Shown here: positions 1 to 64,000 of the stretch, one piece after another | Layout: each line of letters opens with the position of its first letter | How positions within the stretch are numbered: position 1 is the first letter of the stretch | Source: Synechococcus sp. RSCCF101 | GTDB lineage: Bacteria > Cyanobacteriota > Cyanobacteriia > PCC-6307 > Cyanobiaceae | Reading direction: 5' to 3' | Assembly: GCF_008807075.1 (NCBI RefSeq) | Contig: NZ_CP035632.1 | Location: 1,488,001 to 1,552,000, forward strand | DNA: 64,000 bases | Notes under the pieces: generated by a model | What the model was told of the DNA's origin: nothing | Seen by the model: only the letters and a program-made list of their open reading frames with translations | Databases searched by the model: none | Translations under genes and position numbers: made by a program

Positions 1-237
1 CAGTTCGTGGCGCTCGATGTGCGCCGTCACGGGCAGGAGCTCCAGATCGAGCAGCACGAGCTGGTCGGACCGTTGCCGCGACGCGGCGAACGGGGCGGCC
101 GGGCCCGCAACAAGCCGGCCCGCGCCCCTCAGCGGCACGATGCCGCCGGCGGCCAGCCGGAGCAGAACAGACCCGCCAGCCGGCCTCTGCGGGCGCTGCG
201 CTCGGCACTCTCCCGTCCAGGAAGCCAGCGCGGATGA
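1..237 (+). CDS. C-terminal end of an unidentified protein (5' truncated by window)
   Basis: The reading frame is open from base 1 and stops at TGA 235-237, overlapping the ATG of the next gene (ATGA, 234-237). The 78 visible residues begin with a short hydrophobic/charged segment (FVALDVRRHG) and then become very rich in Arg, Pro, Gly and Ala, as expected of a disordered, basic tail. The stop-start overlap suggests it is the upstream member of the operon that follows. I do not recognise the family. A C-terminal OB/S1-type nuclease tail is one possibility, but nothing visible proves it. Confidence 0.5.
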   Translation, partial: QFVALDVRRHGQELQIEQHELVGPLPRRGERGGRARNKPARAPQRHDAAGGQPEQNRPASRPLRALRSALSRPGSQRG

Positions 238-935
238 GCTTCTGGAGCGCCACCTGGGGCACCTGGTTCAACGCCGGTGCCGTGGTGCTGGGCGGCTGGC
301 TTGGCAGACGGTTCGGCCACCGGCTGCCCAGTGAACTCCAGGATCACTGGCGCCGCTGGCTGGGGGTCATCACCGTGCTGCTGGGCCTGCGCCTGGCCGC
401 CCCTCTGCTGGAGCTGGAGCTGGGACCGCTGCCCGCCCTCCTGCCCGCCCTGCTGCTGCTGCTGGCGGGCAGCGCCATCGGCCGGCGCCTCAACCGCAGC
501 CTGCGGCTGCCGGCCCGTCTGGGGGGCCTGCGGGAGGGCGTGCTGCCCGGTGCCTTCGTGCTCTTCTGCGCCGGTCCGATGACCCTGCTGGGCTGCCTGC
601 GCAACGGCGCCTTCGGCGATGCCGACCTGCTGCTGGTCAAGTCCAGCCTCGATGGAGTGGCGGCTGCCGTTCTGGCCGCCGGCACCGATGCGGCCCTGGC
701 CTGGGTGGCGGCACCGCTGCTGGCCCTCCAGCTTCCTCTCTCTCTGGCGGCGGCCCGTCTCAGCGCCCTGATCAGCGACCCGCAGAGCTCGCCGCTCGTG
801 CAGTTTCCCTCGGCCGTGGGTGGTCTGATGGTGCTCGCCCTGGCGCTGGAGCTGCTCGACTGCCCCGCCCCCTCCGTGAGCCAGGCCTGGCCGGGCCTGG
901 CCCTCGCGCCGGTGGTGGGCAGCTGGATCCGATGA
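234..935 (+). CDS. DUF554 family membrane protein (YdfK/YqgA-like)
   Basis: 233-residue polytopic membrane protein. It opens with a G-T-x-x-N-A-G-A-V-V-L-G-G-type glycine-rich helix followed by about six further hydrophobic segments. The pattern (short N-terminal helix, Arg-rich cytoplasmic turn 'GRRFGHRL', central 'F-C-x-G-P-M-T-L-L-G' helix and 'VKSSLDG' loop) matches the DUF554 family, which is widespread in bacteria and has no established substrate. Length is normal for the family. The ATG start overlaps the upstream stop, and the end overlaps the next gene by 4 bp (ATGA at 932-935), so it is translationally coupled on both sides. Confidence 0.85.
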   Translation: MSFWSATWGTWFNAGAVVLGGWLGRRFGHRLPSELQDHWRRWLGVITVLLGLRLAAPLLELELGPLPALLPALLLLLAGSAIGRRLNRSLRLPARLGGLREGVLPGAFVLFCAGPMTLLGCLRNGAFGDADLLLVKSSLDGVAAAVLAAGTDAALAWVAAPLLALQLPLSLAAARLSALISDPQSSPLVQFPSAVGGLMVLALALELLDCPAPSVSQAWPGLALAPVVGSWIR

Positions 936-1585
936 GTTCCCAGAGCGAGGCGACCGCCCTGCGGGCGGGGGCGGTGGTGGCCGCTCTCACCGGCCTCTCG
1001 GTGGCCGGGCCGATGCTCGGTCTGCCGGCCTCCTGGCTGGCCCTGATCAGTGCCGGCGGCCTGGCCGCCCTCACGCTGGATGCCGCCAGCTTCTCCGGCA
1101 TGGGAGGCCACATCCTGGCCGAGGCGCTCCCTGGAGGGCAGCAACGCCTCTGGCGCATCGCCGCCCATGAGGCCGGACACGTGCTGATGGCGCAGGCGGA
1201 GACCATTCCCGTGTCTCAGGTGCTGGTGGGCAGCCTGGCCTGTGTGCGGGCCGGCCTGACCAGCCGCGGGGCCACCGCCTTCTCGGTGCCCGATCACGCC
1301 AAGCTTCCCCTGGAGGAGCTGCGTCGCTGGAGCCGCGTGCTGCAGGCGGGCATGGTCGCCGAGGAACTGCTCCTGGGCGAGGCCTGGGGCGGCCGCGACG
1401 ACCGCCACCTGCTCGGACGCCTCTGGGGGCTCTCCGGTCACGACGTCGACACGGCACGGCGGGAGCAGCGACTGGCCCGGCGGGAGGTGACCCGCCGGCT
1501 TCGCTCCGATCCCGATGCCCTGAAGCAACAGGCCCGGCAGCTGCTGGATCAGGCCCCCCGACTCTTCCGGGGCGGCGCCTCGTGA
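932..1585 (+). CDS. Stand-alone M41 (FtsH-like) zinc peptidase, membrane-anchored
   Basis: 217 residues. An N-terminal hydrophobic hairpin (about residues 12-50) is followed by a peptidase domain with the zinc motif H79-E80-A-G-H83, preceded by 'RIAA' as in FtsH. A candidate third metal ligand is an acidic residue in 'GGRDD' near 153-157, the place where FtsH has Asp. The AAA+ ATPase module of FtsH (about 250 residues) is absent, so this is an ATP-independent relative, perhaps a regulator or a protease for already unfolded substrates. Such short M41 proteins are known in cyanobacteria without clear function. Stop-start overlaps on both sides place it in the DUF554-larC operon. Confidence 0.75.
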   Translation: MSSQSEATALRAGAVVAALTGLSVAGPMLGLPASWLALISAGGLAALTLDAASFSGMGGHILAEALPGGQQRLWRIAAHEAGHVLMAQAETIPVSQVLVGSLACVRAGLTSRGATAFSVPDHAKLPLEELRRWSRVLQAGMVAEELLLGEAWGGRDDRHLLGRLWGLSGHDVDTARREQRLARREVTRRLRSDPDALKQQARQLLDQAPRLFRGGAS

Positions 1586-2808
1586 AGCGACTGGTGGTGG
1601 ACTGCCCCACCGGCCTGGCGGGGGACATGCTGCTGGCGGCCCTGCTGGATCTGGGGGTGCCTCGTGGCGTGGTGGAGGAGCCGCTGCGGCACCTGGGACT
1701 GCTCGATCAACTGCGCCTCCGCGTCGATGAAGGGCGCAGCGGCGGCCTGCGCGGCCTGCGGGTCACGGTGACGCCCCTCCAGAGCCAGCCGCAGGAGCGC
1801 CACTGGAGCGAGCTGCGGGGCGAGCTGGAGCGGAGCCCCCTGCAGGAGCCTCTGCGCGGCAAGGTGCTGGCGGTGTTCGCGCTCCTAGCGGAGGCCGAGG
1901 CCGCGGTGCACGGCCAGGCGCCCGAGGCGGTGCACTTCCATGAACTCGGCGCCCTCGACACCCTGGTCGACGTGGTGGGAGTCTGCGCCGCGCTCGAACA
2001 TCTGGCCTGTGAGGAGCTGATCTGCGCCTGCCCACCCGCCGGCCACGGCAGCGTCGGCACGGCCCATGGCCGCCTGCCGGTCCCCGTGCCGGCGGTGCTG
2101 GAGCTGGCGCGGCGCTGCGGCGTTCCCCTGGCCGGCAGCGGCGATCTCCCCGCCGGCGAACTGCTCACGCCCACCGGCCTGGCCCTGATGGCAGTGCACG
2201 CCAGCCGCTTCGGAACGAGCCGGGGCGGCTGGCCCGAGGCGGTGGGGGTGGGCCTCGGCCACCGGGTGCTGGATCGGCCCAACCTGGTGCGGCTCTGGCT
2301 GGAGGGGCAGATGAGCGAGAGCCAGGATGGAGCGCTGCCGGAGACGGTGCTCGTGCAGGAGTGTCAGCTCGATGACGCCGACGGGGAGGCGGTGGCCCAT
2401 CTGCAGGCGTGCCTGCGACGCGCCGGAGCCCTCGATGTGGTCTGCCAGCCGGTCCAGATGAAGAAGGGGCGCTCGGGGGTGCTGGTGCAGGCCCTGGCCC
2501 GGCCGGACCGGGCGGCGGCGCTGCGCCGGATCTGGTTCCGCGAAAGCACCACGCTCGGCCTGCGGGAGGTGGTGCAGCAGCGCTGGACCCTGCCCCGCCG
2601 CGAACGGACCGTGCAGACCCGCCTCGGTCCCGTTCGCATCAAGGAGGCGGAGCGGCCGGGCGGGCGCACCCTCAAGCCCGAGCACGACGATCTGACGGCG
2701 CTGGCCGAGGCCAGTGGCCTGCCCCTGGCCGAGGTGCGCCGCATCGCTCTGGCCGCCTGCCAGCCAGGCACCGCCGAGGCTGAGGAAGCCCTGGAGGAGC
2801 ATCCATGA
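1582..2808 (+). CDS. larC: LarC: nickel insertion protein for the nickel-pincer (NPN) cofactor
   Basis: 408 residues, collinear with LarC (formerly DUF111). The opening motif 'CPTGLAGDMLLAAL' is diagnostic. An 'HFHELG' metal-type motif lies near residues 113-120, and the C-terminal CTP-dependent cyclometallase half has 'QMKKGRSGV' and 'R-E-S-T-T-L-G-L-R'. LarC inserts Ni into pyridinium-3,5-bisthiocarboxylate mononucleotide to form the cofactor of LarA-type racemases. The frame is uninterrupted, unlike the programmed-frameshift versions known in lactobacilli. GTG start (1582) overlaps the preceding stop. LarA, LarB and LarE are not in this window, so the client enzyme is unknown. Confidence 0.93.
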   Translation: MKRLVVDCPTGLAGDMLLAALLDLGVPRGVVEEPLRHLGLLDQLRLRVDEGRSGGLRGLRVTVTPLQSQPQERHWSELRGELERSPLQEPLRGKVLAVFALLAEAEAAVHGQAPEAVHFHELGALDTLVDVVGVCAALEHLACEELICACPPAGHGSVGTAHGRLPVPVPAVLELARRCGVPLAGSGDLPAGELLTPTGLALMAVHASRFGTSRGGWPEAVGVGLGHRVLDRPNLVRLWLEGQMSESQDGALPETVLVQECQLDDADGEAVAHLQACLRRAGALDVVCQPVQMKKGRSGVLVQALARPDRAAALRRIWFRESTTLGLREVVQQRWTLPRRERTVQTRLGPVRIKEAERPGGRTLKPEHDDLTALAEASGLPLAEVRRIALAACQPGTAEAEEALEEHP

Positions 2809-3755
2809 GCCGCGGCAGCCTGCTCAAGTTCGCCGTTGCCCTGGCCTGCATCGGCTTCGTGGCGGCCGCCGTGATCGATCAGGGGCAGCAGCTTCTGGCC
2901 CTGCGCATCAGCCGCCAGGGCTGGCTGTGGCTGGCGGTCGGGCTGGGCATCACCACCACGAGCATGGTCTGCAACGCCGGTGTCTGGGCGGTGCTGCTGC
3001 GCTGGCTGGGGCGCTGGCCGAAGGGCCTGGAGCCGTTCACGCTCTACCTCACCACCAACGTGCTCAAGTACCTGCCGGGCAATGTGTGGCACCTGGCAGC
3101 ACGGGTGAAGGCCCTGAAGCCGGTCTTCGGCCTGGCGCCCGCGCTGGTGTCCGTGCTGCTGGAGCCGATCCTGATGGCCACGGCAGCTCTGGCCCTGGTG
3201 CCCCTGGGCGGGCTGCAGGGCGGGCTGGGCCTGATCGCGCTGCTGCCGCTGCTGGCCCTGATGCCCCGCTGGCTCAACCCGCTGCTGGCACGGCTGGAGC
3301 GCAGCCGGGCCGAGGCCATGCACCTGGAGGGGGAGCTGGCCGCTGAACCGGCCTGGTCGGTGCCGGGCTACCCCCTGCTGCCGCTGCTGGCGGCCCTGGC
3401 GTTCGTGCTGATCCGGTTCCTCGGTTTCGCCTGCTGTGTGGTGGCCTTCTCCGAGCAGGCCGCGGCGGGCTGGCCCGTGTGGATCGCGGGATTCGCCCTG
3501 GCCTGGACGGCCGGGCTGGTGGTGCCCGGTGCGCCGGGCGGACTGGGGGTGTTCGAGGCGGCGCTGCTGCTGCGCTTCGGCAGCCTCATCCCCGAGGCCC
3601 CGCTGCTGGCCATCGCGCTCTGCTACCGGCTGCTGGCCACCCTCGCCGACGGACTGCTGGCGGCCACCGGCCACCTGGACCGGCGACTGGTGGGGCCACC
3701 CGCTGCCGCGGCCGCGCCGGCCGTATCGCTGTCTGAGGGCAGCTCCAGCTCCTGA
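2805..3755 (+). CDS. Lysylphosphatidylglycerol synthase TM-type (UPF0104) membrane protein
   Basis: 316 residues with about eight hydrophobic segments. The conserved 'YLPGNVWHLAAR' segment near residues 88-99 and the 'APGGLGVFEAALLLR' segment near 245-259 are hallmarks of the UPF0104/MprF flippase-type domain. No soluble aminoacyl-transferase domain is attached, so lipid aminoacylation is not supported; flipping or transport of a lipid or polyprenyl substrate is the usual inference. ATG overlaps the stop of larC (ATGA 2805-2808). The C-terminus is a short Ser-rich tail. It is the last gene before fur, only 17 bp away. Confidence 0.82.
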   Translation: MSRGSLLKFAVALACIGFVAAAVIDQGQQLLALRISRQGWLWLAVGLGITTTSMVCNAGVWAVLLRWLGRWPKGLEPFTLYLTTNVLKYLPGNVWHLAARVKALKPVFGLAPALVSVLLEPILMATAALALVPLGGLQGGLGLIALLPLLALMPRWLNPLLARLERSRAEAMHLEGELAAEPAWSVPGYPLLPLLAALAFVLIRFLGFACCVVAFSEQAAAGWPVWIAGFALAWTAGLVVPGAPGGLGVFEAALLLRFGSLIPEAPLLAIALCYRLLATLADGLLAATGHLDRRLVGPPAAAAAPAVSLSEGSSSS

Positions 3756-3772
3756 GTCTTAGTTTGGCCCCG

Positions 3773-4243
3773 ATGGTCTCCGATCTGCTGAGACAGGGTC
3801 TGCGCGGCCGGGGGCGGCGCCTCACCCCCCAGCGGCAGAAGGTGCTCGGCGTGTTCGAGCAGCTGGGCGAGGGCCGTCACCTGAGTGCCGAGCAGGTGCA
3901 TCAGCATCTGCTTCAGGAGCAGGAGCGGGTGTCGCTGGCCACCGTGTATCGCAGCCTGCGGCTGCTCAGCTCGATGGGGCTGCTGCAGGAGCTGGAGATC
4001 AAGGACGGCGGTCGCCGCTTCGAGCTGGCGGGCGACACCCACCGCGACCATCACCATCTCGTCTGTGTGCGTTGCGGCCGCACCGAGGAGTTCGAGAGCG
4101 AGGCGGTGCTCCAGGCCGGAGCCCGGGCCGCCAGCGAGAACGGCTTCAAGATGCTCGAGTGCGTCTTCAGCGTGCGGGCCCTCTGTCCGAGCTGCGCCGC
4201 CCTGGCCGGGAGCCCTGCAGACCCGGCCCTGGAGCCGGACTGA
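3773..4243 (+). CDS. fur: Fur-family metal-dependent transcriptional regulator
   Basis: 156 residues from ATG 3773; an in-frame TTG nine bases upstream (3764) is the alternative start. The winged-helix half contains 'LTPQRQKVL' and 'SLATVYRSLRLL' (recognition helix). The dimerisation half has the His-rich 'HRDHHHLVCVRCG' segment and a C-terminal C-P-S-C pair, giving two CxxC structural zinc sites. These features fit Fur/FurA more than the PerR-like (FurC) or Zur paralogues known in cyanobacteria, but paralogue assignment by eye is uncertain. Downstream genes include PhoX (an iron/calcium enzyme) and a ferric permease, which would be sensible targets; I did not find a clear 19-bp Fur box. Confidence 0.85.
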   Translation: MVSDLLRQGLRGRGRRLTPQRQKVLGVFEQLGEGRHLSAEQVHQHLLQEQERVSLATVYRSLRLLSSMGLLQELEIKDGGRRFELAGDTHRDHHHLVCVRCGRTEEFESEAVLQAGARAASENGFKMLECVFSVRALCPSCAALAGSPADPALEPD

Positions 4244-4455
4244 GCCGGGAGGCCATGGCCGCCGCCGAGAGCCGCGGTGGCGCGGTGGGATCCTCCTGGG
4301 CGGCCTGGAGCGCCGTCATCAGGCTGGTGCGATCTCCCCGGATCCGGATCATCACGTCCGTGCAGTGCTGGCCTCCAGCCTGCGCTGCACCCACCCGGAT
4401 TGTCCGTGCAGGCGACACTGGGGCCGCGTCCGGATGACACCGAACCACCGTTCAC

Positions 4456-5490
4456 GTGCTGCCTGCCCCGCCCATCCCCCTGCCGTGCCCCCTCAGTGCC
4501 GGCTGGCAGGTGATCTCCCGCACGGCCCTGCCAAGGCGCCACCCCGATGGCCGCCGCATGGGCGGCTTCTCCGCCCTGGCGATGGGAGCGGACTCCGGCA
4601 GCGGGGACCGGCCGCTGTGGCTGCTGAGCGACACGGACCAGCCGGAGCTGATTCCTCTGCTGGGGTGGATGGACACACCCCGCTACGGGCCGCGGCTGCG
4701 GCTGCGGGGGGCCGACGGTGCACTGCTGGCGCCGCGCTTCGACGGTGAGGGACTGGTCCGGATCGATGGCAGCCTCTGGATCGTGAGCGAGGGGCGGCGC
4801 CGGCTGGGACGGCCACCGGCGCTGCTGCGCTTCGATCTGGCCAGCGGCCGGTTCCGGGAGAAGCGGCCCCTGCCCCGGGCCTGGCGGCCCGCTCCGGATG
4901 CCGGCCTGCGCTCGAACCAGGGGCCCGAGAGCCTGGCCCGCTGGGGTGAGGAGCAGCTGCTGGTCGGCGCCGAGAGTCCGCTGAAACAGGACCGCGACGA
5001 CAGGGTGCGCCTGGCCCGGCTGCGCATGGAGGGATCCGGCATCGGCCCCGCACCACCAGCCCAGCCCCTGCGCCCGCTGGCGCTGCAGCCCCGCTCGGCC
5101 AACTGGGGCCTGACCGAACTCCTGCCCCTGCCGCGGCAGGACCGTCTGCTCGCCCTGGTGCGCGGCTACGACCCGCTGCAGGGCTGGTGGGCCCGGCTGC
5201 AGCTCTATCGCCTGCCCGGACCCGTGCAGGCGCCGGATCGGGCCGCACCGCTGCAGCCGTTGATGGGCTGGGACCTGCTGGCTGACCTGCTGCCGGCGGA
5301 CAACTGGGAGGGCATGACCCCGGGCCCGCCGCTTCCGGATGGGCGAGCGACACTGCTGCTGCTGAGCGATGACAATTTCTCCACCCGGCAACGGAGCTGG
5401 CTGGTGCGCCTCGCTCCCCGTCGCCGCCCGGGCTGCGGGGCGGTGGCGCCCGGTCACCTGGACTCCGAAGCCTCCCGGCCCCCGACATGA
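4456..5490 (+). CDS. Phytase-like-domain esterase family protein
   Basis: 344 residues from GTG 4456. The fold signature is that of the 'esterase-like activity of phytase' family: 'GGFSALAM' near the start, 'LWLLSD', 'LLRFDLASGRF', 'NQGPESLA', 'NWEGMTPG' near residues 284-291 and a final 'LLLLSDDNF' blade. Glu and Asp in 'PES', 'NWEGM' and 'SDDN' are the conserved acidic residues of this propeller family, which is linked to phosphoester hydrolysis. No convincing signal peptide is present from this start. TGA overlaps the ATG of the PhoX gene (ATGA 5487-5490), so the two are co-translated. Confidence 0.8.
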   Translation: MLPAPPIPLPCPLSAGWQVISRTALPRRHPDGRRMGGFSALAMGADSGSGDRPLWLLSDTDQPELIPLLGWMDTPRYGPRLRLRGADGALLAPRFDGEGLVRIDGSLWIVSEGRRRLGRPPALLRFDLASGRFREKRPLPRAWRPAPDAGLRSNQGPESLARWGEEQLLVGAESPLKQDRDDRVRLARLRMEGSGIGPAPPAQPLRPLALQPRSANWGLTELLPLPRQDRLLALVRGYDPLQGWWARLQLYRLPGPVQAPDRAAPLQPLMGWDLLADLLPADNWEGMTPGPPLPDGRATLLLLSDDNFSTRQRSWLVRLAPRRRPGCGAVAPGHLDSEASRPPT

Positions 5491-7685
5491 GCCTGACCCG
5501 CCGCTCGGTTCTCAGCCTGCTCGGCCTGAGCTGCGGGGTCGCGGGAGGGGCCGCCCTTGAAGGAGGGCCCCGGGCTGGAACCGCAGCGAGACGACCTGGG
5601 CACCCTTCGGGAGCTGCACTGCTATTTCAGCCGGTCGCTCTACCGCTGCCCGTGCAAGGCGATGGACTGGAGGCCGCAGCCCAGCGGCAGCGTCTTGCCA
5701 GCGTGCAGCTTGAGGATCGCCTGGTGCTGCCGGCGGGCTTCCGGGCCGATCTTCTGGCCGTGTGGGGTGAGCCCGTCGGCGATCCGGCGGTCGGGGCGCG
5801 CTTTGGATTCAACAACGATTACGTCGCCCTGGTGCCCGAGCCGACCGGACCACGCGCGGACGGAGCGGATGGTCCGGAACGCGCGCTCCTGGTGGTGAAC
5901 TTCGAGTACATCAGCCCGCTCCCCTGGCAACAGGGATTTGAAGCGGTGCTGGGTCGACCACTCCCCTACCAGCAGCTGGCGGACACCCTCAAGCCACAGC
6001 AGGGAGAGGCGGACTGCACCGCTCTGCCGGAAGGCCATCCGCTCCTCGCCCTCATCCGGGCGGTGAGCGATGAGGCGATGGCCGATCTGGGGGTGGGGGT
6101 CATCGCCCTGGAGCGCCATCGGGGCGCCTGGAGGCGGAGGACCTCGCCGCTGGAGCGGCGCATCGATGGGCTCGCCGGTCTGAGGGATCCCGCCCAGCGG
6201 CTGCGGGTGAGTGGTCCCGCCGCAGCTGTGTTCAACCTGCCGGAGCCCATGGGCTACAGCGATGGCCTGGGAGCATCCGTGATCGGCAGCTTCGCGAACT
6301 GCGCCGGCGGGGTGACCCCCTGGGGCACTGTGCTCAGTGCCGAGGAGAACGTGCAGGTCCAGATCAGCGAGGACGTTCATGCCGATGGCAGCGCCTCCCA
6401 CCCCTCCCGAAGGCCCTTTCTCTGCAGCGAGACGCGCCTGGCCGGCCTCGGCAACGTCTACGGCCTGGCGGGGAACAAATACGGCTGGATGGTGGAGGTC
6501 GATCCCGCCGACCCGACCCGCCCGGCCTGCAAGCACAGCTGGCTGGGGCGCTTCCGCCATGAAGCGGTGGCCGTGAGGGCCATCGCCGGCGAACACCTGC
6601 AGATCTACTCCGGCTGTGACCGGCGCGGCGGCCACCTCTACCGCTATGTGAGCGACGCGGTGGTGCAGGACCCGAGCGATCCCGCCAACTCGGCCCTGCT
6701 CGATCAGGGCGACCTCCAGGTGGCCCGCTTCGAGGGCGATGGCAGCGGCCGTTGGATTCCGCTGCGTCCCGAGACGCCCGTGGATCCGTTTCTACCGAGC
6801 CGCTTTCAGACGGCAGGCCTCAGCTGTCCGGTGGAGCTGCCCCATTCCGACCGTCGCCTCGCTGGCGCCGAGCTCTTCGACGATGACGCCGCCGTGGCCG
6901 CCTACCGCCGGCGGTTCCCGACCCTGGCCCACCTCTACCGGGGCGCAGCCGCCGCGCTGCAGGGAGCGATCCTGGTGGATGCCCACCTCGCGGCCAGCGC
7001 TGTTGGCGGAACGCCGACCGCCCGCCCGGAGGACACCGACCTCGATCCGGTGAGCGAGGACCTGCTGGTGGCCTTCACGTCCGGCCGTCCGAATGAGCGG
7101 GGAGGCGCGGATCCGGCCGTGTTCACCGGACCGGCCGGAGAAGCCGGCTGGCCCCATGGCTGGGTGATGCGCCTGCAGGATCAGGACGACGGGTTCCGCT
7201 GGCGTCTTGCGGTCACCGGCGGTGAGCCCTGGGCCGGCGGCCTGGGCTTTGCCAACCCGGACAATCTCGCCCTGGACCGGAACGGCAACCTCTGGATCGT
7301 GACGGACCGGTCCATCGGCGATCCTGCGGGGGAGATCTTCGGCAACAACAGCTGCTGGCTGGTCCCCCGTGGGAGCGGGTCCGAGGAAACGGCCTTCTGT
7401 TTCGCCACGGGGCCGATGGAGTGCGAACTCTGCGGCCTGGCGCTCGATCGGGATGAGCGCACCCTGTTCCTCGCGGTGCAACATCCCGGCGAACGGCATG
7501 GGCGGAGGATGGCCGGCCGCCAGCTGGAGCAGGAGCACCGGCTGGTGGATCGGGAGGGCCGGACCTTCCTGCAGCGGCGGCAGGTCCCGCTGGGGTCGTC
7601 CTGGCCATCGCCGGCGCCGGGCCAGCCCCCGAGGCCGGCTGTGGTGGCGATCCGGCGCGATGATGGCCGGCCTCTGCTGGCCTAA
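5487..7685 (+). CDS. PhoX-family alkaline phosphatase (DUF839)
   Basis: 732 residues. The N-terminus 'LTRRSVLSLLGLSCGVAGGAA' is a twin-arginine-type export signal, as in other PhoX enzymes. Family motifs include 'FGFNNDYVAL' and 'VNFEYI' near residues 105-140, 'NCAGGVTPWGT' followed by 'LSAEEN' near 270-290, 'YSGCDRRGG' near 375, and 'FANPDNLALDRNGNLWIVTD' near 590. PhoX enzymes release phosphate from organic phosphoesters outside the cytoplasm and use Ca2+ and Fe3+ cofactors. The gene is coupled to the phytase-like gene upstream, forming a likely phosphorus-scavenging pair. It overlaps the convergent iron permease by 4 bp. Confidence 0.88.
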   Translation: MSLTRRSVLSLLGLSCGVAGGAALEGGPRAGTAARRPGHPSGAALLFQPVALPLPVQGDGLEAAAQRQRLASVQLEDRLVLPAGFRADLLAVWGEPVGDPAVGARFGFNNDYVALVPEPTGPRADGADGPERALLVVNFEYISPLPWQQGFEAVLGRPLPYQQLADTLKPQQGEADCTALPEGHPLLALIRAVSDEAMADLGVGVIALERHRGAWRRRTSPLERRIDGLAGLRDPAQRLRVSGPAAAVFNLPEPMGYSDGLGASVIGSFANCAGGVTPWGTVLSAEENVQVQISEDVHADGSASHPSRRPFLCSETRLAGLGNVYGLAGNKYGWMVEVDPADPTRPACKHSWLGRFRHEAVAVRAIAGEHLQIYSGCDRRGGHLYRYVSDAVVQDPSDPANSALLDQGDLQVARFEGDGSGRWIPLRPETPVDPFLPSRFQTAGLSCPVELPHSDRRLAGAELFDDDAAVAAYRRRFPTLAHLYRGAAAALQGAILVDAHLAASAVGGTPTARPEDTDLDPVSEDLLVAFTSGRPNERGGADPAVFTGPAGEAGWPHGWVMRLQDQDDGFRWRLAVTGGEPWAGGLGFANPDNLALDRNGNLWIVTDRSIGDPAGEIFGNNSCWLVPRGSGSEETAFCFATGPMECELCGLALDRDERTLFLAVQHPGERHGRRMAGRQLEQEHRLVDREGRTFLQRRQVPLGSSWPSPAPGQPPRPAVVAIRRDDGRPLLA

Positions 7686-9247
7686 GCCTCCCGCTCGAGG
7701 CCGGGGATCAGGGCGATCGAGGCGGCAAGGCCCAGCAGGATGATCATCAGGCAGGGCAGCAGAGCACTGGCCAGCCGCTCGTCGCTGGCGTACTGGTACA
7801 CCCGCACCGCCAGGGTGTCGAAGCCGAAGGGCCGCAGCGCGAAGGTGAGCGGCAGCTCCTTCACGGTGTCGACGAACACGAGCAGACCACCCACCATCAG
7901 GGGCCCGCGCAGCAGCGGCAGGTGAACCCGGCGCAGCACGCCGCTCCAGCCCTGCCCGAGTGCGGTGGCCGCCTCATCGAGCTGCACGGGCATCCGCTCG
8001 AAGGCGGCGTCCAGCCCGCCCTTGGACACGGCCATGAACCGATCGGCGCAGCCCCAGACCAGCAGCAGCAGGGCCGGCAGGCCGATGGGCGCTCCCACCA
8101 GCAGCAGGGCCAGGGCCAGCACGGCGCCCGGCACCGCATAGCCCAGACCCGCCAGCTGGGTGAGGCCCAGCAGCACGGGATGGGATTGCCAGCGGGCGGT
8201 GAGTGCCAGCAGCAGAGCTCCACCGGCAGCGAGGACAGTGGCCAGGCCGCCGAGGGCCAGGCTGCGGCCACTCAGGGCGAGAAGCTCAGCAGCGTCACTG
8301 AGCACCAGCTGGTCCAGGCTCAGCGCGATCCAGATCAGCGGCACACCGAGGCTGATCAGGGGCGGCAGGCCGGCCAGAGCCTGGGCGGCGAGCGCCCGGC
8401 CGCCGCTCAGGGACCAGGCGGGGCCGGCCACCGCATCACTGCCCAGGTTCCAGCGCCGGCTGCGTCGCCTCAGCTGCCGCTCAACCGCCACCAGCAGGGC
8501 CACCACCAGCAGGGTGAGCAGGGCCAGAAGCACGGCGCCGGCGGGATCACCCTCCGCCTGCCAGCGCTGCAGGATGCCGGCGGACACGCTGGGGATGCCG
8601 AGCAGCTGCACCGCCCCGAGCTCGTTCACCACCTCCATTCCGATCAGGGCCACGCCCGCCCCGATGGCCGGCAGGGCCATGGGCAGGGCGACGCGCCGGA
8701 AGCTGCCCCAGGGGCCCACGCCAAGACTGCGGCAGGCCTCGAGCTGGCGGGCGCCACCCTGCTGGAAGGACTCGGTGCTCAGCAGGAACACGTACGGGTA
8801 GGTGCTGAGGCCCAGCACCAGCACGCCCCAGCCCATGCCGTACACCCGCCAATCGGCGCGGCTGGCCAGGTCCACCAGGGTGGCGGCCAGCAGGTAGCCG
8901 GGCGTGGCCAGGGGAACCAGCTGGGCAATGCGCAGCCAGCGGCGCCCGGGGAAGCGGCAGCGGGCGAGCAGCCAGCCGTTCGCCGTCCCCAGAGCAGCGC
9001 CCGCAGCAGCTGCTCCCAGCAGCAGGGTCAGGGTGCTGATCAGCTGTTCGAGGCCATCCGCGCCGAGGGAGAGAACCCCGAGATCGGCGCCGTCGAGAGC
9101 GGCCCAGCCCAGCCCCAGCAGAGGGCTCAGCGCCAGAAGGACCACCAGCAACGCCGAAACCACCAGGAGCTGACGGCTTCCGGAGACAGGAGGTCTGTGG
9201 GTGAGGGGCCGGAGCGCTGATGGACTCAGCAGCCGGACGAGCCGCAA
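7682..9247 (-). CDS. Fe3+-type ABC transporter permease (FbpB/FutB-like)
   Basis: 521 residues with about twelve hydrophobic segments arranged as two homologous BPD_transp_1 modules, the layout of ferric permeases such as FbpB, HitB and FutB. Each half carries the EAA-type loop: 'EACRSLGVGPWGSFRRVALP' near residue 185 and 'EAATALGQGWSGVLRRVHLP' near 445. The partners (periplasmic Fe-binding protein and ATPase) are not adjacent. The first start codon is TTG at 9247; no ATG precedes the first helix, so the exact start is uncertain. Its 3' end overlaps phoX by 4 bp. Confidence 0.88.
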   Translation of the reverse strand: MRLVRLLSPSALRPLTHRPPVSGSRQLLVVSALLVVLLALSPLLGLGWAALDGADLGVLSLGADGLEQLISTLTLLLGAAAAGAALGTANGWLLARCRFPGRRWLRIAQLVPLATPGYLLAATLVDLASRADWRVYGMGWGVLVLGLSTYPYVFLLSTESFQQGGARQLEACRSLGVGPWGSFRRVALPMALPAIGAGVALIGMEVVNELGAVQLLGIPSVSAGILQRWQAEGDPAGAVLLALLTLLVVALLVAVERQLRRRSRRWNLGSDAVAGPAWSLSGGRALAAQALAGLPPLISLGVPLIWIALSLDQLVLSDAAELLALSGRSLALGGLATVLAAGGALLLALTARWQSHPVLLGLTQLAGLGYAVPGAVLALALLLVGAPIGLPALLLLVWGCADRFMAVSKGGLDAAFERMPVQLDEAATALGQGWSGVLRRVHLPLLRGPLMVGGLLVFVDTVKELPLTFALRPFGFDTLAVRVYQYASDERLASALLPCLMIILLGLAASIALIPGLEREA

Positions 9248-9455
9248 CAGCGCTTGACCGACTGGCTGCCTCGGGTCGCCAAGAGCAGGGTCGCTGGGCG
9301 CGTCAACGAAACGTTGGAGGAACAGATGTCACTCGCTTCAGATGCCCGAAGGTAAGAAGCGACCGCACAGTGCGAACAGCACATTTGTCGCTTCAGCCCG
9401 TCACAAATGAAACAGGGTGCAGTGACGGGCGCCGCGTGGGCTGCGGCGACGTCCT
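9248..9455. other. Intergenic region upstream of the iron permease
   Basis: 208 bp without a credible gene, containing the 5' region of the minus-strand permease and the 3' flank of the small membrane protein gene. It is slightly less GC-rich than its surroundings. The word CGCTTCAG occurs twice (around 9330 and 9390). No confident promoter or metal-regulator operator was recognised. Confidence 0.4.
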
Positions 9456-9623
9456 TCAGACGCGGCGGGAGGGACCGGAACGGACGCGGACCGGAATCAG
9501 CTCGGGCTGGAGCTGACGCTGCATCAGGCCGCCGCCGGAATTGTCGTCGTCGGAATCGGCAATCAGCCAGCAGAGCAGGCCCACAAGACCCAGGACGGCT
9601 GCGGCGGAGAGGAGATCAACCAT
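9456..9623 (-). CDS. Small single-span membrane protein
   Basis: 55 residues from ATG 9623, preceded at good spacing by GAGGAA (minus-strand reading), which decides this start over upstream in-frame codons. One transmembrane helix (about residues 4-22, 'LLSAAAVLGLVGLLCWLIA') is followed by an acidic 'DSDDDN' cluster and a basic C-terminus. Small proteins of this shape are common in picocyanobacteria. I know no function. It sits alone between the ferric permease and the CobW-like GTPase, on the same strand as both. Confidence 0.6.
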   Translation of the reverse strand: MVDLLSAAAVLGLVGLLCWLIADSDDDNSGGGLMQRQLQPELIPVRVRSGPSRRV

Positions 9624-9736
9624 GGAGCCGGTTCCTCGTCGGGCCGTCACCCTAGTCGGGTTGTCCAGGCCCGGCGACACCCGGGCGACGGTTGTCCGCC
9701 CCGGGGGGATCAGGCAGCCGCTGCCACTCGCCGCGC

Positions 9737-10858
9737 TCAGGCGAAGCCCTTGCCGGCATCGGGGGCGACGCAGGCCTGGAGCTGACGCCGCAGACGGTCG
9801 TGATCGAGATCGCGGCCGATCAGCACCAGCTGGTTCTTGCGCTCACCGGGCCAGTCGCTGTCGTCGATCGAGAAGCGCTTGCCGGCCAGGTGGAACACAT
9901 GGCGCCGTTCGCTCTCGTTGAACCAGAGCACGCCCTTGGCCCGGAACACCCCCGCGGGCAGCTGGTTGTCGAGAAAATGCTGGAACTTGCGCAGGGCGAA
10001 GGGCCCGTCGCTGCGGAAGGAGAGCGAGGTGAAGCCTTCGATCGCCAGGTGATCCGGCGAGGCCTCATGGGAGTGGTCGTGATCGTGGTGGTGATCGTGC
10101 CCGTGGTGGTGATGGGCAGGACCATGGTCATGACCGTGATGGTCGTGATGGCCTCCATGGCCGTGCCCGTCGTGGTCGTGGTTGTGGTCGTGGCCACCAT
10201 TCGGCTCGGAGGCCGCGATCCGGTCGCTTTCGAACAGGCCCACGCTCAGCAGCAGGCCCAGCGGCACCTCCGCATTCACGGAGCGGAGGATGCGGGCGTC
10301 GGTCTTGATCGCCCGAAGCTCGGCCTCGATGGCCTGCAACCGCTCCTCGGGCACCAGATCGCACTTGTTGAGCATCAGGATGTCGCCGTAGATCACCTGG
10401 GAGCGGCCCACCTCACCGGCCAGCAGGCTGTCGTCGAAGTTCTCCGCATCGATCAGAGTCACGATCGAATCCAGCCGCGTGCTGTCGCGCAGCTCGCTGC
10501 CGAGAAAGGTCATGGCCACAGGCAGGGGATCGGCCAGGCCGGTGGTCTCCACCACCAGATAGTCGAGCTCGGCCTGCCGTTCCATCAGGCGGTCCACCGC
10601 ATCGAGCAGCTCGCCATTGATCGAGCAGCAGATGCAGCCGTTGCTGAGCTCGACCATGTCCTCGCTGGTGGCGACGATCAGGTCGTTGTCGATGCCGATC
10701 TCGCCGAATTCGTTGACCAGAACGGCGGTCTTGAGCCCCTGCTGGTTGGTGAGGATGTGGTTGAGCAGGGTGGTCTTGCCGGCCCCGAGGAAGCCGGTGA
10801 GGATCGTCACCGGCACGCCCTCGGTTCTGGGGAGTGTCGCGGTGTCGCTGGCGGTCAT
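9737..10858 (-). CDS. COG0523 (CobW/ZNG1-type) metallochaperone GTPase with His-rich linker
   Basis: 373 residues. N-terminal G domain: Walker A 'GFLGAGKTTLLN' near residues 21-32, 'NEFGEIGID' switch, the diagnostic metal motif C-I-C-C ('GCICCS') near 74-79, 'ETTGLADP' Walker B, and 'NKCD'. A linker of about 50 residues (roughly 215-270) is largely His, Asp and Gly and probably binds or stores zinc or another transition metal. The C-terminal CobW_C domain follows ('KGVLWF', 'LVLIGRDLD'). Family members insert metal into client proteins using GTP. The nearest genes do not name the client; Zn is the most common metal for this subgroup. Confidence 0.9.
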   Translation of the reverse strand: MTASDTATLPRTEGVPVTILTGFLGAGKTTLLNHILTNQQGLKTAVLVNEFGEIGIDNDLIVATSEDMVELSNGCICCSINGELLDAVDRLMERQAELDYLVVETTGLADPLPVAMTFLGSELRDSTRLDSIVTLIDAENFDDSLLAGEVGRSQVIYGDILMLNKCDLVPEERLQAIEAELRAIKTDARILRSVNAEVPLGLLLSVGLFESDRIAASEPNGGHDHNHDHDGHGHGGHHDHHGHDHGPAHHHHGHDHHHDHDHSHEASPDHLAIEGFTSLSFRSDGPFALRKFQHFLDNQLPAGVFRAKGVLWFNESERRHVFHLAGKRFSIDDSDWPGERKNQLVLIGRDLDHDRLRRQLQACVAPDAGKGFA

Positions 10859-10928
10859 CGAAGCGGAATGGGCATCGGTCCGGCGGCATCATGGCTGCAG
10901 TGCACTCCGCTCTGCAGGCGCACCGTCC

Positions 10929-11603
10929 GTGCCCCCATCCACCCCCTCCTCCCCTGCGGCCGAGAGCTGGCAGGACCGGCTGCGCTTCGACAGCAATGGT
11001 CTGCTTCCGGCCATCGCCCAGGACTGGCTCGATGGGGCGGTGCTGATGGTGGCCTGGATGAACCGGCTGGCGCTGGATCACACCCTGGCCAGCGGCGAGG
11101 TGCACTACTGGAGCCGCTCCCGTCAGGAGCTCTGGCACAAGGGCGCCACCAGCGGCCACATCCAGACCCTGCGGGGACTCCGCTACGACTGCGACGCCGA
11201 TGTGCTGCTGCTCACCGTCGAGCAACGCGGCAACGTGGCCTGTCACACCGGCGCCCGCAGCTGCTTCTACAGCGATGGGCTGCCGGGTGAGGCGGTGCTC
11301 GAGCCGCCGGCCGATGCCTGCACCGAGCTCTACCGGGTGATCGCGTCGCGCCGCTCATCCCCCCTGGAGGGGAGCTACACGAATCGGCTCCTCGATGGCG
11401 GCGACAACCGCATTCTCAAGAAGATCGGCGAGGAGAGCGCCGAGTTCGTCATGGCCTGCAAGGACGGGGAGGAGAAGGCCATCGCCTCGGAGGCCGCCGA
11501 TCTGCTCTTCCACATGCAGGTGGCCCTGGCTCACCACGGTGTCGACTGGCGGGCCGTGCAGGAGGAACTGGCGCGCCGTCGCGGTGCCCCCAGGCGGGAC
11601 TAG
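10929..11603 (+). CDS. hisIE: HisIE: phosphoribosyl-AMP cyclohydrolase / phosphoribosyl-ATP pyrophosphatase
   Basis: 224 residues from GTG 10929; the longer open frame upstream runs antisense to the CobW-like gene and is not coding. The HisI half (about residues 15-115) has 'YWSRSRQELWHKG', the metal site 'DCDAD' and 'ACHTGARSCF'. The HisE half (about 125-224) has 'KKIGEESAEFV' and 'EAADLLFHM'. Together they catalyse steps 2 and 3 of histidine synthesis, the usual cyanobacterial fusion. It lies back-to-back with the CobW-like gene (70-bp divergent spacer) and overlaps the convergent protease gene by 4 bp. Confidence 0.95.
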   Translation: MPPSTPSSPAAESWQDRLRFDSNGLLPAIAQDWLDGAVLMVAWMNRLALDHTLASGEVHYWSRSRQELWHKGATSGHIQTLRGLRYDCDADVLLLTVEQRGNVACHTGARSCFYSDGLPGEAVLEPPADACTELYRVIASRRSSPLEGSYTNRLLDGGDNRILKKIGEESAEFVMACKDGEEKAIASEAADLLFHMQVALAHHGVDWRAVQEELARRRGAPRRD

Positions 11604-12343
11604 GGGCGACCGAAGCCGGTGGGCTGGCGGCGCAGCCACTCGAGCGTGCGCCGGTCCCGCTCACTCAGCTTGAGCACGGGCTCGGCTCCGGGAGCCGTGG
11701 CCATCGCATCGGCCGCCTCATCGCTGTGCCCCCAGATGCCGAAGGCATGGCCGAGTTCGTGCAGGGCGGTGGCTTCGATGGCCTGCCGCCGCTGATCCGG
11801 GCTCACCTGCACCACCACCAGGGGTTCCAGAGGCGACTCCGCGAGGTCCGTGCCCTCCGGCGAGTCGCCCGAACGGTTCACACGCCTGAGCAGGAGCGTG
11901 CCGCGGCCGTGACTGGCGCGCCAGACGCCGGCGATCTGCCGGCGCTGCGGCCGGCGCCGCTGCACCAGCACCTGGGCCCGCCCGGCATCGGCAACGCGGA
12001 CCAAGCTCAGGTGCTGGCTCCAGGTGGAGAGAGCCGCCTCCACCGCCTCGAACCAGCGCCGATCCCAGCGGCTCCCTCCTCCCTCCGGCAACGGCTCGAC
12101 CCAGACGCACCAGACGGGAAGGATCGGCAGACCCTGATCGGTGGTGGCCAGGCGATCGACGTAGGTGCCTGGGACCGTGTGCCGAAGCGCCCGGAACACT
12201 GCCGGCTCCGGATCGCTGTGGGCAAAGACCTCGCCGCACGGCTCATCGGGACCGGCCAACGTGGGCGCACCGCCTGCACACACGGCAGCCATTGCGGCGA
12301 GGGCCGCCGCGCCCAGTCGCGGCCGCAGCAGCGCCGCGATCAC
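11600..12343 (-). CDS. Secreted matrixin-like zinc metalloprotease
   Basis: 247 residues with an N-terminal signal sequence (hydrophobic to about residue 30, 'AGGAPTLAGP'). Near residues 195-206 it has a metzincin-type motif, H-E-L-G-H-A-F-G-I-W-G-H, followed by a Met in 'ADAM' that could form the Met-turn. The third His is one position later than the textbook HExxHxxGxxH spacing, a variation I associate with cyanobacterial matrixin-like proteins. The upstream region (100-150) looks like the beta-sheet of a matrixin catalytic domain. It is probably exported. Its start overlaps the stop of DUF2214, and its end overlaps hisIE by 4 bp. Confidence 0.75.
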   Translation of the reverse strand: MIAALLRPRLGAAALAAMAAVCAGGAPTLAGPDEPCGEVFAHSDPEPAVFRALRHTVPGTYVDRLATTDQGLPILPVWCVWVEPLPEGGGSRWDRRWFEAVEAALSTWSQHLSLVRVADAGRAQVLVQRRRPQRRQIAGVWRASHGRGTLLLRRVNRSGDSPEGTDLAESPLEPLVVVQVSPDQRRQAIEATALHELGHAFGIWGHSDEAADAMATAPGAEPVLKLSERDRRTLEWLRRQPTGFGRP

Positions 12344-12831
12344 GCCGCCGGCAGGCCCACGCCGCGGGCCATCAGGGTGGCGAGGAAGGGGATCAGGGCG
12401 AAACCGGCGATCTCGATGTTGATGATCCAGCCCAGACGGCGGGCCAGCGCGTCGCTCACCTGCGGCAACTCACCCTTGCGCAGGGGAATCGCCCAGAGGA
12501 TGTAGGTGATGGTGGGGTAGAGGGAGAGGGCGCCAACGGAGAGGTAAAGCCCCACCTTCCACCAGAAGAGCGGATTCTCTGTGTAGAAGGGCGTGGGCTG
12601 GGCGTAGTGCACGACCCGAAGGATGCCGCTCACCAGCAGCGCCAGGGCGGCGATTCCGTACACCACATCGGTGATGACCATGGCGATGGCCTCACGCCGA
12701 TCCGGCGAGGGCTTCAGGATGCGGCGCTCCAGGACCAGGGCTCCGAAGCAGACCATGAAGCTCAGGTAGTGCACATAGGCCACGCCGGCGCGGGCGAGCG
12801 TGTCGCTGGGGATGGAGAGCAGGCCGGTCAC
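12340..12831 (-). CDS. DUF2214 family membrane protein
   Basis: 163 residues, four predicted membrane helices, with 'YVHYLSFMVCFGALVLE', 'VYGIAALALLVSGILRV' and 'NPLFWWKVGLYL', matching DUF2214 proteins of cyanobacteria and proteobacteria. The His residues in helix 1 and helix 2 ('VHYL', 'VHYAQ') give a haem-like or quinone-site appearance, but the function is unknown. Its TGA overlaps the ATG of the matrixin-like protease (12340-12343), so the two are co-expressed. Confidence 0.85.
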   Translation of the reverse strand: MTGLLSIPSDTLARAGVAYVHYLSFMVCFGALVLERRILKPSPDRREAIAMVITDVVYGIAALALLVSGILRVVHYAQPTPFYTENPLFWWKVGLYLSVGALSLYPTITYILWAIPLRKGELPQVSDALARRLGWIINIEIAGFALIPFLATLMARGVGLPAA

Positions 12832-12976
12832 CGGGTGCGGTTCAGGGGCTCAGACCGTAACCAGCGGGCCGGGCCCATGGGCTGCGCTGCGATCCGACCG
12901 GGGCGGGCATCAGCGGGTCCGGGAGCGAGCGAGGGCCCGGAACGCAAGAAACCAATGAACAAAAGTTCACCGAAAT

Positions 12977-13014
12977 AAGTCTGAAGTTGGAATGAAGTCT
13001 GAAAACCAAAGTCT
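12977..13014 (+). repeat. Iterated AAGTCTGAA motif upstream of the sigma factor
   Basis: The words AAGTCTGAA (12977-12985), AAGTCTGAA (12995-13003) and AAGTCT (13009-13014) recur on one strand at 18- and 14-bp intervals, inside an unusually A/T-rich stretch (about 12930-13060) immediately 5' of the sigma factor gene. Their position suggests binding sites for a regulator of that gene; the identity of the regulator is unknown. Confidence 0.5.
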
Positions 13015-13075
13015 TTACGTTGCTCTCAAACGATGCCTCCTGATCCCCTAGCTTCAAAACAGCGAACTGAGGGTC

Positions 13076-14020
13076 ATGGCGAGTTCTCTGAGTGTGTTCC
13101 TGGGCGAGATCGGCCGCCATCAACTGCTCACGCCCGAACAGGAGCTCACCCTCGGCCGCAAGGTGCAGGCGATGATGACGCTGCGCGAACAGTGGGCTGC
13201 CGGCAGCGTCGGCACCGCGGATGCAACGGCTCCCGAGCACGACCCCAGCCCGCAGGAACGCCGCACCCTGCGCCTGGGCGAGCGGGCCAAACACCAGATG
13301 ATCACTGCCAACCTGCGGCTGGTTGTGAATCTGGCCAAGCGCTACCAGGGCAAGGGTCTGGATCTGCTGGACCTGATCCAGGAGGGCACGCTCGGCCTCA
13401 CACGTGCGGTGGAGAAATATGACCCCACCCGCGGCCATCGCTTCAGTACTTATGCCTACTGGTGGATCCGTCAGGGTCTGAATCGCGCCCTGTCCACTCA
13501 GAGCCGCACCATCCGCATTCCGGTCAACGTCAACGAGAAACTCACCCGCATGCGCGCGGCCAAGGCCCGGCTGATGCAGGAGCACGGCGCGTCCCCCACT
13601 CCCGAGCAGCTGGCCGGCGCCCTCAACCTGCCACTCGCGGATGTGGAGGATCTGCTGGCCTGTGAGTTGCGCAGCGTCACCGTCAGCCTGCAGGGGGTGG
13701 TGAAGTCGAAATCGGACCCGTCCGAGCTGGTGGATGTGCTCCCCAGTGAGGAGATGCCGCCACTGGAGCGGGCCGAACTCGACGAACGCAGCGCCTCGGC
13801 CTGGAAGCTGCTCGACCAGTCGAACCTCACACCGAAGGAACGCACCGTGGTGATGCTGCGCTTCGGGCTGGACGGCAGCAATGAGTGGCGCACCCTGGCG
13901 GAGGTGGCCCGGCAGATGGGCTGCAGCCGCGAATACTGCCGCCAGGTGGTGCAGCGAGCCCTGCGCAAGCTGCGCAAATCCGCCATCCAGGACGGACTGG
14001 CCGAGATCGCCCTCGACTGA
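13076..14020 (+). CDS. RpoD-family group 2 (alternative) sigma factor
   Basis: 314 residues. Region 1.2 ('FLGEIGRHQLLTPEQE'), region 2 ('NLRLVVNLAKRYQGKGL-DLLDLIQEG' then 'FSTYAYWWIRQGLNRAL'), region 3 ('IRIPVNVNEKL') and region 4.2 helix-turn-helix ('LAEVARQMGCSREYCRQVVQRALRKLR') are all present. The long region 1.1 of the primary sigma factor is missing, which is the layout of cyanobacterial SigB/C/D/E-type factors. Those direct transcription during stress, dark or nutrient change. ATG 13076 follows a 244-bp A/T-richer leader with repeated AAGTCTGAA. I cannot name the paralogue. Confidence 0.93.
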   Translation: MASSLSVFLGEIGRHQLLTPEQELTLGRKVQAMMTLREQWAAGSVGTADATAPEHDPSPQERRTLRLGERAKHQMITANLRLVVNLAKRYQGKGLDLLDLIQEGTLGLTRAVEKYDPTRGHRFSTYAYWWIRQGLNRALSTQSRTIRIPVNVNEKLTRMRAAKARLMQEHGASPTPEQLAGALNLPLADVEDLLACELRSVTVSLQGVVKSKSDPSELVDVLPSEEMPPLERAELDERSASAWKLLDQSNLTPKERTVVMLRFGLDGSNEWRTLAEVARQMGCSREYCRQVVQRALRKLRKSAIQDGLAEIALD

Positions 14021-14093
14021 GGGCCTGCCTGGCCCGACAGACCGCCGGGGGGAGACCCGCTCTGGTGTGTCGGTTCGGATCCGCACATAGTGG

Positions 14094-14504
14094 ATGGCTC
14101 AGCAGCCTGTGGGTGCCATGGCCTCCTCCAGCCGTTCCAGTTCCGCTCCGCCCGAGAACGGTGTGGTGGATGCCGAAGTGGTGGACAGCAGCGTGGTGGA
14201 CGAGGGCGTGCTCTGGCGCGTGCTGCGGCAGGCCGGCCGCACCCTCGCCCTGCCGGCCCTGGAGTGCTTCGAAGTGATGCTCGATCCGGCCACACCGCCC
14301 CAGGTGCGCCTGACCATGCTCGCGGCCCTCACCTATCTGGTGATGCCGCTGGATCTCATCCCGGATTTCATCCCGGTGGGGGGCTTCAGCGATGATCTGG
14401 TGGCCCTCACGGCACTGATGAGTGTCTGGCGGGGCCACCTGACCCCCGACATCCGCCGCCGGGCACGCCATCGGCTCGACCGCTGGTTTCCACCCACGCG
14501 CTGA
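14094..14504 (+). CDS. YkvA family (DUF1232) protein
   Basis: 136 residues; an internal ATG at 14118 is an alternative start. The first 40 residues are Ser/Val-rich and probably disordered. The DUF1232 core follows, with 'YLVMPLDLIPDFIPVGGFSDDLVAL' (the family signature PxDLIPDxIPxxGxxDD) around residues 82-106 as an amphipathic-to-membrane helix. Function is not established; some members influence membrane or antibiotic responses. It lies 73 bp after the sigma factor on the same strand and may share its transcript. Confidence 0.85.
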   Translation: MAQQPVGAMASSSRSSSAPPENGVVDAEVVDSSVVDEGVLWRVLRQAGRTLALPALECFEVMLDPATPPQVRLTMLAALTYLVMPLDLIPDFIPVGGFSDDLVALTALMSVWRGHLTPDIRRRARHRLDRWFPPTR

Positions 14505-14536
14505 TCCGGCCGCAGCGGCCCTCCTTCCGCCGAACC

Positions 14537-14860
14537 ATGGCCCCCGACCTCTCCCCTGACGATCGCGAGGCCCTCGAGCATCTCCTGCGCGACTGGCTGC
14601 GCCATTGCGGCCGGCGGCAGTCCGACCTGAGGCGGGCCCTGCGGGTTCCCTCCAGCCGGATGCCGGTGATCCTCGACGCCCTTGATGCGGTGCATCAGCG
14701 CGAGGGGCTCCGGGGTCTGGCCAGCACCCTGTGTCGGATCGAGGGCGAGTGGAAGGAGCAGACGCCCGCCGACGATGCGCCGGAGGGGCTGTCAGAAGCG
14801 AATGTGGACGCCCAGCTTGATCTCCTGCTCCAGGAGATTCGTCAGAGTGGGGGCAGATGA
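14537..14860 (+). CDS. Conserved hypothetical protein (alpha-helical)
   Basis: 107 residues, no membrane segment and no signal peptide. It is mostly helical by composition ('DREALEHLLRDWLRHCG', 'PVILDALDAVHQREGL', 'VDAQLDLLLQEIRQ') and resembles small cyanobacteria-restricted proteins. No catalytic or metal motif is seen. It overlaps the next gene (ATGA 14857-14860), suggesting co-translation with the small exported protein. Confidence 0.65.
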   Translation: MAPDLSPDDREALEHLLRDWLRHCGRRQSDLRRALRVPSSRMPVILDALDAVHQREGLRGLASTLCRIEGEWKEQTPADDAPEGLSEANVDAQLDLLLQEIRQSGGR

Positions 14861-15174
14861 GGCCTGCGCCCATGCCCGGAACCCGCCCTCCCCTCCGACG
14901 CCGCCGTCCGGCGCCGGCCGTGTCATCGCTGCGACCGAAGGCAGGGGTTCTCAGCCTGGGCCTGCTGACGGCGATCCTGCTGCTGCCGGCTGCGGCCCTG
15001 GCCCAGCGGGAGAGCTTCCTGCTCGGCCCGAGCAGCAAGTCGGGACCCGGCAGCACCATCGTTCCCACCAACTGCGTCACCGAGGTGGACGGCACCATCA
15101 CCTGTGACACCAGCGTGGAACGCTCCCCCAGCGACACGCCGGCCCGCATTCAGTACGACCCCTTCTCGAACTGA
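14857..15174 (+). CDS. Small exported protein
   Basis: 105 residues. A basic N-region ('PPLRRRRPAPA') and a hydrophobic core ('VLSLGLLTAILLLPAAALA') end in a probable signal-peptidase site before Q50. The mature part is about 55 residues, contains two Cys ('TNC...ITC') that could form a disulphide, and is Ser/Thr/Pro-rich. There are several in-frame start choices (ATG 14857 overlaps the upstream stop; an ATG lies 15 bases later). Function unknown; it probably resides in the periplasm. Confidence 0.6.
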   Translation: MRPAPMPGTRPPLRRRRPAPAVSSLRPKAGVLSLGLLTAILLLPAAALAQRESFLLGPSSKSGPGSTIVPTNCVTEVDGTITCDTSVERSPSDTPARIQYDPFSN

Positions 15175-15176
15175 CG

Positions 15177-15707
15177 GTGTCGGATCCGCAGAATTCCAAG
15201 CGTCGGTCATTCCTGGCTCAGGTCGACCGGGGCGAAAAGTTGGTGGCGAAGATCCTCACCGTGGTGATGGGGGTGGTGATCGTTGCCTCGATCGTGCAGC
15301 TGATCGTGGGGGTCAGCACCAAACTCGCCCAGCCCGACTCGGCCACCTGGCTCGGCGACAGCCTGATCAAGGTGCTGGGTGACACCCTCACCATCCTGAT
15401 CGCCCTGGAGGTGCTCCAGAACATCACCAGCTACCTGCGCCGCCATGTGGTGCAGGTGGAGCTGGTGCTCGTCACCGCCCTCACCGCCGTGGCCCGGAAG
15501 GTGATCGTTCTCCCCGCCGGCGCCGAGGACAAACCGGCCCTGCTCGGTGGCCTGGCGCTGGCCACCCTGGCCCTTGCAGCGGCCTACTGGCTCGTGCGTC
15601 AGCCGGTGCTCAACCCGGAGGCCACTCGCCCGTCCAGAGCAGCGTCAGCCAGATCGTCCCTGGATCGGGATCCGTCCGCTGCACACGGTGGCGACGACCG
15701 GCACTGA
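15177..15707 (+). CDS. PsiE-like (phosphate-starvation-inducible E) membrane protein
   Basis: 176 residues from GTG 15177, two bases after the preceding stop. Four hydrophobic helices occupy about residues 25-150. The second/third helix region 'GDTLTILIALEVLQNITSYL' and the basic 'TAVARKVIVLP' segment are characteristic of the PsiE/DUF3382-like family. The last 27 residues are hydrophilic and lie within a 98-bp convergent overlap with the Nif11-cupin gene, so this tail may be a recent extension. Its role is uncertain; in E. coli PsiE responds to phosphate starvation. Confidence 0.75.
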   Translation: MSDPQNSKRRSFLAQVDRGEKLVAKILTVVMGVVIVASIVQLIVGVSTKLAQPDSATWLGDSLIKVLGDTLTILIALEVLQNITSYLRRHVVQVELVLVTALTAVARKVIVLPAGAEDKPALLGGLALATLALAAAYWLVRQPVLNPEATRPSRAASARSSLDRDPSAAHGGDDRH

Positions 15708-16185
15708 TCCACAGCTGATCGCCGGCACTCAGATCCCGCTCCTGCGCCTCATCCGCGAAGCGCAGACGCGCGCTGCCCCGCAGCAGCAGCACCCACTCAT
15801 GCTCCTGCTGCTCACACCACACATCCTCCGGGTGGCTGAAGCCATTGGAGTGGATCCTCTCGAGACGCCAGGTCGGCTGATGCAGGAGCACATCCAGGCG
15901 CTCCTGCCCGGGCGCGGGGCAGCTGGAGCACAACAGATTGTCCTGACCGGCTGATACGGCATCGCTGCCCCGATCGCCCCAGCGCGTGCCGATGCTGAAT
16001 CCCCAGGACCGGGCCAGCTGCACCACCTCGTTGTGATGGCTGCAGGCGGCCAGTTGCTGACGTCGCTGCGGTTGCGCCTCCAGGCTGCGCACCAGGTCCT
16101 GCAGCGATGCCACCTTGGCGAGGAAGCGAATCAGATCCTCTTCCGCCACGGCTCGCTGATCACAGGTCCTCACCTTGTCACACAT
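15610..16185 (-). CDS. Nif11 domain-cupin fusion protein
   Basis: 191 residues from ATG 16185; GTG 16149 would start right at the Nif11 domain and is a serious alternative. Residues about 13-75 form a Nif11-like domain ('EEDLIRFLAKVASLQDLVRSL' ... 'VVQLARSWGF'). Residues about 110-190 form a single cupin with 'WRLERIHSNGFS', 'QEHEWVLLLRGSARL' and 'LSAGDQLWISAGRRHRV', in which His and Glu could bind a metal. Nif11 domains are best known as leader peptides of ribosomally made peptides, but free-standing fusions like this are not precursors. A sensor or small-molecule-binding role is possible. It converges on and overlaps the PsiE-like gene. Confidence 0.78.
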   Translation of the reverse strand: MCDKVRTCDQRAVAEEDLIRFLAKVASLQDLVRSLEAQPQRRQQLAACSHHNEVVQLARSWGFSIGTRWGDRGSDAVSAGQDNLLCSSCPAPGQERLDVLLHQPTWRLERIHSNGFSHPEDVWCEQQEHEWVLLLRGSARLRFADEAQERDLSAGDQLWISAGRRHRVQRTDPDPGTIWLTLLWTGEWPPG

Positions 16186-16242
16186 CACCCCAGGAGCTGC
16201 GGAGAAGGCGATTGAGCACAGTGGAGGCGACGCTCCATTGAT

Positions 16243-16608
16243 GTGCTCATGCGGCAACCCACACGATCCCTCCAGAGCCGTCTTGCCGGACTGCTGCTGA
16301 TCGCTCTGCTGTTGCTGCCGATCGCACGTCCCGCCGCTGCGGTGACGCCTCCATCGGGCCAGAGCCTGTTCCAGCAGCACTGTGCCGGTTGCCACATCAA
16401 TGGCGGCAACATCATCCGGCGCGGCAAAACCCTCAAGCTCAACGCGCTTGAGCGGGCGGGGCTTGCCGACCCTCAGGCCATCGCCCGCGTGGCAGCCGAA
16501 GGCATCGGCCAGATGAGCGGCTATGGAGAGGTGCTCGGCAGCGGTGGCGCCGAACGTGTGGGGGAATGGGTGTGGCAGCAGGCTCAGAATGCCTGGATCC
16601 AGGGGTAG
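16243..16608 (+). CDS. Cytochrome c6-like small c-type cytochrome
   Basis: 121 residues. Signal peptide (about residues 1-33, ending 'ARPAAA') directs it to the thylakoid lumen or periplasm. The haem-attachment motif C-A-G-C-H lies near residues 47-51 and a Met in 'GQMSGYG' is the likely sixth ligand. The mature size of about 88 residues fits cytochrome c6, but the sequence after the haem ('INGGNIIRRGKTLKL') diverges from canonical PetJ, suggesting a c6-like paralogue (c6B/c6C type). These are soluble electron carriers. It is divergent from the Nif11-cupin gene (57-bp spacer) and overlaps the YciI gene convergently by 25 bp. Confidence 0.85.
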   Translation: MLMRQPTRSLQSRLAGLLLIALLLLPIARPAAAVTPPSGQSLFQQHCAGCHINGGNIIRRGKTLKLNALERAGLADPQAIARVAAEGIGQMSGYGEVLGSGGAERVGEWVWQQAQNAWIQG

Positions 16609-16853
16609 ACCTGCAGCTCGATCCAGATTCCCTGGCGCCAGTAGACATCCTGCCGCAGGAGTGCATCCACCCACTCACGGCTCTCCGCCTCGAAGATGGC
16701 GAAGAGGTGGCTGCTGTCCTGCGTGGGGCCCAGGGTGATCAGAGAACCCTCCTGCTTGAGGGTCTTGAGGCGATCGAGATGCTCCTGGCGGAAGGGTGTT
16801 CGCTTCTCGATCGCACCCTCGCAGTAGCGACCCCAGACAACGAATCGCGCCAT
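16584..16853 (-). CDS. YciI-like protein
   Basis: 89 residues. The ferredoxin-like YCII fold is indicated by 'FVVWGRY', 'R-Q-E-H-L-D-R-L-K-T-L' with a conserved His/Asp pair, 'SLITLGPTQD', 'HLFAIFEAES' and 'DVYWRQGIW'. Family members are small soluble, possibly catalytic proteins without a firm general function. The length is typical. It overlaps the end of the cytochrome gene on the opposite strand. Confidence 0.85.
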   Translation of the reverse strand: MARFVVWGRYCEGAIEKRTPFRQEHLDRLKTLKQEGSLITLGPTQDSSHLFAIFEAESREWVDALLRQDVYWRQGIWIELQVYPWIQAF

Positions 16854-16958
16854 GTTCAGACCTCGGCTTCAGAGCTTCTCAGCATTCTGACGTGAAGAGA
16901 CTTGCTGCCAGGCACCCTTGAAGCGCTATGTTTGGCGAGATGATTCAAAGGTTCACCA

Positions 16959-17330
16959 ATGCTCACCGGCAGTGATCTTCTGGCCAAGGTCAAGGAGCTC
17001 GGCGATGTCTCCAAGTCTGAACTGGTCCGCTCCTGCGGCTACGTGTCCTCCAAGAAGGACGGCAGCGAGCGGTTGAACTTCACCGCCTTCTACGAGGCCC
17101 TGCTCGAGGCCAAGGGTGTGAGCCTCGGTGGCGGTGCAGGCGCCGGCATCGGCAAGGGCGGCCGCAAACTCAGCTACGTGGCCACCGTTCAGGGCAATGG
17201 CAATCTGCTCATCGGCAAGGCCTACACCGCCCTTCTGGATCTCAAGCCCGGCGACGAATTCGAGATCAAGCTCGGCCGCAAACAGATCCGTCTGGTGCCT
17301 GTGGGCGGCACCGACGAAGACGAGGAGTGA
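16959..17330 (+). CDS. CyAbrB-type AbrB-family transcriptional regulator
   Basis: 123 residues. The N-terminal helical part ('LTGSDLLAKVKELGDVSKSELVRSCGYV') is typical of cyanobacterial AbrB proteins. The AbrB-type DNA-binding beta-barrel is at the C-terminus (about 75-118: 'GNLLIGKAYTALLDLKPGDEFEIKLGRKQIRL'), the reverse of the Bacillus order. CyAbrB proteins regulate carbon/nitrogen balance and are very abundant. ATG 16959 follows a 105-bp upstream region containing a weak promoter-like pair (TTGCTG 16902-16907, TATGTT 16927-16932). A strong hairpin (17364-17391) follows the gene. Confidence 0.92.
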   Translation: MLTGSDLLAKVKELGDVSKSELVRSCGYVSSKKDGSERLNFTAFYEALLEAKGVSLGGGAGAGIGKGGRKLSYVATVQGNGNLLIGKAYTALLDLKPGDEFEIKLGRKQIRLVPVGGTDEDEE

Positions 17331-17363
17331 TCAGCTGGCCTCGCCGAAAGGCAGGCCAGCACT

Positions 17364-17391
17364 GGCCTGAGGGGATCTCTCCCCTCAGGCC
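17364..17391. terminator. Hairpin between abrB and trpA (likely bidirectional terminator)
   Basis: A perfect 11-bp inverted repeat, GGCCTGAGGGG / CCCCTCAGGCC, with a 6-base loop lies between the convergent abrB and trpA genes. There is no U-run after it on the plus strand, so intrinsic termination efficiency is uncertain. Its position between two gene ends favours a terminator or RNA-stabilising role. Confidence 0.6.
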
Positions 17392-17451
17392 GTCTCCATG
17401 ATCTGAAGCCGAGGGCTCACGTCCTGCCGGACCGGTGAACCGACCCGCGGC

Positions 17452-18315
17452 TCAGGCCGTTGCGGTGTCGTCGAGCGCGCGCCGCAACGCTCCACAGAAC
17501 ACACCAGCAGCCTCGGCAACAGGTTGGGCCTTCTGCCCGGCTGATGCCATCAACCGCACAAGGGCACTGCCGACAATCGCGCCATCGGCACCCCAGTCGC
17601 GCACCTGCTGCACCTGATCGGGGCCGGAGATGCCGAACCCGACAGCCACTGGGATGGTGCTGAGCTCTTTCAGCTGCCGCACACGATCGCCCACGGCCTG
17701 CTGCAACTGGGCCCGCTCACCGGTGACTCCCGTCACGCTGACGAGATAGAGGAAGCCGCGGCTGGCCGCCGCGATGCGCCGGAGGCGTTCCACCGGCGTG
17801 GTGGGTGCAACCAGTAGCACCAGATCAAGTCCGTGATCGGCAGCGATCGGTGAGAGCAGGTCCGCTTCCTCCAGGGGAAGATCGGGCACCACGAGCCCGG
17901 CGGCACCGGCTTCGGCCGCCTCGCGGCAGAAGCGTTCCATGCCCCGGTTCAACAGGGGATTGCTGTAGGTGAACAACACCACAGGCAGCCGCAGCTGATC
18001 ACGCAGCGAGGCCAGCATCTCCAGCACCCTGGCGGGCGTGGTTCCAGCCTTCAGAGCGCGGGAGGCGGCAGCCTGAATCACCGGTCCATCGGCAAGAGGA
18101 TCGCTGTAGGGGATGCCGAGCTCCACCAGATCAGCGCCATGACGCTGCAGCGCCAGAAGGGTGTCGGCCGTGACGTTCAGATCCGGGTCGCCGGCCATGA
18201 GGAACGGCATCAATGCACAGCGCTGCTGTTGACGCAGTGCGCTGAACAGGGAGCTGATCGCTGTGTCTCGGGCGCCTGCGGCGGGAGTGGGGAGTCCTGT
18301 CAAGCCGTCAGGCAC
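17452..18315 (-). CDS. trpA: Tryptophan synthase alpha chain
   Basis: 287 residues from GTG 18315, with no better ATG. Catalytic Glu and Asp are visible in '[19 protein letters not shown]' near residues 66-84. The loop 'FTYSNPLL', 'VPDLPLEEA', 'SVTGVTGER' (loop 6) and phosphate-binding 'VGFGISGP' and 'AIVGSALV' are all intact. It cleaves indole-3-glycerol phosphate and passes indole to TrpB. It lies at the end of the ndhL-DUF3007-trpA group, an arrangement common in cyanobacteria. Confidence 0.97.
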
Positions 18316-18347
18316 GGATGCAGCGGTCAGACTATGCCGGCGGCGGC

Positions 18348-18698
18348 TCAGAGCCCGGCCGATTCGGCCCGGTCAGCATCGTCCACCTGGCCCACTTCCT
18401 CCAGCAGTTCACGCTGCTGTTCCGGGCTGAGCTCTTCGAAGCGGCGCATCAATGCGTCGTCGGTGGCGGCGTCATAACCGGCGCGATAGCGACGCCGCTG
18501 CTCCATGAAGGTCATGCGGCCGCTGACGACGCGCACCAGGTATGTGCCGGTCCAACCGAGCACGATCAGCACCAGCATGGCCTGGGCGGCAATGCCCGCC
18601 TGAGCGGCCTCAAGCCCGACGCGCTGGAAGAGTCCATAGCCCGCCGCTCCCAGAAGGAATACGGCCAGGCCGAGGAGCAGAGCCCGTCCGCGCGTCAT
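18348..18698 (-). CDS. DUF3007 family protein
   Basis: 116 residues. Two transmembrane helices (about 5-25 and 36-60) are followed by a charged cytosolic tail with '[33 protein letters not shown]', a pattern seen in DUF3007 proteins of cyanobacteria and plastids. The function is unknown, but the genetic link with ndhL suggests a role in NDH-1 or thylakoid assembly. Its ATG overlaps the ndhL stop (18695-18698). Confidence 0.85.
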
Positions 18699-18949
18699 GA
18701 GAGTTCGCCCTGACCCTTGAGGCGGAAGTTCAAGAAGGGAGCGAAGACGATCAGGCCGGGGAAGAACAGAAACACCAGCCCGTACACGCCGAGACGCTCA
18801 AGCTTGCTCATCACCACCCAGCGTCGCTGCATCCAGACGTAGAGCAGCAGCGGCACCACCACCAGATAGAGGCCGCCCAGGCTGAGATAGGCGCCGATCA
18901 CCAACCAGCTCTCCAGGCTGATGCTGCTCAGAAACCCGGGCAGAGTCAT
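18695..18949 (-). CDS. ndhL: NDH-1 subunit L (NAD(P)H-quinone oxidoreductase subunit L)
   Basis: 84 residues from ATG 18949, chosen over longer in-frame extensions because NdhL proteins are about 70-90 residues. Two membrane helices ('[25 protein letters not shown]' and '[24 protein letters not shown]') match the family. NdhL anchors the oxygenic-photosynthesis-specific part of the thylakoid NDH-1 complex and is involved in cyclic electron flow and CO2 uptake. It is the first gene of the ndhL-DUF3007-trpA unit. Confidence 0.92.
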
Positions 18950-19162
18950 GGCTCGGAGGCTGCAATGAACACCGGGCCAACTGTACGGGCCACACCGGGA
19001 GAACGAATCGACAGGCGCAAAGTGGCACACCAGCCACGAGACCGACTGAGACGGAACAAGCCAGATCAATCGGCGCTCCACCGCCGACGACGCTCTCAAC
19101 CGGTCTCACAACGCGACCAGCCGCTCTCGCCAGCCCACGGAACCACAGGCTCAAGGCCGGGT

Positions 19163-19438
19163 GTGACTGGCACACGACTGGCCGAGGCACTCTTGACCCC
19201 GACCCTTGCATCTCGCGCCTGGCTCGCCAACGTGTGTCTGTTGTTCATCGCTCCCCTCATGGCCCTGAAGCGGTTGCTGCGGGATGGCAGCTGGTGGCGG
19301 CAGCACGCAGAGGCTCTGAGCCAGTGGCAGATGGCCCGGGGCGAGCGTCCCGCCGGACGCAGCCCCATCACCCTCGAAGCCCTGCGCATCCAGGCGCGGG
19401 ATGGCGCCGGGCCTGGTGCGGCGGCCTCGCGCCTCTGA
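19163..19438 (+). CDS. Small hypothetical protein
   Basis: About 91 residues if begun at GTG 19163; an open frame extends further 5' but that part is Arg-rich, antisense to the ndhL leader and unconvincing. The body has one hydrophobic segment ('AWLANVCLLFIAPLMAL') followed by a basic helix ('KRLLRDGSWWRQHAEALSQWQMARGE') and a Pro/Ala-rich tail. It lies just before tRNA-Leu. It could be a small peripheral membrane protein; start and reality are both uncertain. Confidence 0.45.
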   Translation: MTGTRLAEALLTPTLASRAWLANVCLLFIAPLMALKRLLRDGSWWRQHAEALSQWQMARGERPAGRSPITLEALRIQARDGAGPGAAASRL

Positions 19439-19448
19439 GACAGCCGCC

Positions 19449-19532
19449 GGGGGCATGGCGAAATCGGTAGACGCAGCGGACTTAAAATCCGCAGACCGCA
19501 AGGTTGTGGGGGTTCAAGTCCCCCTGCCCCCA
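19449..19532 (+). tRNA. tRNA-Leu (anticodon UAA)
   Basis: A complete type-II tRNA: acceptor 5' GGGGGCA pairs with 3' TGCCCCC, discriminator A. Anticodon arm gcgga-cTTAAAA-tccgc has TAA at positions 34-36. A short variable arm and T-loop GGTTCAAGTCC are visible. CCA is not encoded. There is no intron in the anticodon loop, although this gene carries a group I intron in many cyanobacteria. Confidence 0.95.
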
Positions 19533-19914
19533 TCCATCACTCCGCTGAGCTGACTCCCCCTGCCTCCACAGCAACGCCGCTGCAGCCGTGATCGCGGCGG
19601 CAAGAGCAGGCCACCGGTTCAGACCTGACATCACTCCAACGGCAAGCCGCAGCGACAGGCCCGTGTCCAAAGCCCGGCGGCGAACGGCCTGCGACTGAGA
19701 CGGCCGCCCATGACGATGCGGACCCGTTGCGACAACCCGCTCAGGGCGCGCACCTCGGAGAGGGCCATCCGGGGTCGCTTGACCGCTGCACCAATCACGG
19801 CTAGTACGGGTGTACTTGCGGCCGAACCATGCCTGTCGCCTCCCCCTACGCCACCTTCCGGGCTCAGGACTGGAACTCCGGCCCATGCCCTCTCCCCCGC
19901 ACCGATCAGCACCC
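19533..19914. other. Intergenic stretch with no recognised feature
   Basis: About 380 bp between tRNA-Leu and the DUF1651 gene. Short open frames exist on both strands, but all are Arg/Pro/Ala-rich shadows without a recognisable domain or clear ribosome-binding site. I see no hairpin terminator or repeat. It may contain decayed coding sequence, which I cannot identify. Confidence 0.4.
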
Positions 19915-20163
19915 ATGGGACAGCAAGGCTGGCTGCAGCACCCCACGAGCACGGAAACGAAACGCTTCCACCGCGACACGACGCACTGGACGGAGACCCC
20001 GATGGTCTTCATCGATTCAGGGCGACCTCTTCCTGGGCAGCCCGCTCTGCTGAAGAGCCGCTCCTACGTGCACCGCGATGAGGCCACCGCGCTCTGGCAG
20101 CGCCTGCGCCGACAGGGGTGGAAGCCGGTCGCACCCCAATGGGGCGAGTCCGAGGAGGTCTAG
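19915..20163 (+). CDS. DUF1651 family protein
   Basis: 82 residues from ATG 19915; upstream in-frame extension is not supported. The domain shows 'GQQGWL' near the start, 'FIDSGRPLPGQPALLKSRSYV' and 'RDEATALWQRLRRQGWKPVAPQW' near the end, the signature of DUF1651. This is a small protein family confined largely to marine and freshwater picocyanobacteria, often in many copies. Function unknown. The end is 25 bp from the convergent GGDEF/EAL gene. Confidence 0.82.
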   Translation: MGQQGWLQHPTSTETKRFHRDTTHWTETPMVFIDSGRPLPGQPALLKSRSYVHRDEATALWQRLRRQGWKPVAPQWGESEEV

Positions 20164-20188
20164 CGGCCGGCGCCGGCAGGCTCGAACG

Positions 20189-23104
20189 TCAGGGCGCCGG
20201 GGACTCGGGTGGATGGCCTGCGCCCGCCGCGGCAGCCGGTGCCGGCAGCGGGCTCTCATTCGGCCAGCGCCGCAGAAAAGCCAGGAAATCGCCAGCGGAA
20301 AGCGGTCGGGCGAAGTAATAGCCCTGCCCCACCGTGCAGCCCCGCTCGCGCAGACACCGGGCCTGGGCCTCGTCTTCCACGCCCTCGGCCACGGTGGTGA
20401 GATCCATCGCCTTGGCCAGGGCCAGGATCGACTCCACGATCGCCAGGTCCTCGCGGCTGCTGGGCAGGGCCATCACGAACGACTGATCAATCTTGAGGCG
20501 ATCGATCGGCAGACGCTTGAGCTGGGCGAGAGAGGAATAGGCCGTGCCGAAATCATCGATCGACAGGTTGAGGCCCCGCTCCCGCAGGGCCCGCAGGGTG
20601 TGAACCTGCTCCTCGGGGTGGGTCATGATGAAGTCCTCGTTCACCTCCAGTTCCAGATGGGAGGTGGGGAAGCCTGTTTCGGCCACCACGCTGTCGATCA
20701 CCTCCAGCAGCTGGCCGGACTGGATCTGCGGGCCGGCGATGTTCACCGCCACCAGGCCGACATCGATGCCCTGATCCAGCCAGATCCGGCCCTGCCGGCA
20801 GGCCTCGCCGAGCACCCAGCGGCCGATCTCCTCGATCATGCCGTTCTGCTCGGCGATGTCGATGAAATCGCGGGTGCTGATGGAGGACGACAGCGCGCCG
20901 TGCCAGCGCACCAGCACCTCCACGCCGGCGATGCGGTTGCTGGCCAGATCGATCTGCGGTTGGTAGAGCAGCTCCAGCTCCTGCTGCTGGATCGACTGGC
21001 GAATGGCGTTGGAGCAGGCCAGGTGGCGGGCCGAGTGCTCGGCCATCTCGCGGGAGAAGAAGCGATGGGCATTGCCACCGCTCTCCTTGGCCTTGTACAT
21101 GGCCGCATCGGCGTGCTGCAGCAGCACCTCGGACGTGGTGCCGTCGTCGGGATAGAGGCTGACCCCGATGGAGCTGGTGAGAAAGAGCTGGTGGCCATCC
21201 ACCTCCACCGGGTCGCGGTAGAGGGAGAGGATCTTCTTCACCACGATCTGCACGGCATCACTATCGGGAATCGACTCGAGCACGGCAACGAACTCATCAC
21301 CGCCGAAGTGAGCCAGGGTGTCGTTGGCGCGGAACAGGGCCTTCATGCGATCGGACACAGCCAGCAGCACGATGTCACCCACCTCGTGACCGAGGCTGTC
21401 GTTGATGCTCTTGAAATGATCGAGGTCCATGAACATCACCGCCACCTTGCGGCCCTCCCGATCGGCCCGTTTGAGGCTCTCCTCCAGCCGCTTCTTCAGC
21501 ATCAGCCGGTTCGGCAGACGCGTGAGCGGATGGGTGTGGGCCATGTCGTAGAGCATGGCCTCGCTCTGCTTGAGGCTGGAGATGTCGGTGAACACCGCCA
21601 CATAGCCGGTTTTTGTGTTCGCGCTGTCGCGCACCACGTTGATGGTCAGCAATTCGGCGAAGAGAGAGCCGTCCTTGCGGCGGTTCCAGATCTCGCCCTG
21701 CCACTGGTCGTGGCGTTGGAGATCGTTCCACATCTGGCCGTAAAACACATCATCGTGCCGATCCGACTTCAGGAAGCTGGGCTTCTGACCCAGCGCTTCG
21801 GCCTCCGAATACCCCGTGATCCGGCAGAACGACTGGTTGACCTTGATGATGGCATTGCTCGCATCGGTGATCATCACGCCGTCGGCCGTGTGCTCGAAGG
21901 CCACAGCTGAGATCTTCAGGTCCTTGGCCGTCTCGGCCAGCAACGCCATGGTGCGCTTCCGCTGGACGGCGCGCCAGATCTGGTTGAACAGCAGCTGCAT
22001 GGTCTCCACGTCCGACTGCTTGTAGCCCGAGGGCTTGTTGCCCACTCCCGCGATCATCACCACGCGTCCGTCTTCGATCACAGGAACCGTGAGGAAGCGA
22101 GCCAGGTGGGCGTGGCCCTCCGGTAATCCCCTGCGATGGCTGGCTTTGGCGTAGTCGTTCACCACCACAGGCCGCTTCTGCCGGATCGCATCGGCCCAGA
22201 TGCCGGCTTCCGCCACGGGATAGTGGGCGTCATGCACCGCGTGGCAATAGCCCGACAGCGTGCGGCGAGACCAGGTGATCAGCTCGATCGAGTGGCCGTC
22301 TTCATTGACGAAATGCAGGAAGCCGATGGTGCTGCCGGTGAGGGATTCGGCCACCTCGAGGCCGTCCTGGAGAAAATCCTGCTCGTGCTCCCCTTCCGAA
22401 AGCCTGGGAATCGTGAGCAGCGCCTGAGTGCGGGCGCTGTCGAGACGCAGCAGCATCAGGCTGCGCAGCAACAGCCACAGCCAGACGCTCAGCAGAGCGA
22501 AGAAGAAAACGATGAACAGCGTGGTGCGTTGTTCAACCCTCCGTTGCACCCGCTTGGAATCAGCCAGGAAGGTGGCAGCTTGCTGCTCGGCAAACTCCTG
22601 AACGTCGTTCATTTCCAGGAGCAAGGAGTTGATGTACTCTCTGCCCTTTCCCTTCGTGAGCGCCGCCGCCGCCTCCCGCTTGCCAGCGAGGCTGAGGGCA
22701 ATCACCTCCTGACGAATCGGTCGCCAGTCAGCGAACGCCTTCCTCAGGCTGGTGATCTTGTCGAGGTCGCCGAGAAAGCGCTCCTCGATCACATCAGACA
22801 GACCGAAGACTCGGCCTTCAAGCTCATAAACCGAGTTCGCACGGTCACGGATGGCCGCGTCATTCTCGGCCAGCACCACATCCTTCATGTCGCGGTGCAT
22901 CTCCACGATCGCCGCCCGAATCCCCCAGACACTGCGACTCACCGTGAACAGGTGGCGGTGGAGGTTCTCCGTCAGCTGGGCCAGCTGCCGCTGCGACTGG
23001 ATCGTGATCCCGAGCGACACGAGCATGGCTCCGGACACCACGGCGAGGCCCGTCAGCAGGGGATGATCGCGGAGCGCGGTCCGCAGCCGCCTAGCCAGCG
23101 CCAT
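20189..23104 (-). CDS. Membrane GAF-PAS-GGDEF-EAL cyclic-di-GMP turnover protein
   Basis: 971 residues from ATG 23104. Order: TM helix (about 16-36), extracytoplasmic helical sensor (about 37-190), TM helix ('LFIVFFFALLSVWLWLLLRS'), GAF (about 230-400), PAS (about 405-530), GGDEF (about 545-705) and EAL (about 720-965). The cyclase site is intact ('AHFGGDEF'), with an RxxD product-inhibition site (R-A-N-D) five residues upstream. The EAL signature reads E-V-L, but the metal/catalytic residues elsewhere ('LELEVNE', 'DDFGTAYSSL', 'LKIDQSF', 'VAEGVE') are kept, so both activities are plausible. Its start overlaps the upstream ZIP/CNBD gene by 14 bp, implying co-expression. Confidence 0.93.
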   Translation of the reverse strand: MALARRLRTALRDHPLLTGLAVVSGAMLVSLGITIQSQRQLAQLTENLHRHLFTVSRSVWGIRAAIVEMHRDMKDVVLAENDAAIRDRANSVYELEGRVFGLSDVIEERFLGDLDKITSLRKAFADWRPIRQEVIALSLAGKREAAAALTKGKGREYINSLLLEMNDVQEFAEQQAATFLADSKRVQRRVEQRTTLFIVFFFALLSVWLWLLLRSLMLLRLDSARTQALLTIPRLSEGEHEQDFLQDGLEVAESLTGSTIGFLHFVNEDGHSIELITWSRRTLSGYCHAVHDAHYPVAEAGIWADAIRQKRPVVVNDYAKASHRRGLPEGHAHLARFLTVPVIEDGRVVMIAGVGNKPSGYKQSDVETMQLLFNQIWRAVQRKRTMALLAETAKDLKISAVAFEHTADGVMITDASNAIIKVNQSFCRITGYSEAEALGQKPSFLKSDRHDDVFYGQMWNDLQRHDQWQGEIWNRRKDGSLFAELLTINVVRDSANTKTGYVAVFTDISSLKQSEAMLYDMAHTHPLTRLPNRLMLKKRLEESLKRADREGRKVAVMFMDLDHFKSINDSLGHEVGDIVLLAVSDRMKALFRANDTLAHFGGDEFVAVLESIPDSDAVQIVVKKILSLYRDPVEVDGHQLFLTSSIGVSLYPDDGTTSEVLLQHADAAMYKAKESGGNAHRFFSREMAEHSARHLACSNAIRQSIQQQELELLYQPQIDLASNRIAGVEVLVRWHGALSSSISTRDFIDIAEQNGMIEEIGRWVLGEACRQGRIWLDQGIDVGLVAVNIAGPQIQSGQLLEVIDSVVAETGFPTSHLELEVNEDFIMTHPEEQVHTLRALRERGLNLSIDDFGTAYSSLAQLKRLPIDRLKIDQSFVMALPSSREDLAIVESILALAKAMDLTTVAEGVEDEAQARCLRERGCTVGQGYYFARPLSAGDFLAFLRRWPNESPLPAPAAAAGAGHPPESPAP

Positions 23105-24950
23105 GGGGGGATGCGTTGAGGCCGTTGACGTAGATGATCGCCAGAAAACCGAGAATGGTGGACAGACCCACCACCGAGCCACCCTTGGCGTAGGACTCGG
23201 GCAGCATCGTTTCGGAGATCACCGTGAGCATGGCGCCGGCCGCCATGGCACCGATCAGCGACACCCAGCGGTCCGACACGCCCTGAAACACCGCGGCGCC
23301 CAGAGCGGCCAGCACCCCGGTGAGCAGGGCCAGGCCGGCCCACATGCCCAGGATCATGAAGGGGGGGAATCCCTGCTGTCGCATGCCGTGGGAGCTGGAG
23401 AGGGCCTCCGGGTAGTTGGCGATGAACAGCCCCAGCAGCAGCGAGGAGCTCAGGGGTGCGGCGATCACATGGGCGCCGATGGTGAGGGCTTCGGGGATGC
23501 CGTCCATCAGCAGGCCGATCCAGATGGCCAGCGGCGCCGAGCCGCGGCTGTTCACCTCATCCAGCACCACGCTGGCCGAGGGCAGCAGGTGGCCGCGGTG
23601 CATCTCGTGCAGGGCCCGGTTCACCCAGCGCTCGCTCAGATCGACCGTGAACCCCTGCTTGCCCTGCAGATAGGTGCGGACCCGCTCATCGCTGAGGAAC
23701 AGACGCACGGCCTCATCCAGAGCGGCACTGCGTTCCAGCAGATGGTCGAAGTCCTCCCGCCGCAGCGCCCAGGCGGACCCGGTGGTGCGGGCCACCGCGG
23801 TGACGGTGTGGTCCACGCCGGTGACGAAGGACAGCTCCCCCAGGGCCTCGCCGCCCCGGATCAGGCGCGGTCGCCGCCGGGGCTGACGGGGATCGAGCAG
23901 CTCCACCTCTCCGCGCTCCAGCAGGAACAGCCGCTCGGCCTCCTCACCGGCCTGGAAGAAGGCGTGCCCGTCATCGAAGCGGCCGTAGACCAGACGATCC
24001 GCCACCTGCTCGAGGTCGTCCTCCGGCAGGTTGGCGAACACCGGGAACTTGCCGATGTGGCGGGCCTGCGCCTGGAAGGCGGCGATGTGGCGATCAATGG
24101 TCACCGCATCGGGCAGGTGGCGCGTGGCCATCAGCGCCTGCCGGGCTGCGGCCACCCAGGCCTCCGCCTGCTGCCGCGGCAGCTGTTCCCGCTCCTCCAG
24201 GTAGCTGAGCAGCTCCGGATGGTGCAGGCGGGCGGCGATGTGGCGGCTGAAGCTGAGCGACTCCTGCAGCAGCCGCTCGAAGTCGGGCCGGCTGAGGATG
24301 GCGAGCTGGGCCTCGGAGGCACACACGGCCGCCATCCGGTGCGGTGTGCCGGTGAGAAACGCCAGCCGGCCCACGCTGCCAAAGGGGCCGACGCTGGCGT
24401 ACAGGCCGTCATCCCGGCCCGGATCGAGCAGATGCACCGCTCCCTCCAGCACCAGGTAGAGGCTTTCGCCCGGGTCGTTGCTGCGGAAGAGGGTGTGGCG
24501 TTCGCTGTAGGCGGCCACCTGAACGCAGGCCGCCAGGTCCTGCAGATCGCTGATCGGCAGGCCGCGGAACAGATCCACCGCCGCCAGCTGCCGCACCCGG
24601 CGCCGGCGCAGGCGGGCGCTCTCGGCGCTGAGGTGGGAGAGCATGGTGGCGGGCTTGCGCAGGAAGCCGCCGCTGCCATTCACCAGCGCGTTCACGAGCG
24701 TGTAGAAAAGGCTGCCGGCCACGCTTCCCACCCCCAGCTCGAGCAGGTGCCCCTTGGCCTGGGCGCTGCCCACCAGATCGATCACGAGGGCCGAGAGCAG
24801 GGCCCCGGCGCCGAAGGCGATGAGCACCGCGCTCGTGCGGTTGCGGGGCCGCCAGAGCAGGCCGGTGGCCGCGCCGAGCGGCATCGAACAGGCCGACACC
24901 ACACCGGCCAGAAAGGGCTGACTCGCGATCTGGGCCAGGACTGCCGCCAT
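23091..24950 (-). CDS. ZIP-fold membrane protein with two inserted cyclic-nucleotide-binding-type domains
   Basis: 619 residues. Three N-terminal membrane helices (about 10-98) and about five C-terminal ones (about 475-615) together resemble a split ZIP metal transporter. The TM4 and TM5 signatures are altered: 'DGIPEALTIGAHV' and 'ANYPEALSSS' in place of the usual His-containing HNxPEG / HExPEG. The TM3-TM4 loop is replaced by about 370 residues containing two cNMP-type beta-roll domains (about 120-260, 'GRLAFLTGTPHRMA'; about 300-430, 'GELSFVTGVDHTVTA'). The second lacks the canonical phosphate-cassette Arg. Transport of a metal gated by a nucleotide or by protein contacts is an inference. 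It overlaps the GGDEF/EAL gene. Confidence 0.82.
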   Translation of the reverse strand: MAAVLAQIASQPFLAGVVSACSMPLGAATGLLWRPRNRTSAVLIAFGAGALLSALVIDLVGSAQAKGHLLELGVGSVAGSLFYTLVNALVNGSGGFLRKPATMLSHLSAESARLRRRRVRQLAAVDLFRGLPISDLQDLAACVQVAAYSERHTLFRSNDPGESLYLVLEGAVHLLDPGRDDGLYASVGPFGSVGRLAFLTGTPHRMAAVCASEAQLAILSRPDFERLLQESLSFSRHIAARLHHPELLSYLEEREQLPRQQAEAWVAAARQALMATRHLPDAVTIDRHIAAFQAQARHIGKFPVFANLPEDDLEQVADRLVYGRFDDGHAFFQAGEEAERLFLLERGEVELLDPRQPRRRPRLIRGGEALGELSFVTGVDHTVTAVARTTGSAWALRREDFDHLLERSAALDEAVRLFLSDERVRTYLQGKQGFTVDLSERWVNRALHEMHRGHLLPSASVVLDEVNSRGSAPLAIWIGLLMDGIPEALTIGAHVIAAPLSSSLLLGLFIANYPEALSSSHGMRQQGFPPFMILGMWAGLALLTGVLAALGAAVFQGVSDRWVSLIGAMAAGAMLTVISETMLPESYAKGGSVVGLSTILGFLAIIYVNGLNASPHGAG

Positions 24951-25089
24951 CGGGTGCCGCGCAGCCGGGGCTGCTCATGGGAGCCGGTCGCATTGTGATC
25001 GGGCCGGGCGGAGCCGGCCATGTCTTCAGATGACGGCGCGTTGACCGCCGGGCCGGCCATGCCGAGGTTGGGTTTTTCCCGACGCTCCG

Positions 25090-27456
25090 ATGGCCCATCT
25101 GCGGATCGCAGGCGAGGTGCGCTCAGGCCAGGGTCCCCAGGGGGGATCGGAGCTGCTGCTCCTGCAGGCGAGCGGCGATGGCGGACATCCCAGGCTGCTC
25201 GGCCGCAGCCGGGCCTCGGCGGATGGCCGCTTCCTCTTCGAGGACGTGGCTCCAGCCGGCGACGGGCTGATCTATCTGGTTGCCAACCTGGCTGGGGAAG
25301 CTCCGGCGGGCGGGCCGCCCCTGCAGCTGGCGGCGGTGGTGGGTTCCCCCCAGACGGCCACAGAAGACCTGGTGGTCAACGAGCTCAGCACGGTGGCCAC
25401 CGCCTGGAGCCTCAACCCCTTCCTCGAGGGCGCGGAGCTGAGCGGCCCCCAGCGCTCGCTGAGCATCGGTGAGGCCACGTACCGCAACCTGGTTCAGGCG
25501 GATGGCACGGTGGCCCCACGGCTGGCGGCCGGTGAGCAGGGCAGCAGAACCTTCCTCACCCTCTCCAATCTTCTGGCGGCCTGCATCAGCGACCCGAGCG
25601 GCAGCTGCCCGGTGCTGTTCAACCATGCGGTCAATGCCGAGGGAGAGCCGGCGGGCTCCACCCTGGACGCCCTGCTCAACCTGGCCCGGGCGCCGTTGAG
25701 CGTCAGCGAGCCACTGATCGCGCTGGCCCTGGAGGATCCGGCCTACAGCGGCGGCTGGCCTCCGGGCAGAACACCGCAGGCCTGGGTGCTGAGCCTGGTG
25801 CACTTCGCGCCCGATGCCGAGGGGCGCAATCCGCTCAATGGCCCGGGCAACATCGCGATCGGCCGCGAGGGCCAGCTCTGGGTCACGAACAACTACACGC
25901 CGGAAGGCGATCCACCCTTCCCCGCCAACACCCTGATCAATCTCGATCCGGGCGGCAATCTGATTCAGCCCGAGCCCCTGAGCGGCGGCGGCCTCTACGG
26001 AGCCGGCTTCGGCATCGGCATCGACCCGGAGGGACGCATCTGGGTCGGCAACTACGGCTTCGGTGGCGAGAACCCGATCACCGATGAGGCGGCCCTGATT
26101 CCGCTGCGGGGCAACGGCAACAGCGTGTCGGCCTTCAGCCCGGAGGGAGAAGCGCTCTCTCCGGATGGGCCGAAACTCCCGCAGCGGGTGCCCAGCGGCG
26201 GCTTCACCCAGGGCGACATGCTCGGCCCCCAGGGAACCGTGTCCGACCAGGAGGGGAACATCTGGATCGCCAGCAACCGCGAGACGCGACGCCAGGAGAG
26301 CAAGGTGGTGCTCTACCTGGATGGTGAGCCGGAGAATCCCTGGAATCCGGAGCCCTTTGTTCATCCCGATCTGAGCGAACCGTTCGACATCGCCATCGAC
26401 GCCGATGGTGATGCCTGGGTGGCCTTCACCGAAGGTGGCCAGTACGGCAACGGCGGTGTGGTGGAACTCCGCTACGACCGGCTCACCCGCCAATATCTGA
26501 GCCGCAGCTACCTGGATCCGGACTTCAATGGCCCCTGGGCGATCGCCGTGGCCAGCGACGGTGAGGTCTGGTTCACCAACAGCGGCGGTCGCCGAGGTTC
26601 CACCGTGAACGTGATCGACCCCGAGTCGGGCCAGATCGACACCTTCAGCCTGAGCGAGGACGAGCTCGGTGTCTGGGGGATCAATCTCGATGCCGCAGGC
26701 AACGCGTTCGTCAACGCCTTCAAACAGGAGTCGATCTATGTGGTGAGCGGCAAGGACCAGCTCGTGGCCGGAGAACTGGTGCGGCGGGGCGAGCTGCTCT
26801 CCCCCGCCGAGGGCTACCGCATCGAGGGCACCCTGTTCCGTGGCACCGGCCTCGAACTCGATCCGGCGGGCAACCTCTGGGTGGCGAACAACTACCAGAC
26901 CAACCCGCGCAACTACGGCGGGCGCAACGTGATCGAGTACGTGGGCCTCGGTGCCCCGGTGGACACGCCCCTGATCGGGCCGGTGCAGGCGGCCGATGCC
27001 ACGGCGGCAAAGGAGTCAGGCGATGCACCTGAGGACAAGCCTGTGGTGGAGGTGCTGGGCCTCTACCGCCTGTTCAGTGCCGATGGCGCAGTGATCGACC
27101 GCTTCGACAGCGATGGCGACGGCCGCAGCAACGACACGATCCGCCCCGGAGAGAGCGGCTACGCCGAAGCGGTGGTGCGCGACCTGATCACGGGCCGTGT
27201 ACTGAATGAGGACGACCCGGAGCCGTTCCGTGTGCCTGACGGTGGATCGTGGCAGGACAGGCTCGCCGCGGCCCGAGGAGCCGGCTTCGCCACCGTGTTG
27301 CTCACCACCCGCGGCAACGATCTCGAGGTTGAAGACGTTGTGGACCGCTTTCTGAGCTCCAATCCGGGCAACCTGCTGCCGGCCCCGGGCGACGAGGCCA
27401 CATCGGCCTTCGCCTTCTTCGGGTTTGAGGCGGCCAATCCGAGGCTGATGGCCTGA
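25090..27456 (+). CDS. NHL/Vgb-type beta-propeller repeat protein
   Basis: 788 residues from ATG 25090; no signal peptide is evident. After an N-terminal carboxypeptidase-regulatory-like beta segment ('GRFLFEDVAPAGDGLIYLVANL') and a linker, about six or seven propeller blades recur between residues 250 and 640. They have the pattern 'IAIGREGQLWVTNNY', 'IGIDPEGRIWVGNYG', 'VSDQEGNIWIASN', 'IAIDADGDAWVAF', 'VASDGEVWFTNSGG' and 'LELDPAGNLWVANNY', typical of NHL/virginiamycin-B-lyase-like propellers. A C-terminal 'DRFDSDGDGRSNDTI' segment looks like a dockerin-type Ca2+ loop. Enzymatic activity is not shown; it could be a surface or binding protein. Confidence 0.75.
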   Translation: MAHLRIAGEVRSGQGPQGGSELLLLQASGDGGHPRLLGRSRASADGRFLFEDVAPAGDGLIYLVANLAGEAPAGGPPLQLAAVVGSPQTATEDLVVNELSTVATAWSLNPFLEGAELSGPQRSLSIGEATYRNLVQADGTVAPRLAAGEQGSRTFLTLSNLLAACISDPSGSCPVLFNHAVNAEGEPAGSTLDALLNLARAPLSVSEPLIALALEDPAYSGGWPPGRTPQAWVLSLVHFAPDAEGRNPLNGPGNIAIGREGQLWVTNNYTPEGDPPFPANTLINLDPGGNLIQPEPLSGGGLYGAGFGIGIDPEGRIWVGNYGFGGENPITDEAALIPLRGNGNSVSAFSPEGEALSPDGPKLPQRVPSGGFTQGDMLGPQGTVSDQEGNIWIASNRETRRQESKVVLYLDGEPENPWNPEPFVHPDLSEPFDIAIDADGDAWVAFTEGGQYGNGGVVELRYDRLTRQYLSRSYLDPDFNGPWAIAVASDGEVWFTNSGGRRGSTVNVIDPESGQIDTFSLSEDELGVWGINLDAAGNAFVNAFKQESIYVVSGKDQLVAGELVRRGELLSPAEGYRIEGTLFRGTGLELDPAGNLWVANNYQTNPRNYGGRNVIEYVGLGAPVDTPLIGPVQAADATAAKESGDAPEDKPVVEVLGLYRLFSADGAVIDRFDSDGDGRSNDTIRPGESGYAEAVVRDLITGRVLNEDDPEPFRVPDGGSWQDRLAAARGAGFATVLLTTRGNDLEVEDVVDRFLSSNPGNLLPAPGDEATSAFAFFGFEAANPRLMA

Positions 27457-27490
27457 GCCATCCTCCGAATCCCCCATCCCCGCAGACGCC

Positions 27491-27643
27491 ATGCCGAACC
27501 CCAACTCCCGCAAGCGATTCGAGTACAAGCACATCAGGGACCGGGCAGACGGCTGGGGGATGGTCAGCCATGCCGTCAATCAGGACAACGCCGCCGACGG
27601 TGTCACCTTTCACTACTACAACCTGAAGCGGGAACTGATCTGA
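27491..27643 (+). CDS. Small hypothetical protein (50 aa)
   Basis: A short ATG frame, 34 bp after the propeller gene. It encodes a mixed, well-balanced 50-residue protein (starts M-P-N-P-N-S-R-K-R-F-E-Y, ends F-H-Y-Y-N-L-K-R-E-L-I) with low Arg/Pro content compared with the shadow frames around it. That balance is why I think it may be translated. No domain is recognised. It is probably cytosolic. Confidence 0.45.
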   Translation: MPNPNSRKRFEYKHIRDRADGWGMVSHAVNQDNAADGVTFHYYNLKRELI

Positions 27644-27674
27644 CCGTTCTCGCTACCCACCTCCAGCCGATGCC

Positions 27675-28595
27675 TTGAGGCCAGCGCTCGTCTACCACCC
27701 GGCCTACTCGGCGCCACTGCCCTCGAGCCATCGCTTCCCGATGGCCAAGTTCCGCCTGCTGCACCAGGCGCTGCAGCAGCGGGGACTGGCCTCTGCGGAC
27801 CAGTGGCATCGTCCCCTACCGGCCCCGCGCCGCTGGCTGGAGCTGGTGCACAGCCGCACCTACCACCAGGCCTTCTCCCGCAACAGCCTGGAGCGTCAGC
27901 AGCAGCGGCGCATCGGCCTTCCCGCCACGCCCCCGCTGGTGCGGCGCACCTGGCTCTCGGTGGGGGGCACCGTGCTCACCGCCCGGCTGGCCCTGCAGCA
28001 CGGGATCGCCTGCCATCTCGCCGGCGGCACACACCACGCCTTCCCCGAGCACGGCAGCGGCTTCTGCATCTTCAACGATGTGGCCGTGGCGGCGCGGGTG
28101 CTGCTGAGCGAAGGGCTGGTGCAGCGGCTGATGGTGGTGGATCTCGACGTGCATCAGGGGGATGCCACCGCCCTGATCTTCCAGGGCGAGCCCCGGGTGC
28201 TGACCTTCTCCGCTCACGCCGCCAGCAACTTCCCGGCCCGCAAGCAGAGCAGCGATCTGGATCTGCCCCTGCCGGACGGCCTGGAGGATGAGCCCTACCT
28301 GGAGGCCGTGGGAGGCGTGCTGCCCGAGCTGATCGAGCAGCACCGACCTCAGCTCGTGCTCTACAACGCCGGCGTGGACCCGCACCGCAGGGATCGTCTC
28401 GGCCGGCTGGAGCTCAGCGACGCCGGGCTGCTGCGCCGCGATCACCTGGTGCTCGATGCCTGCCTGAGGCGCGGTGTGCCCGTGGCCACGGTGATCGGCG
28501 GGGGCTACGACGCCCTGCCGGAGCTGGTGGAGCGGCACCTGCTCGTGTTCCGGGCTGCGACCGATCAGGCCCGGCTGCACCGGGCCGGGATCTAG
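27675..28595 (+). CDS. Histone deacetylase / acetoin-utilisation family deacetylase
   Basis: 306 residues from TTG 27675. Arginase-deacetylase fold with 'LAGGTHHAFPEHGSGFCIFND' (catalytic His pair), 'VVDLDVHQGDAT' (Zn ligands D-x-H) near 155-165, and 'LYNAGVDPHRRDRLGRL' and 'VIGGGYD' near the end (third Zn ligand Asp and Gly-rich loop). The length is that of compact bacterial class. Possible substrates are acetyl-lysine proteins, acetylpolyamines or acetoin-linked compounds; nothing nearby decides. It overlaps the convergent HdeD gene by 4 bp. Confidence 0.92.
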   Translation: MRPALVYHPAYSAPLPSSHRFPMAKFRLLHQALQQRGLASADQWHRPLPAPRRWLELVHSRTYHQAFSRNSLERQQQRRIGLPATPPLVRRTWLSVGGTVLTARLALQHGIACHLAGGTHHAFPEHGSGFCIFNDVAVAARVLLSEGLVQRLMVVDLDVHQGDATALIFQGEPRVLTFSAHAASNFPARKQSSDLDLPLPDGLEDEPYLEAVGGVLPELIEQHRPQLVLYNAGVDPHRRDRLGRLELSDAGLLRRDHLVLDACLRRGVPVATVIGGGYDALPELVERHLLVFRAATDQARLHRAGI

Positions 28596-29197
28596 GCGGG
28601 CTCACCCGACTCGCCGGCGGGTTTCTCCGGATCGGCGCCGTGCAGGGCGGCGCTGAAGGCCACCAGATCGATGCCGCTGAAGATGAAGCTGATCCCCACC
28701 AGCGTGCCGAGCACCCAGAGCAGACCCCAGAACTTCATCGAGAGGATCAGGATCCCGAGGATCAGGGTCACCACCCCGTTGGCGATGCCCCATCCCGCGC
28801 CGGGGCGGCGGGCGTGACGCAGGCCCGTCGCCAGCGCCAGTGCCCCTTCAACCAGGAACACGATGCCGATGGCCAGGCTTAGGGCAGCCACCTGCTGCGT
28901 GGCCTGGGCCGGATCGCGGAAGCCGCTGATCATCGAGCCGCCCGCCACCAGGAACAGGGTGGCCACCACCAGCTTCCAGAAGCAGCTCCAGCGATCCATG
29001 CCGCGGGCGCGGGTGAGGGTGGTGATCCAGGCCACGATCCCCCCGATCAGAAACAGCATCGCGATGGCCGCCGTGACCCAGAAGGAGGCCAGCACCGGAA
29101 ACACCAGAGCGAGCACACCGAGCACGATCATCAGCACGCCTTCGGCGGTGGCCGCAGCCCTCAGGGCTGTGGCGGAGGTGGGGCTCAACGCGTTCAT
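28592..29197 (-). CDS. HdeD family (DUF308) membrane protein
   Basis: 201 residues with six hydrophobic helices in a repeated pattern ('AEGVLMIVLGVLALVFPVLA', 'AIAMLFLIGGIVAW', 'KLVVATLFLVAGGSMI', 'LSLAIGIVFLVEGALALATG', 'IANGVVTLILGILIL', 'LVGISFIFSGIDL'), which is the DUF308 repeat of HdeD. HdeD is linked to acid resistance in E. coli, but the biochemical function is unknown and this distant member may act otherwise. ATG at 29197. Confidence 0.9.
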   Translation of the reverse strand: MNALSPTSATALRAAATAEGVLMIVLGVLALVFPVLASFWVTAAIAMLFLIGGIVAWITTLTRARGMDRWSCFWKLVVATLFLVAGGSMISGFRDPAQATQQVAALSLAIGIVFLVEGALALATGLRHARRPGAGWGIANGVVTLILGILILSMKFWGLLWVLGTLVGISFIFSGIDLVAFSAALHGADPEKPAGESGEPA

Positions 29198-29236
29198 CAG
29201 GGGGCGACCGGCATCAACCGGAAGGCTCTCCTGACG

Positions 29237-30496
29237 CTACGGAAGCAGCGGCGGCGGCACCAGGCGGGGCCGGCCTGCCGGCGAGGACACGGGAGCACCC
29301 GCCGGCAGGGGAGGCGGCGGCGGTGCCGGAGCCCTGGCCTGGACGCGCCGCGGCCTCAGCGCTGGCCTGGGGAACAACCGCAGCAACGCCTGCTTCCGCA
29401 GCCCCGGATCCTCCGGGCTGCGCTGCCACAACGACTCGAAATAGAAGTACGCCACCCCCAGCCCCCGGCTCCGAAGGGCCCGGGTCTGGTCCGCCACCAG
29501 CTGGATCGGCACGCCGCGGCCGCGCTGGCCACTCATCACCCCCACGGCGGTGGGGATGCGAGCGGCACTGGTGGCGAGCTCCGGCCGGGCCAGCTCCTTT
29601 TCGAAGCTGGCCTGATCGGGGCGATACAGCTGCACGATCACCTCGTCGGCGATGCCTCGCCTGACCCAGGTCAGCCAGTCCTGCAGCTGCAGCTTGTAGG
29701 CGAAGTCGTGGTAATTGGGCGAGACCGACAGCCGCAGGCCGGGCCGGGTCGTCTCGAGCTCCTGCTTCAGCGAGGCCATGAAGGCGGTGAGCCGGTCGGC
29801 GCGCCATTTCACCCAGGCCGGGTTCTCCGGGTTGCCGGGATCGCTGCGACCCGTCGCCGCCTTGTAGAGAGCCAGGGTCTGCGGGTCGTAGCCGAAGGCC
29901 CGCGGCAGGCTCATGTGGTCATCGAACTGAATGCCGTCGCCGTCGTAGCGCTGCACCACCTCCAGCACGAGGTCGCGGATGAAGCGCTGCACCTCGCTCC
30001 GGAACGGGTTCAGCCACACCACCTCACCGGCCGCGCTCACCGAGGTGAGACCGCCGTCGCGCTTGCGGGTCAGCCAGTCGGCCTGCTTCACCGCCAGCTC
30101 CGAAGTGGGCGGGGCCATGAACCCGAATTCGAACCAGGGGATCACCAGCAGGCCCTGGGCATGGGCCTCCTCGATCAGCTCCTCCAGCACGTCCTGCCCC
30201 TGCAGGCCACGGAAGCTGAAGCTCTGCAGCCCCATGCGCCGGGTGATGTCGCTGCGGTAGTAGGCGTAGCCGCCGTTCCACACCACCGGGTAGAGGGTGT
30301 TGAAGTTCAGGGCCCGGAGCTGGCGCACGGCCTCGCGCATCCGCTCCCGGTCGCGCAGCGTGGCCATGTCGTTGAGGGTGAGCCACACCCCACGGATCTC
30401 CGGCTCCCGGGACGCCGCCCCGCTCCCCGGGTGCGGCACTGCCAGCGCCAGCACGAGCAGCAGGGCCAGAACACCGGGCCACCAACGTCGCAACAC
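29237..30496 (-). CDS. Glycosyl hydrolase-like 10 (GHL10, DUF187) exported protein
   Basis: 419 residues from GTG 30496, chosen because it gives a short signal peptide ('RRWWPGVLALLLVLALAVPHPG'); upstream in-frame codons would overlap the divergent AEC gene. The GHL10 domain shows 'IRGVWLTLNDMATL', 'FNTLYPVVWNGGYAYYRS', 'VIPWFEFGFM', 'WLNPF', 'GDGIQFDDHM' (probable acid) and 'VSPNYHDFAYK'. Such proteins act on or near the envelope, likely on glycans or peptidoglycan. The C-terminus (about 375-419) is a Pro/Arg-rich tail. It is divergent with the AEC permease (42-bp spacer). Confidence 0.88.
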   Translation of the reverse strand: MLRRWWPGVLALLLVLALAVPHPGSGAASREPEIRGVWLTLNDMATLRDRERMREAVRQLRALNFNTLYPVVWNGGYAYYRSDITRRMGLQSFSFRGLQGQDVLEELIEEAHAQGLLVIPWFEFGFMAPPTSELAVKQADWLTRKRDGGLTSVSAAGEVVWLNPFRSEVQRFIRDLVLEVVQRYDGDGIQFDDHMSLPRAFGYDPQTLALYKAATGRSDPGNPENPAWVKWRADRLTAFMASLKQELETTRPGLRLSVSPNYHDFAYKLQLQDWLTWVRRGIADEVIVQLYRPDQASFEKELARPELATSAARIPTAVGVMSGQRGRGVPIQLVADQTRALRSRGLGVAYFYFESLWQRSPEDPGLRKQALLRLFPRPALRPRRVQARAPAPPPPPLPAGAPVSSPAGRPRLVPPPLLP

Positions 30497-30538
30497 GGAA
30501 GGCGCCTCGGCGAAGCTGGACTCTAGGAAGCCCGGGCC

Positions 30539-31417
30539 ATGCTCCAGCTGCTGCTCGATCTGGTGCCGGCCATCGGACTGGGCCTGCTGCTGGGGCGACG
30601 CCACCCCGAGCTGGCCGCCCGACTGGCGCCGCCGCTGGTGCGCTTCGGGGTTCCCCTGAGCATCACGGCCCTGCTGCTGCGGGCGGGCCTGCGCTGGCAG
30701 CTGCTGGATGCGGCCCTGGTGGCCCTGCTGGCCATCGGCCTGGCGCTGCTGCTGCTGAGCGGCCTGCAGCGCCGGCGGCCGGCACTGCAGGCAGGGGCGT
30801 GCCGTCTCGGCGGGGTGGTGGGCAACACGGCCTACTTCGGCATCCCCGCCGCCCTCGCCCTGCTGCCCCCGGAAGCGGTGGCCTACAGCGTCAGTTACGA
30901 CGTGGGAGCCACCCTGTTTGCCTGGACCTTCGGGCCGGCCCTGATCTCCGGTCAGGCCCTGGGCGGCCCGGCCCTGTTGCGCACCCTGTGGCGCTCTCCC
31001 GCCAGCCGTGGCCTGCTGCTGGCCCTGCTGCTTCAGGTCAGCCCCTGGAGCGAACCGATCGCCGCGGCGCTCTGGTGGCCGGCCCGGATCGTGATTCTGC
31101 TGGCCCTGCTGGTGGTGGGTGCCCGGATCGGAGCCCTCACGCGCACGGGCCTGCCCTCAACCGGGCGCCTGCCCCTGCCGCTGCTGAGCAAGCTGGTGCT
31201 GTTTCCGGCCCTGCTGCTGGGCCTCTGTCTGCTGCTGGATCTGCCGCTGCTGGTGCGGCAGGCGGTGGTGCTGCAGGGCGCTGCACCCACGGCCATCGCC
31301 GTGCTGCTGATGGCGGAGGCGGCCGGAACGGATGTGGACGCGGCGTCGGCCATGGTGCTCTGGAGCACCCTGCTGGCCCTGATCACCGTGCCGCTGTGGG
31401 GATGGCTGCTGACCTGA
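30539..31417 (+). CDS. AEC (auxin-efflux-carrier) family permease
   Basis: 292 residues, about ten hydrophobic helices in two five-helix halves. Typical AEC features are 'GVVGNTAYFGIPAALALLP' in the first half and 'QGAAPTAIAVLLMAEAAG' in the second half, with broken helices around the two Pro/Asn-rich crossing points. Family substrates in bacteria include malate, malonate and other organic acids; none can be assigned here. ATG 30539 is close to the divergent GHL10 gene. Confidence 0.88.
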   Translation: MLQLLLDLVPAIGLGLLLGRRHPELAARLAPPLVRFGVPLSITALLLRAGLRWQLLDAALVALLAIGLALLLLSGLQRRRPALQAGACRLGGVVGNTAYFGIPAALALLPPEAVAYSVSYDVGATLFAWTFGPALISGQALGGPALLRTLWRSPASRGLLLALLLQVSPWSEPIAAALWWPARIVILLALLVVGARIGALTRTGLPSTGRLPLPLLSKLVLFPALLLGLCLLLDLPLLVRQAVVLQGAAPTAIAVLLMAEAAGTDVDAASAMVLWSTLLALITVPLWGWLLT

Positions 31418-31426
31418 CCAAGGCGG

Positions 31427-32026
31427 ATGAACGATCCAGACCGACCCTCGGCCCATTCCGGTCAACCCTCTCTGCCTCCCTGGCGTCCGCTGCTGCGGGC
31501 CGCACGGCAGCAGGAGGGGCGCTCCCCCGCTGCCCGCTGGCTGCAGCTGGCCAGCGTGGCCGCAGATGGCACGCCCCGGGTGCGCACGCTCGTGGCCCGT
31601 GGCTGGGCCGGACCGGCGCAACTGGACCTGCTCACCGATGGCCGCAGCGCCAAGGCCGCTGAACTGCAGGCTCAGCCGGCGGTGGAGGTGTGCTGGCTGC
31701 TGCCGAAGGCCCGCCGCCAGTTCCGTCTGCGGGGGCGCGTCGCGGAGCTCGAGCCCGAGCGGCGCCGGCGTGAGGAGAACCGCCACTGGCTGGCGCTGCG
31801 CCCCGCGGGCCGCGCGCTCTGGGGCTGGCCCCAGCCCGGGGCCGCCCGGGAGAGCGATGCCCTGTTTCCGGCCGAGCTGGCGGACGACAGCCCGATTCCG
31901 GCCAGCTTCCTGCTGCTGCGGCTGGAGATCGAGCGGGCCGAGCTGCTCGACCTCCGCGACCATCCCCATCGCCGCAGTCTCTGGCGGCTGGAGCAGGGCT
32001 GGCGGGAAGAACCGCTCAACCCCTGA
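31427..32026 (+). CDS. PPOX-type (pyridoxamine-phosphate-oxidase-like) FMN flavoprotein
   Basis: 199 residues. Split-barrel flavoprotein, Npun_F5749/Alr4036-like: 'WLQLASVAADGTPRVRTLVARGW', 'LDLLTDGRSAKAAELQAQPAVEVCWLLPKARRQFRLRGRV' and a C-terminal 'HRRSLWRLEQGW'. Members bind FMN and resemble PNPOx, but lack proven PNP oxidase activity in this cyanobacterial subgroup. ATG 31427 lies 10 bp after the AEC gene, so it could share its transcript. Confidence 0.88.
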   Translation: MNDPDRPSAHSGQPSLPPWRPLLRAARQQEGRSPAARWLQLASVAADGTPRVRTLVARGWAGPAQLDLLTDGRSAKAAELQAQPAVEVCWLLPKARRQFRLRGRVAELEPERRRREENRHWLALRPAGRALWGWPQPGAARESDALFPAELADDSPIPASFLLLRLEIERAELLDLRDHPHRRSLWRLEQGWREEPLNP

Positions 32027-32081
32027 TCGCTCGCCGGCCGGAGATGGGGGCAAGCTGGTGCCATCCCTCCGGAGCCCGGTG

Positions 32082-32606
32082 ATGAGCCGCGAACGCGATC
32101 CCTTCCGCATCCCCCGCGCCGGCTGGGAGGCCGCACCGGCAGCCGGACTGGCGGCCATCGACCTGAATGCCAACGGCGGTGCCTTCGGCAGCGGCGAGAT
32201 GGTGGCCGAATCCACCCTCGGCGGGGTGGCGGTCTACGCGGGCTATCAGGCTCTGCTCACGGCCCTGCGCACCGAAGCGATGCGGCAGCGGGGCGAGATC
32301 GATCGCGCCACCCAGTTGCACACCATCGCCGTCACCGTCTGGGAATCGGCCAAGCAGGGCGCCCTGGTGAGCATGGTGCTGGCGGTGGTGCTGCTGGTCT
32401 GCCCCTGGCTCACCGGCCCCCTGACCCTGATGGGACTGGTGGGCATGGGCAAGGCCTCACTCGATCTGTTCCATGCCTTCTGGGATGGGCTGGACGCCAG
32501 CCAGCAGGAAGTGCTGCAACAGGCCGCCTACGACGCCGGGGTGAACCTGCGCCGTCTGCTCGATGGCCGCGGCGGCGACAGCGCGGCGGGGGTGGAGGGT
32601 GCCTGA
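32082..32606 (+). CDS. Conserved hypothetical membrane protein
   Basis: 174 residues from ATG 32082. The middle has one strong double hydrophobic stretch ('LVSMVLAVVLLVCPWLTGPLTLMGLVGMG'), preceded by an Ala/Arg-rich amphipathic helix region and followed by a helical tail ('ASQQEVLQQAAYDAGVNLRRLL'). I do not recognise a named domain. It lies in a plus-strand run with the flavoprotein and the next gene, which it overlaps slightly. Confidence 0.6.
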   Translation: MSRERDPFRIPRAGWEAAPAAGLAAIDLNANGGAFGSGEMVAESTLGGVAVYAGYQALLTALRTEAMRQRGEIDRATQLHTIAVTVWESAKQGALVSMVLAVVLLVCPWLTGPLTLMGLVGMGKASLDLFHAFWDGLDASQQEVLQQAAYDAGVNLRRLLDGRGGDSAAGVEGA

Positions 32607-33594
32607 GGCCGCCACACCATCCCGGTGGCCCCGATCCGCCGCCGCCGCTCTCCTCATCGGCCTGCTGGGGGCGATGGCCTGGATGCCGGCCGCGGCCGGA
32701 CCCGGAGCCAGCGAGGCTCCGGTGCTGGAACTGAGCGACCTGAAGGAGAGCAGCGGCGGGCCCATGAGCCTGCGCAGCGGCCCCCTGGAGGTGCAGGTGC
32801 GCGTGAACCAGCTGAAGGCCAATGGCCCCCACGAGACCGATGTCGTGCAGCCCGAGCTGAGGGTTCTGCTGGACGGTCAGCCGGTGGGTCGGATGGTGGG
32901 GGCCGAGCACTGGGGCCACCCCACCGGTCTGGTGCAGATCGCCCAGATGGACCCCGCCTCACCCCTGCCCGAAGTGCTGCTCTCTTCCTTCACCGGCGGA
33001 GCCCACTGCTGCAATCAGATCCAGGTGCTGCGGCCCACCGCAAGCGGCGGCGCCTGGCAGGAGGTGAGCCTGGGTCCCTTCAATGGGGGCCCGGCGCCCG
33101 CCAGCGATCCGCTGGGTGATGGCCGCTGGCGCATCGTGGATGTGGACAACCGCTTCCTCTATCGCTTCGGTTGCTATGCCTGCAGCGGTGCGCCGCTGCG
33201 CATCTGGCAGCTCCAGGGCGATCGCTTCCGCGATGTGAGCCACGAGCCGGCCTACAGACCCCTGCACCAGCAGCATCTGCTGCAGATGGAGGACCAGCTG
33301 GAGGAGGCCGGAGACATGCCCAACGGCGTTCTGGCGGCCTACGTGGCCACCACGGCCCTGGTGGGGGATCTGCAGGCGGGCTGGGATCGGATGCTGCGCA
33401 GCCATGACCCCGACGAGGACTGGGGGCTGAGCGACTGTCCCCAGCCCCTGGACCAGCAGGGCCGCTGCCCGGTCCCCGAGATCCGCTACGGCTCCTACCC
33501 CGAAGCGCTCAGGGCCTTCCTGGTGGCCAGCGGCTACATCAGTGCCAGCGAGGCCGCCGGCCTCAGCCTTCAGCGGCCCGGCCCCTCCTCCTGA
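32599..33594 (+). CDS. Exported hypothetical protein
   Basis: 331 residues from GTG 32599; ATG 32563 is an alternative giving 12 more residues. A signal peptide covers about residues 1-34 ('AAAALLIGLLGAMAWMPAAAGPG'). The mature domain is beta-rich and carries Cys pairs ('HCCNQIQVL' near 135, 'FGCYACSGAP' near 195, 'DCPQP...RCPVPE' near 300) likely to form disulphides outside the cytosol, including a 'SFTGGAHCCNQI' segment. I know no function. Its 3' end overlaps the next, minus-strand gene by 25 bp. Confidence 0.6.
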   Translation: MPEAATPSRWPRSAAAALLIGLLGAMAWMPAAAGPGASEAPVLELSDLKESSGGPMSLRSGPLEVQVRVNQLKANGPHETDVVQPELRVLLDGQPVGRMVGAEHWGHPTGLVQIAQMDPASPLPEVLLSSFTGGAHCCNQIQVLRPTASGGAWQEVSLGPFNGGPAPASDPLGDGRWRIVDVDNRFLYRFGCYACSGAPLRIWQLQGDRFRDVSHEPAYRPLHQQHLLQMEDQLEEAGDMPNGVLAAYVATTALVGDLQAGWDRMLRSHDPDEDWGLSDCPQPLDQQGRCPVPEIRYGSYPEALRAFLVASGYISASEAAGLSLQRPGPSS

Positions 33595-34094
33595 CGATCC
33601 AGGCGCCGGCGCAGATCGTCGATCTCGCGCCGCAGCGCCTCCGGATCTTCACCGCCTGGGGCGTCGCCGCGGACCCCGTCGCGGCCGTTGGCGTCGTAGG
33701 CCCGCAGGCCGCGGAACATCAGGCCGCCACCGGCGGCGATCATCACCACATAGGCCGCCAGCTGCCAGAGGGTCGTGGGCATGAAGGTCATGCGCAGGCT
33801 GTTGAGCACGCCCACGAACAGGGCCGCCAGGGTGGCCCAGATCAGCAGATTGGCCCACAGGCGCACGCGTCCGGCGAAGAGCAGGCACACCCCGATCCCG
33901 AGCGGCAGCATCAGCAGTCCCATGCCCGGTGTGCCCCAGGGCATGGCAAAGCCGCGCCAGCCGAAGCCCCCTCCTCCGCCCACCAGGGCGGAACGCACCA
34001 TCACCTGGTTGGCCATCAGGAAGCCGCCGGCGCCGAACAGGCAGCCGCCGATGAGGAACTGGAGGAAATCACCGGCGGGCTGGCTGCGCGTCAC
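33570..34094 (-). CDS. Conserved hypothetical membrane protein with coiled-coil tail
   Basis: 174 residues from GTG 34094, chosen to avoid an unsupported N-terminal extension that is antisense to the ArdC-like gene. Four hydrophobic helices (about 10-120; 'FLIGGCLFGAGGFLMANQVMV', 'GLLMLPLGIGVCLLFAGRV', 'LLIWATLAALFVGVLNSL', 'AAYVVMIAAGGGLMF') precede a short soluble coiled coil ('DPEALRREIDDLRRRLDRQ'). Function unknown. Confidence 0.6.
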   Translation of the reverse strand: MTRSQPAGDFLQFLIGGCLFGAGGFLMANQVMVRSALVGGGGGFGWRGFAMPWGTPGMGLLMLPLGIGVCLLFAGRVRLWANLLIWATLAALFVGVLNSLRMTFMPTTLWQLAAYVVMIAAGGGLMFRGLRAYDANGRDGVRGDAPGGEDPEALRREIDDLRRRLDRQEEGPGR

Positions 34095-34202
34095 GGGTCT
34101 GCAGGGATCGCGGCCCACCAAGCCTGGCCCAGCCGGACCCGGCTGTCGCCCCGGCGCCCTGAGACGGTCCGGGCATGAACCGGGAGCACCGCTGCGCCGC
34201 CG

Positions 34203-35087
34203 ATGCCGGCTGCCGAGACCCTGCTGCTGGAGGAACTGATCGCCCTGCTCAGGGCCGGCACCGCTCCATGGCGTCGTCCGTGGGATCCGCGCGCGGCAGG
34301 CCAGCAGGTCAATCTCCTCAGCGGCCGGCCCTACCGGGGCGGCAATCCGCTGCTGCTCCGCCTGGCCATGGGCTGGATCCCCTCCGCCCGGCCCTACTGG
34401 TGCGGCCTGCGCCGGGCCGCCACTCTTGGGCTGGTGCCCCGGGCGGGCTGCCGGCCGGTGGCGGTGATCCAGCCTCTGCCCGATGCAGGCGGCGGCCGGT
34501 GCCGCTTCAGGCCGGTGCCGCTGGTCAACGCGGCCGATCTGGAGGGGCCCCGGCTGGGCCGCCTGATTGAGGCCCGGCGCCGCGCTGCAGCCGCGGCGCT
34601 GCTCCGGCCACCCGAACGCCTGGCGGCGGCGGAGCGGCAGCTGCGCCGCTGGCCCGTGCCGGTGCAGCACGGCGGCGACTCGGCCGGCTACGACCCCGCC
34701 GCGGATCGCATCCGGCTGCCGGAGCGGAGCCGCTTCGGCTCAGCGGAAGGCTTCTATGCCACCTGGGCCCACGAAGCCGTGCACTCCAGCGGGCACCCAT
34801 CGCGGCTCAACCGGGATCTGCAGGGGGCGGCGGCGGATCGCGCCGTGCTGGGCCCGGCCTACGCCCGTGAGGAGCTGGTGGCGGAGCCCGGCGCCGTGCT
34901 GCTGGGGGATCGCCTGCAGATCGGCAGTGCGATGGCCAATCACGCCGCCTACCTCGATGCCTGGTTGCGCCTGCTCCAGCAGACCCCCGAGCAGCTGCGG
35001 GAGGTGCTGCAGGACGCGCGGCACGCGGCGGATCTCATCTGCCCCGAAGGCAGCACCGCCGGGCAGCCGGACCTTGAGAAAGACTGA
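34203..35087 (+). CDS. ArdC-like protein (ssDNA-binding N-domain plus zincin-type peptidase)
   Basis: 294 residues. The N-terminal half (about 1-105) matches the ArdC/DUF1738 ssDNA-binding domain: 'LLEELIALLRAGTAPWRRPWD', 'NLLSGRPYRGGN', 'PYWCGLRRAATLG'. The C-terminal half has the MPTase-like H-E-A-V-H-S-S-G-H motif near residues 197-205, followed by 'SRLNRDL' and 'AREELVAE'. ArdC proteins are plasmid-encoded antirestriction factors in conjugative elements. Here the gene lies among chromosomal genes without any other mobility gene. ATG or GTG at 34203 gives the natural N-terminus. Confidence 0.82.
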   Translation: MPAAETLLLEELIALLRAGTAPWRRPWDPRAAGQQVNLLSGRPYRGGNPLLLRLAMGWIPSARPYWCGLRRAATLGLVPRAGCRPVAVIQPLPDAGGGRCRFRPVPLVNAADLEGPRLGRLIEARRRAAAAALLRPPERLAAAERQLRRWPVPVQHGGDSAGYDPAADRIRLPERSRFGSAEGFYATWAHEAVHSSGHPSRLNRDLQGAAADRAVLGPAYAREELVAEPGAVLLGDRLQIGSAMANHAAYLDAWLRLLQQTPEQLREVLQDARHAADLICPEGSTAGQPDLEKD

Positions 35088-35191
35088 GCCGAGAGCCATG
35101 CAGACCATGGAGCTGACAACCGGCCGGACGCGGGCTAACACGTGGATAGACACCCGACCGGGAGCTCTGCTGCACCTCCCGCAACCGGTGC

Positions 35192-35217
35192 AAGGGCCCT
35201 CCCCACGGGGGGCCCTT
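35192..35217 (+). terminator. Hairpin after the ArdC-like gene
   Basis: AAGGGCCC (35192-35199) and GGGCCCTT (35210-35217) form an 8-bp perfect stem with a 10-base C/G-rich loop, about 105 bp after the ArdC-like stop. There is no clear T-run. It probably ends transcripts from 34203 onward and isolates the Nudix-recQ unit, although a role in the recQ leader cannot be excluded. Confidence 0.5.
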
Positions 35218-35267
35218 CCGCGTGGGCAGCACAGGCCCCGGGGGTTGCCGTGGCCCCGGGCGAGGCG

Positions 35268-35683
35268 ATGACGCAGGAGGTGGCCCTGGCGATGCTGCAG
35301 CGGCAGGGCTGCTGGCTGATGCAGCTGCGCGACGACGTACCCGGCATCGTCGCCCCGGGATGCTGGGGACTGTTCGGGGGGCATCTCGACCCAGGCGAGA
35401 CACCCGAGCAGGCGATCCGGCGCGAGCTGCTGGAGGAGATCGCCTGGCAGCCGGTCGCGCCCGTGCTCTGGCTGCAGCACCGCAACGAGCGCCGCCTGGC
35501 CCATGTGTTCCGGGCCGACCTCACGGTGCCCCTGTCGACCCTGCGATTGCTGGAGGGGCAGGACATGGCGCTGGTGAGCAGCGACGACCTGCGCAGCGGA
35601 TCGATCTGGAGCGTCCGCCTGCAGCAGCGGCGACCGCTGGCCGATGGCCTGGTGGAGGTGATGCGACGCACGCTGCCGGACCG

Positions 35684-35687
<4 letters not shown>
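35268..35687 (+). CDS. Nudix hydrolase
   Basis: 139 residues from ATG 35268; a GTG at 35250 is possible. The Nudix box is clear near residues 38-60: 'GHLDPGETPEQAIRRELLEEI', matching Gx5Ex7REUxEE, though the final Gly is replaced by Ala. The preceding 'GIVAPGCWGLFGGHLD' is typical of (d)NTP/NDP-sugar pyrophosphatases. Substrate unknown. Its stop overlaps the recQ start (GTGA, 35684-35687), suggesting a nucleotide-sanitation or repair link. Confidence 0.88.
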
Positions 35688-37623
<1,936 letters not shown>

Positions 37624-37753
37624 AAAATGAACAGTTTCAGCTGGCACTTCTGCTGGACAAGCAACAGTGAATGCTCTGTTCGAGTCGTAGCGACGAGGGC
37701 ACCTTACCTGGCGGGGCTCCGTTCATGATGGCGGGCACCTGAATGCGTGAACC

Positions 37754-39184
37754 GTGACCACGCTGGCCGCCACGCCCAACCCGCGGGGAGGCTCCCGCCG
37801 ACGCCTGATGGTCGGCTACGGGCTGGGGGATGCCGGCACTGGCCTGGCCGCCACCCAGCTGGGCTTTTATCTCTTCGTGTTCTTCACCTCGATCGCGGGC
37901 CTGCCCGCGGCGGTGGCCGGCTCGCTGCTGATGGTGATCAAGGTCTGGGACGGTATCAATGACCCGCTGGTGGGCTGGCTGAGCGATCACACCCACACGC
38001 GCTGGGGTCCCCGGCTGCCCTGGATGCTCGGTGCCGCCCTGCCCCTCGGCATCACCCTGGCCGCCATGTGGTGGGTGCCGCCCGGAGACGTGCTCCACCG
38101 CACCGCCTACTACGTGCTGATGGCCGTGCTGCTGATGACGGCCTACACGAGCGTGAACCTGCCCTATGCGGCCCTGGCCACCGAACTCACCACCGACACC
38201 CGCACCCGCACGCGCCTGAATGCGGCTCGCTTCACCGGCTCGATCCTCGCCGGCATCAGCGGCCTGGTGGTGGCGTCGCTGCTGGTGGCCAACGGCGAGA
38301 CGGGCTACCGCCAGATGGGCCAGATCACCGGCCTGATCGCCGCCACCGCCACCCTCAGCTGCTGCTGGGGCCTGGCCCCCTTCGCCCGCCAGGCCAGCAG
38401 GCCCAGTGGACACCCGGAACCGGTGCGGCAGCAGCTGCGCCGCATCCTGCGCAACGGCCGCTTCCTGCGGGTGCTTGGGCTCTATCTGTTGCTCTGGTGC
38501 GCGCTGCAGCTGATGCAGCCGGTGGCCCTGATCTACCTGGTGGAGGTGGTGAATGTGCCCGGCACCCTCTCCAGCTGGATCCTGCTGCCGTTCCAGGTGA
38601 GCGCTCTGGTGGGGCTCCAGCTCTGGAGCCTGGTGGCCAACCGCCGCGGCCGGGTGCTGGCCCTGCGCTGGGGCGCGGCCATCTGGATCGTGGCCTGCCT
38701 GATCGCCCTCTGGGTGATCCCGATGCTGGCGCTGGAGCCCGCCGCCGCAGGCACCACGCCGGGCTGGGCCACCGTGATGCAGGGCGCCAACGCGCCCCGG
38801 TTCCTGGCCCTGGTGGCGACGATCCTGCTGATGGGTCTGGGGGCCTCCACGGCCTACCTGATCCCCTGGTCGCTCCTGCCCGATGCGATCGATGCCGACC
38901 CCGACAAGCCCGCCGGGCTCTACACCGCCTGGATGGTGCTGATCCAGAAGATCGGCATCGGCCTCAGCATCCAGCTGCTGGGGGTGCTGCTGTCGCTCAG
39001 CGGCTACCGCTCCGGTGAGTCGGTGACCGGGGCCACGGCCCAGGCGCTTGAGCAACCCGACAGTGCCCTGATCACCATCCGCCTGTGCATGGGCCTGATC
39101 CCCTCCGTACTGGTGGTGCTGGGACTGATCGTGATGCGCCGCTGGCCCGACCGCGGCGCCCATCTGCAACCCATCGCCCCATGA
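37754..39184 (+). CDS. GPH-type MFS transporter (glycoside/sugar:cation symporter)
   Basis: 476 residues, twelve hydrophobic helices. GPH-family features include 'GYGLGDAGTGLAATQLGFYLFVFFT' at helix 1, the cytoplasmic 'KVWDGINDPLVGWLSDHTHTRWGPRLPWM' (conserved Asp and Arg near 65-90), and 'AMLPYAALATEL'-type Pro-Tyr after helix 4. Substrate is not known; disaccharides or glycosides are usual, so this could feed the alpha-glucan enzymes further along. GTG start at 37754. The stop overlaps mlaE (ATGA 39181-39184). Confidence 0.88.
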   Translation: MTTLAATPNPRGGSRRRLMVGYGLGDAGTGLAATQLGFYLFVFFTSIAGLPAAVAGSLLMVIKVWDGINDPLVGWLSDHTHTRWGPRLPWMLGAALPLGITLAAMWWVPPGDVLHRTAYYVLMAVLLMTAYTSVNLPYAALATELTTDTRTRTRLNAARFTGSILAGISGLVVASLLVANGETGYRQMGQITGLIAATATLSCCWGLAPFARQASRPSGHPEPVRQQLRRILRNGRFLRVLGLYLLLWCALQLMQPVALIYLVEVVNVPGTLSSWILLPFQVSALVGLQLWSLVANRRGRVLALRWGAAIWIVACLIALWVIPMLALEPAAAGTTPGWATVMQGANAPRFLALVATILLMGLGASTAYLIPWSLLPDAIDADPDKPAGLYTAWMVLIQKIGIGLSIQLLGVLLSLSGYRSGESVTGATAQALEQPDSALITIRLCMGLIPSVLVVLGLIVMRRWPDRGAHLQPIAP

Positions 39185-39933
39185 ACGCCAAGGCTCCGCC
39201 GTGGCTGGGACGGCTCGGCACCAGCGCCCTGATCGGCGGCCAGGCGGTCACGGCGATCGCCCGCGGCCGCATCAACTGGATCGACCTGATCGATCAGCTG
39301 ATGGAGGCTGGTCCCGGCAGTTTTCTGATCGTGCTGATCACCTCGCTGGCGGCGGGCACGGTCTTCAACATCCAGGTGGCCGCCGAACTCACCCGGCAGG
39401 GGGCCGACAGCACGGTGGGAGGGCTGCTGGCGGTGGGGCTGGCCCGGGAGATCGCGCCCCTGCTCACCGCCACCCTGCTCACGGGCAAGGTGGCCACGGC
39501 CTACGCCGCCCAGCTCGGCACCATGAAGGTCACCGAGCAGATCGATGCCATCACCATGCTCCGCACCGACCCGGTGGAATACCTGGTGGTGCCGCGGGTG
39601 GTGGCGATGGTGCTGATGGCGCCGGTGCAGTGCCTGATGTTCTTCATCGTGGCGCTCTGGTCCGGCCAGGTGAGCAGCACGCTGCTGTATCAGATCCCTC
39701 CCACGGTGTTCTGGACCTCGGTGCGCACCTGGGTGCTGCCCGACGACCTGCCCAGCATGCTGATCAAGGCGGTGGTGTTCGGTCTGCAGATCGCGGTGCT
39801 GGCCTGCGGCTGGGGCCTGACCACCCGCGGCGGGCCCAAGGAGGTGGGCACCAGCACCACCGGCGCGGTGGTGATGATCCTGGTCACCGTGTCACTGGTG
39901 GACGTGGTGCTGACCCAGCTGCTGTTCGGCTGA
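39181..39933 (+). CDS. mlaE: MlaE/TGD1-type ABC lipid transporter permease
   Basis: 250 residues from ATG 39181. It carries the MlaE signatures 'LIVLITSLAAGTVFNIQVAAELTRQG', 'GLAREIAPLLTATLLTGKVATAYAAQLGTMKVTEQIDAI' and 'LRTDPVEYLVVPRVVAMVLMAP'. In cyanobacteria and plastids this permease works with an ATPase and an MCE-domain protein to move lipids between membranes of the envelope. Those partners are not in this window. DUF3119, DUF3086 and plsY follow on the same strand. Confidence 0.95.
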   Translation: MNAKAPPWLGRLGTSALIGGQAVTAIARGRINWIDLIDQLMEAGPGSFLIVLITSLAAGTVFNIQVAAELTRQGADSTVGGLLAVGLAREIAPLLTATLLTGKVATAYAAQLGTMKVTEQIDAITMLRTDPVEYLVVPRVVAMVLMAPVQCLMFFIVALWSGQVSSTLLYQIPPTVFWTSVRTWVLPDDLPSMLIKAVVFGLQIAVLACGWGLTTRGGPKEVGTSTTGAVVMILVTVSLVDVVLTQLLFG

Positions 39934-39976
39934 GGCTCCCAGGAATCGCCTGAGGCAGCATGGAGCCGTTTCGCGG

Positions 39977-40441
39977 TTGCATCCGGTGCTCTCCCCCAGC
40001 TATCGCCTCTCGCTGGCGATCACCGCAGGAGGCCTGGTGATCCTGGCCGCAGCGGTGCTGGTCGGCCGCCTCAACGACCTGCCCCTGGCCACCCCCTGGC
40101 TGGCGATCGCAGTGGTGGCGGCCCTGCTCACCGCTCTCTTCGGGCTGGTGCTGGTGGTGCAGACGGCCCTGATCCGGCTGGAGTTCAGCGGCGATGCGCT
40201 GCTGGTGCGCCGGCAGCAGACCGTGATCCGCCGCTTCCCCTACCGGGAGTGGCTGGCCTGGCGGGTGTTCTGGCCGCGCCTGCCGATCCTCTTCTATTTC
40301 CGTGAAGTGAACAGCATTCACTTTCTGCCGATGCTCTTCGAGCCGGATGGGCTGAACCGGGAGCTGCGCCGGAACGTGGGAGCGCCGATCGAGGAGCGCA
40401 GCGCCGCGGCCGCCGCGGCCACCGATGGAGGCCAATCTTGA
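39977..40441 (+). CDS. DUF3119 family protein
   Basis: 154 residues from TTG 39977 (GTG 39986 is possible). Two membrane helices near the N-terminus ('SLAITAGGLVILAAAVLVGRL', 'LAIAVVAALLTALFGLVLVV') precede a PH-like soluble part ('LIRLEFSGDALLVRRQQTVIRRFPYREWLAWRVFWPRLPILFYFREVNSIHFLPMLFEP'). This is typical of DUF3119. The family is found in cyanobacteria and plastids next to mlaE-like genes, which points to lipid-related membrane function. Its end overlaps DUF3086 (TTGA). Confidence 0.9.
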   Translation: MHPVLSPSYRLSLAITAGGLVILAAAVLVGRLNDLPLATPWLAIAVVAALLTALFGLVLVVQTALIRLEFSGDALLVRRQQTVIRRFPYREWLAWRVFWPRLPILFYFREVNSIHFLPMLFEPDGLNRELRRNVGAPIEERSAAAAAATDGGQS

Positions 40442-41367
40442 GCGACGCACCCTCCGCCACCGAGGCCACGGGCTCCGCCGACGCCTTCTACGCCCTCGCC
40501 CTGCAGGACCTGCAGGCGCGGCGTCAGGCCCTCGAGAGCGAGATCAGCGACCTGCAGCGCCGCCGCGATCAGCTCGAGCAGGAGCTGACGGACGATCTGC
40601 CCGGCAAGACCGACGCGGTGGCCCGACGCCTGAAGGGCTTCCAGGACTATCTGGTGGGTGCCCTGCAGGACCTGGTGAGCTCGGCTTCCCAGATGGAACT
40701 GGTGGTGCAGCCCCTGGTGGTGCAGCCCTCCCCCCTCGATCTGGAGCAGGCCCAGGCCGCTGCCGGCGAGAACGCCGATCCGGCCCCGGCCGCGGAGCCC
40801 GCCACCGGACCCGCCGGGGCCGCGGCCGCCTTCGCGGCCGATACGGACCTGATCCGGGATCGGCTGGGCCGGTTCCTGGAGGAACCGGACTTCTACGCCG
40901 ACCCCTGGCAGCTGCGCCGCAGCCTGGACCCCCGTCATGCGCCCCTGCTGGAGGACTGGTTCCTGAGCCAGGGCGGCCGCGGCGCCCAGCCCAGCGGCGG
41001 CAACCGCAGCCGCAACGCCCTGATCACGGCGGCCGCGATCGCCATCCTGGGGGAGCTCTACGGGGATCGGTTCCAGACCCTGGTGCTGGCCAGCCGGCCG
41101 GAGCGGCTGGGGGAATGGCGCCGCTGCCTGCAGGATGCCCTGGGTCTGACGCGCGACGATTTCGGCCCCAGCAGCGGCATCGTGCTGTTCGAGCGGCCGG
41201 ATGCGCTGGTGGACCGGGCCGACCGGCTCGAGGAGCGTGATGAGCTTCCCTTCATCGTGATCGATGCCGCCGAGCAGGTGGTGGAGATCCCGGTGCTGCA
41301 GTTCCCGCTCTGGCTGGCCTTCGCCGCCGGTCCCGGCGAGCTGGGCGACGAGGAGGACCTGCTGTGA
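40438..41367 (+). CDS. DUF3086 family protein
   Basis: 309 residues from TTG 40438. The N-terminal third is a coiled coil ('DLQARRQALESEISDLQRRRDQLEQEL'). An Ala/Pro-rich linker follows (about 105-140), then the conserved C-terminal domain: 'EEPDFYADPWQLRRSLDPRHAPLLEDWFLSQGGRGA', 'RVLAS...GEWRRCLQDALGLTRDDFGP' and 'FIVIDAAEQVVEIPVLQFPLWLAFA'. DUF3086 is a cyanobacterial family with no fixed function. It overlaps both neighbours, so the mlaE-DUF3119-DUF3086-plsY order is one operon. Confidence 0.92.
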   Translation: MSDAPSATEATGSADAFYALALQDLQARRQALESEISDLQRRRDQLEQELTDDLPGKTDAVARRLKGFQDYLVGALQDLVSSASQMELVVQPLVVQPSPLDLEQAQAAAGENADPAPAAEPATGPAGAAAAFAADTDLIRDRLGRFLEEPDFYADPWQLRRSLDPRHAPLLEDWFLSQGGRGAQPSGGNRSRNALITAAAIAILGELYGDRFQTLVLASRPERLGEWRRCLQDALGLTRDDFGPSSGIVLFERPDALVDRADRLEERDELPFIVIDAAEQVVEIPVLQFPLWLAFAAGPGELGDEEDLL

Positions 41368-41987
41368 CGGGGCTGGCCGGTCCGCTGAGCCTGCTGCTGG
41401 GCTATCTGCTCGGTTCGATCCCCGCCGGCTGGCTGGCCGGCCGCTGGTGCGCCGGAGTCGACCTGCGCGACGAGGGCTCCGGCTCCACCGGAGCCACCAA
41501 CGTGCTGCGGGTGGTGGGGCGCGGCCCCGCCCTGGTGGTGTTTCTGATCGATGTGGGCAAGGGCACCGCGGCGGTGCGCCTGGCCGCCCTGCTGGTGAGC
41601 GGCACCACACCGGCAGCGGCGTGGTGGGTGGTGGCGGCCGGACTGCTGGCCCTGGCCGGGCACATCTGGCCGGTGTGGCTGGGGGGTCGGGGCGGCAAGG
41701 CCGTGGCCACCGGGCTCGGCGTTCTGCTGGGCATCAGCTGGAGTGTGGGCCTGGCCTGCCTGGGGGTGTTCCTGCTCAGCCTGAGCCTGAGCCGGATCGT
41801 GTCCCTCTCCAGCGTGCTGGCAACCCTGAGCCTGCCGCTGCTGATGCTGCTGAAGGGCTCGGCCCCGCCCGCCCACCTGGCTCTTGCCGTGCTGGCGATG
41901 GCGGTTGTGCTCTGGCGGCACCGCAGCAACCTCCAGCGACTGGTCAAGGGCCAGGAGCCCCGGCTCGGTTCGGGGTCCAGGCCCTGA
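41364..41987 (+). CDS. plsY: Glycerol-3-phosphate acyltransferase PlsY
   Basis: 207 residues from GTG 41364, overlapping the DUF3086 stop. Three PlsY motifs are present: 'GSIPAGWLAGR' (motif 1), 'GSGSTGATNVLRVVG' (glycerol-phosphate-binding) and 'WLGGRGGKAVATGLG' (acyl-phosphate-binding). It acylates glycerol-3-phosphate at position 1, using acyl-phosphate, in the first step of membrane phospholipid synthesis. It ends convergently with proC. Confidence 0.96.
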   Translation: MTGLAGPLSLLLGYLLGSIPAGWLAGRWCAGVDLRDEGSGSTGATNVLRVVGRGPALVVFLIDVGKGTAAVRLAALLVSGTTPAAAWWVVAAGLLALAGHIWPVWLGGRGGKAVATGLGVLLGISWSVGLACLGVFLLSLSLSRIVSLSSVLATLSLPLLMLLKGSAPPAHLALAVLAMAVVLWRHRSNLQRLVKGQEPRLGSGSRP

Positions 41988-42012
41988 GCCGGAGGGTGAG
42001 CCTGAGGGGCGC

Positions 42013-42831
42013 CTAGCCCAGCTCCCGGCTGCGCTCGCTCGCGGCCACCACCGCCTCCAGCAGGGCCGAGCGCAGGCCGGCGCGCTCCAGCACCCGCACC
42101 GCCGCAGCCGTGGTGCCGGCAGGACTCATCACCATGTCCTTGAGGGCCGAGGGATGCAGCGCCTCCTGTTCCACCAGGGCGCAGCTGCCGCGCAGCATGG
42201 CCGGGGCCAGCTCCAGCGCCAGCGCCCGGGGCATGCCGGCACTCACGGCCCCGTCAGCAAGGGCCTCGAGCATCAGCCCCACCATGGCCGGGCCCGATGA
42301 GGTGAGCGCCAGGAAGGGATCGAGCTGCGGCTCGCTCAGCTCCACCACCCGGCCCACCGCCGCGAACAGGGAGGCCACCCAGCGCTGCTGGGCCGCCTCC
42401 ACCCCAGGCCCCCAGGCCAGTGCGGTGAGGCCCTGCCGAACCAGACAGGGGGTGTTGGGCACCGCCCGGATGCAGCGGTGGGCAGGGAACAGAGCCTGGA
42501 GCCGCTCCAGCCGCACGCCCGCCAGCACCGAGATGAGCAGCGGCTGACCGGGGGCCGGCGCGGTGCAGCCGGCGGCCACCGCCTCCAGCTGCTGGGGCTT
42601 AACCGCCAGCAGCACCACATCAGAGGCCCAGGCCCGGGCCGGGTCGCAGCTGAGCTCGATAGGATGCAGTGGACGGAGTCGCTCCAGAGAGGCCTGCGTG
42701 GCCACCGCCGCGCGAACGCGGCCCGGGTCGAGCAGGCCATCGCTTAGGAGGGGCTGAAGCAGGGCCCGGGCCATGCGCCCGAAGCCAACCACGCCGAAGC
42801 TGGCGGGGCGATCGCCGCTGGGCTCGGGCAC
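42013..42831 (-). CDS. proC: Pyrroline-5-carboxylate reductase
   Basis: 272 residues. Rossmann motif 'FGVVGFGRMARALL' near residues 12-25, 'LLAVKPQQLEAVAAG', 'ISVLAGVRLERLQALFP', 'RAVPNTPCLVRQG' and the C-terminal dimer helix 'LTSSGPAMVGLMLEAL...GMPRALALELAPAMLRGSCALV'. It makes proline from 1-pyrroline-5-carboxylate using NAD(P)H. It is the last gene of the der-ecfT-pipX-pipY-sepF-proC series, 14 bp after sepF. Confidence 0.96.
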   Translation of the reverse strand: MPEPSGDRPASFGVVGFGRMARALLQPLLSDGLLDPGRVRAAVATQASLERLRPLHPIELSCDPARAWASDVVLLAVKPQQLEAVAAGCTAPAPGQPLLISVLAGVRLERLQALFPAHRCIRAVPNTPCLVRQGLTALAWGPGVEAAQQRWVASLFAAVGRVVELSEPQLDPFLALTSSGPAMVGLMLEALADGAVSAGMPRALALELAPAMLRGSCALVEQEALHPSALKDMVMSPAGTTAAAVRVLERAGLRSALLEAVVAASERSRELG

Positions 42832-42845
42832 GGCTGCGGAGGCGA

Positions 42846-43433
42846 TCAGACGCCGGCGCTGAGACCGGTCTCAGCCGAACGCGACCAGGCGGGAGCTGGA
42901 GCCGGGCTGCTATCGGAAGCTGCGGGAGTGGGGCTGTTCACCACCGTGGTGCTGGAGGTCTCCTCCCGGTCGCTGGTGGTGACGGTGATGCAGCTGGGGG
43001 CGAAGAGGAAGATGCTCTCCCCGACGCGCTCCTGATGGCCGTCGATGGCGAAGGTGCCACCGGCCACGAAGTCCACGGCCCGCTGGGCCTGGTCGGGCTC
43101 CATCATCGTCAGGTTGAGGATGATGGTCTTGCGGTCGCGCAGGGCCTGGATGGCCGCCGGCATCTCATCGAAGCTGCGGGGCTCCATCAGGGAGATCTCG
43201 GCCGCTACAGCGGCGATGCCCGGCATGCCGATCACATTGGTGCCGGCGAAGGGATCCGAGCTGCTGAAACCGGAGTCCAGGGGCGCTAGGGCGCTGCTCA
43301 CCGCTGAGCTGCGCGAGGAAGGCGACGGAGTTGCCTCGCTCTCGTCAGCGGTGTCGTACTCGAGCTCGTCGTAATCGTCTTCGAGATAGTCGTCGCCGGA
43401 AACAACGGAGCGAAGACGGGAAAACAACGACAC
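42846..43433 (-). CDS. sepF: SepF cell-division protein
   Basis: 195 residues from GTG 43433, which has a GAGG Shine-Dalgarno at good distance and gives the usual '[10 protein letters not shown]' membrane-binding amphipathic N-terminus. An acidic/Ser-rich linker follows (about 15-85). The SepF domain covers about 95-165: '[68 protein letters not shown]'. SepF links FtsZ filaments to the membrane. It lies in the conserved pipX-pipY-sepF-proC order. Confidence 0.95.
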
Positions 43434-43561
43434 CTGGGAACCTCGGAGATCAGCTGAAGAGGAATCGAGCCGCGACGGGACCGTCAAAGCGCCGCCAAAG
43501 CTCGACTAGAAATAGCGTCCCGGGACAAGCGCTGCAAGAGCATTCCCGGCAGGGAGTCCAC

Positions 43562-44263
43562 TCATGCCGCCGGTCCGGCCGCTGCGGAGTGAGGCCGCGC
43601 CGGCCGCGGCCCGAACAGAACGCTGCCGAGTCGCAACCAGGTGCTCCCCTGCTCCAGGGCCTCGGGCCAGTCGCCGCTCATCCCCATCGAGCACTCCGGC
43701 AAGCCCATCCGATCAGCCAGAGCGCGGCATTCGGCGAACACCCGGCGGCGTGCATCAACCTCCAGCCCGAGCGGAAGGATCGTCATCAGGCCCACCGGCT
43801 CGAGCGCATCGAGCTCCTGCAGGCGCGGCCAGGCGGCCGCCAGATCCTCGGGACTGAAGCCACCCTTCGCCTCATCCGGCCGCAGCTTCACCTGCAGGAA
43901 CACCCGCGGGCGACGTCCCTCCTCGCCGGCGATGCGGTGCAGGCGCTCGGCCAGGGGGAGGCTGTCGAGCGAGTGGATCGTGCCGAAGCGCCGCAGCACG
44001 GCCCGGGCCTTGTTGGCCTGGAGCCGGCCGATGAAGTGCCAGTCGAGTCCGGAGCCTCCGTCCGGCGCTGCCGCCAGGGCGTCCTGCTTCACCTGGGCCT
44101 CCTGCAGGCGGCTCTCACCGAAGTGGCGCTGCCCCAGAGCGGCCAACTCCTCGATGGCGGCGAGCGGCTGACCCTTGCTCACCGCCAGCAGCCGGCAGGA
44201 GGGCGGCAGGCGGGCCTGAATCGCCTGCCAGCGCTGCGCGGGGGAGTCGGACGCGCCGGTCAT
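43562..44263 (-). CDS. pipY: YggS/PipY family PLP homeostasis protein
   Basis: 233 residues. The fold-type III PLP site shows 'LLAVSKGQP' (PLP-binding Lys near 30), 'FGESRLQEAQVKQDAL', 'WHFIGRLQANKARAVL' and 'VGLMTILPLG' with the phosphate loop 'SMGMSGDWPEALEQGSTWLRLGSVLFG'. In cyanobacteria this gene is called pipY, is co-transcribed with pipX and influences PLP levels and amino-acid metabolism. It lies 11 bp after pipX and 128 bp before sepF. Confidence 0.95.
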   Translation of the reverse strand: MTGASDSPAQRWQAIQARLPPSCRLLAVSKGQPLAAIEELAALGQRHFGESRLQEAQVKQDALAAAPDGGSGLDWHFIGRLQANKARAVLRRFGTIHSLDSLPLAERLHRIAGEEGRRPRVFLQVKLRPDEAKGGFSPEDLAAAWPRLQELDALEPVGLMTILPLGLEVDARRRVFAECRALADRMGLPECSMGMSGDWPEALEQGSTWLRLGSVLFGPRPARPHSAAAGPAA

Positions 44264-44274
44264 GCCGCGGGCCT

Positions 44275-44577
44275 TCAGATGAAGGTCTGATCGAACAGCT
44301 GGCGCCAGCGGGCGTAGGCCGTGGGGTCATCGCGGCGGCTGCGGGCCAGGTTCTGCTCGGCCACGTGGCGGGCATCCATCAGCGGAATCACCTCGAAGCG
44401 GGCGCCGCGCGGCTGCAGGGTCACCAGGAAGAACATCCGCTGGGCGTAGAGCGTTGCGTAGAGGTCGCGGCTCTCGCCGGCCTGGGCCACCCGGTAGAGC
44501 ATCCCGAACGTTGGGTGGTTGAGGTAGCTCTCAGCGCTCACCGGTGCAGCAGCGGTTGCAACAATTTCAGAGGGCAC
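44275..44577 (-). CDS. pipX: PipX, PII- and NtcA-interacting protein
   Basis: 100 residues from GTG 44577, overlapping the preceding gene by 11 bp. The Tudor-like body 'ESYLNHPTFGMLYRVAQAGESRDLYATLYAQRMFFLVTLQPRGARFEVIPLMDARHVAEQNLARSRR' is a near textbook PipX core. PipX binds PII when the 2-oxoglutarate level is low and otherwise activates NtcA, so it links nitrogen status to transcription. PipX is found only in cyanobacteria, so it is also the firmest taxonomic marker here. Confidence 0.95.
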   Translation of the reverse strand: MPSEIVATAAAPVSAESYLNHPTFGMLYRVAQAGESRDLYATLYAQRMFFLVTLQPRGARFEVIPLMDARHVAEQNLARSRRDDPTAYARWRQLFDQTFI

Positions 44578-45487
44578 CGTACCTGCCTCTCAGCCCGAGC
44601 AACAGCACCAGGGCGAGCCAGCCGGCGCCGTTCACCAGCGGCCGGGCGCCCCGCAGGGGCCGGAACTGGGCCGGGGCCAGCCAGTGCCCACCGCGGGCGA
44701 TGAGGGCATCGGCCCCCTGCTCGGCCCGCAGCAGCACGTTGGCCAGCAGCCGCTCGCCCACGGCCAGGGCCAGACCGAGCCCGGGCTTGAACCCCAGCCG
44801 CCGGAAGCTCACCGCCCGGGTGGCCAGCGAGCGCAGCAGGTTCTGGAACTCCTCCTGCACCAGGGGCAGGAAGCGCAGGGCCAGCAGCAGCATGAAGGCC
44901 AGGCGTTCCACGGGCACCCGGAACCAGCGCAGCGGCGTCAGCGTCCAGGCCAGGGCCCACACCAGCTCTTCCGGCGGTGTGCAGACCAGCATCAGGTTGG
45001 CGCTGTGGATCAGGGTGAGCAGCAGCGTGGCGGTGTTGAAGCCGAGCCGGGCCGAGCGGCGGGTCACCGTCAGCGGCCCCAGGCTGAGGGGCCCCAGCTT
45101 CAGCGGGCCCGCCTCAAACACGATCCAGGAGGGACCGACCTGGTCCTTCGGGCCATCAGGAGCCAGATGCAGCTCCTGCGGCGGCCGCTGCAGGGGGATG
45201 GGGGCGCCGGCCCCTGCCGGCAGGAAGGCCGCCAGGCCGCCCACCAGCAGGCAGAGCGCCAGGAGCAGGGGCAGGCTGCGGCGCCAGAGAGCCCAGGGCA
45301 GGCCGCTCACCGCCGTGATCAGCAGCAGCAGCAGCACCAGGCCGAGCCGCCAGAGGGGACCCGCCAGGACGGGGGTCATCAGGAAGGCCACGGTCCAGGC
45401 CAGCTTCAGGCGGGCATCGAGGCGGCGCAGCCAGCACGGGCAGCCGGCCACGAACTGGCCGATGGGCAGCTGACGCAACCAGTCCAT
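44567..45487 (-). CDS. CbiQ/EcfT-type energy-coupling transmembrane protein
   Basis: 306 residues, about six hydrophobic segments. The N-terminal 'LDARLKLAWTVAFLM' and the C-terminal double coupling helices typical of EcfT are visible: 'ERLAFMLLLALRFLPLVQEEFQNLLRSLATRAVSF' (with an Ala-Arg-Gly/Ala-x-Arg-like box) and 'LRAEQGADALIARGG' (second A-R-G box). ECF transporters take up vitamins or metal ions with an S-component and ATPases. Neither is adjacent, and the substrate is unknown. The start follows the der stop directly. Confidence 0.9.
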   Translation of the reverse strand: MDWLRQLPIGQFVAGCPCWLRRLDARLKLAWTVAFLMTPVLAGPLWRLGLVLLLLLITAVSGLPWALWRRSLPLLLALCLLVGGLAAFLPAGAGAPIPLQRPPQELHLAPDGPKDQVGPSWIVFEAGPLKLGPLSLGPLTVTRRSARLGFNTATLLLTLIHSANLMLVCTPPEELVWALAWTLTPLRWFRVPVERLAFMLLLALRFLPLVQEEFQNLLRSLATRAVSFRRLGFKPGLGLALAVGERLLANVLLRAEQGADALIARGGHWLAPAQFRPLRGARPLVNGAGWLALVLLLGLRGRYGAL

Positions 45488-46843
45488 TCAGCTCCCCCGG
45501 GAGCGCTCCCGCTCGGCGTCGCGCTGCGACTTGCCGCGCCAGAACAGCCGCAGCGGCGACCCCTCGAAGCCCAGCCCCTCCCGCAGCTGCCGCTCCACGT
45601 AGCGGCGATAGCTGTCGCCGAACAGACGCGGCTCGTTCACAAACAGGGTGAAGCTGGGAGGCCGCGTCGCCACCTGGGTGCCGTAGTAGAGCCGGCCCTG
45701 CCGGCCGCCCCGGGTGGTGGGGGGACTGCGCCAGCTCAGGGCCTCCTGCAGCACGTCGTTCACCACGGCCGTGCTGACGCGCCGCCGGTGCTGATCCACC
45801 GCCGCGGCGGCGCTGGCGAAGATCGCCTGCACCCGCTGGCCGGTGAGGGCGGAGGTGAACAGCATCGCGGCCCACTCCAGGAAGTAGAGGCGGGAGCGGA
45901 GCTGCTTCTCCATCGCGGCCATGGTGTGGCTGTCCTTCTCCACCGCATCCCACTTGTTGACCACCACCACGCAGGCGCGGCCCTCCTCCTCGATCCGGCC
46001 AGCCAGGCGCTGATCCTGGTCGGTGACGCCATCGAGGGCATCGATCACCAGCACGCAGACATCGCTGCGGGAGATCGCCTTGAAACTGCGGTTGATTCCG
46101 AAGAATTCCGGTCCGTAGGAGACGCTGCGGCGGCGGCGGATGCCGGCGGTGTCGAGCAGACGCCAGGAGCGGCCCTCCCGCTCCAGCTGGGTGTCGATCG
46201 TGTCGCGGGTGGTGCCACGCACCGGCGACACGATCGCCCGCGGCTCGCCGCAGATGGCATTGAGCAGACTCGACTTGCCCACGTTGGGGCGCCCCACGAT
46301 CGCCAGCTGGATCGGCTCGGGCTCCTCCGATTCCTCCTGCAGGGGAGGGAAGTGCTCCAGCACTTTGTCGAGCAGTTCACCGGTGCCGGCGCCGTGGATG
46401 GCGGAGACCGGATGGGGCTCACCCAGGCCCAGCCCCCAGAACTCGGCCGCCATGGCCAGGCCCTGATCGGGAGACTCGCACTTGTTCACCGCCAGCAGCA
46501 CCGGGCAGGCCTGCACCCGCAGCCACTCGGCGATGGCCTGATCCGCCGCGGTGACGCCCTGCTGGCCGTCAACGATCAGCAGAGCCACCTGGGCCTCGTT
46601 CAGAGCCAGGGAGGCCTGCTCGCGGATCGCCGGCAGGAAGGCGCTGTCGTCGTCGAACACCAGGCCGCCGGTGTCGACGACGCGGAAGTCGCGGTCGCGC
46701 CAGAAGCCCTCCTGGTAGCTGCGGTCGCGCGTGACCCCAGGGGCGTCGTGAACGATCGCCTGCCGACTGCGGCAGAGGCGGTTCACCAGCGTGGACTTGC
46801 CCACGTTGGGACGGCCGAGAACGGCGACGAGGGGACGAGGCAA
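45488..46843 (-). CDS. der: Ribosome-assembly GTPase Der (EngA)
   Basis: 451 residues, with two tandem G domains: '[15 protein letters not shown]' (about 8-20) with 'DTGG', then '[15 protein letters not shown]' (about 178-190) with 'DTAG', plus 'NKCE' and 'NKWD' base-specificity motifs. The C-terminal KH-like domain ends with '[16 protein letters not shown]'. Der is an essential GTPase for 50S subunit maturation. It is the first gene of the der-ecfT-pipX run; ATG/GTG at 46843 opens the G domain. Confidence 0.97.
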
Positions 46844-47019
46844 GACGGAGCTCCCTGGGGAGCGAGAAGCCCATCACCCTAAACAGAGGCCTTCGACGCT
46901 CTCCGGGGCTCTCGGGAAGCACGGCGGCCAGCGCGGTAGCTGGCGATACAGAAGAGACTGTTGCGTCTCGCGCTGCGGCGGGCGCAGCGGGCTAGGGCGA
47001 GGACAGCGGCAGCAGGAGC

Positions 47020-47026
47020 AAGGAGG
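47020..47026 (+). promoter_or_regulatory. Strong Shine-Dalgarno of the YkuD gene
   Basis: AAGGAGG lies five bases before ATG 47032, much closer to consensus than most starts in this window. It fixes the start of the L,D-transpeptidase-like gene and predicts high translation. Confidence 0.75.
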
Positions 47027-47031
47027 CGCCC

Positions 47032-47415
47032 ATGCTCGAACTCATCGCCAGCATCGTGGTGGATCTGTCGGATCAGACCCTCACGGCCTACGACCAGCAG
47101 AACGTGCCCGTGCGGGTGATCCAGGTGAGCACCGGTGCGCCGGCCTCGCCCACCCCCACCGGACAGGGACAGGTGCACACGAAGTACCGCTCGGTGACCA
47201 TGCGGGGCCGGGGCTTCGTGGCGCCGGGTGTGCCCTGGGCGATGTGCGTGACCCGCAACGAGACGATCTGCATCCACGCCGCTCCCTGGCAGGAGCAGGC
47301 GGGTCAGTCCTTCGGGGTTCCCCGCAGCCACGGCTGCGTGCGCATGCCCACCCGGGAGGCCCGCTGGCTGTTCGAGCGCACGCCCAAGGGCACTCCGGTC
47401 ACGATCCAGGTGTGA
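47032..47415 (+). CDS. YkuD-type L,D-transpeptidase domain protein
   Basis: 127 residues. The complete YkuD catalytic motif S-H-G-C-V-R-M is near residues 102-108, preceded by 'IHAAPWQEQAGQSFGVPR', so the Cys nucleophile and His are present. The protein consists of this domain only and has no visible signal peptide or LysM, so its place of action is unclear. It could be exported by an uncommon route or act in the cytosol. Plus-strand singleton in an otherwise minus-strand block, with a strong AAGGAGG start. Confidence 0.88.
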   Translation: MLELIASIVVDLSDQTLTAYDQQNVPVRVIQVSTGAPASPTPTGQGQVHTKYRSVTMRGRGFVAPGVPWAMCVTRNETICIHAAPWQEQAGQSFGVPRSHGCVRMPTREARWLFERTPKGTPVTIQV

Positions 47416-47442
47416 GGCGAGCGCGGCGGATCGCGGCGGCGA

Positions 47443-47910
47443 TCAGCGCACCGGCGGATCTCCCGGATGGCCCTGCACCGGAGCGGGCGGCGGGGGCTGC
47501 AGGGGCGGCAACGGGCCCTGCTCCGGCAGGGGCTCGCCGCGGCGACGCAGCCAGGCGAGCAACCAGTTCACCGCGGTGGCCCGGCGGGTGCGGCGCGGCA
47601 CCAGCTCGGAGATCGTGTACCCCGCGAAGCCCAGCTGCTCCTTGAGCAGCTGCTTGTGGGGCCGCTCGATCGACCGGGTGAGCCGCACGCTGGCCGGCCG
47701 TTCGGCGATCAGCTCCGGCGCGAGAGGGAAGGCCTCGGCCCACTCGGGCGGCGTGGCGGCGCCGGCACGCCAGGGTCCGCCGCCTGGGTCGGCTTCGTAG
47801 CCGAGCCGGTGCCAGATCAGGGCGCAGACCTGGCGGTCGCTGAGGCGATCATCGAGCACCGCCTGGAGCAGGGCCCGGCTCAGGGGCCAGTCGGGCAGGG
47901 GTTCGCTCAT
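47443..47910 (-). CDS. DUF1823 family protein
   Basis: 155 residues from ATG 47910, overlapping the dusB stop (ATGA). The body 'PDWPLSRALLQAVLDDRLSDRQVCALIWHRLGYEAD' and 'RLTRSIERPHKQLLKEQLGFAGYTISELVPRRTRRATAVNWLLAWLR' matches DUF1823, a family of cyanobacteria and plants. A Pro-rich C-terminus (about 120-155) looks disordered. Function unknown; the operon with dusB and cobI hints at an RNA- or cofactor-related context only. Confidence 0.88.
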   Translation of the reverse strand: MSEPLPDWPLSRALLQAVLDDRLSDRQVCALIWHRLGYEADPGGGPWRAGAATPPEWAEAFPLAPELIAERPASVRLTRSIERPHKQLLKEQLGFAGYTISELVPRRTRRATAVNWLLAWLRRRGEPLPEQGPLPPLQPPPPAPVQGHPGDPPVR

Positions 47911-48947
47911 GCCACCCCTCCGAGCTCGAGGCCGGTGCGGCACGCCACTGAGTCTGCAGCCCGATCCAGCAGGTCGATGGCCTCGGCCGGGGTGTGCGCC
48001 CGCATCAGGGCATGGCGCAGCTGCGGCGCTCCGGGAAAGCCCTGGCAGGTCCAGCCCATGTGCTTGCGGGCGATCAGGAGCCCATGCTCTCCCCTGGCCT
48101 CCACCAGCGCCTGCAGCTGCTCGCGGGCCAGGGCGATGCGCTGCCGGGCATCTGGGGTGGGCGGCAGCGGCTGGCCGCTGAGGGCCGCATCGATCTGGCC
48201 CACCAGCCAGGGAGCGCCCATGCTGCCGCGGCCCACCATCACCCCATCGGCCCCCGTGAGACGCAGGCAGCGCAGAGCCGCCTCGGGGCTGTCCACATCG
48301 CCGTTGGCGATCACCGGAATCCGCAGCGCCCGCTTCACCGCGGCGATGGCGGACCAGTCGGCCGACCCTTTGAAGCCCTGCTCGCGGGTGCGGCCGTGCA
48401 GGGTGAGCATCTGGGCGCCGGCCTCCTGCAGGCGGCGGCACCAACCCACCGGGTCGGCATCACCACCGCACCAGCCGAGGCGGGTCTTCACGGTCACGGG
48501 CACGCGCACCGCCTCGGCCACCCGGCTCACGATCGCGGCGGCGAGATCCGGATCCCGGATCAGACCGCTGCCCCCGCCCTTGCGGGCCACCTTGCGCACG
48601 GGGCAGCCCATGTTGATGTCGATCAGGAAGGCCCCCGCCGCTTCGGCCCGGCGGGCCGCATCGGCCATCGGCTCCGGGCGGTGATCGAACAGCTGCACGG
48701 CAATCGGGCCCTGTTCCCGCTCCAGCTCATCGATCTTCTGCAGACCGTGGCCGAGCTCCAGGCTGGTGGCATTCACCATCTCGGTGAACAGCAGCGCATC
48801 GGCGCTCCAGCGGCGCACCAGGCCGCGGAACACCCGGTCGCTCACCCCCGCCAGGGGCGACTGCAGCACCCGGCAGCGCAGCTGGCGCGGCCGGCCGCGG
48901 CCGGGGAGGCGGAGATCAGTGGCTGGGCCGGGGAGGGCTGCGGTCAC
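47907..48947 (-). CDS. dusB: tRNA-dihydrouridine synthase (Dus family)
   Basis: 346 residues. TIM-barrel flavoenzyme features: 'LQSPLAGVSDRVFRGLVRRW', 'AVQLFDHRPEPMADAA', 'FLIDINMGCPVRKVARKGGGS' with the catalytic Cys, 'VKTRLGW', 'LTLHGRTREQGFKGSADW' and 'PVIANGDVDSPEAAL...GADGVMVGRGSMGAPWLV' for FMN phosphate. It reduces uridines of tRNA to dihydrouridine. The DusB subfamily is likely but not certain. It overlaps cobI and DUF1823 by 4 bp each. Confidence 0.9.
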   Translation of the reverse strand: MTAALPGPATDLRLPGRGRPRQLRCRVLQSPLAGVSDRVFRGLVRRWSADALLFTEMVNATSLELGHGLQKIDELEREQGPIAVQLFDHRPEPMADAARRAEAAGAFLIDINMGCPVRKVARKGGGSGLIRDPDLAAAIVSRVAEAVRVPVTVKTRLGWCGGDADPVGWCRRLQEAGAQMLTLHGRTREQGFKGSADWSAIAAVKRALRIPVIANGDVDSPEAALRCLRLTGADGVMVGRGSMGAPWLVGQIDAALSGQPLPPTPDARQRIALAREQLQALVEARGEHGLLIARKHMGWTCQGFPGAPQLRHALMRAHTPAEAIDLLDRAADSVACRTGLELGGVA

Positions 48948-49723
48948 GGCAACACCTCCGCCCGCCCCTGGCGCAGCAGCAGCAGGGAGAAGTAGGGCAG
49001 CTCGGCGGCGGGCACCGCAGCGGCCGGGGCGATGAGCTCATCGGGCCAGCCCACCCGCCTCGCCAACAGGGCCCCCTCCAGCAGTCCGCGCGCCTCCAGC
49101 AGGGGCCGCAGCCAGCGCCAGCGGCGACCGAGCTTGAGCAGCACCAGCACCCGGTTGGCGCGGGCCGCGGTGATCAGCAGGGAATCCATGTCCTCCCCAG
49201 TGTCGGGCGTGGGGGTGATCAGCAGCTGCTCCCGCTGCAGCGCCAGGGGCCAGGCCCCGCGGGCGGCGGCCGCCGCCATCGAGGTGATGCCGGGGATCAG
49301 GGCCACCGGGCAGGCTGGATGGTGACGGCGCAGGGCCATCAGCACGTAGGCGGCCGTGGCGTAGAGCGACACATCGCCCTCGCAGAGAAACACCACCGCG
49401 GCTCCGGCCTCCACCTCCCGCGCCAGCCGGTCGCAGGCCTCGCGCCAGGCCCGTCGCCTCGGTTCGGCCGCCTCCACCACCGGCATCAGCAGGGGCAGCC
49501 GACGCTGCTCGGGCCCGATCCAGGGGGCCGCGATCGCCGCCGCCATGCTGGCGGCCCCTTCGGCGCTGATTGGGTAGGCCACCACACCGGCGGCCGCGAT
49601 CGCCCGCACCGCCGCCACCGTGAGCAGCTCCGGATCCCCGGGCCCCACGCCCACCAGGGTCAGGCCGGCCGGCGCGCTCTCGGCCGCTGCGGCGATGGTG
49701 GCGAGGGCAGGCGGAACGGCCAC
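48944..49723 (-). CDS. cobI: Precorrin-2 C20-methyltransferase
   Basis: 259 residues from GTG 49723. A longer open frame runs to 49963 but is antisense to the start of mtnD and low-complexity, so I rejected it. SAM-binding features 'LTLVGVGPGDPELLTVAAVRAI' near residue 20, 'FLCEGDVSLYATAAYVL' and 'IPGITSMAAAAARGAWPL' are typical of the CobI/CbiL branch. The enzyme methylates precorrin-2 at C20 in cobalamin (or pseudocobalamin) synthesis. It leads the cobI-dusB-DUF1823 unit. Confidence 0.92.
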   Translation of the reverse strand: MAVPPALATIAAAAESAPAGLTLVGVGPGDPELLTVAAVRAIAAAGVVAYPISAEGAASMAAAIAAPWIGPEQRRLPLLMPVVEAAEPRRRAWREACDRLAREVEAGAAVVFLCEGDVSLYATAAYVLMALRRHHPACPVALIPGITSMAAAAARGAWPLALQREQLLITPTPDTGEDMDSLLITAARANRVLVLLKLGRRWRWLRPLLEARGLLEGALLARRVGWPDELIAPAAAVPAAELPYFSLLLLRQGRAEVLP

Positions 49724-49803
49724 GCGGCAGCGGTCGGGGAGGGAGGCAGGAGGAGAAACCGCAACCCGCCTTCCTAGGGTCGGCCGGATGCTGCGGATGG
49801 GCG

Positions 49804-50481
49804 GTGAGCCGGCTCCTGATCTACGACGTCGCCACAGACGACAGCACGGGAGCACCCGCCGGCCCGCGGGCCCTGCACGAGCAGCCGGAACGGATCGCAG
49901 TGGAACTGGCGGCCCGGGGCCTGCGCTTCGAGCGCTGGCCGATCGAGACCACCGCGCCGGCAACCGTCGACACCCCGGACAACGCCACCGCCTCTGAAGC
50001 CCTGCTGCAGCGCCATGCCGCCGCCATCGAGCGGGTGCGGAACGAGGTGGGGCTGCAGACGGTGGATGTGGTGCGCCTGGCCCCCGATCACCCGGAGCGG
50101 GAGCGCCTGCGGGCCATGTTTCTGCAGGAGCACACCCACAGCGAGGACGAGGTGCGCTTCTTCGTGGAGGGCCGGGGGCTGTTCTGCCTCCACATCGGAG
50201 ACGAGGTGCTGCAGGTGCTCTGCACCCGGGGCGACTGGATCGCCGTGCCCGCCGGCACCCGCCACTGGTTCGACATGGGACCCCGGCCCCACTTCTGTGC
50301 CCTGCGCTTCTTCGGCAACCCGGAGGGCTGGGTGGCCAGCTTCACGGGCTGGGAGGGAGCAGCGCGCTACCCACGCCTCGACGCCCTGCCGGAGGCCCTC
50401 AGCTGTGCATCCGGGGCTCAGGGTGCAGCGTCCGCAGGATCGCCGCCTCCGCCTGAGCCAGTTCCTGCAGGCGCTCCATGA
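49804..50481 (+). CDS. mtnD: Acireductone dioxygenase (methionine salvage)
   Basis: 225 residues from GTG 49804. The ARD cupin core is clear: 'FLQEHTHSEDEVRFFVEGRGLFCLHI' holds the H-x-H-x(3)-E metal site and 'DWIAVPAGTRHWFDMGP' the fourth ligand. The metal (Fe or Ni) decides whether the enzyme makes methionine precursor and formate, or a side product with CO. The last 28 residues are Pro/Ala-rich, lie antisense to the end of miaE (83-bp convergent overlap) and look like an added tail. No other mtn genes are in view. Confidence 0.9.
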   Translation: MSRLLIYDVATDDSTGAPAGPRALHEQPERIAVELAARGLRFERWPIETTAPATVDTPDNATASEALLQRHAAAIERVRNEVGLQTVDVVRLAPDHPERERLRAMFLQEHTHSEDEVRFFVEGRGLFCLHIGDEVLQVLCTRGDWIAVPAGTRHWFDMGPRPHFCALRFFGNPEGWVASFTGWEGAARYPRLDALPEALSCASGAQGAASAGSPPPPEPVPAGAP

Positions 50482-51013
50482 TCAGCGGCCGGGGCCAGCG
50501 GGCCTCGCAGAGCAGCCAGTACACCCCGAAGTGGCGCGCCTCGCTGGCGAGGAGGTCGCCGTAGAGGCGCCGCAGCTCGGCATCGGGGCTGTGGCTGGCC
50601 AGCAGGGCCATCCGCTCGTGGCTGCGGGCTTCGATCAGCCCGGACACGAGGAAGGAATCGAGCATGCGCTGGGGCTCGCCGCGGCGCACCAGCGCCGCCA
50701 GCGACGCGCCATAGGGCGGCGCCTTGAGGGGCTGCAGGGTTTCACCGCGCGCCTTGATCAGCGCCAGCACCCGCTCGAAATGCTCCAGCTCCTCGCGCGC
50801 CAGCGGGCTGAGCACCTCCCCCAGCCCCGGTTCGCAGAGGTAGCGGAACATCAGCTGCACCGCTGCTCCGGCGGCCTTGCGCTCGCAGTGGGCGTGATCG
50901 ATCAGCACCGCCATCGGATGGGCCAGGGCCTGCTCCAGCCAGGCGGCGCTGCTGGGCTCCGCCAGCCAGCGGATGCGGGCGGTAGCGGCCTCCGGGCTGA
51001 GCAGCAGGCTCAT
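50399..51013 (-). CDS. miaE: tRNA-(ms2io6A37)-hydroxylase MiaE
   Basis: 204 residues. Ferritin-like four-helix diiron fold: '[21 protein letters not shown]' (first E and H), '[13 protein letters not shown]' (ExxH pair), '[19 protein letters not shown]' (ExxxH) and '[15 protein letters not shown]' (E-x-x-H). It hydroxylates the isopentenyl group of modified A37 in tRNA using O2. The start overlaps the aroQ stop by 4 bp, so they share a transcript. Confidence 0.94.
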
Positions 51014-51504
51014 CGGGATGCGCCGGCCCCGGCGTCCTCCTTCCGGCGCAGATGCTGCACCAGGCCATCGAGGGCCATCACATAGCTGTGAGCGCCGAAG
51101 CCGCTCACCACACCCAGGGCCCGGTCGGCCAGAAGGCTGTGGTGGCGAAAGGATTCCCGGGCGTGCACGTTGCTCAGATGCAGTTCCACATAGGGAAGGG
51201 CCACCGCGGCGAGGGCATCGCGCAGGGCGATGGAGGTGTGGGTGTAGGCCGCCGCGTTGATCAGGATGCCATCGATCTGGCCCATGGCCTGCTGGATCCG
51301 CTCCACCAGCGCCCCCTCATGGTTGCTCTGGAAACAGGCGAGCTCCACGGTCTGCCGGGCGGCACGGCTGACCAGGTCCTCCTCGATCGCCTGCAGCGAG
51401 GCGCTGCCGTAGATGCCGGGTTCACGGCGGCCCAGCAGGTTGAGGTTGGGACCGTTCAGCAGCAGCACCTTCAGGGTCCTCGGCGCGTCGGCTGGTAGGG
51501 TCAC
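51010..51504 (-). CDS. aroQ: 3-Dehydroquinate dehydratase type II
   Basis: 164 residues. Type II dehydroquinase motifs: '[20 protein letters not shown]' with the catalytic Tyr (in 'GIYG') and the Arg of the flexible loop, '[16 protein letters not shown]', '[11 protein letters not shown]'-like (here '[18 protein letters not shown]') and '[11 protein letters not shown]'-like ('[17 protein letters not shown]'). It is the third step of the shikimate pathway. GTG/ATG start region at 51504, 13 bp from tRNA-Tyr on the other strand. Confidence 0.96.
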
Positions 51505-51516
51505 GTGGTGTGGTTC

Positions 51517-51598
51517 GGGTCGGTGCCCGAGTGGTTAATGGGGGCGGACTGTAAATCCGCTGGCTCTGCCTACGTTGGTTCAAATCCAACCCGGCCCA
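51517..51598 (+). tRNA. tRNA-Tyr (anticodon GUA)
   Basis: Class II tRNA with acceptor GGGTCGG / CCGGCCC (one G-T pair), D-arm with CCCGAGTGG-TTAA, anticodon arm GCGGA-CTGTAAA-TCCGC (GTA), a long variable arm (TGGCTCTGCCTAC) and T-arm GTTGGTTCAAATCCAAC. CCA is not encoded. It starts 13 bp from the aroQ start codon on the opposite strand. Confidence 0.95.
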
Positions 51599-51608
51599 CC
51601 TTCCACAT

Positions 51609-51661
<53 letters not shown>

Positions 51662-51680
<19 letters not shown>

Positions 51681-52054
51681 TTTCCGGGGCACGAAGCGGG
51701 TCGCGTCATTGGAGCCGCCAGCCAGCATCCCGGCTGAAGGCAGCGGGTCGATCCCCCGACGAGAACCACACCCCCGCAGAGGTAATCCGTCAGGCGGGTC
51801 TGGACCGGCGTTGGCAGGCCGGACACATCAAACACCACCGGCACGCCGGTGCGAACCGAATCGATCGCGCTGGCGGCATCATCGAAACTGCTGGCTCTGA
51901 GAACCAACAGCTCGGTCGCGGGCGACGGCGGCAGCGACGCGGATCGTCGAGCGGATGAGGCACGCGTCGATGGCTCCTGCGGTCGTTCCACGGAGACAGC
52001 GGGCGAAGGATGGAGCACCAGTTCGCCACGGAAGCCTGGGCCCGTCAAAAACAC
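51662..52054 (-). CDS. SepF-like paralogue (degenerate)
   Basis: 130 residues from GTG 52054. Residues about 46-115 align by eye with the SepF domain of the true sepF at 42846-43433: 'ATELLVLRASSFDDAASAIDSVRTGVPVVFDVSGL' against '[35 protein letters not shown]', then a 'D-Y-L-C-G-G' where SepF has 'D-F-V-A-G-G', and a 'G-G-S...R' near the 'D-G-H-Q-E-R' position. The amphipathic membrane-binding N-terminus is not obvious. The stop lies inside tRNA-Thr (antisense overlap of 19 bp). It may be a second SepF, a regulator of it, or a decayed copy. Confidence 0.55.
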
Positions 52055-52422
52055 CCGTCTCGCGCTTCTCGTACACGTCTGATCGCGAGAAGCCTGTCCT
52101 GGCAGGCCAGGAGGAGGGAGATCGACTCAACAACCGCCGGAAAAACGCACGGCATGAGCCTGTCAAGTGGAAACCGGGGTTTTCCAGAGCCAGGTGCGAA
52201 ACAGCCTGCACTGAATCAGCTTCGCCAGCAGCCTGCTGTGGAAAGTCCCGCATCAACCTGTGGAAACAGCTCGGATGCAGCTGTGGAAAAGCAACGGTTG
52301 AGCATTGCTGATGGCTTCATGGCTTCGTCCTGTTCCCCCAGCCCAGGCGGCACGCTCCCCTGATTCCCGCTGCGCCGTCTCGGAGCACCATCCTGGACCC
52401 TGCCTCCAAGCCTCGCTGCCGC
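52055..52422. promoter_or_regulatory. Non-coding region with DnaA-box-like nonamers (candidate DnaA-binding region / origin)
   Basis: No convincing gene in 368 bp. Three TGTGGAAA-type nonamers share one orientation: 52237-52245 (TGTGGAAAG), 52259-52267 (TGTGGAAAC) and 52282-52290 (TGTGGAAAA, whose complement TTTTCCACA is the cyanobacterial DnaA-box form). They are spaced 22 and 23 bp apart, about two helical turns. Imperfect copies occur at 52165-52173 (AAGTGGAAA) and 52180-52188 (TTTTCCAGA, opposite strand). The stretch from about 52140 to 52320 is less GC-rich than its flanks. A chromosomal origin, a DnaA-titration site or DnaA control of the next gene are possible. Confidence 0.45.
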
Positions 52423-54192
52423 ATGCCCCGTTGTTCACGCCGCGTGACCATGGCGGGCGCCCTGCTCAGCCTGCTGACGGGCCTGGGCGCTGCGCCCGTC
52501 TGGGCTCAGCCGAGCCCGGAAGCTCCGGAGGCGATCGAGGCCTCCCGCCCCACCGTGTCGCGTGCCGAGGGGCGGTCCCTGGTGGTCACGGCCCATCCCC
52601 TGGCCAGCCAGGCCGCCCTGGCCGTGCTGCGCGAGGGCGGCAGCGCCATGGATGCTGTCGTGACCGCCCAGACGGTGCTGGCGGTGGTGGAGCCCCAGAG
52701 CTCGGGGCTGGGAGGGGGCGGTTTCCTGCTGCACTGGGATCAGGCCAGCGGCCGGCTGCAGGCCTTCGATGGCCGGGAAACGGCTCCGGCCCACGCCACC
52801 CCCGCCAGCTGGCTGAAGAGCGATGGCACGCCGCTGCCCTGGCTGGAGGCCACGCGCACCCTCACCGCCATCGGCGTGCCCGGCACAGTCGCCCTCCTCG
52901 CCGAAGCCCACCGTCGCTTCGGGGAGCAGCCCTGGGGTGAGCTGCTCCAGCCCGCCATCGCGCTGGCTGACGGTGGCTTCCGCGTGACGCCCCGGCTGCA
53001 GCGCTCCATCGCCCTGGCCGAACGCCTCGGCACCGGCCACAGCCCGGCCTTCCGCCGGCTCTACCGCCCGGACGGAGAGCCGGCCGCTGTGGGCAGCCGG
53101 CTGCGCAACCCGGAGCTGGCGGCCACCCTGCGGCGCCTGGCCGCGGGAGGCGGCGACGCCTTCTACCGCGGCGAGCAGGCCCGCAGCCTGCTCGCCGGGC
53201 TGCGGGGCCTGGCGCGGCAGGGAGCCCGCGGGCGGGGCTTCGCCGCTGAGGATCTGGCGGCCTACCGGGCCCTGGAACGGAAGCCCCTGTGCCTGCCCTA
53301 CCGGCGCTGGCGGGTCTGCAGCGTGCCGCCCCCGAGCGGCGGCGGCCTGGCGCTGCTGCAGAGCCTGGCCCTGCTCCAGGCCCGCCTACCGGAGCCCGCA
53401 CCGGAGGAGGAGTTGAAGGCCTGGCATCTGCGGGCCGAAGCCCTGCGGCTGGCCGATGCCGACCGCGCCCACTGGGTGCGGGATCCGGCCGAGGGCCCCA
53501 TACCCCTGCAGGGGCTGCTCGATCCGGCCTACCTGCAGCAGCGGGCAACACGCATCGATCCGGAGCGGCCGACCCCCGCCCCGGCCGCCGGCACGCCGCC
53601 CGGCAGCGCCGGCCTCCGCTTCGCCAGCCAGTCCCGCGGCGCCGGGGGCGGCACCACCCATCTTGTGGTGGTGGATGCCGCCGGCAACATCGCCAGCTTC
53701 AGCGGCTCGGTGGAGACCGTGTTCGGCAGCCGGCACCTGGTGGACGGCATGGTGCTGAACAACCAGCTCACCGACTTCTCCTTCCGGCCCGAGCGGGACG
53801 GCCTGCCCATCGCCAACCGCATCGATGCCGGCAAACGGCCCATGAGCGCCATGGCCCCGCTGATCGTGTTCGACGGCAACCGGCCCGTGCTGGCCCTGGG
53901 CTCACCGGGTGGCTGGCTGATTCCCCACTATCTGGTGGGAGCCCTGCAGGCCGCGCTCGACTGGGACCTGCCGGCCGCCGAGGTGGTGGCCCTTCCCCAT
54001 CTGGCCGTCCGGCCCGAGACGACCCTGCTGGAGGAGGCCCCCGCTCACCCGGCTGACGGGCTGAGCGAGCTGGGGCACCGGATTGAGCGGCGGGGCTTCA
54101 GCAGCGGCCTGGCCCTGATCCGGCGCCGCGGCGATCGCTGGCGTGGCGCCGCCGACCCACGACGGGAGGGATCGGCGCTGGCACTGCCCTGA
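52423..54192 (+). CDS. ggt: Gamma-glutamyltransferase
   Basis: 589 residues with an export signal (about 1-29, 'GALLSLLTGLGAAPVWAQ'). The large-subunit motif 'SSGLGGGGFLLHWD' near residues 90-103 and the autoprocessing site Gly-Gly-Gly-Thr-Thr-His near 408-413 ('GAGGGTTHLVVVDAAGNIAS', Thr nucleophile) are intact, followed by 'LNNQLTDFSF' and 'RPMSAMAPLIVF'. It hydrolyses or transfers gamma-glutamyl groups of glutathione and related peptides in the periplasm. It is the first gene after the DnaA-box region. Confidence 0.93.
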   Translation: MPRCSRRVTMAGALLSLLTGLGAAPVWAQPSPEAPEAIEASRPTVSRAEGRSLVVTAHPLASQAALAVLREGGSAMDAVVTAQTVLAVVEPQSSGLGGGGFLLHWDQASGRLQAFDGRETAPAHATPASWLKSDGTPLPWLEATRTLTAIGVPGTVALLAEAHRRFGEQPWGELLQPAIALADGGFRVTPRLQRSIALAERLGTGHSPAFRRLYRPDGEPAAVGSRLRNPELAATLRRLAAGGGDAFYRGEQARSLLAGLRGLARQGARGRGFAAEDLAAYRALERKPLCLPYRRWRVCSVPPPSGGGLALLQSLALLQARLPEPAPEEELKAWHLRAEALRLADADRAHWVRDPAEGPIPLQGLLDPAYLQQRATRIDPERPTPAPAAGTPPGSAGLRFASQSRGAGGGTTHLVVVDAAGNIASFSGSVETVFGSRHLVDGMVLNNQLTDFSFRPERDGLPIANRIDAGKRPMSAMAPLIVFDGNRPVLALGSPGGWLIPHYLVGALQAALDWDLPAAEVVALPHLAVRPETTLLEEAPAHPADGLSELGHRIERRGFSSGLALIRRRGDRWRGAADPRREGSALALP

Positions 54193-54219
54193 ACCCGCTT
54201 CTGCCGCCTGCGGCGACGC

Positions 54220-55722
54220 TCAGGCCGGCAGCACCAGCACCTCCCGTGCCGGGATGCGGGATGGGGTTTCCGCGTCCAGGTTCGAGAGGAGAGCCTCGGG
54301 CACGGGCCGCTCCTCCCGGCTGCGGTTGAAGACCAGATGCAGCCGGTCGCCGTCCTGCCAGCGCTCGAGCCAGAGCCCCCAGCAGACGCCGCTGTCGTCG
54401 CTGAGCTCCCGCAGCCGCCAGCCGTCGCCCCGCAGTGCCGGATGGCGGGCCCGCCGCGCCGTCAGCTCCTGCAGCAGGCGGGTGAGCTCCGGGTCCACCA
54501 CCACGGCGGCTTTCGCCCCGGCAGCGCCCCCTTGTTCCAGTGGCCGCCAGGGCAGGGCTTCCCGGCAGCCGGGTTCCGGGCCGCCGCTCAGGCCCACCTC
54601 CGTGCCGTAATAGATGCAGGGTGCGCCTGGCAGGGCGAAGAGAAACTGCAGCGCCAGCGTCAGAGCGCTGCGATCCCCCCCGAGCACATGCAGCGCCCGC
54701 GGCACGTCGTGGCTGTCCAGCAGGTTGAGTTGGCAGCGGTTGACCGCCGCCGTGTACCAGCCCAGGGTCTGCTCCACCACCGTCAGGAAGCCGGCCCCAT
54801 CGAGGGGGCCATAGGGCATGGCCTGAAAGGCCAGGTCCGAGCGGATCGTCTCCGCTCCGAAGAAGCCCAGGCTGCTCCAGGCCATGCGGTAGTTCATCAC
54901 CCCGTCGAACCGGTCCCCGGCCAGCCAGGGGCGGGCATCGCCCCAGATCTCGCCCACGATCCAGGCCTCGGGGTTCACCGCCTTCACCATCCGGCGGAAG
55001 GGCAGCCAGAAGCCCGATTCCACCTCGTCCGGCACGTCCAGGCGCCAGCCGTCGATGCCCCGCTCCAGCCAGTGGCGCGCCACGTCCAGCAGGAAGTCCC
55101 GCACCGGTGGATGGGCGTGGCGGAACTTGGGCAGGGCGGGGGCGTTCCACCAGCAGTGGTAGCCGCAGGTGTCCGAAGGGCTGCGGGGATAGGGATCGAT
55201 CGGCCAGCGCTCCACCACGAACCAGTCGCGGTAGGGGGAGTCGGCACCGTTCTCCACCAGGTGGTGAAAGGGCCAGAAGCCGCGGCCGCAGTGGTTGAAC
55301 ACCCCGTCGAGCACCAGCCGCATGCCGCGCGCATGCACGGCCTCCAGCAGGGCCGAGAAGGCCTCCTCGCCGCCCAGCAGGGGATCGACCCGCAGGTAGT
55401 CGTCCGTGTGGTAACGGTGATTGCTGGCCGACTGGAAGATCGGGTTCAGCAGCAGGCAGGTGGCCCCCAGCGACTGGATGTGATCCAGCCCCTCGATCAG
55501 CCCGAGCAGGTCGCCCCCCTGGAAGCCATGCGGGCTGGGGGGACTGCCCCAGGGGTCCAGGGTCAGGCCCGCCTGCTCGCGAACCCGGCCACTGCGGCGG
55601 AAGCGGTCGGGGAACACCTGATACACCACCGCATCGGCCACCCAGCTCGGTTCGAGCGACCCGTCGAGACCGCCGCCGCCACCGCCCGTTGCACCGGCCT
55701 GTTCCATGCCCATGGCCCGCAT
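54220..55722 (-). CDS. GH13 alpha-amylase-family glycosidase (neopullulanase-like)
   Basis: 500 residues. GH13 conserved regions: 'LVLDGVFNHCGRGFWPFHH' (region I), 'IDGWRLDVPDEV' (nucleophile Asp, region II), 'IVGEIWGDA' (acid/base Glu, region III) and 'LLDSHDVPRAL' (third Asp, region IV). The N-terminal 'WVADAVVYQVFPDRFRRSG' and the lack of an N-domain suggest a neopullulanase/cyclomaltodextrinase-like enzyme. It is cytosolic (no signal). A poly-Gly segment follows the first dozen residues. It is divergent from glpK (31-bp gap). Confidence 0.9.
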   Translation of the reverse strand: MRAMGMEQAGATGGGGGGLDGSLEPSWVADAVVYQVFPDRFRRSGRVREQAGLTLDPWGSPPSPHGFQGGDLLGLIEGLDHIQSLGATCLLLNPIFQSASNHRYHTDDYLRVDPLLGGEEAFSALLEAVHARGMRLVLDGVFNHCGRGFWPFHHLVENGADSPYRDWFVVERWPIDPYPRSPSDTCGYHCWWNAPALPKFRHAHPPVRDFLLDVARHWLERGIDGWRLDVPDEVESGFWLPFRRMVKAVNPEAWIVGEIWGDARPWLAGDRFDGVMNYRMAWSSLGFFGAETIRSDLAFQAMPYGPLDGAGFLTVVEQTLGWYTAAVNRCQLNLLDSHDVPRALHVLGGDRSALTLALQFLFALPGAPCIYYGTEVGLSGGPEPGCREALPWRPLEQGGAAGAKAAVVVDPELTRLLQELTARRARHPALRGDGWRLRELSDDSGVCWGLWLERWQDGDRLHLVFNRSREERPVPEALLSNLDAETPSRIPAREVLVLPA

Positions 55723-55753
55723 CCGGCCTCAGCGTTAGCACTGGAGCAGTGCG

Positions 55754-57268
55754 ATGCGGGCCATGGCCGAACCGCTGATCCTGGCTCTCGATCAGGGCAC
55801 CAGCAGCTCCAGGGCGGTGCTGTACACCCCGTCGGGCCGGCAGGTGGCCTCCGCCAGCGCGCCGCTGCCGATCCGCTATCCCGCCGATGGCTGGGTGGAG
55901 CAGGACGCCGGGGCCATCTGGGACAGCCAGCGGCAGGCGATGCGCTCGCTCGAGACCCAGCTCGATGACGCTCAGCGCCGCGCGGTGGCCGCCTGCGGCA
56001 TCACCAACCAGCGCGAGACCACCGTGCTCTGGTCCCGCCGCGACGGCCGCGCCCTCGGGCCCGCCCTCGTCTGGCAGGACGGGCGCACCGCCGCCATCTG
56101 CCGGCGCTGGAAGGAGGCGGGCCTGGAGGAGAGCTGGTGCCACCGCACCGGCCTGCTGCTCGATCCGTACTTCAGTGCCAGCAAGATCACCTGGCTGCTG
56201 GAGCACGAGCCCGAGGCCGCGGCTGCCGCCGGGCGGGGCGAGCTCTGCTTCGGCACGGTCGACAGCTGGCTGCTGCGGAACCTGGCGGAGGGTCAGCCCC
56301 ACCGCACGGACATGAGCAACGCCAGCCGCACCCTGCTGATGGACCTGGAACAGCGAACCTGGCTGCCCGATGCCGCCGGCACCTGCGGTCTGCCCGAGAG
56401 CGCGCTGCCCGAGCTGTGGCCCTGCCGGGGCGGCTTCGGAACCATCGCCGCCGGCCTGCCCTTCGCCGGGGTGCCGATCACGGCGATGCTGGGCGACCAG
56501 CAGGCCGCCACCCTCGGCCAGCTCTGCCTCCGGGCGGGCGAGGCCAAATGCACCTATGGCACCGGCGCCTTCCTGGTGATCAACACCGGCAGCGAGCTGC
56601 GGCGCTCCGACAGCGGCCTGCTCAGCACCCTGGGCTGGACCGACGCCCACGGCACCCCCACCTACTGCCTCGAGGGCAGCCTGTTCAATGCCGGCACGGT
56701 GGTGCAGTGGCTGCGGGACGGCCTCGGCTTGTTCGAGCGCTCCGAGGAGGTCAACACCCTGGCGGCGGAGGTGAGCGGCAGCGGCGGCGTGATGCTGGTG
56801 CCCGCCTTCACCGGCTGGGGCACGCCCCACTGGGATCCCGGTGCGCGGGCTCTGCTGATCGGCCTCACCCGCGACAGCCGCCGCGGCCACATCGCCCGGG
56901 CCGCCCTGGAGGGCATCGCCCTGTCGGTGGCGACGCTGGTCAGCCTGGCGGAGGAGGCCATGGGCACCCCGTTGCAGGAACTGGCCGTGGATGGCGGGGC
57001 CGCCGCCTCCGACCTGCTGCTGCAGGCCCAGGCCGATGCGAGCGGGATCACGGTGCGGCGGCCGGCGGATCTGGAGAGCACCGCCAGGGGCGTGGCCATG
57101 ATGGCCGGCCTGGAGGCCGGGGTCGTGGCCGAGCCATCCGCCTTCGAGGCTGGCGTGCGCGATCCCGGCCCGCGCCGCTTCCAGCCCAGCATGGACAGCG
57201 AGGCCCGGAGCCAGTGGCGCCGGCGCTGGGAGGAGGCGGTGCGCCGCAGCCTCCACTGGGACACCTGA
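55754..57268 (+). CDS. glpK: Glycerol kinase
   Basis: 504 residues from ATG 55754 (ATG 55763 is an alternative). FGGY kinase features: 'LALDQGTSSSRAVLY' (ATP/substrate loop), 'AGCGITNQRETTVLW'-type ('CGITNQRET'), 'TYGTGAFLVINTG', 'ITAMLGDQQAATLGQ' and 'LAVDGGAAASDLLLQAQADASGI'. It phosphorylates glycerol with ATP. It is transcribed with glpD (10-bp gap), so the pair converts glycerol to dihydroxyacetone phosphate. Confidence 0.96.
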   Translation: MRAMAEPLILALDQGTSSSRAVLYTPSGRQVASASAPLPIRYPADGWVEQDAGAIWDSQRQAMRSLETQLDDAQRRAVAACGITNQRETTVLWSRRDGRALGPALVWQDGRTAAICRRWKEAGLEESWCHRTGLLLDPYFSASKITWLLEHEPEAAAAAGRGELCFGTVDSWLLRNLAEGQPHRTDMSNASRTLLMDLEQRTWLPDAAGTCGLPESALPELWPCRGGFGTIAAGLPFAGVPITAMLGDQQAATLGQLCLRAGEAKCTYGTGAFLVINTGSELRRSDSGLLSTLGWTDAHGTPTYCLEGSLFNAGTVVQWLRDGLGLFERSEEVNTLAAEVSGSGGVMLVPAFTGWGTPHWDPGARALLIGLTRDSRRGHIARAALEGIALSVATLVSLAEEAMGTPLQELAVDGGAAASDLLLQAQADASGITVRRPADLESTARGVAMMAGLEAGVVAEPSAFEAGVRDPGPRRFQPSMDSEARSQWRRRWEEAVRRSLHWDT

Positions 57269-57278
57269 TCGGTCTGCC

Positions 57279-58865
57279 ATGTCCACCACCCATACCGACC
57301 TGCTGGTGATCGGCGGCGGGGCCACCGGTGCGGCCGTGGCCCTCTCCGGCGTGCGGCGTGGACTCTCCGTGGTGCTCGTGGAGGCGGGCGATCTGGCCGG
57401 CGGCACCAGCTGCCGCAGCACCAAGCTGCTGCACGGCGGTGTGCGCTACCTGGAGCTGGCCTTCAAGACCTTCGATGCCGGCCAGCTGCGGCTGGTGCGC
57501 GAGGCCCTGCTGGAGCGCGGTCACTGGCTCGATCAGGTCCCCTTCCTGGCCCGGCCGCTGGAGCTGGCCCTGCCCACCGGCCAGCCCCTGGCCACGCTCT
57601 ACTACCGCATCGGCCTGGGCCTCTATGACGCCCTGGCCGGACGCCGCGCCATCGCCCCCAGCCGGGCGGTGAGCGGCGGCACGCTGCAGCGGCTGCTGCC
57701 CGGCCTCAGCTCCCGGGCCAGCGGCGCGGTGCTCTACAGCGACGGCCAGTTCGACGACGCCCGGCTGAACCTGCTCCTGGCTCTCACTGCCGCGGCGGAA
57801 GGGGCCGACGTGCGCTCCCACTGCCGGGCCCGTGAGCTGCTGCTGGAGAACGGTCGCGTCGGCGGCGCGCTGGTGGAGCAGGGCGGCCGCTGCGAACGGA
57901 TCGAGGCGGGGGTCGTGGTCAATGCCACGGGTCTGGCCGCCGATGCGGTGCGGCACATGGCCGATCCCGATGCTCCGCCACGGCTCCAGACCAGCCGGGG
58001 CGTGCACGTGGTGCTCGAGCAGAACCTCTGTCCGGAGGGTGCCGGGCTCCTGGTGCCCTCCACCGACGACGGGCGCGTGCTGTTCATGCTGCCCTTCCAT
58101 GGCCGCACCCTGGTGGGCACCACCGACACCCCCTGCCAGGCCGCCGAGGTGAACCGGGCCAGCCCCCAGGAGCGCGACTACCTGCTCGATTACGTGGCGC
58201 GCTGGTTCCCGAACCGACCGGTGACCGTCAGTGCCGTGTGGGCCGGCGGCCGGCCGCTGCTGCAGGCCGCCGGGGGCCCCACCGGCAACACCGCCGGCCT
58301 GGTGCGGGAGCACGAGGTGGAGACCCTGCCCAGCGGGCTGATCAGCGTGATGGGCGGGAAATGGACCACCTGCCGGCCCATGGCCCACGACACCCTGCAG
58401 GCGGTGGAGCGGCAGCTGGGGCGCAGCCTGCCGGCCGAACGCGAAGCTCCGGTGCTGGGCGCCGTGGCCGGGGGCGCGGCGGCGATGGCCGAGCCGCTGC
58501 ACCGCTGCCGGCAGGACCTGCTCAGCCAACTGCCGGCCGGAGTGCTGCAGGAGGCGCAGGCCGATCACCTCATCGCCTCCCACGGCCTGAGGGCGGACCG
58601 GGTGCTGGCCTGCGCCGAGACGCCCGCCGAGCTGGAGCCCCTCAGCCCGGCGGTGCCGCTCTGCGCCGCCGAGATCCGCCACGGCATCCGCCACGAGCAG
58701 GCCCGCAGCGCGGTGGAGGTGCTGGCGCGCCGCTGCCGGCTGGCCATGGTCGATCAGGCCGAAGCACGCCGCCTCGCGCCGCTGGTGGAGGAGCTCCTGG
58801 ACCGGGAAGGCCACCCCCCAACCCCGGCGGGAGCGGCGCCGGGCGACTGGGAGACGCTGGTCTGA
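57279..58865 (+). CDS. glpD: Glycerol-3-phosphate dehydrogenase (FAD, GlpD family)
   Basis: 528 residues. FAD-binding 'LLVIGGGATGAAVALSGVRRGLSVVLVEAGDLAGGTSCRSTKLLHGGVRYL' near the N-terminus, 'RTLVGTTDTPCQ' and 'VMGGKWTTCRPMAHDTL', followed by the helical C-terminal DAO_C domain. It oxidises glycerol-3-phosphate to DHAP and passes electrons to the quinone pool; it is peripheral to the membrane. It follows glpK and ends 3 bp before the convergent GH13 gene. Confidence 0.95.
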   Translation: MSTTHTDLLVIGGGATGAAVALSGVRRGLSVVLVEAGDLAGGTSCRSTKLLHGGVRYLELAFKTFDAGQLRLVREALLERGHWLDQVPFLARPLELALPTGQPLATLYYRIGLGLYDALAGRRAIAPSRAVSGGTLQRLLPGLSSRASGAVLYSDGQFDDARLNLLLALTAAAEGADVRSHCRARELLLENGRVGGALVEQGGRCERIEAGVVVNATGLAADAVRHMADPDAPPRLQTSRGVHVVLEQNLCPEGAGLLVPSTDDGRVLFMLPFHGRTLVGTTDTPCQAAEVNRASPQERDYLLDYVARWFPNRPVTVSAVWAGGRPLLQAAGGPTGNTAGLVREHEVETLPSGLISVMGGKWTTCRPMAHDTLQAVERQLGRSLPAEREAPVLGAVAGGAAAMAEPLHRCRQDLLSQLPAGVLQEAQADHLIASHGLRADRVLACAETPAELEPLSPAVPLCAAEIRHGIRHEQARSAVEVLARRCRLAMVDQAEARRLAPLVEELLDREGHPPTPAGAAPGDWETLV

Positions 58866-58868
58866 GGC

Positions 58869-60638
58869 TCAGGGGCGGATGCCCCCCGCGGCCACCGTGC
58901 CGGCAGGGGCCGCGGGCACGGCCCGCCGCGGCGTCTCGGAGGCCTCATCCCCCTTGCCCTCGCCCGCCTCGCCGACCTCACCGATCAGCCACCAGAAAAA
59001 GCCATAGGCCGGCAGATACACGTGCCAGCGGCGGGAGGCCGGGGGAAACTCGCTGCCGTAGAGCACCTCCCGCATCCGCGCGCCCTGCCAGCCCGAGAGA
59101 TCGAGCCAGGTGGAGGCGCCGGCGGAGGAGAGGTTGGCCACCACGAGAACGGTCATGCCATCCCCGTTGCGCGCATAGGCCAGCAGGCTGGGATGGCCGG
59201 CATCCAGCAGCTGGCAGTCGCCGGTGCGCAGGGCCGGCAGCACCCGACGGCAGGTGAGCATGCGCCGGTGCCAGTTGAGCAGCGAGCCGGAGAGCTGCTT
59301 CTGCACCTCCACGTTCACCACCCGGTAGTCGTAGCCCGGGGCGGTGATCGGGGGCAAGACGAGGAGGGGATCCGGGGCGGTGGAGAAGCCGCCGTTGCGG
59401 GCGGGCGTCCAGGCCATCGGGGTGCGGTTGGGATCGCGGTCCCGCAGACCGGGCCAGTCGCCCATGCCCAGCTCATCGCCGTAATACAGACACGGCATGC
59501 CCGGCAGGCTGTACAGCAGACCGTGCAGCATCGAGTTGGCCCGCTGATCGCCGTTGAGCAGGGGGGCCAGGCGCCGGTTGATGCCCCAGTTCAGCCAGTG
59601 CCCCTGGCCCTGCACGAGCCCGGAGCGGATCGCCTGGATCACCGAGGGCTCCACCAGATGGCCATCCCCCAGCCAGAGCTCATCGTGGTTCCGCAGGGGC
59701 AGGGCCCAGCGACAGCCCTTCACCGTGCTCACGGCCTGGCTGATGGCCCGCTTCAGGCCCTCGGTGCGACCGGTGGCCACAGCCGAGAACAGATGGGCGG
59801 TGAGCACGAAATTGAAGGCACCGTGCAGCTCGTCATCCGCCAGGTAGGGGGCCGACTCCTCCACCGGCTGGATCGCCTCCGCCAGCAGCAGGATCGAGCG
59901 GCCGGAGGCATCGACCCGCTCGCGCAGCCGCTTCAGGAAGGCATGGGTGGCGGGCAGCCCCTCGCAGCGGCTGTCCTCCTCCTCGTAGAGGAAGGGCACC
60001 GCATCGAGGCGGAAGCCGTCCACACCGCGCTCGAGCCAGAAGTCGACCACCGCGAGCATCTGCTCCTGCACCCAGGGGTTCTCGTAGTTGAGATCGGGCT
60101 GATGGCGCAGAAAGCGGTGGAAGTAGTACTGGCCGGCCACCTCGTCCCACTCCCAGTTGGAGGATTCGAAGTGGCGGAACAGCACCGGTGCCCCGGCATA
60201 GCGCCCGGGATCGTCGCTCCAGACGTACACCTCGCGCTCCACGCTCCCCTGGGGTGCCCAGCGGGCCCGCTGGAACCAGGGATGCAGCACGCTGGTGTGG
60301 TTCAGCACCAGATCGAGCACCACCTTGATGCCCTTGGCATGGGCGGCGGTCACGAACCGGTGGAAGGCCGCCAGATCGCCCAGCTCGGGATGGATGGCCT
60401 GAAAGTCGCTGACGTCGTACCCACCGTCCCGCAGGGGGGAGGGGTAGATGGGCGTCAGCCAGATCGCCTCCACCCCGAGCCAGCGCAGGTAGGACAGCCG
60501 GGAACTGAGACCCTGCAGGTCGCCGATGCCGTCGCCGTTGCCATCGCTGAACGAACGGGGGATCAGCTGATAGATCACACACCCCTCCCACCAGGGGGAT
60601 CCAGCACCCGACATCAACGGCCCAGGCCAATGCTTCAC
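58869..60638 (-). CDS. GH13 alpha-amylase-family enzyme, trehalose-synthase-like
   Basis: 589 residues. N-terminal 'CVIYQLIPRSFSDGNGDGIGDLQGLSSRLSYLRWLGVEAIWLTPIYPSPLRDGGYDVSDF' and 'FESSNWEWDEVAGQYYFHRFLRHQPDLNYENPWVQ' are close to trehalose synthase (GH13_16). The catalytic Asp ('GFRLDAVPF'), Glu ('LLAEAIQP') and Asp ('LRNHDEL') are present. It could interconvert maltose and trehalose or act on alpha-glucosides. A Glu/Gly/Pro-rich C-terminal extension of about 35 residues is unusual. No signal peptide. It is convergent with glpD. Confidence 0.88.
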   Translation of the reverse strand: MKHWPGPLMSGAGSPWWEGCVIYQLIPRSFSDGNGDGIGDLQGLSSRLSYLRWLGVEAIWLTPIYPSPLRDGGYDVSDFQAIHPELGDLAAFHRFVTAAHAKGIKVVLDLVLNHTSVLHPWFQRARWAPQGSVEREVYVWSDDPGRYAGAPVLFRHFESSNWEWDEVAGQYYFHRFLRHQPDLNYENPWVQEQMLAVVDFWLERGVDGFRLDAVPFLYEEEDSRCEGLPATHAFLKRLRERVDASGRSILLLAEAIQPVEESAPYLADDELHGAFNFVLTAHLFSAVATGRTEGLKRAISQAVSTVKGCRWALPLRNHDELWLGDGHLVEPSVIQAIRSGLVQGQGHWLNWGINRRLAPLLNGDQRANSMLHGLLYSLPGMPCLYYGDELGMGDWPGLRDRDPNRTPMAWTPARNGGFSTAPDPLLVLPPITAPGYDYRVVNVEVQKQLSGSLLNWHRRMLTCRRVLPALRTGDCQLLDAGHPSLLAYARNGDGMTVLVVANLSSAGASTWLDLSGWQGARMREVLYGSEFPPASRRWHVYLPAYGFFWWLIGEVGEAGEGKGDEASETPRRAVPAAPAGTVAAGGIRP

Positions 60639-60729
60639 AGCTAGGTCCGCCGGGCGCTGCCGTCCAGCCCCCGAAGGGACTGGCGCCTTCCCGCAATCGC
60701 CTTAGGGTTCGCTCACCCACGTGAGACCC

Positions 60730-61755
60730 ATGCTGCGCACCCTCGGTGGCACGGCCAGCGCACTGCTCGCTCCCGTCCTGCTGCTGGGCGCACTGCCTCC
60801 GATGCCGGCCGCCCAGGTGACGGTGCAACCGGGAGACACCCTCTCGGAGATCGCCGAGCGGCACGGGGTGTCGATGCGCCGGCTGATGCAGCTCAACGGC
60901 CTGAGTGATCCGGCCCACATCGAGGCGGGCCAGAGCCTGCAGCTCAGCCCGACAGGCGACGGCGGCAGCACCGCCGGCAGCGGCCGCCACACCGTGCAAC
61001 CCGGGGAGACCCTCTCGGAGATCGCCGAGCGCTACAACGTGAGCGCAGCTCAGCTGGCCGCCCTCAACGACCTCGACGACGACGATTACGTCCAGGCCGG
61101 CGAACGCCTGCGGCTGCCGGCGGGCGTTCGCAGCCAACCCGCTCCGCTGAAGGTGGACCCCTCTGCCGCAGAGCATGTGGTGGGCCGCGGCCAGACCCTC
61201 TCCCGGATCGCTGAGGCCTACGACCTGCCCCTCAGCCGCCTGATGGCGCTCAACGGCATCGAGGATGCCGACCGGGTGCAGGTGGGGCAGCGCCTGAACC
61301 TCCGCCAGCCGGCCTCGGCGGCGCCCCCCGCACCGGCACCCGCCCATTCACCAGCAGCGGTCGCTCCCACACCCGCACCAGTAGCAGCAGCCCCCGCTCC
61401 GGCGGCAGCTCCCGCTCCGCAGCCGGCCCCTGAAACCGTGGTCGCCGCGGTACAGCCCGAGCGCGCGGCCGCCGCGGAACCCGTACCAGCCACGGCGGAG
61501 GGCATGGCCAACGCCCCCGACTGGCGCACCTACGGCCCGCTCCGGGTGGACTGGGCCAACTGGCTGCCGATGGATGGCAGCCACGTGGCGCCGACGCTGA
61601 ACGGCGACGATCAGCCCCTCTACCTGGCGGTGAACTGCGGAGCGAAGCGGCTCAACGCCACCGGAGCCACCGGAGCCTGGAAGACCTGGGAGACCCCCCG
61701 CAGCGACTTCGAGCGACAGCTGCTCAGCGACCTCTGCCGGGAGAAGGGAGGCTGA
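60730..61755 (+). CDS. Exported protein with three LysM repeats
   Basis: About 341 residues from ATG 60730; GTG 60721 would add three. A signal peptide (about 1-27) is followed by three LysM domains (about 33-78, 90-132, 148-192), each with 'GDTLSEIAERHGVS', 'GETLSEIAERYNVS' or 'GQTLSRIAEAYDLP'. A Pro/Ala-rich linker (about 195-255) leads to a conserved C-terminal domain of about 80 residues ('YGPLRVDWANWLPMDGSHV...LNAT...W'). It probably binds peptidoglycan at the periplasmic side. It ends convergently with the second recQ. Confidence 0.9.
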   Translation: MLRTLGGTASALLAPVLLLGALPPMPAAQVTVQPGDTLSEIAERHGVSMRRLMQLNGLSDPAHIEAGQSLQLSPTGDGGSTAGSGRHTVQPGETLSEIAERYNVSAAQLAALNDLDDDDYVQAGERLRLPAGVRSQPAPLKVDPSAAEHVVGRGQTLSRIAEAYDLPLSRLMALNGIEDADRVQVGQRLNLRQPASAAPPAPAPAHSPAAVAPTPAPVAAAPAPAAAPAPQPAPETVVAAVQPERAAAAEPVPATAEGMANAPDWRTYGPLRVDWANWLPMDGSHVAPTLNGDDQPLYLAVNCGAKRLNATGATGAWKTWETPRSDFERQLLSDLCREKGG

Positions 61756-61798
61756 CGCGGCGGGCAGGAGAGGGGGGCCGCCTGCGGCAGCGGAACGA

Positions 61799-63301
61799 TC
61801 AGGCCGCCTGCGGCCGGCCGAAGCGAAGCCTCCAGGGTGAGCGGAGATAGTGCCGACCGGGGGCGGTGAGCCAGAGCCGGCGCCCGCCGTCCTCGCTCTC
61901 TCCCACCAGCCCCTCCTCCACCAGCCGCCGCACCAGCCAGTCCCACTGAAGGTCCTGCTCGGCCCGGCTGCGCTGGAGCTCCTGGCACAGCCGGCGCCCA
62001 TCGGCGCTGCCGGCCTCGGGCAGCTGCTCGAGAATCAGGCGCACGCCGTCACTGCAGTCGCTGGCGGCGGGCGGCCGCAGGCAGCGATCGCAGCGACCGC
62101 AGGGGTCCACCACCTCACCGACCGACAGCAGCAGGCCCTGCTCCAGGCACCCCTCCCCCTCGGCCAGAGCCTCCATCCGCCGAAGCTGGCGCTGGCTCCA
62201 GGCCAGCCGCTCGGCCGTCTCCTCGCCGGCCTGCAGCATCACCGAAGCCCGCATGGCCAGAGCCAGCCGCTGCCGGTCCTCGGGATGGAAGAGCACCACA
62301 CAGTCAGCCCCGGCCCCATCCCGCCCGGCCCGGCCGGACTCCTGCAGATAGGCCTCGGCACTGGCCGGCAGATCCAGATGCATCACCAGCCCCACGTCCG
62401 GACGGTCCACCCCCATCCCGAAGGCCGAGGTCGCCACCAGCACGGGACGATCCGCCTGCTGGAAGTGCCGCAGAGCCTGATGGCGATCGCCGGAGTCCAG
62501 GCCGGCGTGATACGCGCAGGCCGCCACGCCGTTCTCCCGCAGCCGGGCCGCCCAGGTGTCGGAAGCGCGGCGGGTGCGCACGTAGAGCAGCCTGGCGCCG
62601 CGGGCGGCCGCCACGGCGTCCAGCACCTGGGGCAGGGGATCACTCGGACGGAGCCGCATCGTGTACTGGAGGTTGGCGCGGCGGGCCGAGCTCACCTGAA
62701 CCAGGGGCCGGCGCAGCGCCAGCAGGCGGATGATGTCGGCCCGCACCCGCGGTGCGGCGGTGGCGCTCAGGGCCAGCATCGGCACACCGGGACACAGCGC
62801 CCGCAGCTCCCCCAGGCGCCGGTAGCGGGGACGGAAGTCGTGGCCCCAGGCGCTGATGCAGTGGGCCTCATCGACCGCCAGAGCCACCAGGCCCCCCCGG
62901 GCCAGCGCATCGCGGAGCAGCTGCGCGATCCCCTGCGACTGCAGGCGCTCCGGCGCCAGATAGAGCAGGCGCAGGCTCCCGTCGCCGACGGAGCGCCGCA
63001 CGGCATCCGCCTCCTCCCGCGGCAGACCCGCATGCAGGCAGGCCGCGGCGATGCCCCGGCGCCGCAGATGGTGCACCTGGTCCTGCATCAGGGCGACCAG
63101 AGGGGAGACGACCAGCACCAGTCCCTCCCGGACCAGCGCCGGCAGCTGATAGCAGAGCGACTTGCCGCCGCCGGTGGGCAGCACGGCCAGGGTGTCGCGC
63201 CCGGCCAGCAGGGCCTCGATCACCGGCCGCTGGCCGGAGCGGAAGCTGGTCCAGCCGAAGTGCCGCTCCAGCGCCTGGCCGAGCGGATCGGTGCGGCTCA
63301 T
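61799..63301 (-). CDS. Second RecQ-family ATP-dependent DNA helicase
   Basis: 500 residues. Helicase motifs 'LPTGGGKSLCYQLPAL', 'DEAHCISAWGHDFRPRYR', 'LSATAAPRV', 'FGMGVDRPDVGLVMHLDLP' and 'QESGRAGRDG' are intact, and a C-x(n)-C-x-x-C-x-x-C zinc site ('DPCGRCDRC') is present. It lacks a recognisable HRDC domain, so it is the shorter RecQ type. It is clearly different in sequence from the recQ at 35684. ATG at 63301 overlaps the end of the gene upstream (63298-63301). Confidence 0.92.
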   Translation of the reverse strand: MSRTDPLGQALERHFGWTSFRSGQRPVIEALLAGRDTLAVLPTGGGKSLCYQLPALVREGLVLVVSPLVALMQDQVHHLRRRGIAAACLHAGLPREEADAVRRSVGDGSLRLLYLAPERLQSQGIAQLLRDALARGGLVALAVDEAHCISAWGHDFRPRYRRLGELRALCPGVPMLALSATAAPRVRADIIRLLALRRPLVQVSSARRANLQYTMRLRPSDPLPQVLDAVAAARGARLLYVRTRRASDTWAARLRENGVAACAYHAGLDSGDRHQALRHFQQADRPVLVATSAFGMGVDRPDVGLVMHLDLPASAEAYLQESGRAGRDGAGADCVVLFHPEDRQRLALAMRASVMLQAGEETAERLAWSQRQLRRMEALAEGEGCLEQGLLLSVGEVVDPCGRCDRCLRPPAASDCSDGVRLILEQLPEAGSADGRRLCQELQRSRAEQDLQWDWLVRRLVEEGLVGESEDGGRRLWLTAPGRHYLRSPWRLRFGRPQAA

Positions 63302-64000
63302 GGCAGCGGCGGCGCCTCCAGGCGATCGGGACTCTCCTCCACCAGCTGCAGGCGCAGCCGTTTGCCCCCGCTCAGCTCCCCAAGGGACACCCGGATCGTG
63401 CTGCCGCTGAGGGCCTGGAGCGCCGCGAGCGCCTCCCGCAGATGGGGCGTGCTGCTGCCGCTCTCCACCCAGAGCCGTTCGTGCAGTCCCGCCAGCCGCC
63501 GCCAGCTGGTGTGCAGCTTGAGCACGGCGGCTTCCAGCTGCTGGGCCTGAGCCACCGCATCGGAGAGGACACCGAGCACATCGAGCCGAACCGCCTCCCG
63601 CGACGCCCCCTCCAGATCCAGACCCAGATCCTGAAAGGCCCGCACCGCCGGGGCCGCATCCCCCATACGGCTGAGCCAGCGGGCCGTGTTGGTCACCTCA
63701 CGCACCCGCTCGAGCTCCGGCTCCTCCTTCAGCACCGAGCGCAGATCCTCCAGCTGGGGTTCGGGCAGGCGGGCGAGCTCGCGCACCAGCGGCGCCACCG
63801 CCCGGGGGGGAGCAGGTTCTCCTGCGTGCGCTGCCGCACCTCCTCCGGAATCAGCGGGCTGGTGGCGGCGAGGTAGTCGTCGCTGAGACGACGCACCTGC
63901 TTGCGGGTGATCGACTGCCCCTCATTGGCCACCTCGCTGATCATCTGCTGCACCTCGGGAGGGGCCTGGGCGGTCTCGACGAAGGCCCGCTTGGAGAAGT
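63298..64000 (-). pseudogene. Frameshifted, 5'-truncated gene of unknown function
   Basis: The frame enters from beyond the window end ('FSKRAFVETAQAPPEV...MISEVANEGQSITRKQVRRLSDDYLAATSPLIPEEVRQRTQENLLPP') and meets a run of seven C (minus strand; 63804-63810) followed by GGG. After it the frame changes, and the continuing protein resumes as 'AVAPLVRELARLPEPQLEDLRSVLKEEPELERVREVTNTARWL', then a helical domain and a basic C-terminus to 63298. Adding one C to the run restores a single protein. So this is either a true frameshift or a homopolymer sequencing error. I do not recognise the family; an HTH- or regulator-like protein is a guess only. Confidence 0.6.

Follow-up and report, generated by a model that had tools for sequence, protein, structure and literature searches.

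A ZIP-type membrane protein with two cyclic-nucleotide-binding-type domains in its TM3-TM4 loop in Synechococcus sp. RSCCF101

ZIP transporters and cyclic-nucleotide-binding domains (CNBDs) are each well known; the fusion of both is the new point of this report. The closest described membrane protein is BbZIP from Bordetella bronchiseptica, an elevator-type transporter in which TM4-TM6 carry the metal (PMC9278863). Histidines in its TM3-TM4 loop sense cytosolic zinc and block the transporter's own uptake (PMC10256678). On the side of the CNBD, the phosphate-binding cassette of PKA holds the cyclic nucleotide by a Glu and an Arg, of which the Arg of RI-alpha neutralises the cyclic phosphate; PKA of trypanosomatids binds nucleosides, a change of ligand after loss of the cassette Arg (PMC10959531). 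The possibility that the architecture described here is already a well-characterised family was checked by a literature search covering few subscription journals, which returned no description of a ZIP-CNBD fusion and no functional description of ZIP-like relatives with a single CNBD.

The window, meaning the whole stretch of DNA analysed, is 64,000 nucleotides of the Synechococcus sp. RSCCF101 genome. Features of the locus are collected in Table 1. GC content by codon position in the ZIP-CNBD gene is 0.74/0.47/0.90 on the minus strand, and full-length homologues with 33-52% identity occur in several phyla; these two observations rule out a chance ORF or an antisense shadow. A 631-aa ORF on the plus strand is itself the antisense shadow of this gene.

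Table 1. Features of the ZIP-CNBD locus, in window coordinates.
Feature	Position	Strand	Remarks
ZIP transporter core with tandem CNBD insertion, whole gene	23091..24950	minus	619 aa, ATG start at 24950
N-terminal half of ZIP core, TM1-TM3 (residues 1-99)	24654..24950	minus	ends in linker GGFLRKP
CNBD1 (residues 100-275), degenerate cNMP-binding fold	24126..24653	minus	
CNBD2 (residues 283-452), degenerate cNMP-binding fold	23595..24104	minus	
C-terminal half of ZIP core, TM4-TM8 (residues 468-613)	23112..23549	minus	
D58 in TM2, aligned to BbZIP Ser106	24777..24779	minus	Asp/Glu in 54/55 double forms
Putative TM4 metal ligands D483, E487 (BbZIP His177, Glu181)	23490..23504	minus	55/55 double forms
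TM5 residues A511, N512, E515 (BbZIP Gln207, Asp208, Glu211)	23406..23420	minus	N and E 55/55
Phosphate-binding cassette of CNBD1 (residues 193-209)	24324..24374	minus	Glu position R195, Arg position H204
Phosphate-binding cassette of CNBD2 (residues 370-387)	23790..23843	minus	E372 kept, Arg position H381
4HB_MCP-GAF-PAS-GGDEF-EAL gene (c-di-GMP turnover)	20189..23107	minus	downstream, overlaps ZIP stop by 17 bp

The sequence-only reading of this locus had described three membrane helices, about 370 residues holding two beta-roll CNBDs, and then about five helices with 'PEA' turns. The same order appears in an AlphaFold2 model built from 55 aligned sequences (mean pLDDT 89.5), with helices at residues 2-32, 37-66 and 69-92, beta-roll domains at about 104-275 and 283-452, and further helices at 469-613 after both; the turns are IPEA at 485-488 and YPEA at 513-516. 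Of the two Pfam families expected from that reading, cNMP_binding (PF00027) matched twice, with an E-value of 1.1e-27, whereas Zip (PF02535) scored 10.5 bits (E 0.36) against a gathering cut-off of 35.1. Even so, below the cut-off, this protein is the sole sequence that the Zip profile picks up in the genome.

The ZIP fold was assigned despite the sub-threshold score because the model superposes on BbZIP across the insertion. The eight best matches in structural comparison are all BbZIP, with Z from 23.6 to 24.8 and both halves of the core covered; the best, 7z6n, aligns 235 residues at 2.7 A over the model range 1..613. A profile of the C-terminal half, searched against the PDB, matched BbZIP alone (E 6e-9). 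The fold of the termini had been singled out beforehand as the point on which the ZIP assignment would turn, and these results rule out a non-ZIP fold there. Next after BbZIP in the structural comparison come the CNBDs of plant potassium channels, SLC9C1, PKA/PKG and CRP-type proteins, with Z of 16-18 for the CNBD fold. Among relatives, L017, L027 and L011 all exceed the Pfam Zip gathering score, L017 with 39.5 against 35.1 bits. We place the insertion in the TM3-TM4 loop because the Zip profile breaks off at positions 99-102 before the insert in double-CNBD relatives (L017, L045) and resumes after it, covering positions 171-322 in L042. A single-CNBD relative, modelled with lower confidence (pLDDT 82.5), has its helices in the same order on either side of its one CNBD. 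A ZIP fold for the window protein is thus supported by the predicted structure, and the gene is confirmed to encode a ZIP-type protein with two CNBD-type domains inside the TM3-TM4 loop.

Residue equivalences to BbZIP were taken from the alignment of the C-terminal-half profile, with the numbering checked against His177, and from a separate alignment for TM2. At the M1 site, H177 corresponds to D483, E181 to E487, Q207 to A511 and E211 to E515, with Ser at the A511 position in 46 of 55 double forms. At M2, a site not universal among ZIPs, N178 corresponds to G484, D208 to N512 and E240 to T544; elsewhere, H275 corresponds to E580 and the release residue E276 to T581. The residues D483, E487, N512 and E515 are invariant across 55 double and 36 single forms, and the D..E and N..E pattern is also found in relatives free of any CNBD. 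Because of these equivalences and this invariance, M1 reads as a kept, all-carboxylate site and M2 as dismantled. The replacement of the TM4/TM5 metal-binding positions by Asp and Ala/Asn, noted from the sequence alone, thus holds, as D483 for His177 and A511/N512 for Gln207/Asp208. Judged by the alignments, the Asp and Asn substitutions are a hallmark of the entire clade, with its CNBD-free members, and are not peculiar to the window protein. The metal preference has perhaps changed, toward harder ions than zinc. Loss of M2 together with the change from E276 to T581 could mean that transport is altered or lost.

In known CNBDs the cassette Glu contacts ribose. Among single-CNBD relatives (n=36) this Glu is kept in 34 and the Arg in 30. 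In the double forms (n=55), by contrast, CNBD1 has the Glu in none, the Arg in 3 and His at the Arg position in 33, while CNBD2 has the Glu in 16, the Arg in none and His at the Arg position in 49. The TG turn of the cassette is retained in double forms, and H381, T382/S and G371 are strongly kept in CNBD2. Cassette residues of CNBD1 are highly variable, which suits relaxed constraint as well as it suits a new ligand. The suspicion that the CNBDs might be degenerate is borne out, family-wide among the doubles. Loss of the Arg had been reported for the second domain, correctly so (H381), but had been wrongly confined to it, as the first domain also lacks the Arg (H204), and the Glu as well. Modulation by nucleotides, proposed in the sequence-only reading, is still an inference. 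Because the degeneracy is family-wide, it argues against ordinary cAMP or cGMP gating of the double form and in favour of it in single-CNBD relatives; going by the cassettes, cyclic-nucleotide gating in the usual way is unlikely there and possible in single-CNBD relatives.

Our preferred reading, which we hold to be fairly probable, is that the protein is a ZIP divalent-metal transporter whose cytosolic TM3-TM4 loop is replaced by a tandem CNBD module that does not give the usual response to cyclic nucleotides. Metal would be moved by the ZIP elevator mechanism, with TM4-TM6 carrying it as in BbZIP. The CNBD pair would replace the histidine-loop zinc sensor of other ZIPs and hold the transport domain in check allosterically, as a brake or clamp. 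By its anatomy the pair bridges scaffold and transport domain, joining TM3 in the former to TM4 in the latter, and CNBD2 leads straight into TM4-TM6; a change in the pair could thus directly hold back the elevator or set it free. Since the contacts to the cyclic phosphate have been lost, we propose that the pair answers another small ligand or serves as a ligand-free module for coupling or dimerisation, like the CNBH domain of CNNM.

A purely structural or coupling role for the pair, by dimerisation, membrane tethering or partner binding as in the CNBH domains of CNNM or EAG and with no ligand at all, is possible if rather doubtful. Both binding sites are degenerate, a CNNM2 CNBH profile finds weak matches in 6 of 16 cyanobacterial single forms, and in CNNM the CNBH domain is reported to bring about dimerisation and to be needed for Mg2+ efflux (a study cited in PMC8242095). 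Retention of H381, T382/S and G371 nevertheless suggests a conserved pocket in CNBD2 and not drift.

That the double form is still gated by cAMP or cGMP, with His replacing Arg as the phosphate contact, appears unlikely. The genome encodes three class III cyclases and other CNBD proteins, His is strongly kept at the Arg position (H381 in 49/55, H204 in 33/55) and is already present there in 5 of 20 single forms, and the cassette TG turn survives. Set against this, the cassette Glu is found in 0/55 and 16/55 of the two domains, and in PKA RI-alpha it is the Arg that neutralises the cyclic phosphate (PMC10959531). Elsewhere in the genome, at about 2415000-2431000 of contig C1 (L004, L149, L150), a CNBD-containing MscS-type channel lies within about 3-15 kb of the three class III cyclases, likely forming a cyclic-nucleotide signalling cluster. 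A glutaminase-STAS-CNBD gene is held by two identical 3,495-bp copies near both ends of the contig (12105-15599 and 2976963-2980457; L002, L003), probably an unmerged end overlap of a circular assembly.

Relatives of the ZIP-CNBD protein form a series from CNBD-free through single-CNBD (about 430 aa) to double-CNBD proteins. The double form was found in 3 of 386 genomes in a sample of the window's phylum and in 8 of 390 in a sample of its class, where about 50 genomes have the single form and two (G689, G748) have both. Among 200 genomes of the window's own order, this genome alone has the double form; others have CNBD-free relatives. Double forms occur in Cyanobacteriota, Pseudomonadota, Planctomycetota, Verrucomicrobiota, Chlorobiota, Nitrospirota and Bacillota (named carriers being Cyanobacteriota, Gamma- and Alphaproteobacteria, Scalindua, Verrucomicrobiales, Pelodictyon, Magnetocorallium and Desulfosporosinus), although many of these records are MAGs whose individual taxon assignments may be wrong. 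The survey thus shows the domain order recurring in many bacterial phyla. Single forms are found in Cyanobacteriota and several other phyla. No relatives were found on plasmids or on viral contigs. The Synechocystis protein slr0593, we presume, may be a single-CNBD member. It is annotated as 'cAMP binding membrane protein' and is lower under iron deprivation (PMC3516471).

When a tree is built from the membrane core, the double forms fall within the non-cyanobacterial singles, and the cyanobacterial singles make a clade of their own; in a tree of the CNBDs, the CNBD2 copies form one clade (support 98) and the CNBD1 copies form one clade except for one single-form row, L144, both being quick trees with many weak branches. 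Because the CNBD1 and CNBD2 copies each form a clade of their own, one duplication explains the pair: the double form arose once, by duplication of one CNBD in a single-CNBD lineage. The linker GGFLR(K/H)P after TM3 is common to all CNBD-bearing relatives and therefore suggests one original CNBD insertion for all of them. The exceptional row is a single-CNBD member from Thiocystis minor (L144, 224-1432) that falls with the doubles by its core as well as by its CNBD, apparently through secondary loss of one CNBD or because the gene is damaged. In Pseudanabaena ULC068, a 128-aa ORF directly after a full double-form gene (L081, 9824-10210; also L043) repeats the C-terminal ZIP half with 66% identity to the window protein, and is a partial tandem duplication or a broken paralogue.

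A first clustering of neighbouring genes yielded generic ABC ATPases and antisense ORFs and was discarded; for pst, phn and ppk, genes confirmed by HMM were retained, all tested genes being confirmed by their family models. In Xenococcus PCC 7305 the genes run pstS-pstC-pstA-pstB and then, after a gap of 64 bp, the ZIP gene. A pstS gene is divergent from and adjacent to the double form in Pseudanabaena ULC068, Xenococcus MO_188.B8 and a gammaproteobacterial MAG. The double-form gene lies among pst genes in Thiocapsa and Thiohalocapsa, and in Thiomicrospira cyclica pst lies about 3-7 kb from a truncated double form. Genes phnCD adjoin the double form in a Verrucomicrobiales MAG, and ppk1 is two genes from it in a Xenococcaceae MAG. 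By locus, pst occurs at L078, L080, L081, L087, L099, L107 and the truncated L119, phnCD at L121 and ppk1 at L101.

From the density of pstC loci measured in 13 genomes, a pst cluster was expected at 0.35 double loci, and six full-length double forms have one (P about 2e-6). With all phosphorus genes counted, about 9 of 57 double loci have one nearby and none of the 38 single-form loci does (Fisher p 0.008). Independence is overstated by these counts, as some linked loci belong to sister species and phosphorus genes were picked out as a group once the neighbours were known. No pst genes were found near the 38 single-form loci. The window locus has no pst neighbour, pstC being about 0.49 Mb away. 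The regions upstream of cyanobacterial double forms show no enrichment of Pho boxes; L070 has one clear triple TTAA box, of a type verified in Synechocystis (PMC11126600). A PhoX-type alkaline phosphatase gene (PF05787, E 1e-83) at 5487-7685 on the plus strand of the window, about 15 kb from the ZIP gene and not adjacent to it, is thematically close to the phosphorus link. By eye, a transaldolase-like gene directly follows the double-form gene in Adonisia and Leptolyngbya PCC 7375 (L086, L148, around 6566-11358), acetate kinase precedes it in Adonisia, and in Crocosphaera MAGs it comes after enolase.

The GGDEF-EAL gene is a possible operon partner of the ZIP-CNBD gene in the window; as a conserved c-di-GMP partner it was rejected, none occurring beside relatives. 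The view of the protein as a metal sensor or transceptor, whose site binds metal without moving it and whose CNBDs signal outward, perhaps to this gene, can draw on the overlap of the two genes, the lost M2 site and T581 in place of E276, but is very unlikely in the face of invariant acidic M1 ligands, CNBD-free members that carry the same altered site as bare ZIP cores, and the lack of any c-di-GMP gene recurring beside relatives.

Returning to an allosterically controlled ZIP transporter, neighbourhoods in other genomes tentatively suggest that it could be of use under phosphate shortage, perhaps as a source of metal for phosphatases or polyphosphate. The fuller proposal, a widespread allosteric ZIP class whose CNBD pair has switched to a ligand reporting phosphorus or energy status and so couples divalent-metal uptake directly to phosphate, is put forward as speculative and on balance rather unlikely. 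If the phosphorus link is true, it would make metal-phosphorus co-limitation in aquatic bacteria accessible at the molecular level. More generally, the predicted structure suggests that the TM3-TM4 loop, known in ZIPs for regulation by the metal itself, can host a complete ligand-sensing module. The natural ladder of no CNBD, one intact CNBD and two altered CNBDs lends itself to testing the origin of second-messenger control of metal uptake, and lets a change of CNBD ligand be tested.

Compared with BbZIP (PDB 5TSA/7Z6N/8GHT), the window protein has the same eight-helix core, the same TM4/TM5 metal-site positions and equivalents of Glu181 and Glu211, and regulation of BbZIP acts through the same TM3-TM4 loop (PMC10256678). 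It differs in having Asp for H177, in the loss of the M2 ligands and E276, and in carrying about 370 residues of CNBDs where BbZIP has a short His-containing loop. Single-CNBD relatives share with the double form the core, the insertion point, the GGFLR(K/H)P linker and the CNBD fold, but have one CNBD, with Glu and Arg mostly intact (34/36 and 30/36), and 0/38 of their loci are near pst. PKA regulatory subunits have a tandem CNBD pair as the double form does, but are soluble kinase regulators. Trypanosomatid PKA, which is cAMP-independent, likewise has its cassette Arg replaced and its ligand switched to nucleosides (PMC10959531), yet its ribose-binding Glu is absent from the double form, which has Ala or Ser at that position. 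The CNNM/CorB Mg2+ transporters, with a CNBH domain, and the SLC9C1 exchangers, with a CNBD, are, like the double form, ion transporters with a cytosolic domain of CNBD fold; their membrane folds are unrelated, and they carry one copy as a separate C-terminal cytosolic domain, not in a transmembrane loop.
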